Shown here: piece after piece, positions 1 to 64,000 of the stretch
Layout of the letters: every line of letters begins with the position of its first letter
How positions within the stretch are numbered: the first letter of the stretch is position 1
DNA from: Pseudomonas lini
Lineage (GTDB): Bacteria > Pseudomonadota > Gammaproteobacteria > Pseudomonadales > Pseudomonadaceae
Length of the DNA: 64,000 bases
Direction: 5' to 3'
NCBI RefSeq assembly: GCF_964063345.1
Contig: NZ_OZ061318.1
Span: 4,774,001 to 4,838,000 of the forward strand
The notes under the pieces: model-generated
What the model was told of the DNA's origin: nothing
The model's database searches: none
Seen by the model: only the letters and a program-made list of their open reading frames with translations
Position numbers and translations under genes: made by a program

Positions 1-213
1 GGGCATCTGGCCGGGGCCGTGATCGACGTCTGTCGTCAGGAGCCGTTGCCGCAACGCCATCCGTTCTGGACCGCGTGGGGCCTGCTGCTGACTGGTCACA
101 GCTCGGCACCGACTTCGCCACCGATGATGGTGAAGTTGTTCGTCGAAAACCTGCGGGCGTATCAGGCGGGTGAAGCGTTGCGTGGGGAAGTGGATTTCAA
201 TCGCGGCTATTGA
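1..213 (+). CDS. 2-hydroxyacid dehydrogenase (GhrA-like), C-terminal end only
   Basis: This is the last 70 codons of a gene whose start lies outside the window; the frame is open from base 1. The residues GHLAGAVIDVCRQEPLP are the usual end of the Rossmann domain of D-isomer-specific 2-hydroxyacid dehydrogenases. The His in LLLTGHSSAP is in the place of the catalytic His of the family. The ending with PFW and a closing helix resembles glyoxylate/hydroxypyruvate reductase A, which reduces glyoxylate or hydroxypyruvate with NADPH in the cytoplasm. Substrate cannot be fixed from this fragment. Confidence 0.8.
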   Translation, partial: GHLAGAVIDVCRQEPLPQRHPFWTAWGLLLTGHSSAPTSPPMMVKLFVENLRAYQAGEALRGEVDFNRGY

Positions 214-230
214 ATCCACCCCGATCAAAA

Positions 231-386
231 TGTGGGAGCAACTGTGGCGAGGGGGCTTGCTCCCGTTCGGCTGCGCAGCAGTCGTAAACCGGTAAACACG
301 GTTTACAAATGCATCAAGGCAGTCGATTTTGGGGCCGCTTCGCAGCCCAACGGGGGCAAGCCCCCTCGCCACAGCTCGCTCCCACA
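231..386. repeat. REPIN (paired inverted REP sequences), nested type
   Basis: Outer arms TGTGGGAG and CTCCCACA enclose a second pair, GTGGCGAGGGGGCTTGC and its inverted copy near 366-374, separated by about 100 bases with a GGCTGCGCAGCAG hairpin. It lies between the 3' ends of two convergent genes. Such paired REPs are common extragenic repeats in Pseudomonas and may act on mRNA ends. Confidence 0.85.
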
Positions 387-405
387 TGGGGTTTTATGTT
401 GTTGG

Positions 406-999
406 TTAGAGGGTGAAATCACCTTCAGCCGCCAACTCGCTCAGCGGACGACGCGGGCTCGGCTCTTCGCGAGCTTGCAGGTACTCGGCCAGCGTCGCCT
501 TATCACCCAGCTTGCCGATCGCCACCGCCGCGTGCAGCGCATAACCCTCAGGAATATTCAGCTCTTTTCGGGTCAGGTCCTGATCGAAGCCGGCCATGCC
601 GTGGGTGTGCCAGCCGCTGATGCTCGCTTGCAGCGCCAGGTGGCCCCAGGCCGAACCGGTGTCGAAGGTGTGCGACAGCGCCGGTGTTTCTTCGGTGGCG
701 CCAGGTATCGCAAAGGTGGTTTTCGAGACCACGATCACCAGTGCCGAGGCGTGCTGAGCCCAGCTGCGGTTGAACTCATTCAACAGGCCCAGGTAACGTT
801 CCCAGTTCGGCGTGTCGCGGCGCGCATAAAGAAACCGCCAAGGCTGCGAGTTGTACGCCGATGGTGCCCAGCGTGCGGCTTCGAAGAAGCTCAGCAGCGT
901 CTCTTCGGCAATGGTTTCGCCGGTGAAGGCACGGGGCGACCAGCGATCGGTGAACTGAGGATGAATGGCGTAATCGGCAACGCGTGGGTTAGCACTCAT
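406..999 (-). CDS. Nitroreductase family protein
   Basis: A 197-residue flavoprotein of the nitroreductase superfamily, expected to use FMN and NAD(P)H to reduce nitro or quinone-like compounds in the cytoplasm. Visible family marks are RWSPRAF near residue 20 (the Arg/Ser that contact the FMN phosphate), FFEAARWAPSAYNSQPWRF near 40-58, and HLALQASISGWHTHGMAGFD near 120-140. The start at ATG 999 is chosen over an adjacent upstream TTG because an AAGGAA ribosome site lies about 7 bases before it. It stands alone, separated from the neighbours by a REPIN on one side and a 278-base gap on the other. Natural substrate unknown. Confidence 0.88.
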   Translation of the reverse strand: MSANPRVADYAIHPQFTDRWSPRAFTGETIAEETLLSFFEAARWAPSAYNSQPWRFLYARRDTPNWERYLGLLNEFNRSWAQHASALVIVVSKTTFAIPGATEETPALSHTFDTGSAWGHLALQASISGWHTHGMAGFDQDLTRKELNIPEGYALHAAVAIGKLGDKATLAEYLQAREEPSPRRPLSELAAEGDFTL

Positions 1000-1277
1000 C
1001 AAGAGATTCCTTTACGTTTGAAAGTGAGGGTCGTCTAAAAACCGGCGGGCGCAGTTGGGCTGAGCGATGGGGTTTTCCGAGCGCCTGGGCCATTCACCTG
1101 AATGCAACGCGGTTGAGCGTTAATGGCACTTGGGCAGGGCTCTTTGTGACTGGCAAAGCTACCGGGCGGCGCAAAAACTCACAAGTGCCGTGTACCGGCA
1201 GTCGCCAATGCTTGGCCCGCCGGTGCCTTGGCACTAGACTGGCGGCCTTTTCACCACCTGATGTTGATGCTTGAACC

Positions 1278-1727
1278 ATGGCCGCCAAAGTCGAACCGTT
1301 CTGGATACGCAAAACCCTCGATCAACTCGATCAAGAGGAATGGGAATCGCTGTGCGATGGCTGTGGCCTGTGCTGCCTGCAAAAACTCGAGGACGAGGAC
1401 GACAACTCCGTCTACTACACGCGCATCGCCTGCAAATTGCTGGACCTCAAAACCTGTCAGTGCACCGATTACCCCAACCGCCGCGACTTTGTGCCCGATT
1501 GCATCCAGCTCACGCCGGGCAAGGCTGATGAATTCAAATGGCTGCCGCCGACCTGCGGTTATCGCCTGGTCAGCGAAGGCAAGGATTTGCCGCTCTGGCA
1601 TCACCTGGTGTGCGGTGATCGCGAGGCGGTGCATCACGAACGTATTTCCCAGTCCGGGCGCATGCTCGCCGAAGGCAGCGTGGCCGAAGACGATTGGGAA
1701 GACCATCTGATTTTTCGCGCGGGTTGA
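1278..1727 (+). CDS. YcgN family cysteine cluster protein (UPF0260)
   Basis: A 149-residue protein of the YcgN/UPF0260 family. The cysteine cluster is plain: [14 protein letters not shown] near residues 29-42, then Cys in [18 protein letters not shown] near 52-69, and DCIQLTP near 76-82. Cysteine-rich CxxCxxC patterns in this family suggest a metal or Fe-S centre, but the biochemical role is not established. Monocistronic, with a REPIN right after its stop. Confidence 0.9.
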
Positions 1728-1739
1728 TTCCCATTGCTT

Positions 1740-1851
1740 TGTGGCGAGGGAGCTTGCTCCCGCTTGAGTGCGTAGCACTCACAAAATCGGCAGTGATTAC
1801 AAGAATTTGGGGCCGCTACGCAGCCCAGCGCGAGCAAGCTCGCTCGCCACA
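1740..1851. repeat. REPIN of the TGTGGCGAGGGAGCTTGC family
   Basis: Inverted REP pair: GTGGCGAGGGAGCTTGCTCC on the left and GGAGC-type right arm ending CTCGCTCGCCACA, with inner hairpins AGTGCGTAGCACT and GGGGCCGCTACGCAGCCC. It lies immediately upstream of the start codon at 1864, so it separates the two genes and occupies the leader of the second. Confidence 0.85.
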
Positions 1852-1863
1852 CTAGGAGTGGGT

Positions 1864-3093
1864 ATGGCTGTGGGAGTGCGGCGGGTGTTGGCCTTTGGGC
1901 TTTTGGCCCTGAGTTTGCCCGTGTGGGCGGCGCAGAAAGTCGATCTGGATTATCACGTGCGCCTGTTGCCGCAAAGTGATCAGGCCGAAGTGCGCTTGAC
2001 TCTGGCCCAGGGCTCGGCGGTGCGCAGTCTGGATTTCGACTTGGGCGACGGCAGTCACTACAGTGATTTCAAGGCCGATGGCCAATGGCAACTCACCCCC
2101 GGCAAACAGGCCCGTGGTGTCTGGCGCCCGACCGCCGACAAGGCCAGCCTGACCTACCGCGTGAGCATCAGCCATGGGCGCAAGAGCGGCAGCTTCGACA
2201 CCCGAATGACGCCGAACTGGGCGCTGATGCGCGGCGATGACCTGGTGCCCGCGGCCAAACTCGATCAGCAGGACGGCATCGAACTGGTTTCACGCCTTGA
2301 ATTCGAATTGCCCACCGGTTGGAAAAGCGTCGAAACCGCCTGGCCGCGGATCGGCAAGAACAAGTTCCGGATCGATAACGTCTCGCGTCTGTTCGACCGC
2401 CCCACTGGCTGGATGCTCGCCGGCCATCTAGGCAGCCGTCGCACGCGGCTGGGGGAAACCGAAGTCACCGTCGCCTCGCCACAGGGGCAGGGCATGCGCC
2501 GCATGGACGTGCTGACGCTGCTGACCTTTGTCTGGCCGCAAGTGCAGGAAACTTTTCCGCGTCATCCCAGCAAGTTGCTGATTGTCGGCGCCAACGACCC
2601 GATGTGGCGCGGCAGCTCGGCCGCGCATGAATCGATCTATCTGAACACGCGTCTGCCGCTGGTCAGCGAAAGCGGCAGCAGTGCCTTGGTGCGTGAATTG
2701 GCTCAGGTGTTCGGGCGGATCAACGACAGCCAGCGCAGCGACTGGATCAGCGAAGGGTTTGCCGAGTATTACGCCATCGAACTGGTGCGCCGCGCAGGCG
2801 GCATGAGTGATGAGCGGTATGAAAGCCTACACAGCAAGTTGGTCAAGGACAGCCAGAAGGTCAGCACGTTGCGCGGTGAGCAGATCAACCCGGCGCAGGT
2901 GGCCAAAGCGGTAGTGTTGTTACAGGAACTGGATCGCGAGATTCGCCTGAAAACCCGCAACAAGCGCTCGCTGGATGATGTGCTGCGTGGGGCGATGCAG
3001 TTGGAAAGTGTGGATACCAAGGCATTCGTTCAGCTCGTGGAAAGCGTAATTGGCGAGTCTTCCAAGGTGCTTGATAGCGGGTTGCTTCAGTAG
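1864..3093 (+). CDS. Exported protein with M61-like peptidase fold, catalytic motif lost
   Basis: A 409-residue protein with an N-terminal signal sequence (VRRVLAFGLLALSLPVWAAQ) and so probably periplasmic. The middle part (about residues 190-300) looks like the gluzincin peptidase layout of family M61: SALVRELAQVF near 275-285 lies where active enzymes carry HExxH, and WISEGFAEYYA near 296-306 is where they carry the third zinc ligand Glu. The first His of HExxH is Arg here and the second is Gln, so hydrolysis is unlikely. The start ATG 1864 is preferred over 1768 because upstream codons read through a REPIN. Function unknown; the fold call is inference from the motif spacing. Confidence 0.72.
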   Translation: MAVGVRRVLAFGLLALSLPVWAAQKVDLDYHVRLLPQSDQAEVRLTLAQGSAVRSLDFDLGDGSHYSDFKADGQWQLTPGKQARGVWRPTADKASLTYRVSISHGRKSGSFDTRMTPNWALMRGDDLVPAAKLDQQDGIELVSRLEFELPTGWKSVETAWPRIGKNKFRIDNVSRLFDRPTGWMLAGHLGSRRTRLGETEVTVASPQGQGMRRMDVLTLLTFVWPQVQETFPRHPSKLLIVGANDPMWRGSSAAHESIYLNTRLPLVSESGSSALVRELAQVFGRINDSQRSDWISEGFAEYYAIELVRRAGGMSDERYESLHSKLVKDSQKVSTLRGEQINPAQVAKAVVLLQELDREIRLKTRNKRSLDDVLRGAMQLESVDTKAFVQLVESVIGESSKVLDSGLLQ

Positions 3094-3100
3094 CACCGCC

Positions 3101-3294
3101 ATCGCGGGCAAGCCCCTATGCCAGTCAGTTCAGAACCTGTGGGAGCGTGGTTTGCCCGCGATAACGACCTCTCTGACACATCAATGGTGAATGTGCTGTC
3201 GTCATCGCGGGCAAGCCCGCTCCCACAGTAACTGGCGGTGATCACAAATGTTGTGTAGGCCGCATAACCCTGTGGGAGCGGGCTTGCCCGCGAA
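3101..3294. repeat. Cluster of four REP sequences (TGTGGGAGCGGGCTTGCCCGC family)
   Basis: Four copies lie at about 3101-3119 (truncated), 3139-3162, 3203-3227 and 3271-3294, alternating in orientation, so that they form one degraded and one complete REPIN in tandem. The cluster fills the gap between two convergent genes. Confidence 0.85.
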
Positions 3295-3323
3295 GAGGCC
3301 CTGACCCCACCGAAATGTTCGGA

Positions 3324-3701
3324 TCAGACGCCAGCCTTCGGCGAGTTCAACGAATCATTTCCCGTCACGGTCGCCGTGCTGGTCGCCGCTTCGGCATTGG
3401 CTTTCATGCGGCTCAGCTCATCCCCGGCGCGTTCGATTCTCGCGCGTGCGTTTTTCATGTCCTGACGGTTCTTTTCCAACAGCCTTTTCGCCGAGCAATG
3501 CCCGGTAATGCCACGGGCCAGGGCCATGCCGCCGATAGCCATTTCGATCAATCCGAACACGCCGCCGCGTCGCAGGCCCTTGCTCAGCATGACCACGCCA
3601 CCCGCCAGGGAGCCAGCGCGTTCCCAACCATGAACGTTCTGTACGGAAGGGCTCTGGAACGGGGTGGTTTCGATACGTTCTACAGGATTGAACTCGCGCA
3701 T
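3324..3701 (-). CDS. DUF2892 / YgaP-like small membrane protein
   Basis: A 125-residue protein with a hydrophobic pair of segments (AGSLAGGVVMLSKGL and GVFGLIEMAIGGMALARG, about residues 29-68) followed by GHCSAKRLL and a charged helical tail. This matches the DUF2892 membrane hairpin found at the end of YgaP-type rhodanese proteins and as stand-alone small proteins. The start ATG 3701 has a GGAGA ribosome site 6 bases upstream; a longer frame to 3737 lacks one. Role unknown. Confidence 0.75.
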   Translation of the reverse strand: MREFNPVERIETTPFQSPSVQNVHGWERAGSLAGGVVMLSKGLRRGGVFGLIEMAIGGMALARGITGHCSAKRLLEKNRQDMKNARARIERAGDELSRMKANAEAATSTATVTGNDSLNSPKAGV

Positions 3702-3793
3702 GATCTGTCTCCAGGCAGGGAAGGGTTGCTTCAGCAATAGATACTTAGCTGACTGCCTGGGCGAGCGGCTTGTTCCATCGAATAGGCGGCAAT

Positions 3794-4264
3794 TCAGCGG
3801 AATTTCGGACCGGAGCGGGTGTTGTTGCCCTTGGCCATGCGGTCATACAGCACAACGTTGACGGTGGCCGCCAGGTTCATGCAGCCGGTGGTCGGGATGT
3901 AGACCACGTCTTCGCACCAGTCGCGGATTTCTTTATCCAGCGAGCCGTCTTCGGGGCCGAAGATGTAGAGGGCGCGATCCGGGTGAGTGTATTCCGGCAG
4001 CGAGCGGGCGCCGTCGACCAGTTCCACGGCGACCGGCACACAGCCAAGAGGCAGGATTTTTTTCAGGTCGTCGATGCCGATCAGTGGAATGTCGCAGTGG
4101 ACTTTCTTGGTGTCGGTGACGAAATCGGCAGCGCGTTCATAACGCTTGCCGGTGTAAAAAACCGACGCCACGCCATAACAGCCGGCGGCGCGCATTACCG
4201 AACCGACGTTCTCCGGTGATTTGGGGTTATACAAACCAATGCAGCTGTACCGTTTATCTGCCAC
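3794..4264 (-). CDS. TrmH-family RNA methyltransferase
   Basis: A 156-residue SPOUT-class methyltransferase, expected to add a 2'-O-methyl group to RNA using S-adenosylmethionine. The knot-forming motifs are visible: NPKSPENVGSVMRAAGCYGV near residues 13-32, IFGPEDGSL near 100-108, and IPTTGCMNLAATVNVVLYD near 122-140. It is shorter than SpoU/TrmH proteins with an RNA-binding extension and so resembles the small TrmL-like type, but its target is not known. It appears to start at GTG 4264, the family's usual ADKRYSCIGLYNP beginning. Confidence 0.88.
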   Translation of the reverse strand: MADKRYSCIGLYNPKSPENVGSVMRAAGCYGVASVFYTGKRYERAADFVTDTKKVHCDIPLIGIDDLKKILPLGCVPVAVELVDGARSLPEYTHPDRALYIFGPEDGSLDKEIRDWCEDVVYIPTTGCMNLAATVNVVLYDRMAKGNNTRSGPKFR

Positions 4265-4356
4265 GAGCGGGGTGCCTTCGGGGAAAAAACGGCGATTATA
4301 CGGGGATTGGGGGAGGGGTGTTCAGTTTGGAGATTGGTGGTGCTCGGACAAATGCT

Positions 4357-4447
4357 ATCGCGGGCAAGCCCGCTCCCACAGGGGCCGCGGTGTACACAAC
4401 ATCTGTGTTCCACCGCCAATCACTGTGGGAGCGGGCTTGCCCGCGAT
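4357..4447. repeat. REPIN of the TGTGGGAGCGGGCTTGCCCGC family
   Basis: Two near-perfect inverted REP copies (4357-4381 and 4424-4447) with about 42 bases between them. It lies between a gene stop at 4474 and the start of the methyltransferase gene at 4264, both on the minus strand. Confidence 0.9.
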
Positions 4448-4473
4448 GGGGCCGGTTCAGGCGCTGAAAGTCT

Positions 4474-4845
4474 TCAGTCTTCTTTCTTCATCAACCCCGC
4501 CAACGCCGCAAACGGGTTGTGCGTCGCCTTGGCAATCTTCGGCGTACTCAGCGAACCTTCATCGAAATACTGCTGATCGGTATAACGCGAGTGTTCGTTG
4601 TCGTGGCAATACAGGCACAACAGCTCCCAGTTCGAGCCATCCTGAGGGTTGTTGTCGTGGTTGTGGTCGCGGTGATGCACGGTCAGTTCGCTCAGGCGTT
4701 TGCCGGAGAACTCACGGGCGCAGCGGCCGCACACGTGCGGGTACATCTTCAGGGCTTTGTCGCGGTAACCCATTTCCTTGTCGCGCTGGTTGTCGGCAAG
4801 GATGCGGTCCAGCTTCGATGTATTGGTTGGGGTGGACGAACTCAT
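4474..4845 (-). CDS. yajD: YajD family HNH nuclease
   Basis: A 123-residue HNH endonuclease-fold protein. The zinc and catalytic residues are clear: CGRCAREF near 39-46 and CLYCHDNEH near 76-84 give the paired zinc CxxC knuckles, and LTVHHRDHNHDNNP near 53-66 gives the HH of the ββα-metal motif followed by the N and final H positions. This arrangement is that of Escherichia coli YajD. The cellular substrate is unknown; it may nick or cut DNA. Single gene with its own start region. Confidence 0.88.
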   Translation of the reverse strand: MSSSTPTNTSKLDRILADNQRDKEMGYRDKALKMYPHVCGRCAREFSGKRLSELTVHHRDHNHDNNPQDGSNWELLCLYCHDNEHSRYTDQQYFDEGSLSTPKIAKATHNPFAALAGLMKKED

Positions 4846-4894
4846 GGGTTCACCTTTGTAAAAAGACTAATGACGGTTATGACGTGAGTTTAGC

Positions 4895-5581
4895 TCAGCC
4901 CTTGAGCTTCTCGGCAATCCAGATGGTGTGGCGGGTGCCCTTGTTGCCGTGGGCGAACACTTGCACTTCCTCGGCCTTGAAACCGGCTTTTTTCAGCTTG
5001 TCGGAAAACTGCCGGTCAGCGCTGGCCGACCACACCGCCAGCACGCCTTTTGGCCGCAGGGCCTTGGCGCACGCGCTCAGGCCGCCGGCGGAGTAGAGCC
5101 AGCTGTTGGCTTTCTGGGTCAAACCTTCGGGGCCGTTGTCGACGTCGAGCATGATCGCATCGAAACCTTGTGGCTCGGCTTGCAGAACCTTGGCCACATC
5201 TTCCATGCGGATCACGGTGCGCGGGTCAAGCAGCGGGTTGCCGGCTTTCTCGCCCAACGGTCCGCGGTTCCACTCCACCACGCCAGGTACCAATTCGGCG
5301 ACCACCACTTCGGCCGTTTTACCCAAATGCTTGAGCGCCGAGGCGAGGGTGAAGCCCATGCCCAGGCCACCGATCAACACGCGCGAATTCGGCCGGCCGG
5401 CGACCTTGCGGCAGGGGATTTCGGCCAGGGCATCTTCGGAGCCGTGCATGCGGGTGTTCATCAACTGCCCGCCGTCACCGCCCTGAATCTTGATGACGAA
5501 GTCCTCGCCGTATTCGAACAGGCACAGGGCACCGCCGTTTTCAGGGATGGGGGTGGTGTCGAGCAGAACGAAACGTTTCAT
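4895..5581 (-). CDS. Spermidine synthase-like methyltransferase-fold protein
   Basis: A 228-residue protein of the spermidine synthase/SAM-methyltransferase fold. VLIGGLGMGFTLASALKHL near residues 69-88 is the glycine-rich nucleotide loop, VVVAELVPGVVEWNRG near 92-108 has the acidic residue that binds the cofactor, and FDAIMLDVDNGPEGL near 138-152 is in the place of the catalytic Asp region. It lacks the N-terminal β-strand tetramerisation domain typical of SpeE, so actual aminopropyl transfer is doubtful. The start ATG 5581 gives the family-type beginning MKRFVLLD; a frame to 5626 exists but is not supported. Confidence 0.78.
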   Translation of the reverse strand: MKRFVLLDTTPIPENGGALCLFEYGEDFVIKIQGGDGGQLMNTRMHGSEDALAEIPCRKVAGRPNSRVLIGGLGMGFTLASALKHLGKTAEVVVAELVPGVVEWNRGPLGEKAGNPLLDPRTVIRMEDVAKVLQAEPQGFDAIMLDVDNGPEGLTQKANSWLYSAGGLSACAKALRPKGVLAVWSASADRQFSDKLKKAGFKAEEVQVFAHGNKGTRHTIWIAEKLKG

Positions 5582-5677
5582 GGGGCTCTCTTGAGGAGAA
5601 ATTGATATACGGAGGAAGGCAAACACGCGCAGTTGGGAGTAGCCTGCAAAAAGACAACAAGGCCAACGGAGCCATTG

Positions 5678-5968
5678 ATGAAGCGCACCATTCTAACGGT
5701 CATTGCCTTGGCCGCGCTCTCGATAACTGCAGTGCAGGCCCAGGAGCTGCAAACCATCCCCACCAGCCCCGTGCCGATGCCCGGTTCACCCGGCACCGCC
5801 ACCCCGACGCCGTACCCGCAGATCACCCCGACCAGCGTGCCCAAGGCCGGTTCCGGCAGTGGCGGGCCACCGCTGTTGCCGCCGATCGAAATGCCCAACC
5901 CACCCAAAGACCAGACCTTGCCGGGCCTTGAGCCGAGTACAACGAAAATCAAAACGCCGGGCGGGTAA
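5678..5968 (+). CDS. Small exported proline-rich protein
   Basis: A 96-residue protein with a clear signal peptide (MKRTILTVIALAALSITAVQAQ). The mature part is about one quarter proline, with many Thr, Ser and Gly and no cysteine, so it is probably an unstructured periplasmic or secreted protein. A GGAG ribosome site lies 5 bases before ATG 5678; an upstream in-frame start at 5633 would place 15 residues before the signal and is rejected. Its stop codon touches the left end of the palindrome at 5970. I recognise no family. Confidence 0.7.
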   Translation: MKRTILTVIALAALSITAVQAQELQTIPTSPVPMPGSPGTATPTPYPQITPTSVPKAGSGSGGPPLLPPIEMPNPPKDQTLPGLEPSTTKIKTPGG

Positions 5969-5969
5969 G

Positions 5970-6127
5970 GTGTCCTGTCTCACAAATACTGTTCTTTTTT
6001 GACGGCGTCTGTTGCCGCCGGGCTGCGTTGCTGCTCCTCGCCATAGCGGGCTATGACTCGTCGCGGCGCCTTGCCTGACGACAACAGCCACTCGTCAAAA
6101 GAAGAACGTATTTGTGAGGCAGGACAC
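5970..6127. repeat. 158-bp imperfect palindrome, MITE-like
   Basis: The left end GTGTCCTGTCTCACAAATAC and the inverted right end (GTGTCCTGCCTCACAAATAC on the minus strand) match at nearly every position for about 35 bases. The interior is also a weaker palindrome centred on CATAGCGGGCTATG near 6042-6055. It starts one base after the TAA at 5966-5968 and ends on the first base of the neighbour's stop triplet, so it fills the gap between two convergent genes. It encodes nothing. It could be a non-autonomous mobile element that also serves as a two-way terminator. Confidence 0.8.
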
Positions 6128-6600
6128 TAAATCTGCTGCGAGAGCAGTTGTCCATCGGCCATGCGCAAGCGTTTGGAAAGGGAAACGGCGAGGGCGCGGA
6201 TGATTTTGGCGGCGATTTTCGGCGCGTCGTTGAGCATCTTTTCCAGGGAGTCCTTGCCCAGGTTGAGCAACTGGCAATTGCTCGCGGCCACGCAACTGGC
6301 TGAGCGTCTTTCGCCATCGAGCACGGCCATTTCGCCGAACGCCCGACCGCTGCGCAAGGTGGCCATGGTCACCCGCTGCCCGTCGCTGTTGGTCTTCTGC
6401 ACCGCGACCTGGCCGGTATGGATGATGCACATGAAACTGCCGGCATCGCCCTCATGGAAAATCTCTTCACCTTCGGCGATGGTGCTGATGCTGAAGTAAC
6501 CCGAAGCCGCCACGAAATCTGCCGGCAACAGTTGATCGAACAGGCCGCAGTCCATCAGCCAGTCGCGAATTTCTTTGTTCAATAAGGTCGGTTCTGACAT
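6127..6600 (-). CDS. Cyclic nucleotide-binding domain protein
   Basis: A 157-residue protein that is almost entirely one cAMP/cGMP-binding β-barrel of the Crp superfamily. YFSISTIAEGEEIFHEGDAGSF (around residues 34-55) is the strand-turn region and SGRAFGEMAVLDGERRSASC (about 82-101) is the phosphate-binding cassette, with the conserved Gly-Glu and Arg. No helix-turn-helix follows, so it is unlikely to bind DNA by itself; it may be a stand-alone sensor. ATG 6600 is preferred to 6651, which adds a Gln/Lys-rich leader. Confidence 0.85.
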   Translation of the reverse strand: MSEPTLLNKEIRDWLMDCGLFDQLLPADFVAASGYFSISTIAEGEEIFHEGDAGSFMCIIHTGQVAVQKTNSDGQRVTMATLRSGRAFGEMAVLDGERRSASCVAASNCQLLNLGKDSLEKMLNDAPKIAAKIIRALAVSLSKRLRMADGQLLSQQI

Positions 6601-6662
6601 GTCGTCACGGTCTTTTTTTTGTGTCTGTGTCTGTTCCGGGCCTTCCGTCACCCATCATTCCC

Positions 6663-6752
6663 TGTGGGAGCGGGCTTGCCCGCGATGACGATGTCACAGC
6701 CAATGTTGATATTGAATGTGATGGCCTCATCGCGGGCAAGCCCGCTCCCACA
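6663..6752. repeat. REPIN of the TGTGGGAGCGGGCTTGCCCGC family
   Basis: Two inverted REP copies (6663-6687 and 6728-6752) with about 40 bases of spacer, in the gap upstream of the cyclic nucleotide-binding gene and downstream of ptrB. Confidence 0.9.
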
Positions 6753-6814
6753 GGGGATGTGTTGTCTCGGGGCCCGGTGTCTGGTGTTAAGACCTGCACG
6801 CCGGGCCAAGTTCC

Positions 6815-8869
6815 TCAGGCGATGCCCAAAACCTTGAAAACAAATGCGTATTCGAGGGCTACGTCACGTAATCCCTGATAGCGACCGCTCATCCCGCCAT
6901 GCCCGGCGCCCAGTTCAGTCTTGAGCAACAAGGCGTTGGTGTCAGTTTTGGTCGCGCGCAATTTCGCCACCCACTTGGCCGCTTCCCAGTACTGCACGCG
7001 ACTGTCGTTGTAGCCGGCGATCACCAGCGTTGCCGGATAGGCTTGCGCAGTGACGTTTTCGTACGGGGCGTAGGCCTTGATCCGATCATAGACGTCCGGC
7101 TCTTGCGGGTTGCCCCACTCGTCGTATTCCGTGACGGTCAGCGGCAGTTCCGGGTCGAGCATGGTGTTGAGCACGTCGACGAACGGCACTTCGGCAATCG
7201 CCGCAGCGAACAGCTCCGGCCGCTGATTGAGTACCGCGCCGATCAGCAAACCACCGGCGCTGCCGCCGCTGATCGCCAGCTGCGATGGGGTGGTAAAGCC
7301 GTTGGCGATCAGGTGTTCGGCGCAGGCAATGAAGTCGCTGAAGGTGTTGTGCTTGTGCTCCTGCTTGCCGGCGCGGTACCAGGCTTCGCCCAGCTCACCG
7401 CCACCGCGTACATGAGCGATGGCAAACGCCATGCCGCGATCCAGCAGGCTCAGGCGCGCGTGGGAGAACCAAGGGTCGAGACTTTCGCCGTAGGCGCCGT
7501 AGCCGTACAGATAAAGCGGCGTCGGCTTGCCGAGGAATTCGCGTTTGACCACAAGGCTGATCGGCACTTGCGTGCCGTCCGGTGCCGTCGCCCAAAGACG
7601 CTGGCTGACATACGCATCGGCGTCGAACGGGCCGAGCACCGGGGTTTCCTTGAGGACTTGCTGCTCGCCGGTGGTCAGAATCAGTTGGCGGATCTGCGCC
7701 GGACGGTTCAAGGCTTCGTAGCGCAGACGGATCCGGTCGCTGACAAATTCCAGGCTGTTCTGCACGTGCAGGCTGTAGGCCGCGTCCGGCAATTGCACGC
7801 GATATGGCACCAAGTCCCGTGGGCGCACTTCGATGATCGGCAGGCCACCTTCGCGCAGGCTCAGGGTCATGGCCTCGGCGTTCAGGCTCATCCCTTCGAG
7901 CATCACCGTGTCGCTGTGGGGAATCAGGTTCTGCCAATCGGCTTCGGTCGGCGCGACACCAGTATCGGCGGCCTGGTACAGGGCAAAGTTGATGCCGTCG
8001 CGGTTGGTACGGATCAGCCACGTCCACTCGCCATCGAGTTTGCCGTGGTCGACATCGTACTCGTGCTCTTCGACCCTCGGCGCCAGGCAGGTAAAGGCCT
8101 GATGCGGCAGCGAGGCGTCGAGCACCCAGACTTCGCTGGTGGTCTTGCTGCCCAGCGACAACAGCAGTTGCCGTTCGGAGCTTGAGCGGTAGCAATGCAG
8201 GAAGAATCGGCCGTCTGGCTCGTGGAACACTTCTTCGGCCGCGGTGCCGTCCAGCCGATAGCGGAACAGTTTGTGCGGGCGATGGGTGTCGTCGAGTTCG
8301 CCGAAGAACAGCGTCAGGCTGTCGTTGGCCCAGGTCATGCTGCCGTCGCAATCCTGGAATTCCAGTTCGCTGACGCGGCCGCTGGATAATTCCTTCACGA
8401 ACAGCGTGTAAATCTCTTCGCCGCTGGAGTCGATGCTGTAGGCCAGGCGCTGGTGGTCCGGGCTGATGCTGAACGCGCCCAGGGAAAAGAAGCCACCCTT
8501 GGCCAACACGTTCGGATCAAGCAGCAGTAGTTCCTGGCTTTCGTCGATCTGCAGGCTGCCATCGACCGGACGCGGGCAGCGGTAGTGGCGGGCGTATTCG
8601 TCGCCGGCAGTGGTGCGGGTGTAATACAGGTACGGGCCCCAGGGGGAGGGCAGCGACAGATCGGTTTCGAGAATCCGCCCCTTGATCTCTTCGAACAGGG
8701 TTTCGCGCAGCCCGGCCTGATCGGCGGTTTGTGCCTCTTGATAACGGTTTTCAGCTTTCAGGTAATCGAGCACCGCGTCGGTGTCGCGCTCCTGCAGCCA
8801 GGCATACGGGTCGGAACCTTCGGCCTTGTGGGCAATCGGAGCGCTGTTGACGTTGGCGGATAGGGGCAT
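6815..8869 (-). CDS. ptrB: Oligopeptidase B (S9 family serine peptidase)
   Basis: A 684-residue cytosolic serine peptidase of the prolyl oligopeptidase family, which cuts small peptides after Lys or Arg. The N-terminal two thirds form the β-propeller that screens peptide size. The C-terminal α/β-hydrolase domain has LAISGGSAGGLLIGAV (nucleophile Ser), an Asp in AGYNDSRVQYWE, and His in LGAGHGGMSGR, in the expected order. Length matches E. coli PtrB (686). ATG 8869 (MPLSANVN) is chosen; the frame runs on upstream to 8908 without a ribosome site. A large nested REPIN follows upstream. Confidence 0.93.
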   Translation of the reverse strand: MPLSANVNSAPIAHKAEGSDPYAWLQERDTDAVLDYLKAENRYQEAQTADQAGLRETLFEEIKGRILETDLSLPSPWGPYLYYTRTTAGDEYARHYRCPRPVDGSLQIDESQELLLLDPNVLAKGGFFSLGAFSISPDHQRLAYSIDSSGEEIYTLFVKELSSGRVSELEFQDCDGSMTWANDSLTLFFGELDDTHRPHKLFRYRLDGTAAEEVFHEPDGRFFLHCYRSSSERQLLLSLGSKTTSEVWVLDASLPHQAFTCLAPRVEEHEYDVDHGKLDGEWTWLIRTNRDGINFALYQAADTGVAPTEADWQNLIPHSDTVMLEGMSLNAEAMTLSLREGGLPIIEVRPRDLVPYRVQLPDAAYSLHVQNSLEFVSDRIRLRYEALNRPAQIRQLILTTGEQQVLKETPVLGPFDADAYVSQRLWATAPDGTQVPISLVVKREFLGKPTPLYLYGYGAYGESLDPWFSHARLSLLDRGMAFAIAHVRGGGELGEAWYRAGKQEHKHNTFSDFIACAEHLIANGFTTPSQLAISGGSAGGLLIGAVLNQRPELFAAAIAEVPFVDVLNTMLDPELPLTVTEYDEWGNPQEPDVYDRIKAYAPYENVTAQAYPATLVIAGYNDSRVQYWEAAKWVAKLRATKTDTNALLLKTELGAGHGGMSGRYQGLRDVALEYAFVFKVLGIA

Positions 8870-8910
8870 GAATGGCTCTCGAACAATGTACGGAATAGGG
8901 GCTCGCAACC

Positions 8911-9086
8911 TGTGGGAGCGGGCTTATGGTGAGGGGGCTTGTCTGTGGCGAGGGAGCTTGCTCCCGTTGAACTGCCGCAGCAGTTCCTTTTTTTTGGGGC
9001 CGCTTCGCAGCCCAACGGGAGCAAGCTCCCTCGCCACAAAAGCTCCCGAGCACAAAAGCCCCTCACCACACAAGCTCGCTCCCACA
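8911..9086. repeat. Nested triple REPIN
   Basis: Three inverted pairs sit inside each other: outer TGTGGGAGCGGGCTT (8911) with AAGCTCGCTCCCACA (to 9086); middle GGTGAGGGGGCTTGT with AAAAGCCCCTCACCACA; inner TGTGGCGAGGGAGCTTGCTC (8943) with its inverted copy ending near 9037. The core contains the hairpin GAACTGCCGCAGCAGTTC. It lies between divergent genes, upstream of both. Confidence 0.85.
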
Positions 9087-9171
9087 GGGTCTGTGTCTTG
9101 CCCGACTGGTATTGGGACAAGCCTGACGTGCGAAAAGTCGTTACTATAAGCGCCTCTTTGCCTGCCTTGCC

Positions 9172-9669
9172 ATGGACACCATGACCGAGAACGACTATCT
9201 GATCGCTTGGGGCCTCTACGCCTTTGCCGCTTTAGGCTGCCTGTTGGTGTGGATGCGCATCACCCGCTGGATGTGGCGCTGGCTGCGTGAGCCGTTGCGG
9301 CTTCTGATGGCGGTGTTGCTGTTCAGCCCGACCATCATCGACCCAGTGAAGGAAAAGGTCGCCCCGGCCATCGCCATTACTGCCCTCGACTTGCTGTTCA
9401 AGGTCGGCAACAACGCCTGGCGCGCGGTTTCCGATCTATTCATGTACGGCATGATTGTCTTCGGCATTTACCTGGTTTTCGTGGCGATCCGTTTTCCCAT
9501 CGAGCGCGCTTCCAACGCTCGCAAGGAACAGGCGGCTGCCGCCAAGGCAGCGGCGCGGGCCGACGAGCCTGACGACGATCAGCCTTTCGGCGGTGCCGGC
9601 GATGATCGTTACGGCCGGCCACCGGTGCCGAGTAACCCTCAGCGTTTGCGGGTCGAACCGCGTCTGTAA
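9172..9669 (+). CDS. Small inner-membrane protein, uncharacterised
   Basis: A 165-residue protein with a hydrophobic N-terminal segment (LIAWGLYAFAALGCLLVWM), a second (LRLLMAVLLFSPTII) and a third (FMYGMIVFGIYLVFVAIRF), followed by an Ala/Arg/Asp-rich cytoplasmic tail ending RLRVEPRL. No known family motif is seen; it is far too small to be a full transporter. A second possible ATG lies at 9181. It is 33 bases upstream of the class II amidotransferase gene and likely in one transcript with it and the DUF2937 gene. Confidence 0.72.
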   Translation: MDTMTENDYLIAWGLYAFAALGCLLVWMRITRWMWRWLREPLRLLMAVLLFSPTIIDPVKEKVAPAIAITALDLLFKVGNNAWRAVSDLFMYGMIVFGIYLVFVAIRFPIERASNARKEQAAAAKAAARADEPDDDQPFGGAGDDRYGRPPVPSNPQRLRVEPRL

Positions 9670-9702
9670 CCTTGCCCCTGCCTTTTCATAGAGAATCCGA
9701 GC

Positions 9703-10479
9703 ATGTGTGAGTTATTGGGCATGAGCGCCAATGTCCCGACCGATATCGTGTTCAGCTTCACCGGGTTGATGCAGCGCGGCGGCCGTACCGGGCCGCACCG
9801 TGACGGTTGGGGCATCGCTTTTTATGAAGGCCGTGGCCTGCGGCTGTTCCAGGACCCGGCGGCGAGCAGCGAGTCGGAAGTGGCGAACCTGGTGCAGCGC
9901 TATCCGATCAAAAGCGAAGTGGTGATCGGGCACATCCGCCAGGCCAATGTCGGCAAGGTCTGCCTGTCCAATACTCACCCGTTCGTGCGCGAGTTGTGGG
10001 GGCGCAACTGGTGTTTCGCCCACAACGGCCAGTTGGCCGATTTCAACCCGACCGCCAGTTTTTACCGCCCCGTTGGCGATACCGACAGCGAAGCGGCATT
10101 TTGCGATTTACTCAATCGGGTGCGTGCAGCGTTCCCCGAGCCGGTAGAGATCGAAGCACTGTTGCCGGACCTGGTGGCCGCCTGCGCCGAGTACCGCAGC
10201 AAAGGCGTGTTCAACTGCTTGCTCAGCGACGGTGACTGGCTGTTCTGCTACTGCTCGAGCAAACTGGCGCAGATCACCCGCCGTGCCCCGTTCGGCCCGG
10301 CGCGTTTGAAGGACGTCGATGTGATCGTCGACTTCCAGGCCGAAACCACACCCAACGACGTGGTCACGGTGATTGCCACCGAACCCTTGACCGAAAACGA
10401 AACCTGGACCCGCTACGAGCCGGGCCAATGGAGCCTCTGGCGACGCGGTGAATGCGTCAGTCAGGGCAAGACCGAATAA
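9703..10479 (+). CDS. Class II glutamine amidotransferase (YafJ-like)
   Basis: A 258-residue enzyme of the N-terminal nucleophile amidotransferase class. Cys2 ([10 protein letters not shown]) is the expected catalytic nucleophile after removal of Met1. [19 protein letters not shown] near 26-44 and GHIRQANVG near 74-82 line the glutamine pocket, and [11 protein letters not shown] near 105-115 supplies the Asn and Gly of the oxyanion hole. It has no synthase domain, so it is likely to act with another protein or as a glutaminase. Like E. coli YafJ its acceptor is unknown. Its stop is 14 bases before the next start. Confidence 0.9.
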
Positions 10480-10493
10480 GGATTCCTTCCCCC

Positions 10494-11036
10494 ATGTTGC
10501 TCAGTTATCTACGGCTGGTGTTGTTCGCGGCGGGCCTGTTGATCGGTGTCCAGGTGCCTGGGTTCATCAGTGACTATGCCAAGCGGGTCGAGGCGCATCT
10601 GATCGAGGCGCAGACCGGTTTGAGCGGTTTTCAGGGCACCGCCAATCAATTTTTCAAAGGTGATATGCAGGCGCTCGTGGCCCATTACCGTGCCAGCGAA
10701 GACCCGATCTTTCGCAGCGATGCCGACAGCCTGAGCACTTTGCTCACCCGTCAACTGGCCCTCGACAAGCAATTCCAGGCCATGCAGGGCCCGTGGTACA
10801 TCCGCGTCCTGCAAGTGGCCCTGGCCGCCGATCCGGATATTCGCAAGGAAACCTGGAACGGCTACAGCTACCAGATCCTGCTGACGCCGGAAGCGATGAT
10901 ATGGGGCATGAGTGGCGCGTTGCTGCTGTCGTTCGGCATTGAATGCCTGTTCCGACTGATCGACTGGGTGGTGCTGGGCGGCAAGCGTTTGCGCCAGAGC
11001 CGGCCGATCGAAGACCGGGATGTGCGCGGCCTGTAA
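10494..11036 (+). CDS. DUF2937 family membrane protein
   Basis: A 180-residue protein with a transmembrane segment at each end (LRLVLFAAGLLIGVQVPGF near 6-24; MIWGMSGALLLSFGIECLF near 138-156) and a long polar stretch between, probably in the periplasm. The layout and the GLSGFQ / WYIRVLQ region agree with the DUF2937 family, whose role is unknown. ATG 10494 follows the amidotransferase stop closely, so both are probably on one mRNA. The frame upstream to 10452 overlaps the previous gene and is less likely. Confidence 0.8.
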   Translation: MLLSYLRLVLFAAGLLIGVQVPGFISDYAKRVEAHLIEAQTGLSGFQGTANQFFKGDMQALVAHYRASEDPIFRSDADSLSTLLTRQLALDKQFQAMQGPWYIRVLQVALAADPDIRKETWNGYSYQILLTPEAMIWGMSGALLLSFGIECLFRLIDWVVLGGKRLRQSRPIEDRDVRGL

Positions 11037-11039
11037 CAC

Positions 11040-11121
11040 TGTAGGAGCCAGGCTTGCCGGCGAAGGCGCTCTTAAGAACGCCTTCGCCGGCAAGTCGGAT
11101 CGCTGCACCGCCGCTCCTACA
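11040..11121. repeat. REPIN-like palindrome / possible bidirectional terminator
   Basis: TGTAGGAG at 11040 pairs with CTCCTACA ending 11121. Inside, GCCGGCGAAGGCG and CGCCTTCGCCGGC form a perfect hairpin with a short AT-rich loop. It lies between convergent genes. This copy belongs to a third, GCCGGCGAAGGCG-type variant not seen elsewhere in the window. Confidence 0.8.
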
Positions 11122-11139
11122 GCAAGCAGGTTCCTGTTT

Positions 11140-13251
11140 TTACCAATCCACCGAGTAGCTCATGCTCAGCGTGCGGCCTTCAGCATTGGCGTACGGGGCT
11201 CTGGCGTTGGCCTGGGTGAACAGGTTCTGGTACGTGTGATCAGTCAGGTTGTACACGCCGCCTTCAAGACGACCGACCGGCAGTTGCACGGAGCCGAGCA
11301 AGTCCACCAGCGTATAGCCTTCGATCTCGCGTCCGTTGTCGTCCTTGGCGGCGGCGTCGTAACTGGACAAATGCATGCCTTGCAAGCGCAGGGTGTAGTC
11401 GTCTTCGGTGTAGCCGACGAACAGTGTGGTCTTGGCCGGTGAGATGCGCGTAGCCGGCAGATCGATCCATTTGCCGTTCTGCTCGGTTTCGCCTTTGGCC
11501 CAGGCATAAGTGCCACCCACCGACCAGCGATCGGTCGCGCGGTAGGTCAGGCTGTTTTCGATACCGCGAACTCGCTCTTTCTGGTTGATCAGGCGCAATA
11601 CGCGATCATTGGCATCGTAGAACTGGGTCACGTCCGAGGTGTTTTCGTACACGGTGACGTCGGCCTGCCACTGGTCCCAGTTACCGCGCCAGCCCAGCTC
11701 GTAACTATCAACTTTGATGGCCTGGGCGTTGAGACTCTGAATGTCGAAAGTGCTGCTGACATCACGCATGAAGCGCTGGATATCAGGTAGCGAAAACCCC
11801 TGGCTGTAATTGGCGAAGACGTCCTGGTTTTCACTCAGGTGGTAGACCGCCCCCAGGTTGTACAGCGTGGCATCGTATTTGAGGGTGTCACCGGGCAGCG
11901 TTGCGCGTACGCCGGTCTGGACGATCTGACCATAAGCGATGCTGTCGGAGACGTCGCTTTCGATCCATTCACGGCGCACACCGCCACGCAAGGTCCAGTC
12001 ACCGATGTCCCAGGACATCTGCCCGAACAGCGATTTGGTGGTGGTTTCGATGTCCGGGCCCAGCTCGTAGGTGGTGCCGGTCTTGGTGTAATTCAGGCCA
12101 TTGAGCCTGTATTGATCACCTCGTTGGCGAGAGCGCTCATTATCATAGTCGGCGCCCCAGACCAGATTGCCCGTGGCACTCCCGATCGCCGGCAGCGGCG
12201 TGTCGATGGCCGCGCGCAGGCCGTAGACATCCTGAATACTGTTGTTGTCGGAAATCCCGGCCCGGCCTCGCGACAGGTCTGGAAAGAACAACGCATCGGC
12301 GCGGCGCCAGTAGCTTTCCAGTTGCAGGCCCTGACCGTAGAAGTCCTTGTCGGTGTAGTTGAGGTTGACCGCCTGGTTATGGGTGTAGGGCTGGTCGTCG
12401 AGTTTCAGCCCTTTGACCGCCACGGCTTCCTGCCGGTTTGTCGGGTCTTTTGTGTAGCCAGTATCCTGCTGATCCTTGTAGTCCTGCAGCGACAGGCTGA
12501 GTTTTTTGTCGGCATCCAGCTCGTAACCGAAACGACCTTGCAGGTCATAGGTTTCGGTGTCCATGTTGCTGCCTTGGGAAGTGTCTTGAGGGATGCGGTC
12601 GCCGTTGCCATCGAACTGATCGTTACGCTGGGTCAGGTCGGCGGAGACGTACCAGTCAAGGGCATCCTTGCGCCCCGTCGCACTCTGGAAGGCTTCGTAG
12701 GCGAAGCCTTTGCGGTTGAGGTTGTTGCCGCTGGTCAGGCCCAGTTTGCTGCTGTAGGCAATGTCCTGGCCCTGATTGCGCTTGGTGATGATGTTGATGA
12801 TGCCGCCTGAAGCACCGGCACCGTAGATGCTGCTGGCGCCGGAGATCACTTCGATGCGTTCGATGCTGGCCGGGGCGATGCTGTTGAGCTGGCGGAAGTT
12901 GTCGCGCGTGGCGTTCTGCGATACGCCATCGATCAACACCAGCATGTTGCGCCCGCGCAGGGTCTGACCGAAGTTGCTCATTCCGCCGCTGGACGGCGCA
13001 AGACCGGGGACCAATTGCCCGAGGATGTCGGAGACGCGGCGACCCGCGCCGCTCTGCTCACGGACCTGCTGTTCGTCGATCACCTGGACCGAGCCCGGAA
13101 TCGAAGCAATGCTCGCTTCGCTACGAGTCGCGGAGACGACGGTGGCTTGCATGTTCAAGGTGCCGGGCTGCTGCTCGGTATCCTCTGCCCAGGTCTGGGC
13201 GCTGAAGGTACCGAGCAGCGGGATCAGCAGGGAGAGCTTGGTTCGGATCAT
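11140..13251 (-). CDS. IutA-like TonB-dependent siderophore receptor
   Basis: A 703-residue outer-membrane receptor with signal peptide (MIRTKLSLLIPLLGTFSAQTWA). LNMQATVVSATRSE near 32-45 is the TonB-box region, the plug domain follows (IPGSVQVIDEQQVRE, LRGRNMLVLIDGV, IERIEVISGASSIYGAGA), then a 22-strand barrel ending in aromatic LSMSYSVDW. The plug resembles the aerobactin receptor IutA (QLIPGLD, MRGRPLVVLIDGVR, IEVISGATSLYGGG), which suggests a citrate-based siderophore. Its ATG overlaps the stop of the exporter gene as ATGA, so it is the last gene of the siderophore operon. Confidence 0.9.
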   Translation of the reverse strand: MIRTKLSLLIPLLGTFSAQTWAEDTEQQPGTLNMQATVVSATRSEASIASIPGSVQVIDEQQVREQSGAGRRVSDILGQLVPGLAPSSGGMSNFGQTLRGRNMLVLIDGVSQNATRDNFRQLNSIAPASIERIEVISGASSIYGAGASGGIINIITKRNQGQDIAYSSKLGLTSGNNLNRKGFAYEAFQSATGRKDALDWYVSADLTQRNDQFDGNGDRIPQDTSQGSNMDTETYDLQGRFGYELDADKKLSLSLQDYKDQQDTGYTKDPTNRQEAVAVKGLKLDDQPYTHNQAVNLNYTDKDFYGQGLQLESYWRRADALFFPDLSRGRAGISDNNSIQDVYGLRAAIDTPLPAIGSATGNLVWGADYDNERSRQRGDQYRLNGLNYTKTGTTYELGPDIETTTKSLFGQMSWDIGDWTLRGGVRREWIESDVSDSIAYGQIVQTGVRATLPGDTLKYDATLYNLGAVYHLSENQDVFANYSQGFSLPDIQRFMRDVSSTFDIQSLNAQAIKVDSYELGWRGNWDQWQADVTVYENTSDVTQFYDANDRVLRLINQKERVRGIENSLTYRATDRWSVGGTYAWAKGETEQNGKWIDLPATRISPAKTTLFVGYTEDDYTLRLQGMHLSSYDAAAKDDNGREIEGYTLVDLLGSVQLPVGRLEGGVYNLTDHTYQNLFTQANARAPYANAEGRTLSMSYSVDW

Positions 13252-14468
13252 GACGTGGTCTTTTTTAGTTGTGATAAGTGTGGGGCGATAAGGTCAGGCG
13301 CGGCGTTGAACGAGCGCACCCAGCGGATCCCGATGGCGGCGATGGCGTAGGTCAGCGCCACCAGCCAGAAACTGTGAGCCAGGCCAACCACGCCCATGCC
13401 TATCCCGCCAAGGACGACACCGAGCAGAGCGCCAGCCTTTGCCGCGCTGTTGCCCAGGCCGAGCGCGAACCCTTGCTGGGTGATGGAAATGGTGTTGGCG
13501 ATCAATGCATAGGCGACGGGCAGCAGGGCGCCTTGCCAGATGCCCCAGACGAGTCGACTGACGAGAAACCCCAGCCATTCGTTGGCCAATGCCGTGGCCG
13601 CCAGCGTCAGGGCACACAGCCAGGCCACGCCTTCAATGACGCGCAAGGTGTAGGCGGGCTGCCAGCGGTCGAACAGACGTCCCCACAGCGGTGCGGAAAT
13701 AGCCAGGGTCGCGGCGCTCGCCGCGTAGGTGGCGCCGATCAGCCAGCCTGGGGCATGCAGAATGTTCGCGACGTACAGGGCGTAGAACGACTGCGGCATC
13801 ATCTTCGCGGCCTGAATCAACACGATCACCAACAGGATTCCACCGAGCCAGCCTTTGGGCAGGGCAACCGGTTCAACCGCTTTTTTCTTCGAGGTCCGGG
13901 CCTTGTCGGCCGGCAGGAAAAAACTCCCCAGAGCACACAGCAGGCAAATCGCCGTTGCGCCATAGCAGAGCAGGGCAAATCCCGAGACGTCCATCAGCCA
14001 GCCACCCAACACCGGGCCGATCAATGAGCCGACGGCGGTTGCCGATTGCAGGCGGGCCAGGGTGTGACCCCGTCTGGAACTGTCGCAGCAGGCCAAGGCG
14101 TAGGCTTGCGCGGCAGCGAGAAAACCGGCCAATGCACCTTGCATCACGCGAATACCTACCAGCAGCCACGGGTCGAGGGTGATGGCCGCCAACCCTTGGC
14201 ACAGCGCGAGTGCCAGCAACGCCCGAACAATCATCGGTTTGTGTCCGGTGCGATCCCCCAGCCGGCCCCACATAGGGGTCAGGAGCATGGCCGCCAGCAT
14301 CGGACCGGCATAGACCAGCGCCGATAACAGCGCGGTGTAGCCTGCGCCCGCTGGCCCGAGCAGATGCTGGATCTGCAAGGGCCAGAACGGGCCGCTCATT
14401 TCCATTGCGCCCATGGAGACAAACTGGATGACGATCAGCAGTCGCAAGGCGCGACCGTCAGCGAGCAT
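13248..14468 (-). CDS. MFS transporter, probable siderophore exporter
   Basis: A 406-residue protein with twelve hydrophobic segments and the MFS loop motif GRLGDRTGHKPM near 68-79. It lies between the NIS synthetase gene (11-base overlap with its stop) and the receptor gene (4-base ATGA overlap), so translation of the three is coupled. MFS pumps in this position of NIS operons, such as lbtB of Legionella, export the finished siderophore across the inner membrane. That role is inferred from context, as the sequence alone cannot show substrate. Confidence 0.85.
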   Translation of the reverse strand: MLADGRALRLLIVIQFVSMGAMEMSGPFWPLQIQHLLGPAGAGYTALLSALVYAGPMLAAMLLTPMWGRLGDRTGHKPMIVRALLALALCQGLAAITLDPWLLVGIRVMQGALAGFLAAAQAYALACCDSSRRGHTLARLQSATAVGSLIGPVLGGWLMDVSGFALLCYGATAICLLCALGSFFLPADKARTSKKKAVEPVALPKGWLGGILLVIVLIQAAKMMPQSFYALYVANILHAPGWLIGATYAASAATLAISAPLWGRLFDRWQPAYTLRVIEGVAWLCALTLAATALANEWLGFLVSRLVWGIWQGALLPVAYALIANTISITQQGFALGLGNSAAKAGALLGVVLGGIGMGVVGLAHSFWLVALTYAIAAIGIRWVRSFNAAPDLIAPHLSQLKKTTS

Positions 14469-16380
14469 GGGTGTTGGGTCGCAGCGGGTTACTCAGGCGT
14501 CCGACGATGTCGGCATGGCTGTCGAGCAAGCGCATGCGCATGAATGATTTGGCAGGCCAATCCTGTTCCAGCAAGGCCTTGCGCTCGCTTTCCCAACGTG
14601 CCGGATCGACGCGCTCGCGCAAGGTCTCGAAGCACTGCGCAACGTGCGATGCCAATCGCTCCCAAAGGGTACTGTCCGGCACATTCCAGTGGCGGGCACA
14701 GAGCAAAGTCAGCTCACCGAGGTGGCACATGAAGGTGGTGTGCAGAAGCTTGTCGCGGACAAAGCCGGAGTCGTCATACAGGGTCATTTTCGGATCGTGC
14801 AACTGGATATCCAGGCCCTTGGCGTGCAGGGTTTTGCGATCGATACGAACATCGCCGAAATCGCGCAACAGCAGCCGATTCAATTGCCCGTCAGCGCCCA
14901 TCACCATGAAACTGTTTTGCTGATGCGCTTCGAACGCCACGCCATACATCAGGTAAATGCCCAGCAGACTCGGTACGGCAATCGACAGGTAATCATCGAA
15001 GAACGTCAACATGGCCTCGCTGTCGTCACTGCCCTGAGCCAGTTTTACCCAATCACGCAGTAGCGGTTGTTCGAATTCGTTGACGGCGAACAGGCTGCCG
15101 ACCGGCACCGCCAACTCGCCTTCTTGCAGTAGGGTAAGCGGGTTGTCGCGATACAGCACGGCAGCATGCCGGGAGCGCTCGTCATCGGCCGGCAGTGGGG
15201 CGTAGTGCACGCCGATGCGCTCTGGAACGATGTTCAGCAAACGCTGAATCTGCGGCTCCTGATCGAGAATATCCAATACCAGTTGGCTGATGCGCGGACC
15301 CATTCGGGCCGAGCGCGGCGACACGGTGCGCTGCACGCTGGTCAGGCGCAAAGCCACCGGCAGTTTGACCATCGGCGCCACGCGACTGGCCTGCGGTAGA
15401 ACCGTGCGGAACGACATGGTCGGGTGGCCGGTAAAAGCCACGATGTCAGTGACGATCAGCAGGTTGTCGGCGATCTCGTTGGCGAACGAATGTGGCAGTT
15501 CTTCATGGGCTTGCCATGGGTGCGACGGTAGCGGGAGGTAGTCCCTTGCATCCAGACCCAATTGCTGCAAATGGCGTTGCAATTGCTCGGCAGCCTGTGG
15601 GAAGTGACCTTGCCACCAGTCCCAGTAATCGGCGGTGCCAGCCAGCGCTTCGACGTGTGCGTACTGGCGGTGCAGAGCGCACAGGACAATCGGAAAACTC
15701 GCTTCGAATTCTGGCGAGAAAGCGATGACCTGAGCGGCGCTCAAACCCAGTTTGGTCTTGTAGTTGGGGTGCCACGGATGGCCGAGCGTGCCCCACTGTT
15801 CGAGCAATGACGTAGGGTTCTGGTGGCTAGGGTCGGCTTTGAGCCAAGCGAGCAGATTGTCGTCGTACTCGGTATCGATCTGCTCTCTCAGGCGCTCGGT
15901 CCATCCATGGTGAAACGCCAGGCACAGGGTGTCGTTGCTGAAGCTGTCATCCAGCTCCCGGGCCAGACGTTCCAGTACTTGCGGGGAGGCTGGCGGGTTG
16001 AGCTGAGTGCTGAGGTGTGCGAGCAGTTCGCTGGGCAACTGGATTTTGTGGGGCAGTCTGTCGGGGGTGTGCAAAACGATGCTGCCGCGTACCTCCCAGC
16101 TGTTCATTCTGCCGCCGGACAAGTGCTCGAAGCAAAGATGCGCGCCATCGCCAAGTGGCAGCCAGCAGCGGCTGGAGTCGTCGTATTCGCAGGCGTCGGG
16201 GTTGATCAGATCTTCACGAAACAGCGCCTGGATCAGGCGTTGGAAACAGCGTTGGGCGGCGGGCTCCAGTGCATTGCTCAAATGATCGAGTGTGATGCGG
16301 TGGGACTGGAAAGCCTGAGTGCCAAGCGCTTCGCTCCAGTGAGCGAGCAATTGTTGCTGTTTTTGCGTGTGACCGCGCAT
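14458..16380 (-). CDS. NIS siderophore synthetase (IucA/IucC family)
   Basis: A 640-residue cytoplasmic enzyme that joins a carboxylate such as citrate to an amine or alcohol using ATP. Family motifs in order: LPLPSHPWQ near 275 (ATP), GHPTMSFRTVLP near 315-326, KLPVALRLTSVQR near 337-349 (ATP phosphates), FEAHQQNSFM near 490-499 (carboxylate), LLLRDFGDVRI near 508-518, and a C-terminal FhuF-like domain. It is the only NIS enzyme here; no hydroxylase, acetylase or decarboxylase accompanies it. AAGGAG lies upstream of ATG 16380. It is first in an operon with the exporter and receptor genes. Confidence 0.92.
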   Translation of the reverse strand: MRGHTQKQQQLLAHWSEALGTQAFQSHRITLDHLSNALEPAAQRCFQRLIQALFREDLINPDACEYDDSSRCWLPLGDGAHLCFEHLSGGRMNSWEVRGSIVLHTPDRLPHKIQLPSELLAHLSTQLNPPASPQVLERLARELDDSFSNDTLCLAFHHGWTERLREQIDTEYDDNLLAWLKADPSHQNPTSLLEQWGTLGHPWHPNYKTKLGLSAAQVIAFSPEFEASFPIVLCALHRQYAHVEALAGTADYWDWWQGHFPQAAEQLQRHLQQLGLDARDYLPLPSHPWQAHEELPHSFANEIADNLLIVTDIVAFTGHPTMSFRTVLPQASRVAPMVKLPVALRLTSVQRTVSPRSARMGPRISQLVLDILDQEPQIQRLLNIVPERIGVHYAPLPADDERSRHAAVLYRDNPLTLLQEGELAVPVGSLFAVNEFEQPLLRDWVKLAQGSDDSEAMLTFFDDYLSIAVPSLLGIYLMYGVAFEAHQQNSFMVMGADGQLNRLLLRDFGDVRIDRKTLHAKGLDIQLHDPKMTLYDDSGFVRDKLLHTTFMCHLGELTLLCARHWNVPDSTLWERLASHVAQCFETLRERVDPARWESERKALLEQDWPAKSFMRMRLLDSHADIVGRLSNPLRPNTHAR

Positions 16381-16442
16381 CAGGTCCGACTCCTTCTGGA
16401 CAGTTGATTAACTGAAAGCGCGCAAAGAATACCTCCTTGAAA

Positions 16443-16472
16443 AAATAATGCAAATGATAGTGGTTCAGATTT
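16443..16472 (-). promoter_or_regulatory. Fur-box-like operator upstream of the NIS operon
   Basis: AAATGATAGTGGTTCAGATT at 16452-16471 matches the Pseudomonas-type Fur site GATAATGATTCTCATT at 12 of 16 positions and has matching AAAT/ATTT ends; AATAATGCAAATGATAG overlaps it. It is about 70-90 bases before the NIS synthetase start, the only gene reading away from this gap. Fur with iron would be expected to repress here. Confidence 0.65.
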
Positions 16473-16491
16473 AGACTTTGAGAAGTATCCT

Positions 16492-17421
16492 TCAGATGCT
16501 GGCCTGTGGTTTGCTCAAGACGATGTACTGCTCGCCCACTTTTTGCGCATAGCGCTCCACGACGTGCTGACACAACGCCACGATTTCTTCGACCCATTCC
16601 ACGCCAACCCGCCACGACACCACCACCTGCAAGTTCGGAGGTCGCTGATCGATGGCCAGCAAGGTCAATTCCCCCCGTGCCAATTCTTCGGCTACCAGCA
16701 CTGGCGGCAACGCGCCAATGCCAAATCCGTCCCGTAACAATCGGGTAATCGCCGACACTGAATTCACACAGTTCAATCGTGGCGCCATAACCCCATTGGC
16801 CTGCATCAGGCTCAAGATGTCCTGATGAGGATGGGAGTTTTTCGAATAGGTAATGATCCGCTCCCGCGCCAGGTCGGCGACACCTGAATACTCGCGGTTG
16901 TAGATGGAATTGCTGGCGACGATCCAGCCCATCGGATGACTGGCCAGCTCCAGGCTCCGTACGCTTTCCTGGCGTAGCAGGTCGGTTTGCAGGATCAGAT
17001 CGAGAAAGCCTTTTTGCAGCTGATCGCAGAGGTTGAGTGCGGTATCGGCCACCAGCTCGATTTCCACCAGCGGGTAATGATCCATCATCTGCGCCACCAA
17101 CGGGCTGAGCCAGGTGTGGATCACGGTGTCCATCACGCCGATCCGGATTCGTCCGACCTTACTCGAACGTGTCTCGATCGACTGCTTGAGCGCCTGCATC
17201 GTGTCCATCATCTGCTCGGCGTATTCGAGCACTTTCAGGCCTTCAGGCGTCAGGCTCACGCCGCGAGAATCGCGCAAGAACAGCTTCACCCCGAGCTCGC
17301 CTTCGAGCACGGCGATACGGCTGGAAATCGACGCCTGGGTGGTGAAGAGCTTGTCTGCCGTCAGGCGGAAACTCTTGAGTCGAGCGACCCAGACAAAGGT
17401 CTCGAGAAACTTCAGGTTCAT
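16492..17421 (-). CDS. LysR family transcriptional regulator, next to 5-oxoproline genes
   Basis: A 309-residue LysR regulator: N-terminal winged helix (FVWVARLKSFRLTADKLFTTQASISSRIAVLEGELGVKLFLRD, residues 9-51 with the recognition helix around 29-38) and a substrate-binding domain from about 90 that is periplasmic-binding-protein-like. It starts 147 bases from the divergent MFS transporter gene, and that gap carries a TTGGACGC/GCGTCCAA inverted repeat with an 11-base spacer, a normal LysR site. It most likely controls the MFS-pxpABC genes. Its stop is 111 bases from the siderophore gene, which has its own promoter. Confidence 0.9.
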   Translation of the reverse strand: MNLKFLETFVWVARLKSFRLTADKLFTTQASISSRIAVLEGELGVKLFLRDSRGVSLTPEGLKVLEYAEQMMDTMQALKQSIETRSSKVGRIRIGVMDTVIHTWLSPLVAQMMDHYPLVEIELVADTALNLCDQLQKGFLDLILQTDLLRQESVRSLELASHPMGWIVASNSIYNREYSGVADLARERIITYSKNSHPHQDILSLMQANGVMAPRLNCVNSVSAITRLLRDGFGIGALPPVLVAEELARGELTLLAIDQRPPNLQVVVSWRVGVEWVEEIVALCQHVVERYAQKVGEQYIVLSKPQASI

Positions 17422-17462
17422 GGGATCAACTTTTTCTTATGCCTTGGCCGGGTTTTTATTAG

Positions 17463-17489
17463 TTGGACGCAGCAGGGCCAAGCGTCCAA
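17463..17489. promoter_or_regulatory. LysR-type operator (TTGGACGC-N11-GCGTCCAA)
   Basis: A perfect 8-base inverted repeat, 17463-17470 and 17482-17489, separated by 11 bases. It lies between the divergent LysR gene (start 17421) and MFS gene (start 17569), about 80 bases from the MFS start and 40 from the LysR start. LysR proteins typically bind such interrupted dyads to activate the divergent gene and repress their own. Confidence 0.6.
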
Positions 17490-17568
17490 AAATCGACGCA
17501 TCCGGTTCCCACGATAGGCGTCGTCGGGGCTCAGAACAATACCAATAAAATTTGCACGGAGACTTGCC

Positions 17569-18852
17569 ATGAGTGCGCCCGACACCCTCATTCCCAAAGC
17601 CACGGCTCGCCCGGGACCCTTCGATTGGTACCACAACATCAATAAGCAGGAACGTCGTACGTTCTGGAGCTGCAAGATCGGCTATGGCCTGGACGGCATG
17701 GACACCCAGATGCTCAGTTTTGTGGTGCCGACCCTGATTGCCATGTGGGGCATTACCACTGGCGAAGCCGGGCTGATTCACACCAGCACCCTGATTGCCT
17801 CGGCCATCGGTGGTTGGGTGGCGGGGATTCTCTCTGATCGCATCGGCCGGGTGCGCACCCTGCAACTGACCGTTCTATGGTTTGCCTTTTTCACCTTCCT
17901 CTGCGGCTTCGCCCAGAACTACGAACAACTGTTGATCAGCCGTACGTTAATGGGCTTCGGTTTCGGCGGTGAATGGACCGCCGGTGCCGTGCTGATGGGC
18001 GAAGTGATTCGCGCCAAGGACCGTGGCAAAGCCGTCGGCATGGTGCAATCGGGTTGGGCGTTGGGTTGGGGGCTTACCGCGATCCTGTATGCGCTGCTAT
18101 TTTCCGTACTGCCGCCGGAAGACGCGTGGCGGGCGTTGTTCATCCTCGGCATCGTGCCGGCGATTTTCGTGATCTTCGTCCGTCGCCTGGTCAAGGACCC
18201 GGAAATCTACCGCGAAGCCAAGGCTAAGCAAGAACCAAGCAACCCGGCCAAGTTCTACGAGATCTTCGCCCCCGGCATCCTATTCACCACAATCCGCGCA
18301 TCGATCCTGACCACCGGCGCCCTCGGCGGTTACTACGCGATCACTTCCTGGTTGCCGACCTTTCTGAAAAACGAACGGGGCTTGAGCGTACTCGGCACCG
18401 GCGGCTATCTGGCGATGGTGATCGTCGGGTCCTACGTCGGGTACGTGATCAGCGCGTATTTGACTGACATCCTCGGTCGTAAAAAGAATTTCATTCTGTT
18501 CGCTGTCGGCTCGTTCACCATTGTTCTGCTGTACACCCAATTGCCGGTCAGCAACGGCGTGATGCTCTGGCTGGGTTTCCCTCTGGGCTTCTTCGCTTCG
18601 GGGATCTTCAGCGGCATGGGCGCGTTTTTGACTGAGCTGTTTCCGACGCGGATTCGCGGCTCGGGCCAGGGTTTTTGCTACAACATCGGTCGGGCATTGG
18701 CGGCGTTGTTCCCGCTGCTGATCGGCTTGCTCAGCCAGAAGGTGCCACTGAGCGTGGGAATCGGTGCCTTCGCGGCGGTGTCCTACGGGGTAGTGATCCT
18801 GGCGGCCCTGAGCCTGCCGGAAACTCGTGGCAAGCAACTCGACGCTCAATAA
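17569..18852 (+). CDS. MFS transporter of the metabolite:proton symporter type
   Basis: A 427-residue inner-membrane transporter with twelve hydrophobic segments. GLDGMDTQMLSFVVPTL near 41-57 holds the TM1 acidic motif of the aromatic acid/sialate symporter group, SDRIGRVRTL near 87-96 is the loop 2-3 motif, and LTELFPTRIRGSGQGFCYN near 344-362 is the usual loop 10-11 motif. It is 78 bases before pxpA on the same strand and behind a LysR operator, so I infer that it imports 5-oxoproline or a related acid for the next three genes. Direct proof of the substrate is not available from sequence. Confidence 0.85.
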   Translation: MSAPDTLIPKATARPGPFDWYHNINKQERRTFWSCKIGYGLDGMDTQMLSFVVPTLIAMWGITTGEAGLIHTSTLIASAIGGWVAGILSDRIGRVRTLQLTVLWFAFFTFLCGFAQNYEQLLISRTLMGFGFGGEWTAGAVLMGEVIRAKDRGKAVGMVQSGWALGWGLTAILYALLFSVLPPEDAWRALFILGIVPAIFVIFVRRLVKDPEIYREAKAKQEPSNPAKFYEIFAPGILFTTIRASILTTGALGGYYAITSWLPTFLKNERGLSVLGTGGYLAMVIVGSYVGYVISAYLTDILGRKKNFILFAVGSFTIVLLYTQLPVSNGVMLWLGFPLGFFASGIFSGMGAFLTELFPTRIRGSGQGFCYNIGRALAALFPLLIGLLSQKVPLSVGIGAFAAVSYGVVILAALSLPETRGKQLDAQ

Positions 18853-18930
18853 CCGAATATCCGGTAACTGATAATCTGAGGGGCATATGTCCTTCAGCTA
18901 AGAAGATAAAAGCCTACAGGAGTGTTCACC

Positions 18931-19683
18931 GTGAACCGCCTGCTATTGAACTGCGACATCGGCGAGAGTTTCGGTAACTGGACGATGGGTCTGGACACCG
19001 AGGTCATGCCCTTCATCGACTGCGCCAACATTGCCTGCGGCTTCCACGCCGGCGATCCGAGCATCATGCGCAAGACCGTCAGCCTGGCCCTGGGCCACGG
19101 CGTGCAGATTGGTGCTCATCCGGCCTATCAGGATCTGGTGGGGTTCGGTCGCCGATCCATGGCGTACACCGCCCAGGAACTGCAGGATCTGTTGCATTAC
19201 CAGATCGGCGCCCTCGACGGCATTTGCCGGGCTCAGGGCGGGCGGGTGAGCTACGTCAAACCCCACGGCGCGATGTACAACGACATGATGGCCAATCCGG
19301 CGCAACTGCGCGCGGTGATTCAGGCCGTGGCAGCCTACGACCGGACGCTGCCATTGATGCTGATGGCGACCCGCGACAACAGCGCTGCGCAGCAACTCGG
19401 CGATGAATATGGCGTGACGTTGTGGTTCGAAGCCTTCGCCGATCGCGCTTACGACAGCGCAGGCAGGCTGGTCTCGCGGCAACTGCCGGGCGCGGTGCAT
19501 CACGATCCCGAGAAAATCATCGAACAGGCGTTGATCATTGCCCGCGGTGACAATCTTACGGCCAGCGATGGCCGCGCCTTGCACCTGCAGGCCAACACCT
19601 TGTGCGTACACGGCGATAACGCCAGTTCGGTGGCCGCTGTGCAGCGCATTCGCGAAGCCTTGAATCAGCAGAGTGCATCATGA
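18931..19683 (+). CDS. pxpA: 5-oxoprolinase subunit A
   Basis: A 250-residue protein of the LamB/YcsF family, part of the ATP-dependent bacterial 5-oxoprolinase that opens 5-oxoproline to glutamate. The opening [26 protein letters not shown] near 34-42, GAHPAYQD near 61-68, [11 protein letters not shown] near 108-118 and AFADRAYD near 168-175 are the family marks. GTG 18931 is chosen: an AGGAG site lies 8 bases before it, while GTG 18922 is too close. The stop overlaps the pxpB start as ATGA. Confidence 0.93.
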
Positions 19684-20384
19684 AACCACGGGTAGAAGTG
19701 GTGGCGCTGGATTGCCTGATGGTGCGTCTGTTCGATGAAATCAGCGAAGCCAACATGCCGTGGATGCTCGCCGCCAGCGAGCGTCTGCGAGAAGCGTTCG
19801 CCAGCCATTTGATCGATCTGGTGCCGTCCTACACGACGTTGATGGTGCACTACGATTTGATGGCACTGAATCCGGCCCAGGCGCGGGAGTTGATCGCGCA
19901 AGCCTTGATCGATCTGTCGCCCAACGCCCGCACTAGCGGTAAATGTCATGTGTTGCCGGTCTGGTATGACCTGAGTGTCGGCCCGGAACTGACGTTGCTG
20001 TCTCAGCGCAGCGGATTAACGGTGGAAGAGGTGATCCAACGCCACAGCGGACGCGAGTACCAAGTGTTCGCGTTGGGCTTCGCGCCGGGGTTTGCCTTCA
20101 TGGGATTGGTAGAGGAAATATTGGCTGCACCGCGTATGAATACTCCGCGCAAAAAAGTCGCTGCCGGCAGTGTTGGTATCGCCGAACGCCAGACGGCGGC
20201 TTATCCGGTGGTGTCCCCCGGCGGCTGGAACCTGATCGGCCGCACCCCGGCCAAATTGTTCGACCGCGAGCGCGACGGCTACAGCCTGATGCGACCGGGC
20301 GACACCGTGCGCTTCGAAGCGGTCAGCCATGCCGAGTTCATCAATCTTGGCGGTGATGACACGCCGTTGGAGTCCTTGGCATGA
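19680..20384 (+). CDS. pxpB: 5-oxoprolinase subunit B
   Basis: A 234-residue member of the KipI/allophanate hydrolase subunit 1 family, second subunit of the 5-oxoprolinase. The active-site stretch [21 protein letters not shown] near residues 121-141 and [35 protein letters not shown] near 154-188 are both typical (signature GSVGIA, YP-SPGGW-L-GRTP). Overlap with both neighbours by 4 bases shows translational coupling. Order A-B-C here differs from the B-C-A order common in Bacillus and E. coli. Confidence 0.93.
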
Positions 20385-21307
20385 GCCGACTGACGATTGA
20401 AGCAAGTACACCGCTGTGCCTGTTGCAGGACGCCGGGCGGTTTGGCGTGCGGCATCTGGGCGTAACCCAGGGCGGGGCGGCGGATTGGCGTTCGATGTCG
20501 TGGGCCAATTGGCTGCTGGGCAATGGGCTGGATGCATCGGTGCTCGAAATCACCCTCGGCGGGTTTGCGGTCGTTGCCCAGGAAGATTGCGTGCTGGCGT
20601 TAGCCGGAGCGGATCTGGGGGCGCAGGTGGATGGCGAGGCATTGGCACCGTGGCGCAGTTTCAGGCTGAACAAAGGTCAGCAATTGCAATTCACCCAGCC
20701 GCTGCTTGGCGCTCGGGCTTATTTGGCGGCCCCGGGCGGATTTGATGCGCCAAAGGTGTTGGGCAGTAGCGCAACGGTGGTCCGTGAGGAGCTCGGTGGG
20801 CTGGATGGCATGGGTCGGGCGTTGGCCAAAGATGCGCAGTTGAGCTATTCGGGGAGCTCGCTGTTACTGCTGCGGGCGTTGGCGCCCGAACAAGTGCCGG
20901 ACTTCAAACTCAATGCGCCGCTGGACCTGGTGCTCGGTGCACAGATCGGCGAGTTCAGTGGACAGAGTTCGTTCGACGCGTTCAACAGCGTCTGGACCCT
21001 CGACAGCCGTGCCGACCGGATGGGCATTCGCCTGCTTGGAACGGCGTTGCAGTATCAGGGCAAGCCGATGATTTCCGAAGGCATCCCGCTGGGCGCGGTC
21101 CAGGTGCCGCCGGACGGGCAGCCGATTGTGCTGCTCAATGATCGGCAGACCATTGGCGGTTATCCGCGATTGGGAGCGTTGACGCCGTTGGCATTGGCGC
21201 GACTGGCGCAGTGTTTGCCGGGGGCGAAGGTGCGGTTGAAACCGGTGGTGCAGGATGTCGCGCATCGGGAACAGGTCGAGTATTTACGCCGTTTTTTAGG
21301 CCGCTAA
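20381..21307 (+). CDS. pxpC: 5-oxoprolinase subunit C
   Basis: A 308-residue member of the KipA/allophanate hydrolase subunit 2 family, third subunit of 5-oxoprolinase. Family marks: LQDAGRFGVRHLGVTQGGAAD near 16-36, LEITLGGF near 57-64, APGGFDAPKVLGS near 116-128, and the closing ILLNDRQTIGGYPRLG (about 248-263). It is last in the operon; a REPIN begins 4 bases after its stop and probably stabilises the mRNA end. Confidence 0.92.
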   Translation: MSRLTIEASTPLCLLQDAGRFGVRHLGVTQGGAADWRSMSWANWLLGNGLDASVLEITLGGFAVVAQEDCVLALAGADLGAQVDGEALAPWRSFRLNKGQQLQFTQPLLGARAYLAAPGGFDAPKVLGSSATVVREELGGLDGMGRALAKDAQLSYSGSSLLLLRALAPEQVPDFKLNAPLDLVLGAQIGEFSGQSSFDAFNSVWTLDSRADRMGIRLLGTALQYQGKPMISEGIPLGAVQVPPDGQPIVLLNDRQTIGGYPRLGALTPLALARLAQCLPGAKVRLKPVVQDVAHREQVEYLRRFLGR

Positions 21308-21310
21308 AGC

Positions 21311-21400
21311 ATCGCGGGCAAGCCCGCTCCCACAGGGTAGATGGTGCTCACAAAATGTGTGAACAACGCTAATCCTTGTGGGAGCGGGCTTGCCCGCGAT
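21311..21400. repeat. REPIN of the TGTGGGAGCGGGCTTGCCCGC family
   Basis: Inverted copies at 21311-21335 and 21377-21400, about 41 bases apart. It fills nearly all the gap between the convergent stops of pxpC and the VWA gene. Confidence 0.9.
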
Positions 21401-21423
21401 GGCGTCAGTCCAGACAACAGAGA

Positions 21424-22602
21424 TTACTTGGACAAAAAACGCATCCCTTCCTCCAACCCCCGCAACGTCAGCGGGAACATCTGGTCATCAATCAAATCCC
21501 GCACGATGTTGGTCGACGAGGTATAGCCCCAAGTGTCTTTCGGGTACGGGTTGATCCAGATGAGCTTCTTGTACTTTTCCTTGAAGCGCTGCATCCACAC
21601 GTACCCGGCTTCTTCGTTCCAGTGCTCGACGCTGCCACCGGCCTGGGTGATTTCATAGGGCGCCATGGCGGCGTCGCCGATGAAGATCACTTTGTAATCG
21701 GCGCCGTATTTGTGCAGCAGGTCCTGGGTGGCGGTGCGCTCGGAAGTGCGGCGCATGTTGTTCTTCCACACCGATTCATAAATGAAATTGTGGAAGTAGA
21801 AGTACTCCAGATGCTTGAACTCGGTCTTGCAGGCCGAGAACAGTTCTTCGCAGATCTTTACGTGGGCGTCCATCGAGCCGCCGATGTCGAACAGCAACAG
21901 TAACTTGACGGTGTTGCGGCGCTCCGCACGCATCTGGATGTTCAGCAACCCGGCATCGCGCGCGGTGTGGTCGATGGTGCCGTCGATGTCGAGTTCTTCC
22001 GCCGCGCCCTGACGGGCGAATTTACGCAGGCGACGCAGGGCGACCTTGATGTTGCGAGTGCCCAGTTCGACCGAATCGTCGAGGTTCTTGTACTCGCGCT
22101 GATCCCAGACTTTGACCGCTTTGCCTTGACGCTTGCCGGCATCGCCGACCCGAATACCTTCCGGGTTGAAGCCACCGGAGCCGAACGGGCTGGTGCCACC
22201 GGTGCCGATCCATTTGTTGCCGCCGGCATGGCGTTCTTTCTGTTCTTCCAGACGCTTTTTGAACTCTTCTATCAGCTTGTCCAGCCCACCCAGGGACTGG
22301 ATCGCGGCCCGCTCTTCATCGGTCAGGGAACGCTCAAATTCCTTGCGCAGCCAGTCTTCCGGAATCAATGCCTGAAGGTGATCGTCGAGCTTTTCCAGGC
22401 CATTGAAGTAGGCCCCGAACGCCCGGTCGAACTTGTCGAAATGCTTTTCATCTTTCACCAGAATCGCCCGCGACAAGTAATAAAACTCGTCCATGTCGGC
22501 GAAGGTCACGCGCTGTTTCAGCGCGTTGATCAGGTCCAGCAGTTCACGCACCGAGACCGGCACCTTGGCTGCACGCATTTCATTGAACAGGTTGAGCAGC
22601 AT
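21424..22602 (-). CDS. VWA domain-containing CoxE-like protein
   Basis: A 392-residue protein of the CoxE/VWA group, expected to act with the MoxR ATPase gene 11 bases upstream. The N-terminal 120 residues are helical, the middle has a Gly-rich GGNKWIGTGGTSPFGSGGF stretch near 149-167, and the VWA domain follows from about 230 with FDIGGSMDAH. The metal site is DxGGS rather than DxSxS, as in other members of this subgroup. MoxR/VWA pairs act as chaperones that insert metals or remodel enzymes; the client is not evident here. Confidence 0.88.
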   Translation of the reverse strand: MLLNLFNEMRAAKVPVSVRELLDLINALKQRVTFADMDEFYYLSRAILVKDEKHFDKFDRAFGAYFNGLEKLDDHLQALIPEDWLRKEFERSLTDEERAAIQSLGGLDKLIEEFKKRLEEQKERHAGGNKWIGTGGTSPFGSGGFNPEGIRVGDAGKRQGKAVKVWDQREYKNLDDSVELGTRNIKVALRRLRKFARQGAAEELDIDGTIDHTARDAGLLNIQMRAERRNTVKLLLLFDIGGSMDAHVKICEELFSACKTEFKHLEYFYFHNFIYESVWKNNMRRTSERTATQDLLHKYGADYKVIFIGDAAMAPYEITQAGGSVEHWNEEAGYVWMQRFKEKYKKLIWINPYPKDTWGYTSSTNIVRDLIDDQMFPLTLRGLEEGMRFLSK

Positions 22603-22613
22603 GGCATTTGCCC

Positions 22614-23459
22614 TTATCGAGTGCCGCGACGGCTCATGAACGCCAGGCGCTCAAGCAGTTGCACATCCTGCTCGTTCTTTACCAAAGCGCCTGCCAGTGG
22701 CGGAATGGCCTTGGTCGGATCGCGCTCGCGCAGCACCGCTTCGCCGATGTTGTCGGCCATCAGCAGCTTCAGCCAGTCCACCAGTTCGGAGGTCGATGGC
22801 TTCTTCTTCAGGCCCGGCACTTTGCGTACGTCGAAGAACACGTCCAGCGCTTCGCTGACCAGGTCTTTCTTGATGTTCGGATAATGCACGTCGACGATCC
22901 GTTGCATCGTGACGCGATCCGGGAAGGCGATGTAGTGGAAGAAGCAGCGGCGCAGGAAAGCGTCCGGCAGCTCTTTCTCGTTGTTGGAGGTAATGATGAT
23001 GATCGGGCGCTTCTTGGCCTTGATGGTCTCGTCGATCTCGTAAACGTAGAACTCCATCTTGTCGAGTTCTTGCAGCAGGTCGTTAGGGAACTCGATGTCG
23101 GCCTTGTCGATTTCGTCGATCAGCAGAATCACCCGCTCTTCGGACTCGAACGCTTCCCAGAGCTTGCCCTTTTTGAGGTAGTTGCGAACGTCGTGGACCT
23201 TCTCCGTACCCAGCTGCGAGTCCCGCAGGCGACTGACCGCGTCGTACTCGTACAAACCTTGATGCGCCTTGGTGGTGGACTTGATGTGCCAGGTAATCAA
23301 CTTGGCGCCGAAGGACTCGGCCAGTTGCTCGGCGAGCATGGTCTTGCCGGTGCCTGGTTCGCCCTTGACCAGCAATGGCCGTTCCAGGGTGATGGCGGCG
23401 TTGACCGCCAGCTTCAGGTCATCGGTGGCGACGTAGGCCTGGGTGCCTTCGAACTTCAT
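22614..23459 (-). CDS. MoxR family AAA+ ATPase
   Basis: A 281-residue AAA+ ATPase. Walker A is GEPGTGKTMLAEQL near residues 37-50, Walker B is VILLIDEIDKAD near 101-112, sensor 1 is IIITSNNEKELPDAFLRRC near 145-163 with the arginine finger pair, and a lid domain follows. The gene lies directly before the VWA gene, the standard MoxR-VWA pairing. It probably powers maturation of some enzyme complex; which one cannot be told from these two genes. Confidence 0.92.
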   Translation of the reverse strand: MKFEGTQAYVATDDLKLAVNAAITLERPLLVKGEPGTGKTMLAEQLAESFGAKLITWHIKSTTKAHQGLYEYDAVSRLRDSQLGTEKVHDVRNYLKKGKLWEAFESEERVILLIDEIDKADIEFPNDLLQELDKMEFYVYEIDETIKAKKRPIIIITSNNEKELPDAFLRRCFFHYIAFPDRVTMQRIVDVHYPNIKKDLVSEALDVFFDVRKVPGLKKKPSTSELVDWLKLLMADNIGEAVLRERDPTKAIPPLAGALVKNEQDVQLLERLAFMSRRGTR

Positions 23460-23629
23460 CTGCTAATCCTCGAACGGTAACGCCGACCTGAACGAGGCAG
23501 GGCGGGGCGCAATAAATATTCAGACTCGACTATAACGCGCTGCCCGGTCGACTGTGAACGCAGACGGCTTATTCAGTCTCTGAATGGGGCGTCACATCTT
23601 GACTCAGTCTCGGCTGCTGGCCAGTATTG

Positions 23630-23654
23630 AGCTATCGCCATTTTGGCGATAGCT
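23630..23654. promoter_or_regulatory. Perfect hairpin/operator before the DUF4160 gene
   Basis: AGCTATCGCCA and TGGCGATAGCT form an 11-base perfect inverted repeat with a 3-base loop, ending 9 bases before the ATG at 23663. Placed here it could be the operator of the HTH partner encoded next, or a structure that hides the ribosome site. It has no T-run, so it is not a normal terminator. Confidence 0.6.
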
Positions 23655-23662
23655 TGCGGGGT

Positions 23663-23893
23663 ATGTCTACTAAATACAGATTTCGCGATACGTACCGTAT
23701 TCAGTTGCGCGAGAAGGATCATCCGCCGCCCCATGTGCATCTGACCGGTGGCGGGTTGGACGTGATGCTCAGCCTGGAAACCGTCGAAGTGATGGTGGGC
23801 AAGGCGCCGCCGCTGATCATCAAGGAAGCGCTGGACTGGGTCAGGGCCCATCAGGCGCAATTGCTGGAGGATTGGAAACGATGTTACCCATGA
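23663..23893 (+). CDS. DUF4160 domain protein, possible toxin-like partner
   Basis: A 76-residue protein. The stretch YRIQLREKDHPPPHVHLTGGG (about residues 11-31) is the hallmark of DUF4160, a small domain often coded next to DUF2442 proteins. Overlap of 13 bases with the next gene shows the two are made together. Such pairs have been proposed as toxin-antitoxin modules on the basis of gene pairing, but activity is not proven. The ATG is preceded by GCGGGGT. An alternative view is a small unknown regulator. Confidence 0.75.
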   Translation: MSTKYRFRDTYRIQLREKDHPPPHVHLTGGGLDVMLSLETVEVMVGKAPPLIIKEALDWVRAHQAQLLEDWKRCYP

Positions 23894-24384
23894 AACGACC
23901 ACGGCTGTCGGCTGTGCAGGTACTGCCGGGTTACAGGCTGGCGCTGACTTTTATCGATGGCCAGCAACTGAGCCTCGATTTAAGTCGCGACCTGCATTCG
24001 TACCCAGGGCTGCAACCATTGTTGGAAGACCGTGCTTTTGAAGGCGCAGCCTTGGGTGACGATGGCTGGAGCGTGGAGTGGCCCGAGCTGGATATCCAGA
24101 TTGGTGCAGACACGCTGTATCTGGATGCCCTTGCGCAAAATGCGGCAGATGAAAACACCCGTATTTTCATCGATTGGCGTGCTCGCACCGGATTGCCGCT
24201 GAATCAGGCGGCCGAAGCGCTGGGCGTCAGTGCCCGCAGTATCAGTCGCTACAGCAGTGGTCGTGAAGCTGTGCCGCGGTCGTTGGCCTTGGCATGTCTG
24301 GGCTGGGACTTCTTGCAGCAGCAATCAAATCCGGCGCGGGCAGCCGAAGAAACCGGTCGTTACACCATCACACGCAAATCTTAA
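23881..24384 (+). CDS. DUF2442 protein with helix-turn-helix, possible antitoxin
   Basis: A 167-residue two-part protein. Residues 1-90 match DUF2442 (VQVLPGYRLALTFIDGQQLSLDLSRDL; WSVEWPELDIQIGADTLYLDAL). Residues 100-150 hold a helix-turn-helix: TGLPLNQAAEALGVSARSISRYSSGREAVPRSLALACLGWDFL. ATG 23881 has a GGAGG site 9 bases upstream; ATG 23890 is also possible. Its stop overlaps the stop of the convergent DUF748 gene by 4 bases. DNA binding at the hairpin upstream of its partner is an inference. Confidence 0.78.
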   Translation: MLPMKRPRLSAVQVLPGYRLALTFIDGQQLSLDLSRDLHSYPGLQPLLEDRAFEGAALGDDGWSVEWPELDIQIGADTLYLDALAQNAADENTRIFIDWRARTGLPLNQAAEALGVSARSISRYSSGREAVPRSLALACLGWDFLQQQSNPARAAEETGRYTITRKS

Positions 24385-25457
24385 TCGGTATCCGGCTTGG
24401 GTCGTTCGTACTGGGCATTGAATGCCTGGATAAAACCGTTGCGTAAAATCTGCAAAAAAGCCTCGAACGCGCTGATATCTTTCTGATGCACGCTACCTCT
24501 GAGCTGGACGCGAGTGGCGAACTGATTTTTCGGCTGGTTCTTCAATACGTTCTCGGTGCCCCCGACGAGTGCTTCCCAAATGGAGCGAAAAATCCCTTTG
24601 TCCTTGTTCTCCACGTCCTGTTGCCAATTGAACACATCGACGTCCCGCAATAGCGGCTTGATGTAGCCAGTGAGTTGGCCCTTGTTGGCCTCGGCTTCGA
24701 TGACCAGGTCACCGTGGCCGGCATTGAAGTCGAACTTGCCGTAGGCCGAGGCGAAGTCGTTCATGCGTTTGAGTTGAAGGTTCCTGGCGCGCAGGCGGAA
24801 CTCGAAATCCTGGAAGTCGCTCAGCGGATCGAAGGTTGCCGTGGTTTCCAGCGGCGCATGCCCCAGCAACAGCGCCTTGCCGTCGAAACGGGCGTCGCGT
24901 TTGCCTTTGGTGTCGACCACATTGGTCAGGTTGTAAATGCTGGCATTGACTTGGGTAGCATTCATGTTCACGGGCGGTTTTGAATTGAAATTTCGAAAGG
25001 TGACCCGGCCGTCGTTGATCCGCACTTCGTTGAGGGTTATCGGCAGCAATTTTTCCAATTGTGCCCGCCAGTCGGTGCCCTCACCGGTCTGGGAATTTTT
25101 CTTGTTGGCCCCGCCGTCGACGAAGTTCACCTCGGGTTTGTCGAACTGCGCCTCGGCCACCACTGCGTGGTCATACCAGAGCGAGTGCCAGCTGACGGAG
25201 AGGTCAATCAATGGCGCGTTGACGAAAGGCACCGGGACCTTGCCATTGACCTTGACGATTTTCAGTCCGTTGATTTTGTAGGCGCCGCGCCACAGAGCCA
25301 GGTCCACGTCGGTAATCTGCCCGCGGTAGTCACCCATGTTCGCCAATCTCTCATTGAGGTAATCGCGCACCATGTAGGGCAGGGCAATGTGCAGGGCAAC
25401 CAGCAGCAGAACGAGGCCGGCGAGGGTCCACAGGGGCCAACTGTATCGACGCTTCAT
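24381..25457 (-). CDS. DUF748 / AsmA-like membrane-anchored protein
   Basis: A 358-residue protein with one N-terminal membrane segment (WPLWTLAGLVLLLVALHIALPYMV) and a periplasmic remainder. The AsmA-like start YLNERLANMGDYRGQITDVDLALWRGAYKINGLKI (about residues 33-67) and the later VNFVDGGANKK and VRINDGRVTFRNFNSKPPVNM regions match DUF748 proteins. Relatives of AsmA are thought to act in lipid transport or outer-membrane assembly. The role here is not known. It is convergent with the HTH gene, sharing the bases TTAA between both stops. Confidence 0.82.
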   Translation of the reverse strand: MKRRYSWPLWTLAGLVLLLVALHIALPYMVRDYLNERLANMGDYRGQITDVDLALWRGAYKINGLKIVKVNGKVPVPFVNAPLIDLSVSWHSLWYDHAVVAEAQFDKPEVNFVDGGANKKNSQTGEGTDWRAQLEKLLPITLNEVRINDGRVTFRNFNSKPPVNMNATQVNASIYNLTNVVDTKGKRDARFDGKALLLGHAPLETTATFDPLSDFQDFEFRLRARNLQLKRMNDFASAYGKFDFNAGHGDLVIEAEANKGQLTGYIKPLLRDVDVFNWQQDVENKDKGIFRSIWEALVGGTENVLKNQPKNQFATRVQLRGSVHQKDISAFEAFLQILRNGFIQAFNAQYERPKPDTD

Positions 25458-25583
25458 GGCGGCAAATCTCTGGCGGTATAAAGCGATTGACTGCGGGGGT
25501 AAGCGGACGTTCGACTGACTGGACGACCACGGGTAACAGGCATACCTTGGACAGCTAATTCAACGCTGTATAAGGACCCAGCC

Positions 25584-26558
25584 ATGAGCCGTATTTATGC
25601 TGACAACGCCCATTCCATTGGCAATACGCCGCTGGTGCAGATCAACCGTATTGCCCCGCGCGGTGTCACCATCCTGGCCAAGATCGAAGGGCGCAACCCC
25701 GGTTATTCGGTCAAGTGCCGGATTGGCGCGAACATGATCTGGGAGGCTGAAAGCAGCGGTAAACTCAAGCCTGGCATGACCATCATCGAACCGACTTCGG
25801 GCAACACCGGCATCGGCCTGGCGTTCGTTGCCGCCGCCCGCGGTTACCGGCTGGTGCTGACCATGCCGGCGTCCATGAGCATCGAACGACGCAAGGTGCT
25901 CAAGGCCCTTGGCGCCGAACTGGTGCTGACGGAACCGGCCAAAGGCATGAAAGGCGCGATCGAGAAGGCCGCCGAAATCCTCGCCAGCGACCCGTCCACT
26001 TACTTCATGCCGGCGCAATTTGAAAACCCGGCCAACCCGGCCATCCACGAAAAAACCACCGGCCCGGAAATATGGAACGACACCGACGGCGCAGTCGACG
26101 TATTGGTGGCAGGCGTCGGGACAGGTGGAACCATTACCGGGGTTTCGCGGTATATCAAGAATACCCAGGGCAAGCCGATAATCTCGGTGGCGGTGGAGCC
26201 GCTGGTGTCTCCAGTGATTACCCAGACAATCGCCGGGGAAGAGATCAAACCGAGCCCTCATAAAATCCAGGGCATTGGCGCCGGTTTTGTGCCGAAGAAC
26301 CTGGACTTGTCGATGGTTGACCGGGTCGAACTGGTCAGCGACGACGAATCCAAGGCGATGGCCCTGCGCCTGATGCAGGAAGAAGGGATTTTGAGTGGTA
26401 TCTCGTGCGGCGCCGCCATGGCGGTGGCTGTGCGGCTGGCCGAAACCCCAGAGATGCAGGGCAAGACCATCGTGGTGATCCTGCCCGACTCTGGCGAACG
26501 CTACTTGTCGAGCATGCTGTTTAGTGACCTGTTCACCGAACAGGAAAATCAGCAGTAA
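25584..26558 (+). CDS. cysK: Cysteine synthase A (O-acetylserine sulfhydrylase)
   Basis: A 324-residue PLP enzyme that makes cysteine from O-acetylserine and sulfide. The PLP lysine is in [19 protein letters not shown] near 35-53, the substrate loop is [20 protein letters not shown] near 69-88, [10 protein letters not shown] near 174-183 binds the PLP phosphate and [12 protein letters not shown] near 299-310 closes the site. The SVKCR form and overall match point to the CysK type rather than CysM. The 3' side was a REPIN that is now split by an insertion sequence. Confidence 0.93.
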
Positions 26559-26605
26559 CATTTTACGACTGCTTTGCAGCCGAACGAGGGCAAGCCCCAA
26601 AGTCC

Positions 26606-26699
26606 TGTAGGAGCGAGCGGTGCGGCGATCCGACTTGCCCGCGAAGAATGCACCACGGTTTTTCAGGTATTGCGCGTCATCGTTCTTCGCGGGCAAGCC
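26606..26699. repeat. Left part of a REPIN interrupted by the IS element
   Basis: TGTAGGAGCGAGCGG at 26606 and inner arms CTTGCCCGCGAAGAA and TTCTTCGCGGGCAAGCC (to 26699) form most of a REPIN. The missing outer right arm ACGCTCCTACAG is found on the far side of the IS at 27945, after a second copy of GCC. Confidence 0.85.
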
Positions 26700-26764
26700 T
26701 GATCTGGCCTAATAATTCCGGACACCTCTTAAGGGCGATATGATTTCGCCAATTTGGAGGTTCC

Positions 26765-27903
<1,139 letters not shown>

Positions 27904-27941
27904 ACACCGTAACTGGTGTCCGGGATTACTTGACCAGATCA

Positions 27942-27955
27942 GCCACGCTCCTACA
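27942..27955. repeat. Right arm of the REPIN split by the IS
   Basis: GCCACGCTCCTACAG begins with the duplicated GCC and supplies the arm that pairs with CTGTAGGAGCG at 26604-26614. Joining 26699 to 27945 restores a normal REP ending. Confidence 0.8.
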
Positions 27956-28152
27956 GATTCTGTGTCACAGGGGTTGATTCAGGTCAGCCCCTGTTCAGGA
28001 ACCCTATGTTAAGAAGTGCTTTATTGCGCAATCCTTAACGCTGAATGTTGAGTTATGCGGGTTTTTCCCGAGGCCGGTAGTGTTTATCATGGCCGACTGC
28101 CACGTCGGGTAAATGGCGTTGTGCGGAGTTACCTATCCTCAAGGAGTCGTAG

Positions 28153-29091
28153 ATGAGCTTTTCTTTTGTCGCGAAGGCGTCGGTGTTGCTGCTATTCCTG
28201 GGCAGCACACTCTATGTGCACTTGCGTGGCAAGGCGCGTTTGCCGGTCCTGCGTCAGTTCGTCAATCATTCGGCTCTGTTCGCGCCTTACAACGCCTTGA
28301 TGTACCTGTTCTCCGGCGTACCGTCCAAACCCTACCTGGACCGCAGCAAGTTCCCGGAACTGGACGTACTCAGGGACAACTGGGAAGTTATCCGCGACGA
28401 AGCCATGCACTTGTTCGACGAGGGCTACATTCGCGCCGCCGAAAAGAACAACGATGCCGGTTTCGGTTCGTTCTTCAAGAAGGGCTGGAAGCGTTTCTAC
28501 CTCAAGTGGTACGACAAACCGCTGCCGTCAGCCGAAGCCTTGTGCCCGAAAACCGTGGCGTTGGTCAGCAGTATTCCCAACGTCAAAGGCGCCATGTTTG
28601 CGCTGCTGCCCGGAGGCAGTCACCTCAACCCGCATCGCGACCCGTTCGCCGGTTCCCTGCGTTATCACCTGGGGTTGTCGACACCGAACTCCGACGATTG
28701 CCGCATCTTTGTCGACGGGCAGGTCTATGCCTGGCGTGATGGCGAAGACGTGATGTTCGATGAAACCTACGTGCACTGGGTCAAGAACGAAACCGAGCAA
28801 ACCCGGGTCATCCTGTTTTGCGACATCGAGCGACCGCTGAGCAATCGCCTCATGACCCGCATCAACCGCTCGATCAGCGGCTTGCTGGGGCGCGCCACTG
28901 CACCCCAGAACCTTGACGATGAACGCGTGGGCGGGATCAATCAGGCCTATGCCTGGAGCAAGAACTCAAGTGACAAATTCAGCGGTGTGGTCAAACAGTG
29001 GAAACGCCACAATCCCAAAGCCTACCGCGTACTGCGGCCGGTGCTGGCGGTGGTGGTGTTGACGTTGTTGGGGTATTGGTTGGTTGGCTGA
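28153..29091 (+). CDS. lpxO: Lipid A hydroxylase LpxO-like (aspartyl/asparaginyl β-hydroxylase family)
   Basis: A 312-residue Fe(II)/2-oxoglutarate oxygenase with a membrane anchor at each end (ASVLLLFLGSTLYVHL; VLAVVVLTLLGYWLV). GGSHLNPHRDPFAGSLRYHL near 157-176 supplies the HxD iron pair (HRD), and ETYVHWVKNETEQTRVILF near 204-222 the distal His and the Arg that holds 2-oxoglutarate. LpxO hydroxylates the secondary acyl chain of lipid A, altering antimicrobial peptide resistance. A strong AAGGAG precedes ATG 28153 and a terminator follows at 29108. Confidence 0.87.
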   Translation: MSFSFVAKASVLLLFLGSTLYVHLRGKARLPVLRQFVNHSALFAPYNALMYLFSGVPSKPYLDRSKFPELDVLRDNWEVIRDEAMHLFDEGYIRAAEKNNDAGFGSFFKKGWKRFYLKWYDKPLPSAEALCPKTVALVSSIPNVKGAMFALLPGGSHLNPHRDPFAGSLRYHLGLSTPNSDDCRIFVDGQVYAWRDGEDVMFDETYVHWVKNETEQTRVILFCDIERPLSNRLMTRINRSISGLLGRATAPQNLDDERVGGINQAYAWSKNSSDKFSGVVKQWKRHNPKAYRVLRPVLAVVVLTLLGYWLVG

Positions 29092-29107
29092 GGCCGATTG
29101 CTGAATG

Positions 29108-29137
29108 AAAAAACCGCTTCTTGGGAGCGGTTTTTTT
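29108..29137. terminator. Bidirectional intrinsic terminator after lpxO
   Basis: AAAAAACCGCT and AGCGGTTTTTTT flank a 7-base loop, giving a stem with A-run on one side and T-run on the other. It can end both the lpxO transcript and the opposing transcript of the small gene at 29149-29310. Confidence 0.88.
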
Positions 29138-29148
29138 ATCTGCGAGTT

Positions 29149-29310
29149 TTAGGGGCGCCCGGCAAGCAGACTAGGCTCTTCGGTTTCGGTGCCCGTAATG
29201 AGTATCTGTAGAAGGCGCTGCTGACTGGCCGTCAACTTCACATCATCGGATTTGTTGTCGCTGGAGGGAGAGCTTTTCTTTGTGTGAGATTTTTTGATCA
29301 CTTTGCGCAT
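29149..29310 (-). CDS. Small basic protein of unknown function
   Basis: A 53-residue protein beginning MRKVIKKSHTKKSSPSSDNK, Lys/Ser-rich at the N terminus and Leu-rich in SQQRLLQILITGTE. A good GGAGGG ribosome site lies 3-8 bases before ATG 29310. An alternative GTG at 29349 overlaps the stop of the upstream GNAT gene as GTGA. It is probably on the same transcript as that GNAT gene. I recognise no family; it resembles small peptide/effector partners only in size and charge. Confidence 0.55.
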   Translation of the reverse strand: MRKVIKKSHTKKSSPSSDNKSDDVKLTASQQRLLQILITGTETEEPSLLAGRP

Positions 29311-29345
29311 ATTCCCTCCGAAGCTGGTCATTAATTGAACAGTTG

Positions 29346-29891
29346 TCACGATACTAGGCTCTCCAGGGTTTTGACAAGTCGGCCTTCTGTATCGAAGTTA
29401 AAGCCGAGCTGTTGATAAATTGAAACAGCGCCTACGCATGGCTCCTGAACTTCGAGAAGCCGACTACCAATGATTTGCGCGTACTGCTCAATGACTAACA
29501 TCGCCAGTGTCGCAATACGGTTTTTCAAAGGATGTGCCTCCTTCGGTCGCCCCTCCAATCGCACGATGCGGATTCGTCGCCGGCTATTGTTTGGATTGAC
29601 GAAGCATAGTCCGCACAGTTCTTCTTCAAACCAGATAGCGATGTCCAGAGCCAAGGGCTCCCGCGCTTTCCATTCAACGACCTCACCCCATGAGAAGTGT
29701 GGATCTTGCCAGTGCTCACAAGCATCCAGTGCCTGCGCGTCAATGGCTTCGAAGCGTACCTTTGATAAATCGAGAACTGTTGGGCCAGCCAGATCCAGTT
29801 GATTTTGCAGGTGGGCAGTGTGAACGCCTGCAAGCTTTCTAGCCCTTGACCGATACAACTGATACCGAAGATGTGTCCGTTCCCTTGGCAT
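29346..29891 (-). CDS. GNAT-fold N-acetyltransferase-like protein
   Basis: A 181-residue protein whose C-terminal half shows the GNAT plan: LALDIAIWFEEELCGLCFVNP near 79-99 as central strands, IATLAMLVIEQYAQIIG near 127-143 as helix, and RLLEVQEPCVGAVSIYQQLGFNFD near 145-168 as the acetyl-CoA/β5-α4 signature. Codon choice is more AT-rich than neighbouring genes. Its stop nearly overlaps the small gene at 29149-29310. Substrate unknown. No strong ribosome site precedes ATG 29891, so the start is uncertain. Confidence 0.6.
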   Translation of the reverse strand: MPRERTHLRYQLYRSRARKLAGVHTAHLQNQLDLAGPTVLDLSKVRFEAIDAQALDACEHWQDPHFSWGEVVEWKAREPLALDIAIWFEEELCGLCFVNPNNSRRRIRIVRLEGRPKEAHPLKNRIATLAMLVIEQYAQIIGSRLLEVQEPCVGAVSIYQQLGFNFDTEGRLVKTLESLVS

Positions 29892-30065
29892 TCGATCTCT
29901 TGCATTCCATGTCCCCCATCACGGGCGATTCCATTTCTCCCAGAGTAAGCAGCTGTCTTTACTGGCCCTTTGTCCAAGTCATTGCAATCCATGTCACACG
30001 CTGGTTATAGTCGGCCCTCTGTGGTTTCCTGAGCCACTCTTTCACCCATCAAAAAAGATCAGCCC

Positions 30066-30230
30066 ATGCCAGCTTCCCCCATCAATGCGGTAGTCGATTC
30101 AGCGGTCAACGCTGGCGTCGTGCCGTGCGGGAATCAGCAGCCTGCGCAGATCAGTCATTACCCCCCACCTGTCAGTAGCACGCCGGTGTGCGCAGTCGTA
30201 TCACCGCCAGGCGTTGGCTTTTCGGGCTGA
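30066..30230 (+). CDS. Short open reading frame, 54 residues, proline-rich
   Basis: An ATG at 30066 opens 54 codons ending at TGA 30230: the product begins MPASPINAVVDSAVNAGVVP and ends PPGVGFSG, with two Cys (about 21 and 42), eleven Pro and no basic cluster. Upstream AAAAAAGATCAGCCC is a poor ribosome site. It lies in the 445-base gap between the GNAT gene and the EamA gene, which otherwise holds nothing I can identify. It could be a real small protein or chance. Confidence 0.35.
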   Translation: MPASPINAVVDSAVNAGVVPCGNQQPAQISHYPPPVSSTPVCAVVSPPGVGFSG

Positions 30231-30336
30231 TCAGCTTTTTTCTGCTGTCCCCATGCCCATCTGAAAAGCGCCTGAAAAAACTACTGAATTTCAGCTTCGG
30301 CTGAGTTGGCTTTTTGCCTGACTACAGGTGGTATTC

Positions 30337-31200
30337 ATGTTTGTTCTTTCGAAAAAATCCGCGCTCGCGGCGGCGTCCACGAGCCTGTTCGTTTTGCTGT
30401 GGAGCAGCGGGGCGATCTTCTCCAAATGGGGCCTGGCCCATGCGTCACCCTTTGCCTTTCTGCTGGTTCGCTTCGCCATTGCCCTGTGCGGGTTGGTGCT
30501 GCTGGTGCCGTTACTCAAGCTGAAACTGCCCAAGGGCGGCAAGCCGATGTTGTATGCGATGGCCACAGGCGTGGTGTTGCTGGGGGCTTATCAGATTTTC
30601 TATCTGCTGGCTCTCGACCTCAAAGTCACGCCGGGGATGATGGCAACCATCATGGGCGTTCAACCGATTCTCACCGTAGTGATCATGGAGCGGCACCGAT
30701 CAATAAGCCGGATGTTCGGTCTGGCGTTGGGCTTGGCCGGGTTGATCATGGTGGTCTATCAGGGCATCGGTCTGGCCGGCATGTCGTTGGCCGGAATGCT
30801 CTTCGGTCTGTTGGCGCTGGCGAGCATGACGTTCGGTTCGATCATGCAGAAACGCATCACCGATAACCCCCTCGGCACACTGCCGGTGCAGTACCTGGCG
30901 GGGTTGTTGCTCTGCGGGGTTTTCGTGCCGTTCCAGCCGTTTCACCTTGAACACAGTACGGGGTTCATCGTGCCGGTGTTGTGGATGGGGTTGGTGGTAT
31001 CAGTGCTGGCGACTTTGCTGCTGTATCGACTGATCGCCCGGGGCAATCTGGTGAATGTCACCAGCCTGTTCTATCTGGTACCGGCGGTGACGGCGGTGAT
31101 GGATTACCTGTTTTTCGGTAATCGATTGGCGGTGTTGAGTCTGTTGGGCATGGGGCTGATCATCGTCGGCCTGGTGTTTGTGTTCCGTAAGAGCGCTTGA
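30337..31200 (+). CDS. EamA/DMT-family transporter
   Basis: A 287-residue inner-membrane protein with about ten hydrophobic segments in two EamA repeats, the drug/metabolite transporter layout: FVLLWSSGAIFSKWGL near 17-32 begins the first, and LAGMLFGLLALASMTFGSIMQKRI near 151-174 the second. The start ATG 30337 has AGGTGG before it. Substrate not predictable. A hairpin terminator follows. Confidence 0.85.
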   Translation: MFVLSKKSALAAASTSLFVLLWSSGAIFSKWGLAHASPFAFLLVRFAIALCGLVLLVPLLKLKLPKGGKPMLYAMATGVVLLGAYQIFYLLALDLKVTPGMMATIMGVQPILTVVIMERHRSISRMFGLALGLAGLIMVVYQGIGLAGMSLAGMLFGLLALASMTFGSIMQKRITDNPLGTLPVQYLAGLLLCGVFVPFQPFHLEHSTGFIVPVLWMGLVVSVLATLLLYRLIARGNLVNVTSLFYLVPAVTAVMDYLFFGNRLAVLSLLGMGLIIVGLVFVFRKSA

Positions 31201-31206
31201 AACCGA

Positions 31207-31236
31207 AAGGCCCGGGGCATGAGCTCTGGGCCTTGT
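31207..31236 (+). terminator. Hairpin terminator after the EamA gene
   Basis: AAGGCCC and GGGCCTT form a stem with a GGGGCATGAGCTCT loop, followed by a short GTTTATTT tract. It lies 6 bases after the stop at 31200. Confidence 0.65.
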
Positions 31237-31352
31237 TTATTTGGTCAGCGAATGCTGCCCCCGGCACTGCAGAACGCTAATCCGCTGGGGATTCGGCGGT
31301 TGGTGGATGGGGAGGTGAGTCAGTTGCCTTTGTAGTGGTCTGAGCCGACGCC

Positions 31353-31443
31353 ATCGCGGGCAAGCCCGCTCCCACAGGATTAGGTGTTGCTTACAGAATA
31401 TGGGTACGACACAAACTACTGTGGGAGCGGGCTTGCCCGCGAT
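31353..31443. repeat. REPIN of the TGTGGGAGCGGGCTTGCCCGC family
   Basis: Inverted copies 31353-31376 and 31420-31443, about 43 bases apart, between two convergent EamA genes. Confidence 0.9.
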
Positions 31444-31467
31444 GGCGTTATCAGCGGCAGCACATCA

Positions 31468-32376
31468 CTACCTGGCAACCACCTCAGCCGTCTTCACCAC
31501 CGCCGGCTTCAACACCAGCCACAACGCCACCGCAATCAACACCCCGCCATAGAGGTGCGCCATCGACAGAGGCTCATCCAGCAACAGCGCCCCCCACAGC
31601 ACGCCGAACGGCGGGATCATGAAGGTCACGGTCATCGATTTCACCGGGCCGATCGAGCTGAGCAAACGGAAATAAATAATGTAGGCAAAGGCCGTGCATA
31701 CCAAACCCAACCCCAGCAACGACAGCCAGACACTCCAGCCGCCCCAGCTCGCCGGTGGCTGGCTGATCACGCTGTAGCCAAACAGTGGCAGCAACAACAA
31801 CGTCGCGCCGAGCATGCTGCCCAGCGCCGAAAGGCGACTGTCGAGGCCGCCGGCATGGTCGAGCCAGCGCCGGGCGAGGAACCCGGCAAAGCCATAGCAG
31901 GTGGTGGCCATCAGGCACGCGAGTGCGCCCATCAGCAGTTCCATGTTGAACGCCACCGGCCCGGCCCGGGTGAGGATGCCAACGCCTAACAGGCCGAGAA
32001 ATACTCCTCCCAACTTGGCGGCGGTGAGTTTTTCATGGAAGAACAGGCCGCCGATCAACACCCCCATCAAAGGCGTGGTGGCGTTGAAAATTGCCGAATA
32101 ACCGGCCGGCAGCACTTGGGCCGCAACGCAATAGAGGGTTGCTGGAATCCCGGAGTTGATCATCCCGAGCAGCATCACCGTCTTGAGTTTGCCTTTGAAA
32201 TCCCAGCTGATGCGCATCAGCCCAAGGATCACCAGCAGCCCGACGGCGGCAATCGATACGCGAAAAAAAGCGGTGGGGATTGTGCCAATCACTGGGGCAA
32301 TCACGCGCATGAACAGAAAGCTCGCACCCCAAATGGCGGCAAGCGACAACATACGCAGGATATCGACGGGGTTCAC
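31468..32376 (-). CDS. EamA/DMT-family transporter, second
   Basis: A 302-residue protein with ten hydrophobic segments, again two EamA halves: LSLAAIWGASFLFMRVIAPVIG near 8-29 and later CLMATTCYGFAGFLARR near 145-161 with FGVLWGALLLDEPLS near 248-262, a usual EamA ending. GTG 32376 is chosen because GGAAGGAAAG precedes it; the frame to 32460 has no ribosome site. It is divergent from aceK and not closely similar to the other EamA protein. Confidence 0.85.
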   Translation of the reverse strand: MNPVDILRMLSLAAIWGASFLFMRVIAPVIGTIPTAFFRVSIAAVGLLVILGLMRISWDFKGKLKTVMLLGMINSGIPATLYCVAAQVLPAGYSAIFNATTPLMGVLIGGLFFHEKLTAAKLGGVFLGLLGVGILTRAGPVAFNMELLMGALACLMATTCYGFAGFLARRWLDHAGGLDSRLSALGSMLGATLLLLPLFGYSVISQPPASWGGWSVWLSLLGLGLVCTAFAYIIYFRLLSSIGPVKSMTVTFMIPPFGVLWGALLLDEPLSMAHLYGGVLIAVALWLVLKPAVVKTAEVVAR

Positions 32377-32505
32377 AGCGCTTTCCTTCCTTGATTGGCG
32401 CGCAAGTGTCGCGCCAGTCAGGGCACAAGGCAATGGTTGCGTTGCGTCACACAGGGCCACTAAGCTCAGGCTCCAACGATAAGAACAGCCGCCGAGGTTT
32501 TACCT

Positions 32506-34227
32506 ATGCCGCAGCAATGGCCAGCCGCCGACATCGCCCGAATGATCCTCGATGGCTTTGACGATTACCGCGAGCATTTCCGTCAGATCACCGACGGCGC
32601 CCGAGCTCGCTTCGAGCAGGCCCAATGGCAGGAGACGCAAGTCGCGTCGGCGGCGCGAATCAACCTTTACGAAGAAAAGGTCGCCGAAACGGTAGGGCGC
32701 TTGCATGCGTCGTTCGCGACCGATGTGCTGATGGACGTCAGCAACTGGCCGCTGGTCAAAAGCGCTTACATCAGCCTGATCGACCTGCGTTTTGACGATG
32801 AACTGTCCGAGACCTGGTACAACTCGATTTTCTGCGGGCTGTTCAGCCATGACCTGATCAGTGACGGCTGCATGTTCATCCACACGACTCGGCCAAGCCT
32901 GCGCCGGGCCCGGGCCGCGCAAACCCGCACCTACAAGCCGCAGGGGCAGTTGTCCGGCATGCTCACGAGCATTTTTTCCGATTATCGCTTCAGTGAAGAT
33001 TACGCCGATCTGTCCGGCGACCTGCGTCGCCTCGAAGCGCAATTGCGCGAGAACCTGCCGGACTGGGTCTGCAAGGACCCGGAACTGAGTGTCGAGCTGT
33101 TTTCCTCAGTGCTTTACCGCAACAAGGGTGCCTATCTGGTGGGGCGCATTTACACCCAGGACGAACAGTGGCCGCTGGTGATTCCGCTGCTGCACCGCGA
33201 AGGCCGGGGCATCCAGATCGATGCGCTGATTACCGACGAGGCGGAGGTGTCGATCATCTTCTCCTTCACCCGTTCGTACTTCATGGTCGATGTGCCGGTG
33301 CCGGCGGAATTCATCGGCTTTCTCAAACGCATCCTGCCGGGCAAGCACATCGCCGAGCTGTATACCTCGATCGGCTTCTACAAACATGGCAAGTCCGAGT
33401 TCTATCGGGCGCTGATCAATCATCTGGCCAGCACCGACGATCAGTTCATCATGGCCCCCGGCGTGCGCGGCATGGTCATGAGCGTGTTTACCCTGCCGGG
33501 CTTCAACACCGTTTTCAAAATCATCAAGGACCGTTTCTCACCGTCGAAAAACGTCGACCGCGCCACGGTTATCGAAAAGTATCGCCTGGTGAAAAGCGTC
33601 GACCGGGTCGGGCGCATGGCCGACACCCAGGAGTTCGCCGACTTCCGTTTCCCGTTGAGCAAATTCGAGCCGGCATGCCTGGAAGAATTGCTTGAAGTGG
33701 CCGCGTCCACGGTCTCGGTGGAGGACGATACGGTGCTGATCCGCCACTGCTGGACCGAACGCCGGATGACGCCGTTGAACCTCTATCTGGAACACGCCAA
33801 CGAGGCGCAGGTTCGCGAGGCGCTGGAGGATTACGGTCTGGCGATCAAGCAACTGGCGGCGGCGAATATTTTTCCCGGCGACATGCTGCTGAAAAACTTT
33901 GGCGTCACCCGTCACGGTCGTGTGGTGTTTTATGACTACGACGAGATTTGTTTCCTGACCGAAGCCAACTTCCGCCACATCCCGCAACCGCGTACACCGG
34001 AAGACGAAATGGCCTCCGAACCGTGGTACTCGATCGGGCCACTGGATGTGTTTCCCGAGGAGTTTCCACCGTTTCTGTTTGCCGATTCGGGGCAACGACG
34101 GTTGTTCGATCAGTTGCACGGCGAGTTGTACAACGCCGATTACTGGAAGAGTTTGCAGGAGGCGATTCGGGCGGGGAAGGTGATTGATGTGTTTCCGTAT
34201 CGGCGCAAAGGCCTCGATAACGAATAA
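32506..34227 (+). CDS. aceK: Isocitrate dehydrogenase kinase/phosphatase
   Basis: A 573-residue bifunctional enzyme that adds and removes the phosphate on Ser of isocitrate dehydrogenase and so sends carbon into the glyoxylate shunt on acetate. Both regulatory and kinase domains are complete: AINRAD-type N terminus ([16 protein letters not shown]), [36 protein letters not shown] near 344-380 and [24 protein letters not shown] near 458-481 with the catalytic Asp/Asn. Length matches AceK (578 in E. coli). Confidence 0.95.
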
Positions 34228-34243
34228 GGCCCCGAGTGACCCC

Positions 34244-34375
34244 TGTGGCGAGGGAGCTTGCTCCCGCTGGGTCGCGAAGCGACCCCAAAACCATTCATCT
34301 CGGAGCTTCAGGTAAACCGCGATGACAGGATTACGACTGCTTCGCAGCCGAGCGGGAGCAAGCTCCCTCGCCACA
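34244..34375. repeat. REPIN of the TGTGGCGAGGGAGCTTGC family
   Basis: TGTGGCGAGGGAGCTTGCTC at 34244 and its inverted copy ending 34375, with hairpins GGGTCGCGAAGCGACCC and ACTGCTTCGCAGC inside. It separates aceK from hrpA. Confidence 0.9.
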
Positions 34376-34448
34376 AAAGCGCGTCACTCCGTCCCCCAAA
34401 TCTGCGACAATCCGCCCCCTGCGCCACTAGACGACTTTTGCGTACCTG

Positions 34449-37400
34449 ATGACTGACGAATCGCCTTCAATCGACAAACTGCTGAAAAACCTCGATCACG
34501 CCATGCTCGCCGACCGCCACCGGCTGCGGCGGCAGTTGCTTGAGCTGCGCAAGAAACCGGACGAGGCCAAACTGGCCCAGTGGGTGACGCGCACGCAGGC
34601 GTCCTGTGATCAGGTGTTGGCGCGGCGCGCCAGCCTGCCGGTGATTCGTTACGACGACAGTTTGCCGATCGCCGCCAAGCGCGACGAAATCAAAGCGGCG
34701 CTGCTCAAGCATCAGGTGCTGATCATTGCCGGCGAAACCGGTTCGGGTAAAACCACCCAGTTGCCGAAAATCTGCCTGGAAATCGGCCGCGGCCAGCACG
34801 GACTGATCGGCCACACACAGCCCCGTCGAATCGCCGCGCGCAGCGTAGCGAGCCGGGTCGCTGAAGAGTTGGCGACGCCGTTGGGCGCGCTGGTCGGCTA
34901 TCAGGTGCGGTTCGAGGATCAGAGCGATTCCAACACCCTGATCAAACTGATGACCGACGGCATCCTGCTGGCGGAAACCCAGAACGACCGCTACCTCGAA
35001 CGCTACGACACGATCATCGTCGACGAAGCCCACGAGCGCAGCCTGAACATCGACTTCCTGCTCGGTTACCTGAAAACCCTGCTGCCACGTCGTCCGGATC
35101 TGAAAGTCATCATTACTTCGGCGACCATCGACCTGGAGCGTTTCTCCAAGCACTTCGATGATGCGCCGATTGTCGAGGTCTCCGGCCGTACCTTCCCGGT
35201 AGAAACCTGGTATCGCCCGCTGACCCTGGAGCAGGACGAGGAGGGCAACCGCGTAGAGGATGACCTGACCGTGGATCAGGCGATCCTCGCCACCCTTGAC
35301 GAAATTGCCGCGTTCGAACGCAGCGAGCGCAAGAGTCCCGGCGATGTGCTGGTGTTCCTGCCCGGCGAGCGCGAGATTCGCGACGCCGCCGACATGCTGC
35401 GCAAGGCCCAACTCAAACACACCGAGATTCTGCCGTTGTACGCGCGACTATCGCCGGCCGAGCAACAGCGGATTTTCCAGTCGCACCCAGGCCGGCGCGT
35501 CGTGTTGGCGACCAACGTCGCGGAAACCTCGCTGACGGTGCCGGGCATTCGTTACGTGATCGACAGCGGCACCGCGCGCATCAGCCGTTACAGCTACCGC
35601 GCCAAGGTTCAGCGCCTGCCCATCGAAGCGGTTTCCCAGGCCAGTGCCAACCAGCGCAAAGGCCGTTGCGGACGGGTCGAACCGGGCATTTGTATCCGCC
35701 TCTACAGCGAGGAAGATTTCATCGGCCGCCCGGAGTTTACCGACCCGGAAATCCTGCGGACCAACCTCGCAGCAGTCATTCTGCAGATGCTTCATCTGCG
35801 CCTCGGCGAGATCACCGATTTCCCGTTTATTGAGCCGCCTGACGGCAAAGCCATCAGCGACGGCTTCAATCTGCTGCAAGAACTCTCGGCGGTGGATCGC
35901 AACAGTCAGCTGACGCCGCTCGGTCGCCAACTGGCGCGGTTGCCGGTGGACCCGCGCATGGGCCGCATGCTGCTGGAAGCGGCGAAACTTGGCAGCTTAC
36001 AGGAAGTGCTGATTGTCGCCAGCGCCATGTCGATTCAGGACCCGCGCGAACGTCCGCCGGAGCGTCAGCAAGCCGCCGATCAGGCCCACGCCCAGTGGAA
36101 AGACGTGGACTCGGACTTCGCCGGGCTGGTTAATCTGTGGCGTGGTTTTGAAGAGCAGCGCCAGGCTCTGACGGCCAGTCCGCTGCGCAACTGGTGCCGC
36201 AAGAATTTTCTGAATTACCTGCGCCTGCGCGAGTGGCGCGACTCCCATCGTCAGTTGAGCCTGATCTGTCGCGACATGCAGTTGAGCCTCAACAAAGAGC
36301 CGGCGGATTATCCGAAACTGCACAAAGCGGTTCTGGTGGGGCTGCTTAGTCAGATCGGCCAGAAGACCGAAGATGGCGACTATCTCGGCGCCCGTCAGCG
36401 ACGTTTCTGGATACACCCCTCGTCGGGTATCGGCAAGAAACGCCCGCAATGGCTGATGACCGCCGAACTGGTGGAAACCACCAAGCTTTACGCGCGGATG
36501 GTCGCCAAGATCGACGCTGACTGGATCGAGCCGCTGGCCGGGCACCTGATCAAGAAAAACCACTTCGAACCTCATTGGGAGAAGAAGCGCGGTCAGGTCG
36601 TGGCCTTCGAGCAAATCACCCTGTTCGGGCTGATCGTGGTCGGACGGCGGCCGGTGCATTACGGGCCGATCGACCCGGTGGTGTCTCGTGAGTTTTTTAT
36701 TCGCGAAGGCCTGGTGCGCGGCGAGATTCAATCCAAAGCCAAGTGTTTGTCTGCCAATGCACAGTTGTTGGAACAGCTCGACGAACTGGAAGCCAAGGCC
36801 CGTCGTCGGGACATTCTGGCTGACGAAGAAACCCTGTTCGCCTTCTACGATGCGCGGTTGCCGGCAGAGATCCACCAGACCGCGACCTTCGACAGCTGGT
36901 ACCGGATCAACAGTCAGAAAGACCCACAGCTGCTGATCATGCGCGAAGAAGACGTGCTGGCCCGCGAAGCCAGCGAAGTCACCGCCGCGCATTACCCGGA
37001 CACCCTGCACATCGGCGATCTGGAACTGGCGCTGAGTTATCACTTCGAGCCCAACCATCCGCGTGATGGCGTGACCTTGCGCGTGCCGGCGCCGCTGTTG
37101 CCGATGTTGCCGCCGGAACGTCTGGAATGGCTGGTGCCGGGCGTGATCGAGGCCAAGTGCATTGCGCTGGTGCGCAACCTGCCCAAGGCCTTGCGCAAGA
37201 ATTTCGTGCCGGTGCCGGATTTCGTCAAAGCTGCGTTGCAGCGCATCACGTTTGCCGAAGGCTCGTTGCCTTTGGCGCTGGGCCGCGAGTTGCTGCGCAT
37301 GACCGGCGCGCGGGTCAGCGATGAAGCCTGGTCCGAAGCCTCGCAGCAGGTCGAAAGTCATTTGCGGATGAACCTGGAAATCGTCGACGGTCAGGGCAAG

Positions 37401-38360
37401 TTCCTCGGCGAAGGCCGTGACTTGGCCGAGCTGACCGCACGCTTTGCCGAGGCCAGCCAGGCTGCGTTGGCGGTGCCGCAAACGGCGAAGAGCCAACAAC
37501 CGGTGGAGCCGAAAGTCTTTGCCGCCGTGGCTGAGAAAACCCAGCAGAAAATCGCCGGGCTATCGATGACGGTGTATCCGGCGCTGGTTGAAGAGGGCGG
37601 TACGGTCAAGGAAGGTCGATTCTCGACCCCGGCCGAAGCCGAGTTCCAGCATCGCCGGGCCTTGCAGCGTTTGCTGATGCAGCAATTGGCGGAGCCGGCG
37701 AAGTTCCTGCGCGGCAAGTTGCCGGGGCTGACCGAGTTGGGCCTGATGTACCGCGACATGGGGCGTGTTGATAGCCTGGTGGAAGACATTCTGCTGGCCA
37801 GTCTCGACAGCTGCATCCTCGACGGCGAAGACCCATTGCCGCGCGATGGCGCCGGGCTGGCGTCACTGGCCGAGCGCAAACGCGGCGGCTGGACCGAGCA
37901 CGCCGAACGGTTGGCCAAGCTGACGCTGGAGATTCTCAAGCTGTGGCATGGCCTGCAAAAACGCTTCAAGGGCAAGATCGACCTGGCGCAAGCCGTGGCC
38001 TTGAACGATATCAAGCAGCAGCTCAGCCATCTGGTGTATCCGGGGTTCGTGCGCGAAACGCCGATGCCGTGGCTCAAGGAACTGCCGCGTTACCTCAAGG
38101 CTGTCGAGCAACGGTTCGAAAAACTCGGCGCTCAGGTGCAGAAAGACCGGGTCTGGAGCGGCGAATTGTCCGGCCTCTGGAGCCAATACCAGACCCGCGC
38201 CAACAAACACGCCCAGGAAGGCAAGCGCGATCCGCAGCTGGAACTCTATCGCTGGTGGCTGGAGGAATACCGGGTCTCGCTGTTCGCGCAGCAATTGGGA
38301 ACCAAGGTACCGATCTCCGACAAGCGCCTGAATAAGCAATGGAGCCAGGTCGAACCATAA
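34449..38360 (+). CDS. hrpA: ATP-dependent RNA helicase HrpA
   Basis: A 1303-residue DEAH-box helicase. Motif I is AGETGSGKTTQLPKICLEIG near 94-113, Ia GHTQPRRIAARSVASRVAEE near 121-140, II DEAHERSLNIDFLLGY near 193-208, III TSATIDLERFSKHF near 223-236 and VI QASANQRKGRCGRVEPGICI near 397-416. The HA2/OB helicase-associated region and the DUF3418 C-terminal extension complete it. Length is normal for the family (E. coli 1300). HrpA rescues stalled ribosomes and mRNA processing. No clear ribosome site lies before ATG 34449. Confidence 0.95.
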   Translation: MTDESPSIDKLLKNLDHAMLADRHRLRRQLLELRKKPDEAKLAQWVTRTQASCDQVLARRASLPVIRYDDSLPIAAKRDEIKAALLKHQVLIIAGETGSGKTTQLPKICLEIGRGQHGLIGHTQPRRIAARSVASRVAEELATPLGALVGYQVRFEDQSDSNTLIKLMTDGILLAETQNDRYLERYDTIIVDEAHERSLNIDFLLGYLKTLLPRRPDLKVIITSATIDLERFSKHFDDAPIVEVSGRTFPVETWYRPLTLEQDEEGNRVEDDLTVDQAILATLDEIAAFERSERKSPGDVLVFLPGEREIRDAADMLRKAQLKHTEILPLYARLSPAEQQRIFQSHPGRRVVLATNVAETSLTVPGIRYVIDSGTARISRYSYRAKVQRLPIEAVSQASANQRKGRCGRVEPGICIRLYSEEDFIGRPEFTDPEILRTNLAAVILQMLHLRLGEITDFPFIEPPDGKAISDGFNLLQELSAVDRNSQLTPLGRQLARLPVDPRMGRMLLEAAKLGSLQEVLIVASAMSIQDPRERPPERQQAADQAHAQWKDVDSDFAGLVNLWRGFEEQRQALTASPLRNWCRKNFLNYLRLREWRDSHRQLSLICRDMQLSLNKEPADYPKLHKAVLVGLLSQIGQKTEDGDYLGARQRRFWIHPSSGIGKKRPQWLMTAELVETTKLYARMVAKIDADWIEPLAGHLIKKNHFEPHWEKKRGQVVAFEQITLFGLIVVGRRPVHYGPIDPVVSREFFIREGLVRGEIQSKAKCLSANAQLLEQLDELEAKARRRDILADEETLFAFYDARLPAEIHQTATFDSWYRINSQKDPQLLIMREEDVLAREASEVTAAHYPDTLHIGDLELALSYHFEPNHPRDGVTLRVPAPLLPMLPPERLEWLVPGVIEAKCIALVRNLPKALRKNFVPVPDFVKAALQRITFAEGSLPLALGRELLRMTGARVSDEAWSEASQQVESHLRMNLEIVDGQGKFLGEGRDLAELTARFAEASQAALAVPQTAKSQQPVEPKVFAAVAEKTQQKIAGLSMTVYPALVEEGGTVKEGRFSTPAEAEFQHRRALQRLLMQQLAEPAKFLRGKLPGLTELGLMYRDMGRVDSLVEDILLASLDSCILDGEDPLPRDGAGLASLAERKRGGWTEHAERLAKLTLEILKLWHGLQKRFKGKIDLAQAVALNDIKQQLSHLVYPGFVRETPMPWLKELPRYLKAVEQRFEKLGAQVQKDRVWSGELSGLWSQYQTRANKHAQEGKRDPQLELYRWWLEEYRVSLFAQQLGTKVPISDKRLNKQWSQVEP

Positions 38361-38364
38361 ACCC

Positions 38365-38455
38365 TGTGGGAGCGGGCTTGCCCGCGATGGCGGCCTGCGA
38401 TTCGATATAAATGTTGGATGTGATGGCCTCATCGCGGGCAAGCCCGCTCCCACAG
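38365..38455. repeat. REPIN of the TGTGGGAGCGGGCTTGCCCGC family
   Basis: Inverted copies at 38365-38388 and 38431-38455 about 42 bases apart, right after the hrpA stop. The 5' half of the 306-base hrpA-to-KAS III gap is this repeat. Confidence 0.9.
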
Positions 38456-38666
38456 GTACGCTGTTGCTCTTGCAAAAGGCGCCAAATGCCAGCGTTTATG
38501 GCAAACTTCGCGCCTATAAACGCCAGCCCCGCGGTTTTGAGCCTTCACGGGCCGGGCGGATCGGAATAAAGCGATGCCAGGTTTGCGTCTGGACCTGGAA
38601 TAGACCCTTTGTGTGTTGGTACGTCGGTGCCAGCGCTTTCTGCCTGAACGGATTAGAGAAACGACC
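38456..38666 (+). other. Non-coding leader before the KAS III gene
   Basis: About 210 bases without an ORF. GCGTTTATGGCAAACTTCGC and the nearby CGCCTATAAACGCCAG form a weak dyad near 38488-38528. No clear promoter or terminator is visible. Confidence 0.4.
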
Positions 38667-39788
38667 ATGCATAACGTCGTCATCAGCGGCACCGGCCTGT
38701 ACACCCCGGCCAACAGCATTTCCAATGAAGAGCTGGTGCAGTCTTTCAACGCTTACGTCGCGCTGTTCAACGCCGACAACGCCGAAGCCATCGCGCGCGG
38801 CGAAATCCAGGCATTGACCGAATCCAGCGCAGCGTTTATCGAAAAAGCGTCTGGCATCAAAAGCCGCTTTGTCATGGACAAGGACGGCATTCTCGATCCG
38901 CAGCGCATGGCACCACGCCTGCCAGAACGTTCCAACGACGAGTGGTCGGTGCTTTGCCAGATGGCCATCGGTGCGGCCGAACAAGCCTTGCAGCGTGCCG
39001 GCAAAACCGCCGCTGACATCGACGGCGTGATCGTCGCCTGCTCCAACCTGCAACGCGCCTACCCGGCCATCGCCATCGAAGTTCAGGAAGCACTGGGCAT
39101 TCAGGGTTTCGGTTTCGACATGAACGTCGCCTGTTCCTCGGCGACCTTCGGCATCCAGGCTGCGGCCAACAGCGTGCAACTGGGCCAGGCCCGGGCGATC
39201 CTGATGGTCAACCCGGAAGTCTGCACCGGTCACCTGAATTTTCGTGACCGCGACAGCCACTTCATCTTCGGCGACGCCGCCACGGCGGTGATCATCGAAC
39301 GTGCGGATCTCGCGACGTCCAAGTATCAGTTCGACGTGCTCAGCACCAAACTGCTGACCAAATTCTCCAACAACATCCGCAACAACTTCGGTTTCCTCAA
39401 CCGCGCCGCGGAAGAGGGCATCGGTGCTCCCGACAAGCTGTTCGTCCAGGAAGGCCGCAAGGTGTTCCGCGATGTCTGCCCGATGGTTGCCGAGCTGATC
39501 GCCACGCACCTGGAAGAAAACCAGCTCAACGTCAGCGACGTGAAGCGTTTCTGGCTGCACCAGGCCAACCTCAGCATGAACCACTTGATCGTCAAGAAGC
39601 TGCTGGGCCGCGAAGCCACCGAAGAAGAAGCCCCGGTGATTCTCGACACCTACGCCAACACCAGTTCGGCCGGTTCGGTGATTTCGTTTCACAAAAATCA
39701 GGACGATCTGGTCAGCGGTTCGTTGGCTGTGCTCAGCTCGTTCGGCGCTGGCTACTCGATTGGCAGCGTGATTCTGCGTAAACGCTGA
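38667..39788 (+). CDS. β-Ketoacyl-ACP synthase III-like enzyme
   Basis: A 373-residue thiolase-fold enzyme of the FabH class. The catalytic triad is in place: Cys156 in FDMNVACSSATFGIQ, His298 in FWLHQANLSMNHLI and Asn331 in TYANTSSAGSV. It is longer than housekeeping FabH (about 317) because of an insert near residues 28-50. Gene order with an ECF sigma and a zinc-finger anti-sigma next, and hrpA before, resembles P. aeruginosa PA3286 and its neighbours; PA3286 feeds octanoyl-CoA from fatty acid breakdown into synthesis. That orthology is inferred from context and length. Confidence 0.85.
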   Translation: MHNVVISGTGLYTPANSISNEELVQSFNAYVALFNADNAEAIARGEIQALTESSAAFIEKASGIKSRFVMDKDGILDPQRMAPRLPERSNDEWSVLCQMAIGAAEQALQRAGKTAADIDGVIVACSNLQRAYPAIAIEVQEALGIQGFGFDMNVACSSATFGIQAAANSVQLGQARAILMVNPEVCTGHLNFRDRDSHFIFGDAATAVIIERADLATSKYQFDVLSTKLLTKFSNNIRNNFGFLNRAAEEGIGAPDKLFVQEGRKVFRDVCPMVAELIATHLEENQLNVSDVKRFWLHQANLSMNHLIVKKLLGREATEEEAPVILDTYANTSSAGSVISFHKNQDDLVSGSLAVLSSFGAGYSIGSVILRKR

Positions 39789-39799
39789 GTTCGCCTGAT

Positions 39800-39929
39800 T
39801 GTGGCGAGGGGCTTGCCCCGTTCGGCTGCGAAGCAGTCGTAAAACCAGCGCACTCGGTATTACGGATACACCGGGGCCGCAGGTTTGGGGCGGCTTCGCC
39901 ACCCAACGGGGGCGAGCCCCCTCGCCACA
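39800..39929. repeat. REPIN of the TGTGGCGAGGGGCTTGC family
   Basis: TGTGGCGAGGGGCTTGCCCC at 39800 and the inverted GGGGCGAGCCCCCTCGCCACA ending 39929, with hairpins GGCTGCGAAGCAGTC and GGCGGCTTCGCCACC between. Upstream of the ECF sigma gene. Confidence 0.88.
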
Positions 39930-39975
39930 ATGTTGTCTGATGCTGGAACATAGATGGTTCTAAAACGAGGTTTGC

Positions 39976-40590
39976 ATGGCCGCAGCTGACGACACCCTAT
40001 TGATCGAACGCCTGCTGGCGGGCGAGCAGAGGGCTTTCAAGGAACTGGTCAGCACTTACCAGAGCGCCATGCGCGCGGTGGCCTATGCCATCGTCGGCAA
40101 CCGACACGTCGACGAGGTGGTACAGGATGCCTGGCTGTCGGTGGTGCGCAATCTCGGCGGGTTCGAGGGGCGTTCGAGCCTCAAGACCTGGCTGCTGACC
40201 ATCACCGCCAACTCGGCCAAAAGCCGCTACAAGCAAAACCGTCGGGAAGTGCTGCTCGATGACCTGCCGTCGCCTCACGGCACGATCGATGACGATCGTT
40301 TTTCATCGACTGATGGGCACTGGCTGGTGGCGCCGTACGCCTGGCATCAGGACACCCCAGAGGCCCTGTTGACCGAAAACGAGCTGCGCGAATGTCTGGA
40401 GCACACGTTGCTCAGCCTGTCGGAACTGCAAAGCAGTGTTTTGCTGTTACGCGAGCGACAAGGGCTGGAGCTGGAGGAGATCTGTAATCTTCTGGAGATT
40501 TCGCTCTCCAATGTTCGTGTGCTGCTGCATCGGGCACGGTTGAAGGTCTTTGCGACCGTGGAGCATTTTGAGGAAACCGGCGAATGTTGA
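39976..40590 (+). CDS. ECF-family RNA polymerase sigma factor
   Basis: A 204-residue sigma-70 group IV factor. Region 2 (AFKELVSTYQSAMRAVAYAIVGNRHVDEVVQDAWLSVVRNL, about 19-59) has the promoter -10 contacts, and region 4 (LSLSELQSSVLLLRERQGLELEEICNLLEISLSNVRVLLHRARLKVF, about 147-193) the -35 helix-turn-helix. ATG 39976 follows GAGG at 6 bases. The next gene, overlapping by 7 bases, codes its probable anti-sigma factor. P. aeruginosa PA3285 occupies the same place. Confidence 0.9.
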   Translation: MAAADDTLLIERLLAGEQRAFKELVSTYQSAMRAVAYAIVGNRHVDEVVQDAWLSVVRNLGGFEGRSSLKTWLLTITANSAKSRYKQNRREVLLDDLPSPHGTIDDDRFSSTDGHWLVAPYAWHQDTPEALLTENELRECLEHTLLSLSELQSSVLLLRERQGLELEEICNLLEISLSNVRVLLHRARLKVFATVEHFEETGEC

Positions 40591-40820
40591 CCTGCAAGGA
40601 ACAAGTGGCGCGCTCCAGTGATTATCTCGATGGCCAGTTGAGTTTTCGCGAGCGACTGATGGTGCGGCATCATTTGATGTTCTGCCCCAATTGCCGACGG
40701 TTCATTCGGCAGATGCGCTTGATGCAGGCCACGCTGAAAGTGATGCCCGAGCCGCCTGTGGCTGACCTGGATGCGCTGGCTGAACGGCTTGCTAACGAGC
40801 ATCTGAAAAACAAACCGTAG
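40584..40820 (+). CDS. Zinc-finger anti-sigma factor (zf-HC2)
   Basis: A 78-residue soluble protein: Cys in MLTCKEQVARSSDYLDGQLS and then RHHLMFCPNCRRFIRQM, which holds the H-x3-C-x2-C zinc motif of ZAS anti-sigma factors (His28, Cys33 and Cys36 by my count). No membrane segment is seen, so it is a cytoplasmic ZAS-only type. It overlaps the sigma gene by 7 bases and would hold the sigma inactive until oxidised or otherwise released. The inducing signal is unknown. Confidence 0.85.
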   Translation: MLTCKEQVARSSDYLDGQLSFRERLMVRHHLMFCPNCRRFIRQMRLMQATLKVMPEPPVADLDALAERLANEHLKNKP

Positions 40821-40924
40821 TTTTTCCACGCTTAACATATCCCTCCAGCCGCTCTAGCGTGCGGCTTGCAGCTCATCTCCCGTGGCTGCTTTTCTGTTAT
40901 TTCAATTCGAAGTAAAAAGTTCCC

Positions 40925-40946
40925 CTGTCATAAAATCTTTATCTAT
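40925..40946 (+). promoter_or_regulatory. Candidate Pho box before the phosphate porin gene
   Basis: CTGTCATAAAATCTTTATCT has a perfect left half-site CTGTCAT (40925-40931), 4 bases, and a weaker right half TCTTTAT. This fits the PhoB repeat spacing of 11 bases. It lies about 105 bases before the porin start. Moderate match; a functional site is inferred. Confidence 0.45.
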
Positions 40947-41051
40947 CAGCAACCCGGCTGAAATACCTCGTCTCCAAGATTCCCTCCCAACACAAGCGGG
41001 CCAGACCCGCGTGTTTCCAAGCTACAGACCACCAATTAGGGGAACTCTTCG

Positions 41052-42395
41052 ATGATCCGTAAGCACTTCGCCGGTTTTGCCGCCAGCGCATTGGCCATGG
41101 CAGTAACCGCCCAGGCTTTCGCTGGCACCGTCACCACTGACGGCGCCGATATCGTAGTAAAAACCAAGGGCGGCCTTGAAGTCGCCACCACCGATAAAGA
41201 ATTCAGCTTCAAACTCGGCGGTCGCTTGCAGGCTGACTACAGCCAGTTCGATGGCGTCTACACCAAAAACGGTGATACCGCCGACGCGGCCTACATCCGT
41301 CGTGGCTTCCTGGAGCTGTCTGGTGTGCTGTACACGGATTGGGCTTACACCATCAACTACGACTTCTCCCACAATAGCGGTGATTCCGACAACGGTTACT
41401 TCGACGAAGCGTCGTTGGCCTACAACGGCTTCAAACCGGTCTCGATCAAAGTCGGTCGTTTCGACCCGGACTTCGGCCTGGAAAAAGCCACCAGCTCCAA
41501 GTGGGTCACCGCGCCAGAACGCAACATGGCGTACGACATGGTCGATTGGGCGAACAGCCACCAGAATGGTCTGGGCCTGCAAGCCTCCAGCACCTTCGCT
41601 GATTCGTTCTATGCGTCCGCCGGCGTGTTCAGCAAAGACACCGACGATACCGATGGCAACAGCGTCAAGCAGGTCAACGGCCGCTTTGTATTCGCCCCGA
41701 TGCATGATGCCGGCAACGTGCTGCACTTCGGTGTGAACGTGGCTTCCCGTGATGTCTCCGACACGGCCTTCGATTCGCGTTATCGCACCCGCATGGGCAT
41801 GCGCGGCGTTGAAACCCTCGGCGGCAACGATGCTGGCACCAACGGCAACCGTCCGGTGCTGGGTGGCAGTTCCACTTCGCCTGCCGGCTCCTATGACCGT
41901 GACGACGCTTACGGTCTGGAAGTCGCATTCGCCATGGGCCCGGCCTCGATCCAGGGCGAATACGTCGCCCGCAAGACCAAGGCCGATGACAGCAGCCGTG
42001 AAGACATCAAAGGCGACGGTTTCTACGTTCAGGGTGCCTACACCCTCACGGGCGAAGCCCGTGGCTATAAAGTCGGCAAGTTCGATGCGATCAAGCCCGC
42101 CAACAAGTCCATCGGCGCCTGGGAGCTGTTCTATCGTTACGACAGCCTGACTGTCGAAGACGACAACATCACCACCGCCAGCCTGACCCGCGATGTCGGC
42201 GATGCCGAAGCCAAGGTGCACACCCTGGGCGTCAACTGGTACGCCAACGAAGCGGTGAAAATCACTGGCGCCTACCTCAAGGCCAAGACGGACAACGTGA
42301 CCAATGCCACTGCTGCCAGCGGTACTACCCCGGCACGTCGTACCGGTGATGACAACGGTGACGGCTTTGTGGTCCGCGCTCAATACGTGTTCTAA
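41052..42395 (+). CDS. Phosphate-type outer-membrane porin (OprP/OprO-like)
   Basis: A 447-residue porin with signal peptide ([24 protein letters not shown]). [16 protein letters not shown] near 56-71, [20 protein letters not shown] near 80-99 and [21 protein letters not shown] near 125-145 match the OprO/OprP family; the barrel ends with aromatic VVRAQYVF. Such trimers pass phosphate or polyphosphate. A Pho-box-like sequence precedes it. The arginine ladder residues of OprP cannot be checked without alignment, so substrate is provisional. Confidence 0.85.
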
Positions 42396-42451
42396 ATTGC
42401 AGTAAACGCTGTAAGAGCTCTTTCTTCATCCGTTAAAGCTCCTCTCGTTTT

Positions 42452-42478
42452 AACCCCGCTTCGGCGGGTTTTTTTTTG
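42452..42478 (+). terminator. Intrinsic terminator after the porin gene
   Basis: AACCCCGC TTCG GCGGGTT forms a strong stem with a UUCG loop and is followed by eight T. It is 56 bases after the stop. Confidence 0.9.
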
Positions 42479-42546
42479 TTTCGGGTTAGGCAATCAGATA
42501 AGCGATACTCGTTCCATCTGTAGAAAAATGATGGTCGGGGATACTA

Positions 42547-43671
42547 ATGCCGCTGCAACGTCTGGAAAGTCTGTCCGAAATCGCGCCGCACACCTGGGAC
42601 GCGCTGGTGCCGGAAACTCAGCCGTTTCTGCGCCATGCCTTTCTGAGCGCGCTGGAAGACAGCGGCAGCCTCGGCCCGCATTCTGGCTGGCAGCCCGAGC
42701 ATCTGCTGCATGTTGAAGGCGATCGCCTGATCGCCGCGTTACCCAGTTACCGCAAATGGCATTCCTACGGCGAATATGTGTTCGACCATGCCTGGGCCGA
42801 AGCCTGTGAGCGTGCCGGCATCGACTACTACCCCAAGCTGTTGACGGCGGTGCCGTTCAGCCCGGTCAGCGGGCCGCGATTGCTGGCGGCGACGATCGAG
42901 GACGGTTTCGAGCTCCTGCAGAGCCTGCCGGGTTATCTGGAGATCGAAGGACTTTCCAGCGCCCATATCAACTTCACCGATCCATTCACCGACGCGGCAT
43001 TGGCCGAACAGCCAGGCTGGTTGCAGCGCATTGGCTGTCAGTACCACTGGCAGAACCGCGGTTATCGGGATTTTCAGGACTTCCTCGACGCCCTCAGTTC
43101 GCGCAAGCGCAAGCAAATGCGCAAGGAACGTGAGCAAGTGGCGGGGCAGGGCATCGATTTCGAATGGCTGGAAGGGCGACAACTGGATCAGGCGCAGTGG
43201 GACTTTGTGTATGCCTGCTACGCCAATACCTACGCGGTGCGTCGGCAAGCGCCGTACCTGACGCGGGAATTTTTCAGTCTGCTGGCCGAGCGCATGCCGG
43301 AATCGATTCGTGTGGTGTTGGCTAAACAAGGCTCACGGCCGGTGGCCATGGCCTTCAGTCTGGTCGGTGGCGACAGCTTTTATGGTCGTTACTGGGGTTG
43401 CCTGGCGGAGTTCGATCGCCTGCACTTCGAGACCTGTTTCTATCAGGGCATGGATTACGCGATTGCCAACGGCTTTCAACGTTTCGACGCCGGTGCTCAG
43501 GGCGAGCACAAGTTGATTCGCGGCTTTGAGCCGGTGATCACCCATTCCTGGCATTACCTGCGCCACCCGGGCTTGAAGTCGGCGGTGAAAGACTTCCTTG
43601 AGCGTGAGCGGGTCGGGGTCATGGGCTATGCAGAAGAAGCGAAGACAGCCTTGCCCTACCGCCAAGGCTGA
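42547..43671 (+). CDS. FemAB-like / DUF482 peptidoglycan-type acyltransferase
   Basis: A 374-residue protein of the GNAT superfamily large-form group, sometimes named peptidogalycan biosynthesis protein (DUF482). Visible features: FLRHAFLSALEDSGS near 28-42, YYPKLLTAVPFSPVSGPRLL near 96-115, RKRKQMRKEREQVA near 184-197 and FDAGAQGEHKLIRGF near 314-328, the last two typical of the family. No signal peptide. Function in cells has not been shown; the name comes from resemblance to FemAB. It ends 20 bases from the convergent aquaporin gene. Confidence 0.82.
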   Translation: MPLQRLESLSEIAPHTWDALVPETQPFLRHAFLSALEDSGSLGPHSGWQPEHLLHVEGDRLIAALPSYRKWHSYGEYVFDHAWAEACERAGIDYYPKLLTAVPFSPVSGPRLLAATIEDGFELLQSLPGYLEIEGLSSAHINFTDPFTDAALAEQPGWLQRIGCQYHWQNRGYRDFQDFLDALSSRKRKQMRKEREQVAGQGIDFEWLEGRQLDQAQWDFVYACYANTYAVRRQAPYLTREFFSLLAERMPESIRVVLAKQGSRPVAMAFSLVGGDSFYGRYWGCLAEFDRLHFETCFYQGMDYAIANGFQRFDAGAQGEHKLIRGFEPVITHSWHYLRHPGLKSAVKDFLERERVGVMGYAEEAKTALPYRQG

Positions 43672-43691
43672 TCTTCGCGTTATGTCCCTTG

Positions 43692-44390
43692 TCAGCTGTC
43701 CTCTTTGCCCAGCCAGCGATACATCACGCCGCCGATGACCGCACCCAGAATCGGCGCCAGCCAGAACAGCCACAGTTGCTGAATCGCCCAACCGCCGACA
43801 ATCAGCGCCGGGCCCGTACTGCGGGCCGGGTTCACCGAAGTGTTGGTGACCGGAATCGAAATCAGGTGGATCAGGGTCAGCGCCAGGCCGATGGCGATGG
43901 GCGCCAGTCCGGCCGGGGCGCGTTTGTCGGTGGCGCCGAGAATGATCAGGATGAACATGGCGGTCATCACCAGTTCACTGACAAACCCCGCCGCCATCGA
44001 GTAGCCGCCTGGCGAGTGTTCGCCGTAGCCATTGGATGCAAGGCCGCTGGCCAGTTCGAAGCCGGGTTTGCCGCTGGCAATGAAGTACAGCAGAGCCGCT
44101 GCGATGATCGCGCCAATCACTTGGGCGATGATGTAGGCGGGCAGTTCTTTGGCGGGGAATCGTCCGCCGACCACCAGCCCGACCGAAACCGCAGGGTTGA
44201 GATGACAGCCCGAAATGTGGCCGATGGCGAAGGCCATCGTCAGCACCGTCAAACCGAATGCAAAGGACACCCCCAGCAAACCGATCCCCACCTCTGGAAA
44301 TGCCGCCGCCAGGACCGCACTGCCGCACCCTCCTAACACCAACCAGAACGTCCCCACCAATTCTGTCGCCGAGCGTTTGAACAAAGACAT
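43692..44390 (-). CDS. aqpZ: Aquaporin Z
   Basis: A 232-residue six-helix water channel. The two NPA boxes are present: [13 protein letters not shown] near 59-71 and [15 protein letters not shown] near 180-194, with the Arg after the second. The pore size residues HLNPAV and the lack of an Asp after the second box (NPARS, not NPARD) indicate a water channel rather than a glycerol facilitator. ATG 44390 ([13 protein letters not shown]) is chosen over 44429. Confidence 0.93.
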
Positions 44391-44556
44391 AGCGAATTTC
44401 CCTGCAGAGATAACACTGTAGTTGTGCATCCAGCAGATGGACTACAGAACCATCTCCAGAACCTTGGCTGAGTACAGCAGGGTTTTAATGAAATTCCAGT
44501 GACCATAAAAAACCACCAGAGCCCGTGTTCAAAGGGTTGTGGCGGTTCGCCGATCT

Positions 44557-44626
44557 AATGTGGGAGTTCGGCTGTCTATCAATATGCCTTCAAAATAAAG
44601 ACCATCAAGACAGTTGCTCCCACATT
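44557..44626. repeat. Degraded REPIN-like inverted repeat
   Basis: AATGTGGGAG...GGCTGTCT at 44557 pairs with AGACAGTTGCTCCCACATT ending 44626. It is a shorter pair with AT-rich interior, between the aquaporin gene and the flavoprotein gene. Confidence 0.7.
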
Positions 44627-44645
44627 GAATGGTGGTGTCAGGTGC

Positions 44646-45251
44646 TCAGTAGAGGCTATCGCGCACTCTCGCCGGTGCTGCCCGGTCATACGCTTCGGCA
44701 TCGAACTGCCCATCGTTCAGGCGCTTGTGAAACGCCCCGGCGGTCGGCAGCGCAGAGCGTTCGAGGTGTTTCTGCGGGTTCCACAAATCCGAACGCACTA
44801 TCGCTTTCGAACAATGGAAATACGCCGCTTCCACCGTCACCAGCATCACCGTGCGTGCCGGTTTGCCGTTGACTGCAAAACTCTCCAGCAACTCGGGCTC
44901 GGCGCTGATCTGCGCCGTGCCGTTGACCCGCAATGTCTCGCCGATCCCCGGAATGATGAACAGCAGCGATACCCGCGAATCGAGCACGACATTGCGCAGC
45001 GTGTCGATGCGGTTGTTGCCCGGTCGATCCGGAATCGCCAGCGTGCGCTCATCGACGATCCGCACGAAACCCGGCGTATCGCCACGCGGCGAGCCGTCCA
45101 TGCCATCGGGGCCGACCGAGCTGATAATCACCAGCGGCGCGGCGCGGACCATCGCCTGATAGTCCTCGTTCAGAAACGGGATCTGCTTGCGCACCGCGCG
45201 CTCATGGGGCAGGCCGTAGATCGCTTCCAGCGCTTCGATTGAATTCAACAT
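44646..45251 (-). CDS. PPOX-class FMN-dependent flavoprotein (MSMEG_1061-like)
   Basis: A 201-residue pyridoxamine 5'-phosphate oxidase-fold protein. AAPLVIISSVGPDGMDGSPRGDTPGFVRIVDERTLAIPDRPGNNRIDTLRNVV (about 37-89) is the typical split-barrel FMN region with PDRPGNNR. The C-terminal part has AYFHCSKAIVRSDLWNP near 147-163. Length and motifs match the subgroup named after MSMEG_1061. It may use F420 or FMN; biological substrate unknown. A GNAT gene lies 18 bases upstream on the same strand and may be co-transcribed. Confidence 0.82.
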   Translation of the reverse strand: MLNSIEALEAIYGLPHERAVRKQIPFLNEDYQAMVRAAPLVIISSVGPDGMDGSPRGDTPGFVRIVDERTLAIPDRPGNNRIDTLRNVVLDSRVSLLFIIPGIGETLRVNGTAQISAEPELLESFAVNGKPARTVMLVTVEAAYFHCSKAIVRSDLWNPQKHLERSALPTAGAFHKRLNDGQFDAEAYDRAAPARVRDSLY

Positions 45252-45269
45252 CGTTCATCCCTCTACGAA

Positions 45270-45755
45270 TCAGAGAACCAGCGCCATCCGCCGTTCGTAA
45301 CCGATCCGGCCTTTGTACGCTTCGCCGCTGTCGACAAAGCCATATTTGGCATACAGCGCGATGGCCGATTCGTTGTCTGCATCCACCGACAACTCCAGCC
45401 CTTTGATTTCCGGCCAGGCTTGGCGCGCAACCTCGGGCAGGGCTTGCAGGCAGGCTTTGCCATAGCCTTTGCCCTGGGCGCGGCGATCGACTTGCAGGGC
45501 GTGCAGGGTGGCGCTGTGTTCATCGGCCCAGGCCGGCAGCACCGGCGGGCGCTTGAGCAGCAGGAAGGCCACCGGAACATCCTCCACCAGCAGGGCAAAG
45601 CCTTTGACGCCGGGGCCAGGCTTGGACAGCAAGGTGTGCAACGCACCATGTATGTCGCCGGAGAATTTGATTTGTTCGGAATGGATTTCGATGGCCTCGA
45701 CCTGTTGGCGCTGCAGGGCGTTCAGGCTTTCGTAAGGCACGAGTCGGGCAGTCAC
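45270..45755 (-). CDS. GNAT family N-acetyltransferase
   Basis: A 161-residue acetyltransferase. The acetyl-CoA loop is LQVDRRAQGKGYGKACLQALPEV near 88-110 (Q/RxxGxG/A = RAQGKGYG) and the signature closing is LSVDADNESAIALYAKYGFVDSGE near 120-143. GTG 45755 is chosen because AAGGA lies 7-8 bases upstream; the longer frame to 45812 lacks one. Substrate unknown. It reads away from the ECF42 cassette with 142 bases between. Confidence 0.85.
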   Translation of the reverse strand: MTARLVPYESLNALQRQQVEAIEIHSEQIKFSGDIHGALHTLLSKPGPGVKGFALLVEDVPVAFLLLKRPPVLPAWADEHSATLHALQVDRRAQGKGYGKACLQALPEVARQAWPEIKGLELSVDADNESAIALYAKYGFVDSGEAYKGRIGYERRMALVL

Positions 45756-45831
45756 TGGAGTGTCCTTTTTCCAACGGAAATGAGCCTCGGATTCTAGCGA
45801 ATTTGCACCCATGGATTATTTTTATTTCGGT

Positions 45832-45858
45832 TGTCGATTTGGCTTTTCGCCAGACGAC
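45832..45858 (+). promoter_or_regulatory. ECF42-type promoter: TGTCGA, 17 nt, CGAC
   Basis: TGTCGA at 45832-45837 and CGAC at 45855-45858 are separated by 17 bases. This is the motif pair reported for ECF42 sigma factors in Streptomyces venezuelae (TGTCGA in the -35 and CGA/TC in the -10). It lies 39 bases before the first gene of a cassette ending in an ECF42-type sigma, so the sigma probably drives its own operon. Confidence 0.68.
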
Positions 45859-45896
45859 TAAGGGTGTCTTCAACAAAAAAACACGGAGAAACTATC

Positions 45897-46322
45897 ATGA
45901 ATGCTCAGACACAAATCCATAACCTGATCGAGAACTATCGCCAGGCGGTCATCGCCAAGGACGTGGAAAAGGTCATGGCCCTGTACGCCGACGACATCGT
46001 CTCCTTCGACGCGGTCAAGGCCCTGCAATTCAAGGGCAAGGCAGCCTACCGTGCGCATTGGCAGGAATGCATGGAGATGTGCCCCGGTCCGCACATTTTC
46101 GAGTTCCACGAGATCGACATCGTGCCGTCGCAGGAGATCGCTTTCGCTCACTGGCTGGCGCATTGCGGCGGCACCAATGAAAAGGGTGAAACCCAGGCCT
46201 GCTGGATGCGCGTCACCGCCTGCTACCGCCAGGAAGCGGGGCTCTGGCAGATCGTCCACGAACACTGGTCGGCACCGTTCGACATGACGAGCGGCGCGGC
46301 GCTGTTCAATCTGGAACCCTGA
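45897..46322 (+). CDS. SnoaL-like / NTF2-fold protein
   Basis: A 141-residue protein of the NTF2-like superfamily: IENYRQAVIAKDVEKVMALYADDIVSFD near 11-38 is the helix-strand opening, and YRQEAGLWQIVHEHWSAPFD near 110-129 the last strand, as in SnoaL/YybH proteins. An AACACGGAG ribosome site lies close before ATG 45897. It is the first gene of the ECF42 cassette, 39 bases after the promoter-like motif. It may bind or process a small molecule; no catalytic residues are certain. Confidence 0.8.
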   Translation: MNAQTQIHNLIENYRQAVIAKDVEKVMALYADDIVSFDAVKALQFKGKAAYRAHWQECMEMCPGPHIFEFHEIDIVPSQEIAFAHWLAHCGGTNEKGETQACWMRVTACYRQEAGLWQIVHEHWSAPFDMTSGAALFNLEP

Positions 46323-46438
46323 TGGTCGGGCTGTTTATCGGAAAGCAGCGCCAAAGCACCCATCTGCAGCCATAGTTGATCAGTTCGATCAGGGCAGAGC
46401 TCCAAGAGATGGAGAGCCCCAAAGAATGGAGAGTCCTC

Positions 46439-46783
46439 ATGAAGTATTTATGCCTGGTCTACAGTAACGAACACGAGTTGCACTCGCTGCCCGAAAGCCC
46501 CAATGACGCCGAGTGCATGGCCTACAGCGAGTCGATCCAGGGCAGCGGCCGGATGATCGCCGCCGAAGCGCTGGAGTCGGTGCAGACCGCGACCACCGTG
46601 CGCATGCGCAACGGCAAAATGTCGGTTACCGATGGCCCGTTCGCTGAAACCAAGGAGCAGTTGGCCGGCTTCTACCTGATCGACGCCAAGGACCTCAATG
46701 AAGCCATCCAGGTCGCCGGCAACATCCCGGCGGCCCGGGTCGGCTGTGTCGAGGTGCGGCCCGTTCGCCAGTTGAATCCCTGA
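46439..46783 (+). CDS. YciI-like DGPF domain protein
   Basis: A 114-residue protein that opens MKYLCLVYSNEHEL and carries SVTDGPFAETKEQLAGFYLI near 61-80, the DGPF signature of the YCII-related family. These proteins are the usual companions of ECF42 sigma factors. Their biochemical role is not known. It is separated by 116 bases from the SnoaL-like gene and by 26 from the SRPBCC gene. ATG 46439 follows GGAGAG. Confidence 0.9.
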   Translation: MKYLCLVYSNEHELHSLPESPNDAECMAYSESIQGSGRMIAAEALESVQTATTVRMRNGKMSVTDGPFAETKEQLAGFYLIDAKDLNEAIQVAGNIPAARVGCVEVRPVRQLNP

Positions 46784-46809
46784 ATAACAATCACAACAGG
46801 AGTTCTTTC

Positions 46810-47301
46810 ATGAGTTCGCAATCCGTCCAGCGAAAACCGGCCAAATTCGAGCTGTCCATCAGTCGCCTGATCGATGCGCCGCGCAGCAAAATCTTCCGCG
46901 CCTGGACCGAGCCCGCGCTGCTCGCCCAATGGTGGGGGCCTCACGGCATGACCACGCCCGAGTGCGAAATGGACCTGTGGGTGGGCGGTCAGTTTCGCAC
47001 CCTGATGCGGGCACCAGATGGCTCCGAGTACCCAACCATGGGCGTGTTTCTGGAGATCGTCGCCCCGGAGCGCCTGGTGTTCACCGACGCTTTTCTTCCC
47101 GGCTGGATTCCCTCCGGCAAACCGTTCATGGCCGCCGAAGTGACGCTCGAAGACCGGGACGGCAAAACCTTCTATACCGCTCGCGCCATGCACTGGAGCG
47201 AAGAAGATCGTCAGGCGCACGAGGCCATGGGGTTTCACGACGGTTGGGGGCAAAGCCTCGATCGGCTGGAGACGCTGGTGACTGAAGGCATGCCGGACTG
47301 A
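46810..47301 (+). CDS. SRPBCC (AHSA1-like) domain protein
   Basis: A 163-residue START-like fold protein. ISRLIDAPRSKIFRAWTEPALLAQWWGP near 17-44 opens the domain, and WVGGQFRTLMRAPDGSEYPTMGVFLEIVAPERLVFTDAF near 60-98 the β-grip; the closing helix is GFHDGWGQSLDRLETLV. It is in the AHSA1/Hsp90-activator-like subgroup whose bacterial members are of unknown ligand. The stop overlaps the sigma start by one base (TGATG), so translation is coupled. Confidence 0.87.
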   Translation: MSSQSVQRKPAKFELSISRLIDAPRSKIFRAWTEPALLAQWWGPHGMTTPECEMDLWVGGQFRTLMRAPDGSEYPTMGVFLEIVAPERLVFTDAFLPGWIPSGKPFMAAEVTLEDRDGKTFYTARAMHWSEEDRQAHEAMGFHDGWGQSLDRLETLVTEGMPD

Positions 47302-48536
47302 TGCCTGGCGAGTCGGTACGGGCGCGAGTCGAGCAGGTCTACCGCGAAGACTCGCGGCGGATTCTGGCGACCCTGATCCGTCTGCTCGGCGATTTCGACC
47401 TCGCCGAAGAAGCGCTGCACGAGGCGTTCTTCGTCGCGGTCGAGCGCTGGCAGCGCGACGGTGTGCCGGACAATCCGCGTACATGGCTGGTGTCCACCGG
47501 GCGCTTCAAGGCTATTGATGTGTTGCGTCGGCGTGCGCGTTTTAACGCGTCCCGGCCGATGTTGATCGCTCAACTGGAAGAGCTGGAGCAGGCTGACTGG
47601 AGTGATGAAGATGTGGAAGACGATCGCCTGCGGCTGATTTTCACCTGTTGTCACCCGGCACTGGCGGCGGATGCTCAAGTGCCGCTGACCCTGCGTGAAG
47701 TCTGCGACCTGACCACTGAAGAAATCGCCCGGGCCTTTCTCGCGGCACCGGCCACTATTGCCCAGCGTATCGTGCGGGCCAAGGCCAAGATTCGAGATGC
47801 GAAAATCCCTTATCAGGTGCCCACCCTGACGGAACTGCCTGAGCGTCTCGACAGCGTGTTGCGGGTGATTTACCTGGTGTTCAACGAAGGCTACTCGGCG
47901 TCTATTGGCAATGAATTGACCCGCGAAGACCTGACGCGAGAAGCGATTCGTCTCGGTCGGTTGTTGATGGAGTTGCTACCCGAACCGGAGGTGATGGGGT
48001 TGCTGGCGCTGATGCTGTTGCATGAATCGCGGCGCCCGGCCAGAACCTCGCCCGACGGCGAGCTGATCGTGCTGGACGAGCAGGATCGCTCGTTGTGGGA
48101 CGCCGAACTGATTGCCGAAGGCTGTGCACTGGTGGAGCGGGCGCTGACGATGGGGCGTTTCGGACCTTATTGCCTGCAAGCGGCGATTGCGGCGGTGCAT
48201 GCCGAAGCGTCCACGGCGGCGGAAACGGACTGGCTGCAGATTGTCGGCCTGTATGACGTGCTGCTGCGGGCTGTGCCGTCACCGGTGATTGAACTGAACC
48301 GTGCGGCGGCGCTGGCCAAGCGCGATGGCCCGTTGGCCGGGTTGACGTTGATCGAAGGGATTCTGGCGCGGGGCGAATTGCTGGATTATCACCTCGCGCA
48401 CTCGGCGCGGGCAGAGTTTTACCGGCAGTTGGGAAGGGTGGATGAGGCGCGGGCGGCGTATGAGCGGGCGCTGGAATTGACGCAGCAAGTGCCGGAGCGG
48501 CGGTTTATCGAGGGGCGGCTCAGGGCGTTGGAGTGA
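47301..48536 (+). CDS. ECF42-type sigma factor with long C-terminal extension
   Basis: A 411-residue sigma factor. Region 2 is VEQVYREDSRRILATLIRLLGDFDLAEEALHEAFFVAVERW near 10-50, region 4 is LTLREVCDLTTEEIARAFLAAPATIAQRIVRAKAKIRDAKI near 126-166, and about 200 residues follow (DUF6596-like helices, ending with TPR-like pairs YRQLGRVDEARAAYERALELT). The extension and the DGPF gene upstream define ECF42. No anti-sigma gene is next to it; in this class the extension itself controls activity. Confidence 0.9.
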   Translation: MPGESVRARVEQVYREDSRRILATLIRLLGDFDLAEEALHEAFFVAVERWQRDGVPDNPRTWLVSTGRFKAIDVLRRRARFNASRPMLIAQLEELEQADWSDEDVEDDRLRLIFTCCHPALAADAQVPLTLREVCDLTTEEIARAFLAAPATIAQRIVRAKAKIRDAKIPYQVPTLTELPERLDSVLRVIYLVFNEGYSASIGNELTREDLTREAIRLGRLLMELLPEPEVMGLLALMLLHESRRPARTSPDGELIVLDEQDRSLWDAELIAEGCALVERALTMGRFGPYCLQAAIAAVHAEASTAAETDWLQIVGLYDVLLRAVPSPVIELNRAAALAKRDGPLAGLTLIEGILARGELLDYHLAHSARAEFYRQLGRVDEARAAYERALELTQQVPERRFIEGRLRALE

Positions 48537-48566
48537 TCATGGATGTGCAGTGCGGCAGTTGGCCCC

Positions 48567-48660
48567 ATCGCGGGCAAGCCCGCTCCCACAGTGGATTGAT
48601 GATGTGCGCAAAATCTGTGTCAGACACAGAACCCTGTGGGAGCGAGGCTTGCCCGCGATA
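48567..48660. repeat. REPIN of the TGTGGGAGCGGGCTTGCCCGC family
   Basis: Inverted copies 48567-48591 and 48635-48660, about 43 bases apart, between the convergent sigma and LysR genes. Confidence 0.9.
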
Positions 48661-48675
48661 AGGGCCGCAGGACCT

Positions 48676-49530
48676 TCACTCCAGCATCTTGCCAAGCAAC
48701 CAACTCCCCGCCGGCCCCGGCGGATGCAGCCGCGACCAGAGCGCATCGACGTACACCGCTTTCGGCCAGCCGCGCACATTCAATTCCACCAACAAGCCAG
48801 CCCCGAACCGCCCCACCAACCAACGGGGCAACGGCGCCCAGCCGAATCCGCCCTGGGCCATTTCCAGCAGCATCAGGTAACTCGGTGCCGACCAGACACG
48901 CCCCTTCGCCCGGCTTTCATACGGATTGACGATCGTCGCCAGACGCAACTCGCGGTGCTGTTGCAGCACGTCCTGATCGATTCCCTTCAGCTTCGCCAAC
49001 GGGTGAGCGTGGGACACGAACAGGGCGATTTCCGTGCGCTCGTCCACCGTTGAACTGACCAGGTCCGGAGGGTAACTGTCTTGCATCTCGGCGAAGGCGA
49101 CATGCGCTCGACCGCGTTGCACCAGCGCCACCAAGTCATCGCATTCGGCGATCAGGCATTCCAATTCCAGGTCGGGATAACGCTGCTCGAAAGCACTGAG
49201 CGCCGCTTCAAAACGGTCGGACTGATAGGTGTCGGATATCGCCACGGTCAGCTTCGGCTCGACGCCTTGGGACAGTTGGCTGGCGGTCATTTCCAGACGG
49301 CTGGTGGCGGCCAGAATCTCCTCGGCCCGCTGCAACATGACGTGCCCGGCCGGGGTCAGGCTCGGCTTGCGACTGGTGCGGTCGAACAGGGCAAGGTTCA
49401 GGTCGATTTCCAGGCTGGCCACTGCCGCGCTGATGGTCGACTGACTGCGACCGAGCTTGCGCGCCGCAGCAGAAAACGAGCCTTGAGTCGCCGCCTGGAC
49501 AAACGCCAACAGCACTTCGTGAGAGGCCAT
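48676..49530 (-). CDS. LysR regulator, divergent from a PACE efflux gene
   Basis: A 284-residue LysR protein: N-terminal HTH (LLAFVQAATQGSFSAAARKLGRSQSTISAAVASLEIDLNLALFDRT, about 7-52) and binding domain from about 85. It starts 89 bases from the divergent PACE transporter gene, in the manner of AceR and aceI of Acinetobacter. The gap has two copies of ATGAAGTATCG 33 bases apart, one overlapping this gene's start. It probably controls the pump. Confidence 0.88.
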   Translation of the reverse strand: MASHEVLLAFVQAATQGSFSAAARKLGRSQSTISAAVASLEIDLNLALFDRTSRKPSLTPAGHVMLQRAEEILAATSRLEMTASQLSQGVEPKLTVAISDTYQSDRFEAALSAFEQRYPDLELECLIAECDDLVALVQRGRAHVAFAEMQDSYPPDLVSSTVDERTEIALFVSHAHPLAKLKGIDQDVLQQHRELRLATIVNPYESRAKGRVWSAPSYLMLLEMAQGGFGWAPLPRWLVGRFGAGLLVELNVRGWPKAVYVDALWSRLHPPGPAGSWLLGKMLE

Positions 49531-49572
49531 GAAGTATCGCCTTGATCGATGGTTATTGGTTATGAAGTATCG
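49529..49572. promoter_or_regulatory. Direct repeat ATGAAGTATCG, possible LysR sites
   Basis: ATGAAGTATCG is found at 49529-49539 and 49562-49572, a 33-base step, close to three helix turns, in the 89-base gap between divergent genes. The first copy overlaps the LysR start codon. Confidence 0.45.
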
Positions 49573-49619
49573 GTGTGATGACGGATCATGGCAACCATAG
49601 TCACTCAGGGAGTCTGGCC

Positions 49620-50057
49620 ATGAACGCCAACAAATCCATCACTGAACGAATTTTCCAGGCCATCGGTTTCGAGCTGCTGGCGATATTGATCTGTACCCCG
49701 CTGCTGGCTTGGGTCATGGACAAACCCATGCTGGAAATGGGCGCGGTGACCATGGCCATTGCAGCCCTGGCCCTGGCCTGGAACGTGGTCTTCAACGGTC
49801 TGTTCGACCGGTTGCTCAAGCGCTTTGCCATTGTGCGTAACGCTTGGGTCCGCGTGGTGCATGCGCTGTTGTTCGAGGGCGGTCTGGTCGCGTTCGGCGT
49901 GCCGTTGATTGCCTGGTGGCTGAAGGTCAGCCTGTGGCAGGCGTTCTTGCTGGACATCGGCGTACTGCTGTTTTTCCTGCCGTACACCTACGTTTATCAC
50001 TGGGGTTATGACGTGATGCGTGAGCGGATGTTGGTGCGCAGGGCTTGCGAGGTTTAA
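49620..50057 (+). CDS. PACE-family efflux transporter (AceI-like)
   Basis: A 145-residue protein with four membrane helices, the PACE (proteobacterial antimicrobial compound efflux) plan: ERIFQAIGFELLAILICTPLLAW near 9-31 with the conserved Glu in TM1, VTMAIAALALAWNVVFNGLFD near 41-61, VHALLFEGGLVAFGVPLIAWW near 81-101, and LLDIGVLLFFLPYTYVYHWGYDVM near 109-132. Such pumps export chlorhexidine or polyamine-like dications. The divergent LysR gene supports a regulated pump. Confidence 0.9.
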   Translation: MNANKSITERIFQAIGFELLAILICTPLLAWVMDKPMLEMGAVTMAIAALALAWNVVFNGLFDRLLKRFAIVRNAWVRVVHALLFEGGLVAFGVPLIAWWLKVSLWQAFLLDIGVLLFFLPYTYVYHWGYDVMRERMLVRRACEV

Positions 50058-50063
50058 AAGCAA

Positions 50064-50222
50064 AGATCGCAGCCTTCGGCAGCTCAGTGTCGGGTACACC
50101 TGTAATAATGGTTGTACCCGATCGGCGCCCCAACGCTGTATTGCCAGCGATGAAGTTGTTCACGTCATTGTTGTCGCGCACCGTCCCACCACCCAAATCG
50201 GTTTCGATGGCATCCTGTCCAA
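50064..50222 (-). pseudogene. Possible remnant of a lost gene
   Basis: On the minus strand one frame reads protein-like for about 45 codons (IETDLGGGTVRDNNDVNNF, then IAGNTALGRRSGTTIITGVP) with GC-rich third positions. It has no plausible start and runs into a REPIN at the 5' side and a common Pseudomonas CGAAGGCTGCGATCTTTGC repeat at the 3' side. A 9-base dyad (TCGGGTACA / TGTACCCGA, 50090-50121) lies in it. I do not recognise the family. Confidence 0.3.
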
Positions 50223-50231
50223 CACATGACC

Positions 50232-50321
50232 TGTGGGAGCGGGCTTGCCCGCGATAGCGGTTTTATATTCAACGATGATGTCGACTGCCAGTCCGCCTTC
50301 GCGGGCAAGCCCGCTCCCACA
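50232..50321. repeat. REPIN of the TGTGGGAGCGGGCTTGCCCGC family
   Basis: Inverted copies 50232-50256 and 50298-50321, about 41 bases apart, 16 bases before the stop of the phosphate transporter gene. Confidence 0.9.
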
Positions 50322-50336
50322 GGGTAGTGCGGTGCT

Positions 50337-51953
50337 TCAGAACAGTTTTGTGAACAACCAATACAAACTGCCCGACAACACAATCGCCGCCGGCAGGGTC
50401 AGCACCCAGGCCATCAGCAGGTTGCGGATGGTCTTCATCTGCAAACCGCCGCCATTGGCGACCATGGTCCCGGCCACGCCTGAAGACAACACGTGGGTGG
50501 TCGACACCGGCAGGCCGAACATGTCGGCGGCGCCGATGGTCAGCATCGCCACGGTTTCCGCTGAGGCGCCCTGGGCATAGGTCAGGTGCGTCTTGCCGAT
50601 TTTTTCGCCGACCGTCACCACAATGCGTTTCCAGCCAACCATGGTGCCCAACCCCAGGGCGATGGCCACCGCGATCTTCACCCACAGCGGAATAAACCGT
50701 GTGGCGTTGTCGATCTGTTGCTTGAACAATTGCAGCTTGCCGGTGGTGTCGGCATCGAAGTTGCCAACCTTGTTCTTGTCCATCAGGCGAATGGTTTCGC
50801 TGGTCAGGTACATGTCATTACGCACGTTGCCCATCGCTTCGGCCGGGACTTTCGACAGTGAGCCGTAACCCTTCACTTCGTTACCGATGTGGCCCGCCAG
50901 CGCGGCGAGGGCGGGGATCAGTTGCGGCGTGGCTTCCTTGCTGCGCATGTAATCGGTCAGCACCGGGCGTGGATCGGCGGGCGCCGGCACCGGCGAGTTT
51001 TTCATCAGGGCTTGCTGGGTAACTTCCGCCACGGCGGCGAACTGCAAGGCCTGATCCGCCGGCATGGTGCGGTTCAGCGCATACGCCATCGGCAGGGTAC
51101 CGACCAGAATCAGCATGATCAGGCCCATGCCTTTCTGGCCGTCGTTGGAGCCGTGAGCGAAGGACACACCGGTGCAAGTCAGAATCAACATGCCACGAAT
51201 CCACCACGGTGGCGGGGTGTCGCCCTTCGGCGCTTTGTACAACGCGCGATTTTTGACGAAGGCGCGCAATGCCAGCAACAGCAACGCGGCAAACGCGAAA
51301 CCGATCAGCGGCGACAGTAGCAACGCGTAACCGATTTTGGTTGCCTGGGCCCAATCCACGCCACTGGTGCCGTCACGGCCGTGCATCAGCGCATTGGCCA
51401 CGCCGACCCCGATGATCGAGCCGATCAGGGTATGCGACGAAGACGCCGGCAAACCCAACCACCAGGTGCCGAGGTTCCACAGGATCGCAGCGATCAACAG
51501 GGCGAAGATCATCGCGAAACCGGCGGAGGAACCGACTTGCAGAATCAGCTCCACCGGTAACAGGGCGATGATACCGAACGCCACCGCGCCGCTCGACAGC
51601 AACACCCCCAGAAAGTTGAAGAACCCGGACCAGGCCACGGCGAAATTCGGCGGCAGGGAGTTGGTGTAAATCACCGTCGCCACGGCATTGGCGGTGTCGT
51701 GAAAACCATTGACGAACTCAAAGCCCAAGGCAATCAACAGCGCGACGCCCAACAGCAGAAACGGCGTCCAGGTGGTGACCACCGTGCCGAGTTCGCTCAT
51801 GTCGTGCATCAGGCTGTAGGCGGTGAACAACAGCCCGCTGCTCAGCACCGCAAAGAACAGCACAATGGTGAGCAGGCCAGGTTTTTTATCGAGTTGCGGC
51901 TTGGCACTGCTGGCGGGAACCTGGGCAGCGGCGGTAAAGGAAGGCGTAGCCAT
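50337..51953 (-). CDS. Inorganic phosphate transporter, Pit family
   Basis: A 538-residue inner-membrane protein with about twelve hydrophobic segments. The Pit signature occurs twice, as expected from the internal repeat: FEFVNGFHDTANAVATVIYT near 75-94 and CTGVSFAHGSNDGQKGMGLI near 260-279, each with Asn-Asp that bind phosphate/metal. The middle loop (320-430) is long and soluble. Low-affinity phosphate uptake driven by protons is expected. ATG 51953 (MATPSFTA) is chosen; 51962 is also possible. Confidence 0.9.
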   Translation of the reverse strand: MATPSFTAAAQVPASSAKPQLDKKPGLLTIVLFFAVLSSGLLFTAYSLMHDMSELGTVVTTWTPFLLLGVALLIALGFEFVNGFHDTANAVATVIYTNSLPPNFAVAWSGFFNFLGVLLSSGAVAFGIIALLPVELILQVGSSAGFAMIFALLIAAILWNLGTWWLGLPASSSHTLIGSIIGVGVANALMHGRDGTSGVDWAQATKIGYALLLSPLIGFAFAALLLLALRAFVKNRALYKAPKGDTPPPWWIRGMLILTCTGVSFAHGSNDGQKGMGLIMLILVGTLPMAYALNRTMPADQALQFAAVAEVTQQALMKNSPVPAPADPRPVLTDYMRSKEATPQLIPALAALAGHIGNEVKGYGSLSKVPAEAMGNVRNDMYLTSETIRLMDKNKVGNFDADTTGKLQLFKQQIDNATRFIPLWVKIAVAIALGLGTMVGWKRIVVTVGEKIGKTHLTYAQGASAETVAMLTIGAADMFGLPVSTTHVLSSGVAGTMVANGGGLQMKTIRNLLMAWVLTLPAAIVLSGSLYWLFTKLF

Positions 51954-52076
51954 GCCAGACAATCCTGAGCAGAGAAGGAGTGTCTCCCATGATCGTTGCT
52001 AAATATTACAAAGAGACTGCGCTGGGTCAGTGTTTGGGTTTTTTGTGGGGCTGGGTGCTAATGCAGGCAAACATCT

Positions 52077-52209
52077 GTGGCGAGGGAGCTTGCTCCCGTT
52101 CGGCTGCGAAGCAGTCGTCAAATAGGCAACCGCGTTTCTGTCTGAAGAAACCGGCTTGCAGGATTTAGGGTCGCTTTGCAACCCAGCGGGAGCAAGCTCC
52201 CTCGCCACA
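52077..52209. repeat. REPIN of the TGTGGCGAGGGAGCTTGC family
   Basis: TGTGGCGAGGGAGCTTGCTC at 52077 and its inverted copy ending 52209, with GGCTGCGAAGCAGTC and GGGTCGCTTTGCAACCC hairpins inside. Between the Pit gene start and the ZntB-like stop. Confidence 0.9.
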
Positions 52210-52232
52210 ATGTATCGGAGGGGCCGAAAGAC

Positions 52233-53255
52233 TCAATAATCCTGGCGCTTGCGAAACGCCCAGCGTCCGGCAATCAGGGTAAACGTCGCGACCAGCGCCA
52301 CGAGAATCCAGAACCCTTCCGGATCACCGGCAAGTGGCACGCCGCCGACGTTCATGCCGAAGAAACCGGCGATGATGTTGATCGGCAGCGCCAGCACCGT
52401 GACCACGGTCAGAGTGAACAGCGTGCGGTTGCTCTGTTCGTTGAGGTTGGCGGCGATTTCTTCCTGCAACAGCTTGATTCGTTCACCGAGGGCCGTGAGG
52501 TCGTTGATGATCAGCGCAAACTCCTCAGTGGACTTGCGCAGCTCCTTGACGTCCTCTTTCTGCAACCATTGCGGCGGACGATTGAGCAGGCGCAGCAACG
52601 AACCCGGCTCCAGCGCCAGCAACCGTTGCAGGCGCACCAGCACCCGGCGGTTGGCACCCAGCTCAGCCCGGTTGGTCGACAGGCGCGACGACAGCAACTC
52701 ATCTTCGATCTGGTCGACACTGAGGCTGGTCTTGCGCACGATCTGCGTCAGCACTTCACCCTGATCGCGCAGCAAATGCACCAGCAGTTCCAGCGGCGAG
52801 CGAAAGCATTCGCCGGCCTTCACCGAAGAGCGCAGTTTGTCCACTGAGTGCAGCGGCTGCAGGCGCGCGCTGATGATCAGCCGGCTGCGGGCACAGACCC
52901 ACAGCGTCGAGACATCCGAGGAGACCATGCTGCTGAGGTTGAACACCACGTCGTTGACCACTGCCAGCAACGCCGAATCGACATGCTCGATACGCGTCGA
53001 ACGGGAGCCTTCGTGCAGCGCTTCGAAAAACTCGTCGGGCAATGCCAGATGGCTTTTCATCCAGCGCTCGCACGCGGCGTGGGCCAGGTTCAGGTGCAGC
53101 CAGACGAATTCATCACTGTCGTCCGGTTGTTGCAGGCAGTGCAGCGCCTTGGCCGAATCGATTTCCCGACCGCGCTCGCCGGGGCGAAAACTGAAGCCGT
53201 AAAGCAGGCCGAACAGGTCGGAATCGCGATGGCGCTGGTCGATGCTGTGGTTCAT
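52233..53255 (-). CDS. zntB: CorA-family zinc transporter ZntB-like
   Basis: A 340-residue divalent-metal channel. The soluble N-terminal domain (1-270) ends in the long stalk helix RLLNRPPQWLQKEDVKELRKSTEEFALIINDLTALGERIKLLQEEIAANLNEQSNRTLF, then two TM helices. The GMN motif is in IIAGFFGMNVGGVPLAGDPEGF near 297-318. In the CorA superfamily the residues after GMN and overall length match the ZntB branch, which moves Zn2+ with protons. Convergence with the next genes is broken by a 275-base gap to the chemoreceptor. Confidence 0.85.
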   Translation of the reverse strand: MNHSIDQRHRDSDLFGLLYGFSFRPGERGREIDSAKALHCLQQPDDSDEFVWLHLNLAHAACERWMKSHLALPDEFFEALHEGSRSTRIEHVDSALLAVVNDVVFNLSSMVSSDVSTLWVCARSRLIISARLQPLHSVDKLRSSVKAGECFRSPLELLVHLLRDQGEVLTQIVRKTSLSVDQIEDELLSSRLSTNRAELGANRRVLVRLQRLLALEPGSLLRLLNRPPQWLQKEDVKELRKSTEEFALIINDLTALGERIKLLQEEIAANLNEQSNRTLFTLTVVTVLALPINIIAGFFGMNVGGVPLAGDPEGFWILVALVATFTLIAGRWAFRKRQDY

Positions 53256-53530
53256 GAGGTCTCGCTGTGAGGGGACGCCTGTTGCAGGTTTCCCAGGTTC
53301 ACTTGAGCCTCATCATCGCAAGCTATTCTGAAGGTTTTGTGACAGTTGAGTGGCGCCGAAAAACCGCCCGCTGCCAGTGGTCGGAAGAAACTCAAGAAAG
53401 GCTCTGGTCCGCCGATGAGGCTGGTATCGATCTTCCGATTCCGGTCATAAACCAGCGTCGCTGACAGGGATGTCCGGACACCTTGCACGTCTATAAGTCG
53501 TGCTTCAACCTCGTCATGAGATATCACTCG

Positions 53531-55156
53531 ATGTTTTTGCAAAAGTCCCTGCGAGCACAAATTCTTGCCTTGTTGAGCGGCAGCCTGTTGGCGATGTTGC
53601 TGATCGCTTTGGCCTCCTTTCACTTTCTGTCCAATGGCGTTCAGAACTACGCGAACCTGATTGAAGGTCCATTGCACACCTCGCAACTGATCGATGAAGC
53701 CAACCTGCAATTCAAGGTGCAGGTTCAGGAGTGGAAAAACGTTCTGCTGCGCGGCAAGCAGCCAGCGGACCTGGATAAATACTGGAAGCAGTTCGAGGAC
53801 GGTCAGCGCAACGTGCAGGGCGTCCTCGGCGAGCTGGCCGGGCAGAAGGGCATCGAGCCGCAACTCAAGACTCGCATCGAACGCCTGCGTGAAGAGCATC
53901 GTGTATTAGGTGCGGCCTATCAGAAGGGCCGTGATGCCTACGTGGCTGCCGGGGCCGACCCCACGGCCGGCGACAACGCGGTCAAAGGTGTGGACCGTGC
54001 GGCCAGCGAACAGATGAATGAATTGGTCAGCGATCTGCGCAAGCAGGGCATGGAGCAATCGAAGCTGATCAGCGCCAGTGCAGATGAAACGGTGCTGCTG
54101 GGGATCATCGTGATGTTGGTGTCGGGTCTGCTGATTGGCCTGTTGAGCCTGTGGCTGGTCAACCGCAACCTGGTGGAGCCGATCCGCAAACTGATCGACT
54201 ACGTGGCACAACTCAGCCAAGGGCGCTTCGCCGAACGCGTAGCCAGCACCCGCCAGGACGAGTTGGGCAACCTGGCCAAGGCCGCCAACACCTTGCGCGA
54301 TTTCCTCGCCGAAACCTTCAATCGTTTGCAGCGCAGTGCGACGGATCTGAACACCGCAAGCGGCGAGCTGAATTCGATTGCCGGCCTCATGACCAGCGGC
54401 ACCAACGAGCAGTTCAGCCGTACCGATCAGGTGGCCACGGCGATGAACGAAATGTCCGCCACTGCGCAAGAAGTCGCGCGCCACGCAGCCGACGCGGCAC
54501 GTGCGGCCGATGATGCCGACCAGTCCGCCCAGCAGGGCGAAAAAGTCATGCAGGGCACTATTCACACCATCACTCAAATGCGCGGCGAAATTGCCAACAC
54601 CGCCACGGTCATCCGTCGTCTGGAAGCCGACAGCGGACGCATTGGTAAAGTGCTGGAAGTGATTCGCGGCATCGCTGAACAGACCAATCTGCTGGCGCTC
54701 AACGCCGCCATCGAAGCGGCCCGCGCCGGTGAAGCCGGGCGTGGTTTTGCGGTGGTCGCCGATGAAGTACGCAGCCTGGCCCAGCGCACAGCGGCCTCGA
54801 TCATCGAGATCAACCAGATCATTCAAACCGTGCAAACCGGCGCAGTGGACGCGGCTCAGGCTATCGAAAGCGGCCAGTCGCGTAGCGAAGAAAGCGTCGA
54901 ACAAGTGACTCAGGCTGGCGCCATGCTCGAGCGCATCACCCATGCCGTGGAAGCCATTCGCGACATGAACCGCCAGATCGCCACCGCCGCCGAAGAACAG
55001 ACCTCGGTGGCCGAAGACATCTCGCGCAACCTCACCGAAATCACCAGCATCGCCACTACCAACCTGGACAACGTGCAGCGCACCGAAGCGGCCAGCCACA
55101 ATCTGCATGGCTTGTCGGGGCAGTTGAATGAAGTGACGGCGCGGTTGAGCGCCTAG
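53531..55156 (+). CDS. Methyl-accepting chemotaxis protein
   Basis: A 541-residue chemoreceptor: TM1 near 10-35 ([23 protein letters not shown]), a periplasmic helical sensor domain to about 190, TM2 ([23 protein letters not shown]), HAMP near 220-270, then the signalling coil. The highly conserved tip is [20 protein letters not shown] with [15 protein letters not shown] after it. There is no C-terminal pentapeptide for CheR. The first ATG downstream of a possible GAGAT site is 53531; 53516 is possible. Ligand unknown. Confidence 0.9.
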
Positions 55157-55165
55157 TGAAATGGG

Positions 55166-55200
55166 CTGTGTATCGGTTCGGTCACCGAATCGGTACACAG
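55166..55200. terminator. Long hairpin after the chemoreceptor gene
   Basis: CTGTGTATCGGTTCGGT and ACCGAATCGGTACACAG pair at 15 of 17 positions, starting 9 bases after the stop. No T-run follows, so it may be an mRNA-end structure or a factor-dependent terminator. Confidence 0.6.
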
Positions 55201-55267
55201 TCGCTCTCAAGTTTATGCCGCGCCCGTCGATGACGAATTGACCCAAACTCCACATTGGATAAATCCC

Positions 55268-55702
55268 ATGGTCAGCATCAATTCCGTTTCGATCAATCAG
55301 ACCCTGTCGACCTCTTCAAGTAAAGTCGCGATCAACGACAGCACCGAAGACACCTCTGTCGCAGCGACGACTGAGGCGTCCAGCGATACCACCAAGGTTG
55401 CCGCTGGCGGTGCCCCCGCCTCGAACGAAAGCAGTTCCAGCAGCAGCGAATCCGATACGGTGAAACAACTGCGCAAGCAGCTCGCCGAGCTGCAAAAGCA
55501 ATTGCAGGAACAACAGCAGCAACTGCAAGCAGCCCAGGCCAGGCAAGACAGCGCCGAAGCCAAAGCGGCGAACGTTGCGGCGGCTCAATCGCAGGTTGCG
55601 GCCACTTCGGCTTCGTTGCAGACGGTGATGGCGGCGTTGTTGCAGGCATTGCAGGATGAGGGGGGGAGTACGTCGGGTTCGGTGGTCAGCACCACCGCTT
55701 AA
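55268..55702 (+). CDS. FlxA-like coiled-coil protein
   Basis: A 144-residue protein of low complexity: a Ser/Thr-rich head, a long heptad coil LRKQLAELQKQLQEQQQQLQAAQ near 74-96 and an Ala/Gln tail. This coil with KQLRKQLAELQKQL is the core of the FlxA-like family, small proteins of unknown role, first named in E. coli as flagellar-regulon members. ATG 55268 (MVSINSVS) has the family-like start. Its stop overlaps the stop of the convergent kinase gene by 4 bases. Confidence 0.65.
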   Translation: MVSINSVSINQTLSTSSSKVAINDSTEDTSVAATTEASSDTTKVAAGGAPASNESSSSSSESDTVKQLRKQLAELQKQLQEQQQQLQAAQARQDSAEAKAANVAAAQSQVAATSASLQTVMAALLQALQDEGGSTSGSVVSTTA

Positions 55703-56901
55703 GTTCGAGAGGGCAAACTGAAGGTAAACGTCGTGCCCTGTTGCTCGGTCGATACCACCTCCAGCTTCCCGCCATGGGACTGCGCAATCTGACTGGCAAT
55801 GTACAAACCCAACCCGAGGCCGGCCTGCGGTGTTGCGCTGGCTGGTTTCGAGTAGGGCTGGAACAGATGCGGCAGCGCATCTTCGGCAATCAGCCCCTGA
55901 TTCTTCACGCCCAACACAAAATGTCCTTCCTTGACCTGCGCACTGACCTCGATCGGGCCGTTGGGATCTCCGTGGACAACGGCGTTCGCCAGCAGATTGG
56001 ATAGCAATTGCGCGACCCGTTCTCGATCGCAATGAACGTTGCTCAGGTCGCCAATCGACGACTGAATGATGCGTTTAGGGTGAATGCACTGGATCTCTGA
56101 AATCACATGGCGCAATGCATCCCCCAGGTCCGGGCACGGCTCGATGTTCACCGGGATGCCTCGGCCCAGTGAGCCCCGCGCGAAGTCCAGCACATCGTCC
56201 ACCAGTTTGGTTGCCCGGTGAGCGCTGGTGAGGATGTGCCGGGCCCGTTGTTCATTCGCCGGGTCGGAGACTTTACGCAGGAGCATTTCGGCGCCGGCGC
56301 TGATGGCGAACAAGGGGTTGCGCAGGTCATGGCCGAGCACGGCGATGAATTGTTCAGGCAGTTCGGTGGTTTTGCGTTCCTTGATCAGCGCCACTTCGGT
56401 CCGTTGCAGGTTTTCTTCGGCTTCGATCTGCAGCGCGAGCATCCGGGCGAACGACTCCATGGTGCTCTGGATCGTGCTGGACTTGAGCGGCGCCGGATTG
56501 GGATCAAGGGCGCAAATGGTGCCGAAAAAGCGCCCGTCAGTGCGCAATATCGGGACGGCAATGTAGCTTTCGAATTGATAGGTGCGGGGCGTGTGGTGAT
56601 CGCGGTAGAGCGGATCTTCACTGGCCTTGTCGATCACTACCGAGTGGTGGCCCTGGCGGATTTCGTTGCACTGGGGGGAGACCAGATCCAGTTCATCGCC
56701 GACCTTCAAACCGAAATTCAGTCGATCGAGCACCGCGCAGGCAGTCCAGGAACCTTCAGTAACACGGGCTACCGCCGCGAACCGCAAACCGGTCAACTCA
56801 CTGATCACCTGAAGAATCGCCGGCACCGCACTGATCCGGCTGATTGTGGCGATGTCTGCTGCCGCTGTTTGCCCCATATCCTTGGTTCTCTGCTTCAACA
56901 T
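55699..56901 (-). CDS. GAF-domain sensor histidine kinase
   Basis: A 400-residue soluble kinase: GAF domain near 30-160 (LTGLRFAAVARVTEGSWTACAVLD to RTDGRFFGTICALD), the HisKA dimer helix with phospho-His in FIAVLGHDLRNPLFAISAGAEML near 185-207, and a HATPase_c domain with QLLSNLLANAVVHGDPNG near 298-315 (N box) and AGLGLGLYIASQIAQSHGG near 355-373 (G2 box). No membrane segment and no response regulator next to it, so it is an orphan kinase whose GAF may bind a chromophore or metabolite. An ATG at 56877 is a possible start. Confidence 0.88.
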   Translation of the reverse strand: MLKQRTKDMGQTAAADIATISRISAVPAILQVISELTGLRFAAVARVTEGSWTACAVLDRLNFGLKVGDELDLVSPQCNEIRQGHHSVVIDKASEDPLYRDHHTPRTYQFESYIAVPILRTDGRFFGTICALDPNPAPLKSSTIQSTMESFARMLALQIEAEENLQRTEVALIKERKTTELPEQFIAVLGHDLRNPLFAISAGAEMLLRKVSDPANEQRARHILTSAHRATKLVDDVLDFARGSLGRGIPVNIEPCPDLGDALRHVISEIQCIHPKRIIQSSIGDLSNVHCDRERVAQLLSNLLANAVVHGDPNGPIEVSAQVKEGHFVLGVKNQGLIAEDALPHLFQPYSKPASATPQAGLGLGLYIASQIAQSHGGKLEVVSTEQQGTTFTFSLPSRT

Positions 56902-56989
56902 GCCAAATGGTTTTGAGGGATTCTAGCGGGCTTGCGCGAAATGGCGCGACTTCGTTCGTCGCTTCAGCGAGCGGCCTGACGCCGAACGC

Positions 56990-57027
56990 AAAAAAGCCGC
57001 ACGACCCGAAAGTCGTGCGGCTTTTTT
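56990..57027. terminator. Intrinsic terminator, bidirectional
   Basis: AAAAAAGCCGCACGACCCGA and AAGTCGTGCGGCTTTTTT make a 12-base stem with A and T tracts on each side. It ends the PepSY transcript (minus strand) and shields the kinase promoter region. Confidence 0.9.
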
Positions 57028-57037
57028 TGCAGTTGAA

Positions 57038-57343
57038 TCACGTGTCTTGTTTGTTGCTCAGAACCTTGCCGGTAGTGGCATCGAAGTCCACGTCCCACTC
57101 GGTGCCGTCAGCCCTGCGCAGTTCAACTTCATATTCGTAACCGTTGAAGTGGTTATCCAGGTCGGTGTCAGTAATCGTGGCACCCGGGTGCAACTTCAAG
57201 GCGGCCTGATTCATTTCTTCCAGGGGTTTGATCTTGCCACTCTTGACCAACTCAGGGATCTGGTCGACGCGAACGTCAGCCTGGGCCAGGCCAGCGGTGA
57301 GGGTCAGGGCAGCAGCGGTGAACAGGGCAGTTAAGGTTTTCAT
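57038..57343 (-). CDS. PepSY domain exported protein
   Basis: A 101-residue protein with a signal peptide (MKTLTALFTAAALTLTAGLAQA). The remainder is one PepSY domain: VRVDQIPELVKSGKIKPLEEMNQAALKLHPGATITDTDLD and YEYEVELRRADGTEWDVDFDATTGKVL. PepSY proteins are thought to inhibit proteases or bind metals or membranes in the periplasm. Monocistronic with its own terminator. Confidence 0.88.
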   Translation of the reverse strand: MKTLTALFTAAALTLTAGLAQADVRVDQIPELVKSGKIKPLEEMNQAALKLHPGATITDTDLDNHFNGYEYEVELRRADGTEWDVDFDATTGKVLSNKQDT

Positions 57344-57435
57344 GAAGTTCTTTCCTTGGATGAGCTGTTTAAGTGGGATCAGGTTAGCTCGCGCAACTTA
57401 ATTCACCCTTAATTGCCTGATGCGGCCTGAAAGCA

Positions 57436-57502
57436 ATCGCGGGCAAGCCACGCTCCCACAAGGTCTGCGCAAAACCTGTGGGAGCGTGGCTTGCCCGCGA
57501 TG
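57436..57502. repeat. Short REP pair (ATCGCGGGCAAGCCACGCTCCCACA type)
   Basis: ATCGCGGGCAAGCCACGC at 57436 and the inverted TGTGGGAGCGTGGCTTGCCC ending 57502, only about 18 bases apart. This variant has CCACGCTCCC in place of CCCGCTCCC. Confidence 0.85.
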
Positions 57503-57532
57503 GGGACAACGCGGTGTCGTGTCTGGTACCGA

Positions 57533-58660
57533 TCAATACCCGTTGTTCTGCAACAACTGCGCAACACTCGCCGCCGCCGGACGCTTATAGAACTTCAGCA
57601 GTTCGCTGGCGCGGTTGGTGAAGATGCCATCGACCCCGGCATCCGCCACTTTCTGATAATCCACCGCATCGTCGATGGTGTAGACGTGTACCAGCAGGCC
57701 CTGATCGTGGGTGAACTGGTTCATCCAGGGTTTCACCAGGTCCGAATAGCTCTGATCGCCCCCCTTGGTCAACGCAGCCGAAGGGCCGGTGCCGATAGCG
57801 CCCTGGGCCTTGGCGTACTCGACCCATTGCTGGAATTCGGCTTTGTCTTTTGGTTCCTGTTTGGCGTAGTAAGTCGCTTTATCCTTGTCGCCGGACTCGG
57901 CGAACGTCACTTTGGATTTCGGCTCGATGCTGCCTTCGCCCACCCACAGCAGCAGGATTTTCGGCACTCGCGGCATTTCCTTCTCAAGCAATTCGAGGCT
58001 GCTCTTCTCGAAGGTTTGCAGCACCACTTTGCCTTTGCCCTGGCCGACTGCCAGATTGCTCTTCGCCAGTTTTGAACCGGTAGGGCTCAGCCAGCCGCGG
58101 TCCTGCAATTTATCCTTGAGGTCACGCTCGATGCCGGGAAACTGCTTCGGCTCTTTGGTCTCGATATACAGGCCAGGCTTGTGCAGCGGATTGCCTTGGG
58201 CAATGTCGATGATTTCGTCCAGGGTCAGGATCTTCAGGCCCGCGTAGCCCGGACGCGCGCGATCCGGGTAAGCGCTGTTGAACCAGCTGCCGGCATCCAG
58301 GGTTTTGAGCTCGGCGATGGTGAACTCGTTGGCCAGGCTGTCCTTGCGCTCAGGGAATTTGGTGGCGACGTCGGTGGTACGTTGCAGGTTGTTGTCATGC
58401 AGGGCGAACAACACGCCGTCCTTGCTGCGCTGCAGGTCCATTTCCAGGTAGTCGGCACCCAGATCGCGAGCCAGTTTGTAGGCTGCGGCGGTGGATTCCG
58501 GAGCGTCGAAAGACGCGCCGCGGTGGGCAATTACCGCCGGGTGCGGAATGCCCAGACGGGTCGCCAGTGCGGTGGGGCTTGGCTCGCTGGCGGCCTGTGC
58601 CTGGCCGAGTCCGAGCATCAGGCTTAGCAGCAGGGCGCTTTTGGTGAAGGTGGCAGGCAT
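57533..58660 (-). CDS. glpQ: Glycerophosphodiester phosphodiesterase (GlpQ-like)
   Basis: A 375-residue exported enzyme with signal peptide (FTKSALLLSLMLGLGQAQA). AVIAHRGASFDAPESTAAAY near 42-61 has the catalytic His, ADYLEMDLQRSKDGVLFALHD near 70-90 the metal residues Glu/Asp and second His. It splits glycerophosphodiesters from phospholipids into glycerol-3-phosphate and alcohol in the periplasm. Length fits GlpQ. No GlpT/UgpB gene is close by. Confidence 0.92.
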   Translation of the reverse strand: MPATFTKSALLLSLMLGLGQAQAASEPSPTALATRLGIPHPAVIAHRGASFDAPESTAAAYKLARDLGADYLEMDLQRSKDGVLFALHDNNLQRTTDVATKFPERKDSLANEFTIAELKTLDAGSWFNSAYPDRARPGYAGLKILTLDEIIDIAQGNPLHKPGLYIETKEPKQFPGIERDLKDKLQDRGWLSPTGSKLAKSNLAVGQGKGKVVLQTFEKSSLELLEKEMPRVPKILLLWVGEGSIEPKSKVTFAESGDKDKATYYAKQEPKDKAEFQQWVEYAKAQGAIGTGPSAALTKGGDQSYSDLVKPWMNQFTHDQGLLVHVYTIDDAVDYQKVADAGVDGIFTNRASELLKFYKRPAAASVAQLLQNNGY

Positions 58661-58889
58661 GGTCGAAGTCCTTTTGCGATAGATTTCAAAGACGTCTCTT
58701 TTAACAACTGAACGCCGCTTGCGCTATCGCAAGACCGACATAAACGTGTTTAAAGCAGATTTTTCAGCGCTTTTGTGCGGTTCTTTGCAGTACGCTTGGC
58801 CGAGGCATTTCCCCGGCAGAGGGAAACCCGTTCGCTTGCCCTGCGTGTAAACCATCGATCACCGGTCCTTTGACCTTTTGAGGTTTATC

Positions 58890-59216
58890 ATGCGCATCAC
58901 TTCCCAGCTCATTTGCCAGGCCGCCGACCAACTCAAAGGCTTCGTCGGCCTCAATCGCAAGACCGGCCAGTACATCGTTCGTTTCAGCGAAGACTCGTTC
59001 GGCATGGACGTGGCCGACGACGGCATCATCCCCAGCAGTGAATTCGTCTGGGTATCCGGCCCCGAGCAGACCATGACGCTCAAGCGTGAACTGATCCAGT
59101 TGTTGCTGGACCAGAACATTGACGACCGGATCAACATTACCGAACCGTTGCGGGTGTATATGAATCGTCGGGAAGTGCCGCAGATTACGGCGGTGCGGAG
59201 TTTGGTGCGGGGTTGA
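58890..59216 (+). CDS. DUF3509 family protein
   Basis: A 108-residue protein unique to Pseudomonas and relatives: LKGFVGLNRKTGQYIVRFSEDSFGMDVADD near 14-43 and NIDDRINITEPLRVYMNRR near 75-93 match DUF3509. A GAGG site lies 6 bases before ATG 58890. Small, soluble, with no known motif. Function unknown. Confidence 0.75.
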   Translation: MRITSQLICQAADQLKGFVGLNRKTGQYIVRFSEDSFGMDVADDGIIPSSEFVWVSGPEQTMTLKRELIQLLLDQNIDDRINITEPLRVYMNRREVPQITAVRSLVRG

Positions 59217-59243
59217 GGGTTTTGTGGTGTCAGATCGGGCCTC

Positions 59244-59337
59244 TTCGCGGGCAAGCCCGCTCCCACATTTGATCCCTGTTGGGCACAAATCTTGGGTGTG
59301 CAGGAGATCCCCTGTGGGAGCGGGCTTGCCCGCGAAG
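59244..59337. repeat. REPIN of the TGTGGGAGCGGGCTTGCCCGC family
   Basis: Inverted copies 59244-59267 and 59313-59337, about 45 bases apart, between convergent genes. Confidence 0.9.
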
Positions 59338-59361
59338 ACGGCCTCCAGAACACCGCATCAT

Positions 59362-59685
59362 TTACTGTTTGAACGCATACGCCCGCTCAACCCTGCACAC
59401 CCGCGTATGACACGCCGAATACCAGGTCGATCGCCCGCGCTCACGAATCGCGCTGTGCTCGGGATGGTGTTTCCAGGCCAGGATCGCCGCTTCGCTGGCC
59501 CAGTAGGACACCGTAATCCCGAGCCCGTCCGCACCCCGGGCCGATTCCACGCCAAGGAAGCCGGATTGCTCACGGGCCAGTTCCACCATGCGTTCGGCGG
59601 CCTGTTCGTAACCGTGATCGCCGTCGGTGCGCAGCGAGGTGAAAATCACTGCGTAGTAAGGCGTTGCCGGTGTCTGGGCGATCAT
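59362..59685 (-). CDS. Antibiotic biosynthesis monooxygenase-like protein
   Basis: A 107-residue ferredoxin-like fold protein of the ABM family (YYAVIFTSLRTDGDHGYEQAAERMVELAREQSGFLGVESARG near 10-51, AILAWKHHPEHSAIRERGR near 68-86). Such dimers act as cofactor-free oxygenases or as small ligand binders. It overlaps the amidotransferase-like gene by 4 bases (ATGA) and a LysR gene is divergent to that, so the three form one locus. Substrate unknown. Confidence 0.85.
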   Translation of the reverse strand: MIAQTPATPYYAVIFTSLRTDGDHGYEQAAERMVELAREQSGFLGVESARGADGLGITVSYWASEAAILAWKHHPEHSAIRERGRSTWYSACHTRVCRVERAYAFKQ

Positions 59686-60389
59686 GATTTTAGCCTCGCA
59701 CAAGCCTCGATCAACGCACGGACCAACGGCGGCAGTATGCCCTTGAGCGCGGCGCGTTCCGGTTGGAACAACGTCGCGACGAAGAACGGATGATCTTTTA
59801 ACTCCACCGCCCGCAGATCCCCCATCGAATCGTGGCCAACCGCGTGCAACTGTTGTTTCAGTAGCGCCCGTTCAAACTCAGGATTCACACCATAACGGCA
59901 GTGATATCCCTCGCGGATTTCAGCGTTTTCGTACGCCTTGGCGATCAACGAGCCTTCAACCAAACGAATACTGTCGACGGCTTCCACCAGCGAACAGGCT
60001 AGCGGCGTGAGTAACGCCCGCGTTGCGTCGGGTGAGGTCTCGCCGTGTTCGGCATCTTTCCAGCCCAGAACGTTGCGGGCGAATTCGAGTACCGCGTGCT
60101 GAAAACCGCCGCAAGTGCCGAGGAAAGGTCGCAGCTGCTCGCGGGCAAAACGGATCGCCCGTAACGCACCGTCCATGTCGCGATAAGGGCTGGCAGGCAC
60201 GCACCAGAAACCATCGAAGTCATCCAGTGGCGTATCGGCATTGATGGTGTCGGTGGCCAGCCATTGAAACTGTATGTCATTACCTGAGTGTTCGGTGGCC
60301 ATGCCGAGGGCGACGGGAATGGCTTGGTGGGCGGTGACCTGTGGGTCGTGATCGCCGATCAGGGCGATGCGGATGGCGCTGGTTTCCAT
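59682..60389 (-). CDS. Class I glutamine amidotransferase-like protein (CTP synthase C-terminal type)
   Basis: A 235-residue protein of the class I amidotransferase fold with nucleophile Cys in RPFLGTCGGFQHAVLEFAR near 91-109, close to the CTP synthase GATase form. His and Glu in ELKDHPFFVATLFQPERAAL near 199-218 complete the triad. It has no synthase domain. It likely hydrolyses γ-glutamyl compounds or glutamine for an unknown partner. ATG 60389 (METSAIRIA) is chosen. It is divergent from a LysR regulator and overlaps the monooxygenase-like gene. Confidence 0.83.
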   Translation of the reverse strand: METSAIRIALIGDHDPQVTAHQAIPVALGMATEHSGNDIQFQWLATDTINADTPLDDFDGFWCVPASPYRDMDGALRAIRFAREQLRPFLGTCGGFQHAVLEFARNVLGWKDAEHGETSPDATRALLTPLACSLVEAVDSIRLVEGSLIAKAYENAEIREGYHCRYGVNPEFERALLKQQLHAVGHDSMGDLRAVELKDHPFFVATLFQPERAALKGILPPLVRALIEACARLKS

Positions 60390-60429
60390 GAGTGATCTCG
60401 ACGCTTGTTGATTCCTGGCACCCACTATA

Positions 60430-60460
60430 GATTGGCGTTCACGCAATCAATATTGGCGTT
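60430..60460. promoter_or_regulatory. Operator-like repeats between LysR and amidotransferase genes
   Basis: ATTGGCGTT occurs at 60431-60439 and 60452-60460, a 21-base step (two helix turns). GATTG and CAATC at 60430-60448 also form a dyad with 9 bases between. The LysR start is at 60468, so these sites overlap its promoter. Confidence 0.5.
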
Positions 60461-60467
60461 ATCCCAA

Positions 60468-61346
60468 GTGATCAATGCACCGACGCACTATCGACTGGAC
60501 TACCCAGACCTGTCCCTGATCCTCGCCCTGGTGCGCGGCGGCTCTCTGGCCCGGGCGTCGGCGTTGTTGAAAGTCGATGTCTCGACGGTGTTTCGCGCCG
60601 TCCGCCGACTGGAAGCCGCGTTGGGCCAGCAATTGTTCGAAAAGAGCCGTACCGGTTACCTGCCGACCACGCTGGCGCAGAGCCTGGCCGAGCAGGCTGA
60701 GCGCGCCGAACAAGCGCTGGAGGCCGCGCGCATTGGCGTGGAGCAGGGCGGTGAAGTCATCAGTGGCACCGTGCGCCTGACCTGCACCGATTCGGTCCTG
60801 CAAAGTTTGTTGTTGCCGGCGCTGACGCAGTTCATGCCCTCTTACCCGGCGCTCACTATTGAACTCTGCACCTCCAACGACTTCGCCAACCTCAGCCGTC
60901 GCGATGCCGACATCGCCTTGCGGCTGACCCGCACACCGCCCGAGCATTTGGTTGGCCGGCGGTTGGCGGATATTTCCTACCGGGTCTGTGCCAGCGCGGC
61001 CTATCTGCAATCGGTTGATTCCCACGACCTGGCTGCATTGACCTGGATCGCTCCGGACGACTTCCTGCCCGATCACCCCACCGTCGCCTGGCGACGTCAA
61101 CGATTGCCTGGCGTGACACCGAGCTATCGCTGCAACAGCATGTTGTCGGTGACCGAGTTGGTACGGGCCGGGCTCGGTGTAGCGGCATTGCCGGACTTCC
61201 TCATCGGTGACGGACTGCAACCGTTGACCGAGCCCTTGCACGGTTACGACACCGCACTGTGGTTGCTCACTCGCCCAGACTGCCGCGCATTACGCTCGGT
61301 GGTGACGTTGTTCGATGAGTTGGGGCGGGCGCTGAAGTTGCCTTGA
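60468..61346 (+). CDS. LysR regulator of the amidotransferase/monooxygenase locus
   Basis: A 292-residue LysR protein: HTH near 12-60 (DLSLILALVRGGSLARASALLKVDVSTVFRAVRRLEAALGQQLFEKS) and a PBP2-like domain from about 95. GTG 60468 is chosen because the frame further upstream to 60405 runs through the intergenic promoter and there is no ATG. It reads away from the amidotransferase gene and probably controls it and itself. Confidence 0.88.
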   Translation: MINAPTHYRLDYPDLSLILALVRGGSLARASALLKVDVSTVFRAVRRLEAALGQQLFEKSRTGYLPTTLAQSLAEQAERAEQALEAARIGVEQGGEVISGTVRLTCTDSVLQSLLLPALTQFMPSYPALTIELCTSNDFANLSRRDADIALRLTRTPPEHLVGRRLADISYRVCASAAYLQSVDSHDLAALTWIAPDDFLPDHPTVAWRRQRLPGVTPSYRCNSMLSVTELVRAGLGVAALPDFLIGDGLQPLTEPLHGYDTALWLLTRPDCRALRSVVTLFDELGRALKLP

Positions 61347-61352
61347 GTCGGA

Positions 61353-61898
61353 TCACGCCTTCGGCGGCTCTTTGCCTACGAAGTGTTGATGCATTTGCGA
61401 CGTCAGGCTTTCGATGCGCTCGGTCAGGGTCTTGGTGATTTCGGTGAGCCGGGTGTTTTGCTCCAGCAGTTCCATCAGTTGCGCGGTGTTCCGCGCAGCT
61501 TGGGCCTGACGTTCGCTGTTGGCCACGGCCAAGGCTTCACGATGTCGCGCATCGGCGTCTGACTGGGCTTTGTCCCGCGCCGCCTGACGCGTCTGGGCCA
61601 GCAGAATCAGCGGTGCGGCATAGGCTGCTTGCAGGCTGAACGCCAGGTTGAGCAGGATGAACGGGTACACATCGAAATCGGTCACGCCGGACAGGTTCAG
61701 GCAAATCCAGACCACTACAATCAGGGTCTGGGCGCCGAGAAAAGTCGGCGTGCCGAAGAATCGCGCAAAGGCCTCGGCGCGCAGGGCAAAACGGTCGGTA
61801 CCGAAAGTAGGTGCCAGGTGAGCGTGAGGGCGATGGAAGCGCAGGTGATCGACGGGGCCGGTGAGCTCGGTTTCGGTTTCGCGGGTCGGGGTGCTCAT
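61353..61898 (-). CDS. DUF1003 membrane protein
   Basis: A 181-residue protein with two membrane segments in the DUF1003 region (FLGAQTLIVVVWICLNL; YPFILLNLAFSLQAAYAAPLILL), preceded by a polar head and followed by a long coiled tail (RHREALAVANSERQAQAARNTAQLMELLEQN). DUF1003 proteins are often found near stress or transport genes; function is unknown. It is 6 bases from the convergent LysR stop. Confidence 0.86.
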   Translation of the reverse strand: MSTPTRETETELTGPVDHLRFHRPHAHLAPTFGTDRFALRAEAFARFFGTPTFLGAQTLIVVVWICLNLSGVTDFDVYPFILLNLAFSLQAAYAAPLILLAQTRQAARDKAQSDADARHREALAVANSERQAQAARNTAQLMELLEQNTRLTEITKTLTERIESLTSQMHQHFVGKEPPKA

Positions 61899-62038
61899 GG
61901 TGCTCTCTGCATGGCGCTGGGACTGAGGCTCACTATAGCTCCAGCGTCAGTTTCATTCTGAAACACATTTCGGTGTTTCTACTCAGAGCGACCGGTCAGC
62001 GATAAAGGCGCGGGCATTGTCATTTTTTGCAGCTCGAT

Positions 62039-62647
62039 TCAGAGCTCATAACAGGCCAGGAACATGTCCAGCGCCGACTCCACAACGGTGTGCTGCATCT
62101 CGGGCGACAAGCCTGGCTGGCCCATGGAGATCTGTGGCCAGAACGCAAACGACTTGAGCAATCCCTGGACCTGTTGCGCGGCGAACTCGGGTGCGACCGG
62201 TTTCAACAGACCATCGGCCTGGGCCGCGCGAATCCACACGGTCAGGCCTTCCTCGCGTTCACTCATTCGGGCGACCATGTTTTGCGCACGCTCGGGAGAA
62301 TGGATGGTGGCGGCTATCGCCACCCGCGCCAGGTCGAGAAAATTGTCATCGGCCAGCATCTGCAGTTTCGCCTGCAACATCAGGCGCAACTGATCACGCA
62401 GGGGCAAGTCAGGGCGGTAAGCCGCTTCCTGTTCAGCCGTTACCCGCGCCCACAATTGATTGAGGATTTCGGCGAACAACTCTTCCTTGCTCGGGAAGTG
62501 GTTGTACACGGTGCGCTTCGACACGCCCGCGGTGGCGGCGATCTTGTCCATGCTGGTGATGTCGAAACCGTTGGCACGGAATTCGGCAATCGCCGCCTGG
62601 ATGATGGCTTCGCGTTTACGGTCAGTGAGGCGCTGTAGGGCTGTCAT
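62039..62647 (-). CDS. TetR family transcriptional regulator
   Basis: A 202-residue repressor with an N-terminal HTH (RKREAIIQAAIAEFRANGFDITSMDKIAATAGVSKRTVYNHFPSKEELFAEIL, about 9-61) and a helical ligand domain with the AefR-like end. It is divergent from the metallo-hydrolase gene; the gap of 214 bases holds two palindromes that share AACTACACT, likely its operators. So it probably represses itself and the hydrolase gene. Confidence 0.9.
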   Translation of the reverse strand: MTALQRLTDRKREAIIQAAIAEFRANGFDITSMDKIAATAGVSKRTVYNHFPSKEELFAEILNQLWARVTAEQEAAYRPDLPLRDQLRLMLQAKLQMLADDNFLDLARVAIAATIHSPERAQNMVARMSEREEGLTVWIRAAQADGLLKPVAPEFAAQQVQGLLKSFAFWPQISMGQPGLSPEMQHTVVESALDMFLACYEL

Positions 62648-62674
62648 AAATACGCTTAGGCTGAAAAAAGTGGA

Positions 62675-62743
62675 GAACTACACTTGGTAGTTTACTTGTG
62701 ATCGGCTTTGATGCAACCTTGGAACTACACTGTGCAGTGTAAT
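62675..62743. promoter_or_regulatory. Two TetR-type operator palindromes
   Basis: The first is AACTACACTTGGTAGTTT (near 62676-62693), the second AACTACACTGTGCAGTGTAA (near 62723-62742); in the second, TACACTG and CAGTGTA are perfect. Both share AACTACACT and lie between the divergent TetR and metallo-hydrolase genes. Confidence 0.6.
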
Positions 62744-62861
62744 GTTTTGTTAATCCTGCGCAGCGCAAAAAGAATCTCCGGCTGATGCGTGCGTGCCTTG
62801 GCCATTTATCGTCCCAAGTAGAAAATCGTCAATCGTGCGGTTTTTCTGGAGTCATTCAGTC

Positions 62862-63920
62862 ATGGCCACTTCAACTTCTCCAGCGGATAACACCTCAACG
62901 CCTGAAGCTTCACGACAGGCTCAAGGGCAGTACCGAAACCATGTGCCGGTGCAGCGCGAAGGCTTTCGCAAAACCGTGCGCATCATTTGGAACTTCATCT
63001 TCCACAAACCACGCGACACACGGCCGTCCGCCCCGGTCCCGGTGCAACCCCTGACCCAGGCTGCGTTGATCGCCGCGCCCAACCACAGCGTCTATCGCCT
63101 CGGCCATTCCACGGTTCTGCTGAAACTGCGAGACAAATTCTGGATCACCGACCCGGTCTTCGCCGAGCGCGCCTCACCGGTGCAATGGGCCGGCCCGAAG
63201 CGTTTCCACCAGCCACCGATCAGCCTCGAAGACCTGCCGCCGATTGAAGCGGTGATCCTGTCCCACGATCACTACGACCACCTCGATTATCAGGCCGTCC
63301 TCAAACTGGCGGACAAGACCCGATATTTCCTCACACCGCTGGGTGTGGGCGACACCCTGATCAAATGGGGTATCGATGCCAGTAAAGTGCGCCAACTGGA
63401 TTGGTGGCAGGGCACCGAGGTCGATGGCGTTCAATTCGTCGCCACACCTTCGCAGCACTTTTCAGGTCGTGGGCTGTTCGACGGCAACAGCACCCTTTGG
63501 GCGTCGTGGGTGATGATCGACGGCGACACGCGGGTCTTCTTCAGTGGCGACAGCGGCTACTTCGACGGCTTCAAACGCATCGGCGAACAGTACGGCCCAT
63601 TCGACCTCACGCTCATGGAAACCGGCGCTTATAACGTCGAGTGGCCGCACGTTCACATGCAGCCCGAGCAAACCCTGCAAGCGCACATTGACCTTAAAGG
63701 GCGCTGGTTACTGCCGATTCACAACGGCACCTTCGACCTGTCAATGCACGCCTGGTACGAACCCTTCGACCGCATTTTGGCGTTGGCCTGGGAGCGGAAC
63801 GTGTCGATCACCACGCCGCAGATGGGCGAAGCGTTCAATGTGATGGATCCGCAGCAGGGTCGCGCATGGTGGCTAGGGTTGGAAGATGCAAGCGATCAGG
63901 TGGCGCCTCAGAACGCTTGA
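62862..63920 (+). CDS. Metallo-β-lactamase fold hydrolase (UlaG/NAPE-PLD-like)
   Basis: A 352-residue MBL-fold enzyme. SHDHYDHLDY near 134-143 is the metal motif HxHxDH (HDHYDH), His in ATPSQHFSGRG near 195-205, and Asp in FFSGDSGYFDG near 226-236 continue it; a later His in LLPIHNGTFD near 286 completes the di-metal site. This arrangement matches the NAPE-PLD/UlaG-like lactonase group. ATG 62862 is chosen, with GGAG 11 bases before it; the frame upstream to 62793 lacks one. Substrate unknown. Confidence 0.88.
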   Translation: MATSTSPADNTSTPEASRQAQGQYRNHVPVQREGFRKTVRIIWNFIFHKPRDTRPSAPVPVQPLTQAALIAAPNHSVYRLGHSTVLLKLRDKFWITDPVFAERASPVQWAGPKRFHQPPISLEDLPPIEAVILSHDHYDHLDYQAVLKLADKTRYFLTPLGVGDTLIKWGIDASKVRQLDWWQGTEVDGVQFVATPSQHFSGRGLFDGNSTLWASWVMIDGDTRVFFSGDSGYFDGFKRIGEQYGPFDLTLMETGAYNVEWPHVHMQPEQTLQAHIDLKGRWLLPIHNGTFDLSMHAWYEPFDRILALAWERNVSITTPQMGEAFNVMDPQQGRAWWLGLEDASDQVAPQNA

Positions 63921-63931
63921 TGTTGTGCTGC

Positions 63932-63956
63932 CGGGCCGCTTGCCATGGGAGCGGCC
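63932..63956. terminator. Hairpin at the end of the metallo-hydrolase gene
   Basis: GGGCCGCT and AGCGGCCC pair with a 9-base loop (TGCCATGGG), 12 bases after the stop. It lacks a strong T-run. It sits between two convergent gene ends. Confidence 0.6.
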
Positions 63957-63968
63957 CGTACTGACACC

Positions 63969-64000
63969 TCACTCAACCATCGCATAATCCGCCCGCCCCA
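63969..64000 (-). CDS. Probable 3' end of a gene running into the window
   Basis: On the minus strand the last codons read GRADYAMVE then TGA at 63971-63969, in GC-rich frame, right after the hairpin. Too short to name; the rest is outside the window. Confidence 0.4.
   Translation of the reverse strand, partial: GRADYAMVE

Follow-up and report, generated by a model that had tools for sequence, protein, structure and literature searches.

A probable trbABC (triabactin) operon in Pseudomonas lini, with a lone NIS synthetase whose nearest curated family is that of rhizoferrin synthesis

The window analyzed here, a 64,000-nucleotide stretch of the Pseudomonas lini genome, contains three overlapping open reading frames, all on the minus strand. 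These frames and the features next to them are the following:

11140-13251, minus strand: TonB-dependent siderophore receptor, probable TrbC orthologue (703 aa)
13248-14468, minus strand: MFS exporter, probable TrbB orthologue (406 aa)
14458-16380, minus strand: NIS (IucA/IucC) synthetase, probable TrbA orthologue (640 aa)
16450-16468, no strand assigned: candidate site for Fur, upstream of the synthetase gene, suggestive by matrix score
16492-17421, minus strand: LysR-type regulator gene, a neighbor that is probably outside the system

The frames and their Pfam matches bear out the operon with a single NIS synthetase that a first-pass annotation of the sequence had described: the synthetase matches IucA_IucC (8.3e-57, 192.9 bits) and FhuF (2.1e-27, 97 bits), the exporter matches MFS_1 (1.6e-47, 162.6 bits), and the receptor matches both the TonB barrel (7e-38) and Plug (2.9e-19) domains. 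Neighboring frames overlap by 11 bases (synthetase and exporter) and 4 bases (exporter and receptor), and the three-gene stretch indeed lacks hydroxylase, acetylase and decarboxylase genes, as had been noted. The start codon of the synthetase is at 16380, with the previously assigned upper bound of 16472 located upstream of it. The protein retains the core residues H287, S323, R325, T326, K339, R351, H486, Q488, N489 and D507, which are among the positions where 18 or all 19 of the NIS synthetases compared, of several types, have the same residue. The best NCBIfam models are FslA for the synthetase (361.6 bits, below the cut-off of 1000), FslB, the rhizoferrin exporter, for the MFS protein (184.4 bits, below the cut-off of 600) and the siderophore receptor RhtA for the TonB-dependent protein (352.4 bits against a cut-off of 1100); the Legionella-type NIS at locus L096 likewise remains under the FslA cut-off (341.9 bits). 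Thus, the original designation of the receptor as IutA-like holds at the level of the family, with nothing closer than the RhtA match. The only match of the receptor among solved structures, to PhuR, is limited to the first 265 residues and does not indicate the ligand.

All three frames are present in the same order in 71 of 79 loci from other genome records, hence the arrangement is not due to chance, and wherever a translated search matched all three (72 loci), neighboring genes touch or overlap, with spacings of -61 to 11 bases. Among 298 sampled Pseudomonas genomes, 38 encode a synthetase that scores within the TrbA range, all 38 also encode the receptor, and the receptor is matched in 45, including the genome analyzed here (E<=1e-200). 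The receptor and the exporter are closer to those of the window than the synthetase is in each of the 41 more distant loci in which all three are retained. For the three genes, the identity matrices are correlated at r of 0.92-0.98 (48 rows; the best of 500 permutations reached 0.36), a correlation that is raised by species relatedness alone. Apparent exporter-receptor fusions in four genomes (G006, G138, G141 and G070) were rejected because the long frames show no match other than to the receptor.

Of the 30 near loci, in which the synthetase shows 75% identity or more, 25 have the LysR gene next to the operon; it was rejected as the regulator of the operon because it is absent from all 41 distant loci. 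The amidotransferase gene neighboring the operon in the window is likewise found in 0 of 41. The candidate Fur site is the third-best 19-mer among 63,982 positions when scored with a matrix derived from 35 sites at 45 related loci, which were chosen by likeness to a consensus. A score as high as this occurs in 16 of 3194 segments of 120 bases, yet also in 5 of 31 segments with similar G+C content, and the plain count of matches to the 19-mer consensus is at chance level (best 11, with at least 11 in 331 of 3000 random 120-base stretches).

An operon of this kind is not new to the group, as the first-pass annotation had supposed, but has been published as trbABC, with triabactin as the product (PMC10080011, PMC13037486). 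Grosse et al. (2023) found trbABC using transposon and deletion mutants of Pseudomonas sp. NCIMB 10586 and gave its product the name triabactin; in this strain, the operon is required for a CAS-active siderophore that is made in addition to pyoverdine and mupirochelin, and it aids growth in 2,2'-bipyridine, iron represses trbA, and a hypothetical Fur site is reported upstream of the operon (PMC10080011). In Pseudomonas rhodesiae LMG 17764T, deletion of trbABC abolishes triabactin production, according to a 2026 report (PMC13037486). The P. rhodesiae genome included in our comparison, that of DSM 14020, contains one PF04183 gene, at a locus (L071) with the same gene order as the window and protein identities of 67, 77 and 81% for the synthetase, exporter and receptor, respectively. 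We take DSM 14020 and LMG 17764T to be the same strain; our search of the open-access literature found no paper giving both numbers. In the NIS tree, the synthetases of the window and of P. rhodesiae belong to one 14-row clade (support 100/100). The trbABC operons of NCIMB 10586 and P. rhodesiae resemble the window operon in the three genes, their order and predicted functions, and differ from it in species group and chromosomal neighborhood; the orthology link runs via P. rhodesiae, with the NCIMB 10586 sequence being outside the comparison. Given the match in gene content and order, the identity to L071 and the shared NIS clade, we infer from these sequences that the window genes are orthologous to trbABC and consider it highly probable that they form the trbABC (triabactin) operon in this species, together with the rest of the explanation that we favor.

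Under iron shortage, TrbA would activate citrate with ATP and couple to it an amine drawn from ordinary metabolism, with this one enzyme probably making both bonds to citrate, to yield a small hydroxycarboxylate siderophore. TrbB would export this product, and TrbC would return the ferric form across the outer membrane.

The product of the operon is most likely a citrate-based siderophore, and a rhizoferrin-type product, as originally proposed for this locus, is plausible. The part of that proposal that stands is the lone-NIS operon with FslA as the nearest curated family; a lone NIS by itself does not fix the amine, because lone NIS enzymes at the same distance (32-34% for the three compared) are found in diaminopropionate-type clusters. 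The window synthetase is 34% identical to Francisella FslA over 519 aa and 30% identical to a 599-aa NIS of Legionella pneumophila over 520 aa. In the 38-row NIS tree, which does not include the best-tested reference, the Ralstonia pickettii enzyme, the window-type and the FslA/Legionella synthetases occupy separate deep branches, and TrbA does not form a group with the latter that leaves out the diaminopropionate-type clade. In favor of the rhizoferrin step, the trb-type loci have no space for an amine-making gene between the three genes. Four PF02784 decarboxylases are encoded elsewhere in the genome, and the presence of SpeA, agmatine deiminase and an OKR-type decarboxylase makes a diamine supply likely. 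The single NIS of R. pickettii converts putrescine and citrate to rhizoferrin (PMC7857480). For the chemical step alone, we put at about even the chances that putrescine (or cadaverine) is the amine and triabactin is rhizoferrin or a near analogue.

A serious if less probable alternative is that the same operon uses another amine, with TrbA joining citrate to a different primary metabolite and triabactin being a new carboxylate siderophore. The modest identity to FslA speaks for this possibility, as does the occurrence of similarly distant lone NIS in clusters that probably use a different amine: all eight loci of this other type (Pseudomonas L130, L131, L132 and L138, L135 and L136 from others, Sinorhizobium L098 and Bradyrhizobium L099) contain SbnA-like, octopine-dehydrogenase-like and decarboxylase genes. 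Furthermore, Grosse et al. defer the structure of triabactin to further work (PMC10080011). Against it, FslA is still the best curated match, and none of the 79 trb-type loci contains the decarboxylase or octopine-dehydrogenase-like genes; the amine may still come from elsewhere in metabolism. SbnA-like matches, at only 32-34%, are found in the window and in 4 of the 79 loci, and we read them as ordinary cysteine-synthase kin; the one in the window (33%, 25617-26600) lies outside the cluster at a distance of some 9 kb from the operon, and neither an SbnB-like gene nor a decarboxylase of the diaminopropionate-cluster type is matched anywhere in the 64 kb.

With the favored trbABC reading, triabactin, described by genes and phenotype only in the literature that we found, becomes tied to the rhizoferrin synthetase family, which turns its structure into a direct LC-MS question. 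The open-access literature yielded no published triabactin structure and no paper that brings Pseudomonas, triabactin and rhizoferrin together; nor did the accessible parts of the papers on rhizoferrin or legiobactin and Pseudomonas report rhizoferrin from a Pseudomonas. A similar guess, in that case legiobactin, has been made for a lone NIS of Pedobacter (PMC10609062).

Of the 45 Pseudomonas genomes with the receptor, 5 have a deletion of the synthetase next to an intact receptor, an observation that is new here. These genomes may be analogous to siderophore non-producers that retain uptake, and with the synthetase lost repeatedly while the receptor is kept, the operon offers a natural setting in which to study how siderophores are shared. 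A bolder scenario, which we consider rather unlikely, is that the product is a non-rhizoferrin citrate siderophore with an acceptor amine new to NIS products, that a stand-alone second TrbA copy diversifies it in some genomes, and that producers of this one molecule and takers with the receptor alone have separated repeatedly within the genus. The same five losses could suggest that the operon is an uptake or export module with a synthetase that is no longer active, but the window has open frames for all three genes and its synthetase retains the conserved core residues, which makes this very improbable.

The least probable reading is an aerobactin- or hydroxamate-type product made by the NIS with hydroxylase or acetylase genes located elsewhere: the genome does encode one strong lysine/ornithine hydroxylase (L085, 368 bits) besides a marginal match (21.6 bits, cut-off 21.3), but a hydroxylase would be expected for pyoverdine anyway, the complete genome (one contig of 6,575,559 bases, 100% complete) has a single PF04183 match in its 6.58 Mb, and the window NIS is only 23-28% identical to three reference NIS that we assign to the aerobactin, rhizobactin or achromobactin kind, in part by the presence of three NIS per genome, including the two frames on a Sinorhizobium meliloti pSymA stretch (L100, an unannotated record) that are presumably the rhizobactin genes.

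The IucA/IucC superfamily is common to the window NIS and the enzymes of aerobactin, rhizobactin 1021 and achromobactin synthesis. The aerobactin and rhizobactin pathways employ two NIS, and the three systems taken together two or three along with extra enzymes; in contrast to the aerobactin/achromobactin type, with at least two, the genome analyzed here has one. The staphyloferrin B or diaminopropionate type requires SbnA-like, SbnB-like and decarboxylase genes, which are missing from the window cluster. The other type of lone-NIS cluster resembles the trb operon in the combination of one NIS with an MFS gene, to the extent examined, whereas the trb operon has none of the three additional genes of these clusters, and the NIS identity is 32-34% (three compared). 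Further parallels are the rhizoferrin systems of R. pickettii, Legionella (LbtA/LbtB) and Francisella (FslA/FigA), in which the NIS gene adjoins that of an MFS exporter as it does in the window (PMC7857480). The window enzyme is 30-34% identical to those of Legionella and Francisella, the R. pickettii enzyme being outside the comparison. The Francisella system additionally includes FslC/FigC (PMC7857480), whereas the window operon lacks a FigC-type decarboxylase and is set apart from the rhizoferrin systems by its third gene, that for the TonB-dependent receptor.

The locus comprises three minus-strand genes, the open reading frames of which overlap in the window, and a candidate Fur site:

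11140-13251, minus strand: TonB receptor (probable TrbC), with Plug and TonB barrel domains
13248-14468, minus strand: MFS exporter (probable TrbB), with an MFS_1 domain
14458-16380, minus strand: NIS synthetase (probable TrbA), with IucA_IucC and FhuF domains
16450-16468: candidate Fur site, third best in the window by matrix score

The three-gene operon with a lone NIS synthetase described in the first-pass annotation is real, given the overlapping genes and the presence of a single PF04183 gene in the complete genome (one contig of 6,575,559 bases). The top NCBIfam models are the rhizoferrin synthetase FslA for TrbA (361.6 bits vs a cut-off of 1000), the rhizoferrin exporter FslB for TrbB (184.4 vs 600) and RhtA for TrbC (352.4 vs 1100). 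All these scores lie under the cut-offs, and hence demonstrate kinship but do not justify the names.

The genome of P. rhodesiae DSM 14020, which we take to be the same type strain as LMG 17764T, contains one NIS gene, in a locus with the gene order of the window (67% identity for the synthetase, 77% for the exporter and 81% for the receptor). P. rhodesiae LMG 17764T is listed among the triabactin producers, and about 5 kb of its trbABC was deleted (PMC13037486, published in 2026). The operon, initially considered undescribed in this group, is already known in Pseudomonas as trbABC, with triabactin as its product (PMC10080011, PMC13037486). Grosse et al. 2023 (PMC10080011) started from a Pseudomonas sp. 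that makes neither pyoverdine nor mupirochelin and screened its transposon mutants; deletion removed the CAS activity that was left, and growth in 2,2'-bipyridine was supported by the product, which was named triabactin. Triabactin was presumed to be a modified primary metabolite, e.g., citrate, its purification and structure being deferred to further work; the main text of that paper contains no occurrence of "rhizoferrin".

The three genes mostly occur together. Among the 79 best of the 201 stretches confirmed in a synthetase profile search, 71 contain the three open reading frames in the order of the window. Five of the eight exceptions are synthetases standing alone; of the rest, one locus lacks the exporter, a Duganella locus lacks the receptor, and at L078 the ORF call found no intact synthetase but translated matches cover all three genes. 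By translated matches, all three are present in order at 72 loci, L078 included, separated by -61 to -7 and -10 to 11 bases. At all 41 loci with synthetase identity below 75%, both the receptor and the exporter are closer to those of the window than is the synthetase. Correlations between the identity matrices for the individual genes are r = 0.975, 0.932 and 0.923 (48 rows; the top of 500 permutations is 0.36), to which species relatedness contributes. In a 38-row tree, the synthetases of the window and P. rhodesiae belong to a 14-row clade (support 100/100), joined next by three beta-proteobacterial rows (Duganella, Telluria and Noviherbaspirillum; 96/94). At L073, the receptor follows 36 bases after the synthetase with no exporter gene between them, and at L058 (8895-12233) a single open frame spans the exporter and the receptor, through either misassembly or a genuine fusion.

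In 298 Pseudomonas genomes, P. lini included, FslA-family matches (E<=1e-60) occur in 53 genomes at 55 places. Of these, 38, one per genome, score 322-370 bits, the range of the examined TrbA-type genes; the figure does not equate to the number of complete operons because stand-alone TrbA relatives (e.g., in G108) score there as well. The other 17 places (268-286 bits; 17 of the 298 genomes, two of which, G006 and G233, also carry a TrbA-range gene) fall in the range of a second lone-NIS cluster type. Six of these lower-range synthetases score 475-500 bits against the Trb profile, vs 1028-1156 for seven Trb-type genes, and the four included in the tree branch outside the Trb clade. Such synthetase genes are rare beyond Pseudomonas: five of 398 genomes phylum-wide (1e-60), three of them Pseudomonas, and seven of 369 class-wide (1e-40), P. 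lini included.

The second type was observed in Pseudomonas loci L130 (G029), L131 (G049), L132 (G047) and L138 (G006), in L135 (G403) and L136 (G516), and on plasmids of Sinorhizobium meliloti (L098) and Bradyrhizobium (L099). All eight loci encode a PF02784 decarboxylase, an SbnA-like enzyme (in L138, 229 bits for TIGR03945, cut-off 350) and an octopine-dehydrogenase-like enzyme, a gene content that looks like a diaminopropionate-based single-NIS siderophore pathway. Separately, the P. lini genome encodes, at 4.19 Mb (L082, 1150-2406), a 418-aa decarboxylase (PF02784) scoring under the LysA cut-off and lacking a SpeA match.

Stand-alone TrbA relatives (L040, L044, L047, L051, L076 and, in G108, L156), 64-70% identical to that of the window, lack the trb exporter and receptor; the neighbours of L051 resemble, by eye, a gluconate permease and a LacI-type regulator. 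A full trb operon is also present in four of the five genomes other than G108; in the L044 genome, no receptor match was detected at E<=1e-80. G108 combines L156 with a trb operon devoid of its own synthetase.

The receptor (E<=1e-200) is found in 45 of the 298 genomes, covering all 38 with a TrbA-range gene; the remaining seven are G059, G068, G114, G208, G237, G271 and G277. We compared the receptor regions (17-18 kb each) of these seven and of G108, where the TrbA-range gene is far from the receptor. In G237, G277 and G108, the receptor sits amid the flanking genes of the window's locus, with DNA missing: in window coordinates, approximately 13314-16147 in G237 (most of the synthetase and exporter), 13659-16229 together with another 0.2 kb in G277, and 14477-16355 in G108 (the synthetase only). 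In G059 and G068, the neighbours differ from those of the window, and synthetase remnants (residues 4-77 and 17-121, respectively), in G068 along with exporter remnants, precede the receptor. The receptor frames are free of stops. Because the break points differ, these five losses are most simply interpreted as separate. G114, G208 and G271 contain a receptor relative with 67-68% identity and no synthetase or exporter match at 1e-10 within the stretch fetched. The receptor subfamily at this identity comprises L159, L160, L161 and G233:C7; synthetase and exporter matches are absent from the three regions fetched. Loss of siderophore synthesis with retention of uptake is a known pattern; the examined parts of the literature contain no account of it for triabactin.

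The Fur matrix was derived from 35 sites from 45 of 46 related loci (synthetase identity <=82%). The score of the candidate site is reached in five of 31 stretches of like G+C, against which the site is thus not distinctive, and by a simple consensus count it does no better than chance; the case for iron control accordingly comes from relatives, in one of which iron represses trbA (PMC10080011). By analogy, such control is expected in P. lini. The aligned upstream part in G237 and G277 includes the candidate site. From gene-content comparison of the fetched loci, an upstream LysR gene is part of the neighbourhood and probably not of the operon.

The suggestion of a rhizoferrin-type product was sensible and is best taken as a structural proposal for triabactin. 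FslA and FslB are the best curated matches, both under the cut-offs, and identity is 34% to FslA and 30% to a 599-aa L. pneumophila protein. The rhizoferrin reading is favoured by those matches, by an RTVSP stretch common to TrbA, FslA and the Legionella NIS (RTLQ or RSLQ, by eye, in the two diaminopropionate-type enzymes aligned), by the SpeA, agmatine deiminase and OKR-type decarboxylase encoded in the genome, and by the trb genes leaving no gap for an amine-making gene. In the same direction, the decarboxylase and the octopine-dehydrogenase-like protein of the second type have no match at any of the 79 trb loci, vs all eight loci of their own type. It is weakened because identity to FslA and the Legionella protein is no higher than to synthetases of the second type (32-34% for three, 30% for L091), and by the tree, where TrbA, FslA/Legionella and diaminopropionate-type synthetases form separate deep branches. 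On balance, we give about equal weight to triabactin being rhizoferrin or a near relative and to its being something else. The trb operon shares its NIS-plus-MFS layout with the rhizoferrin system of R. pickettii, the sole NIS of which converts putrescine and citrate into rhizoferrin in vitro, yields rhizoferrin in E. coli, and also works with cadaverine and, to a lesser extent, with 1,3-diaminopropane (PMC7857480).
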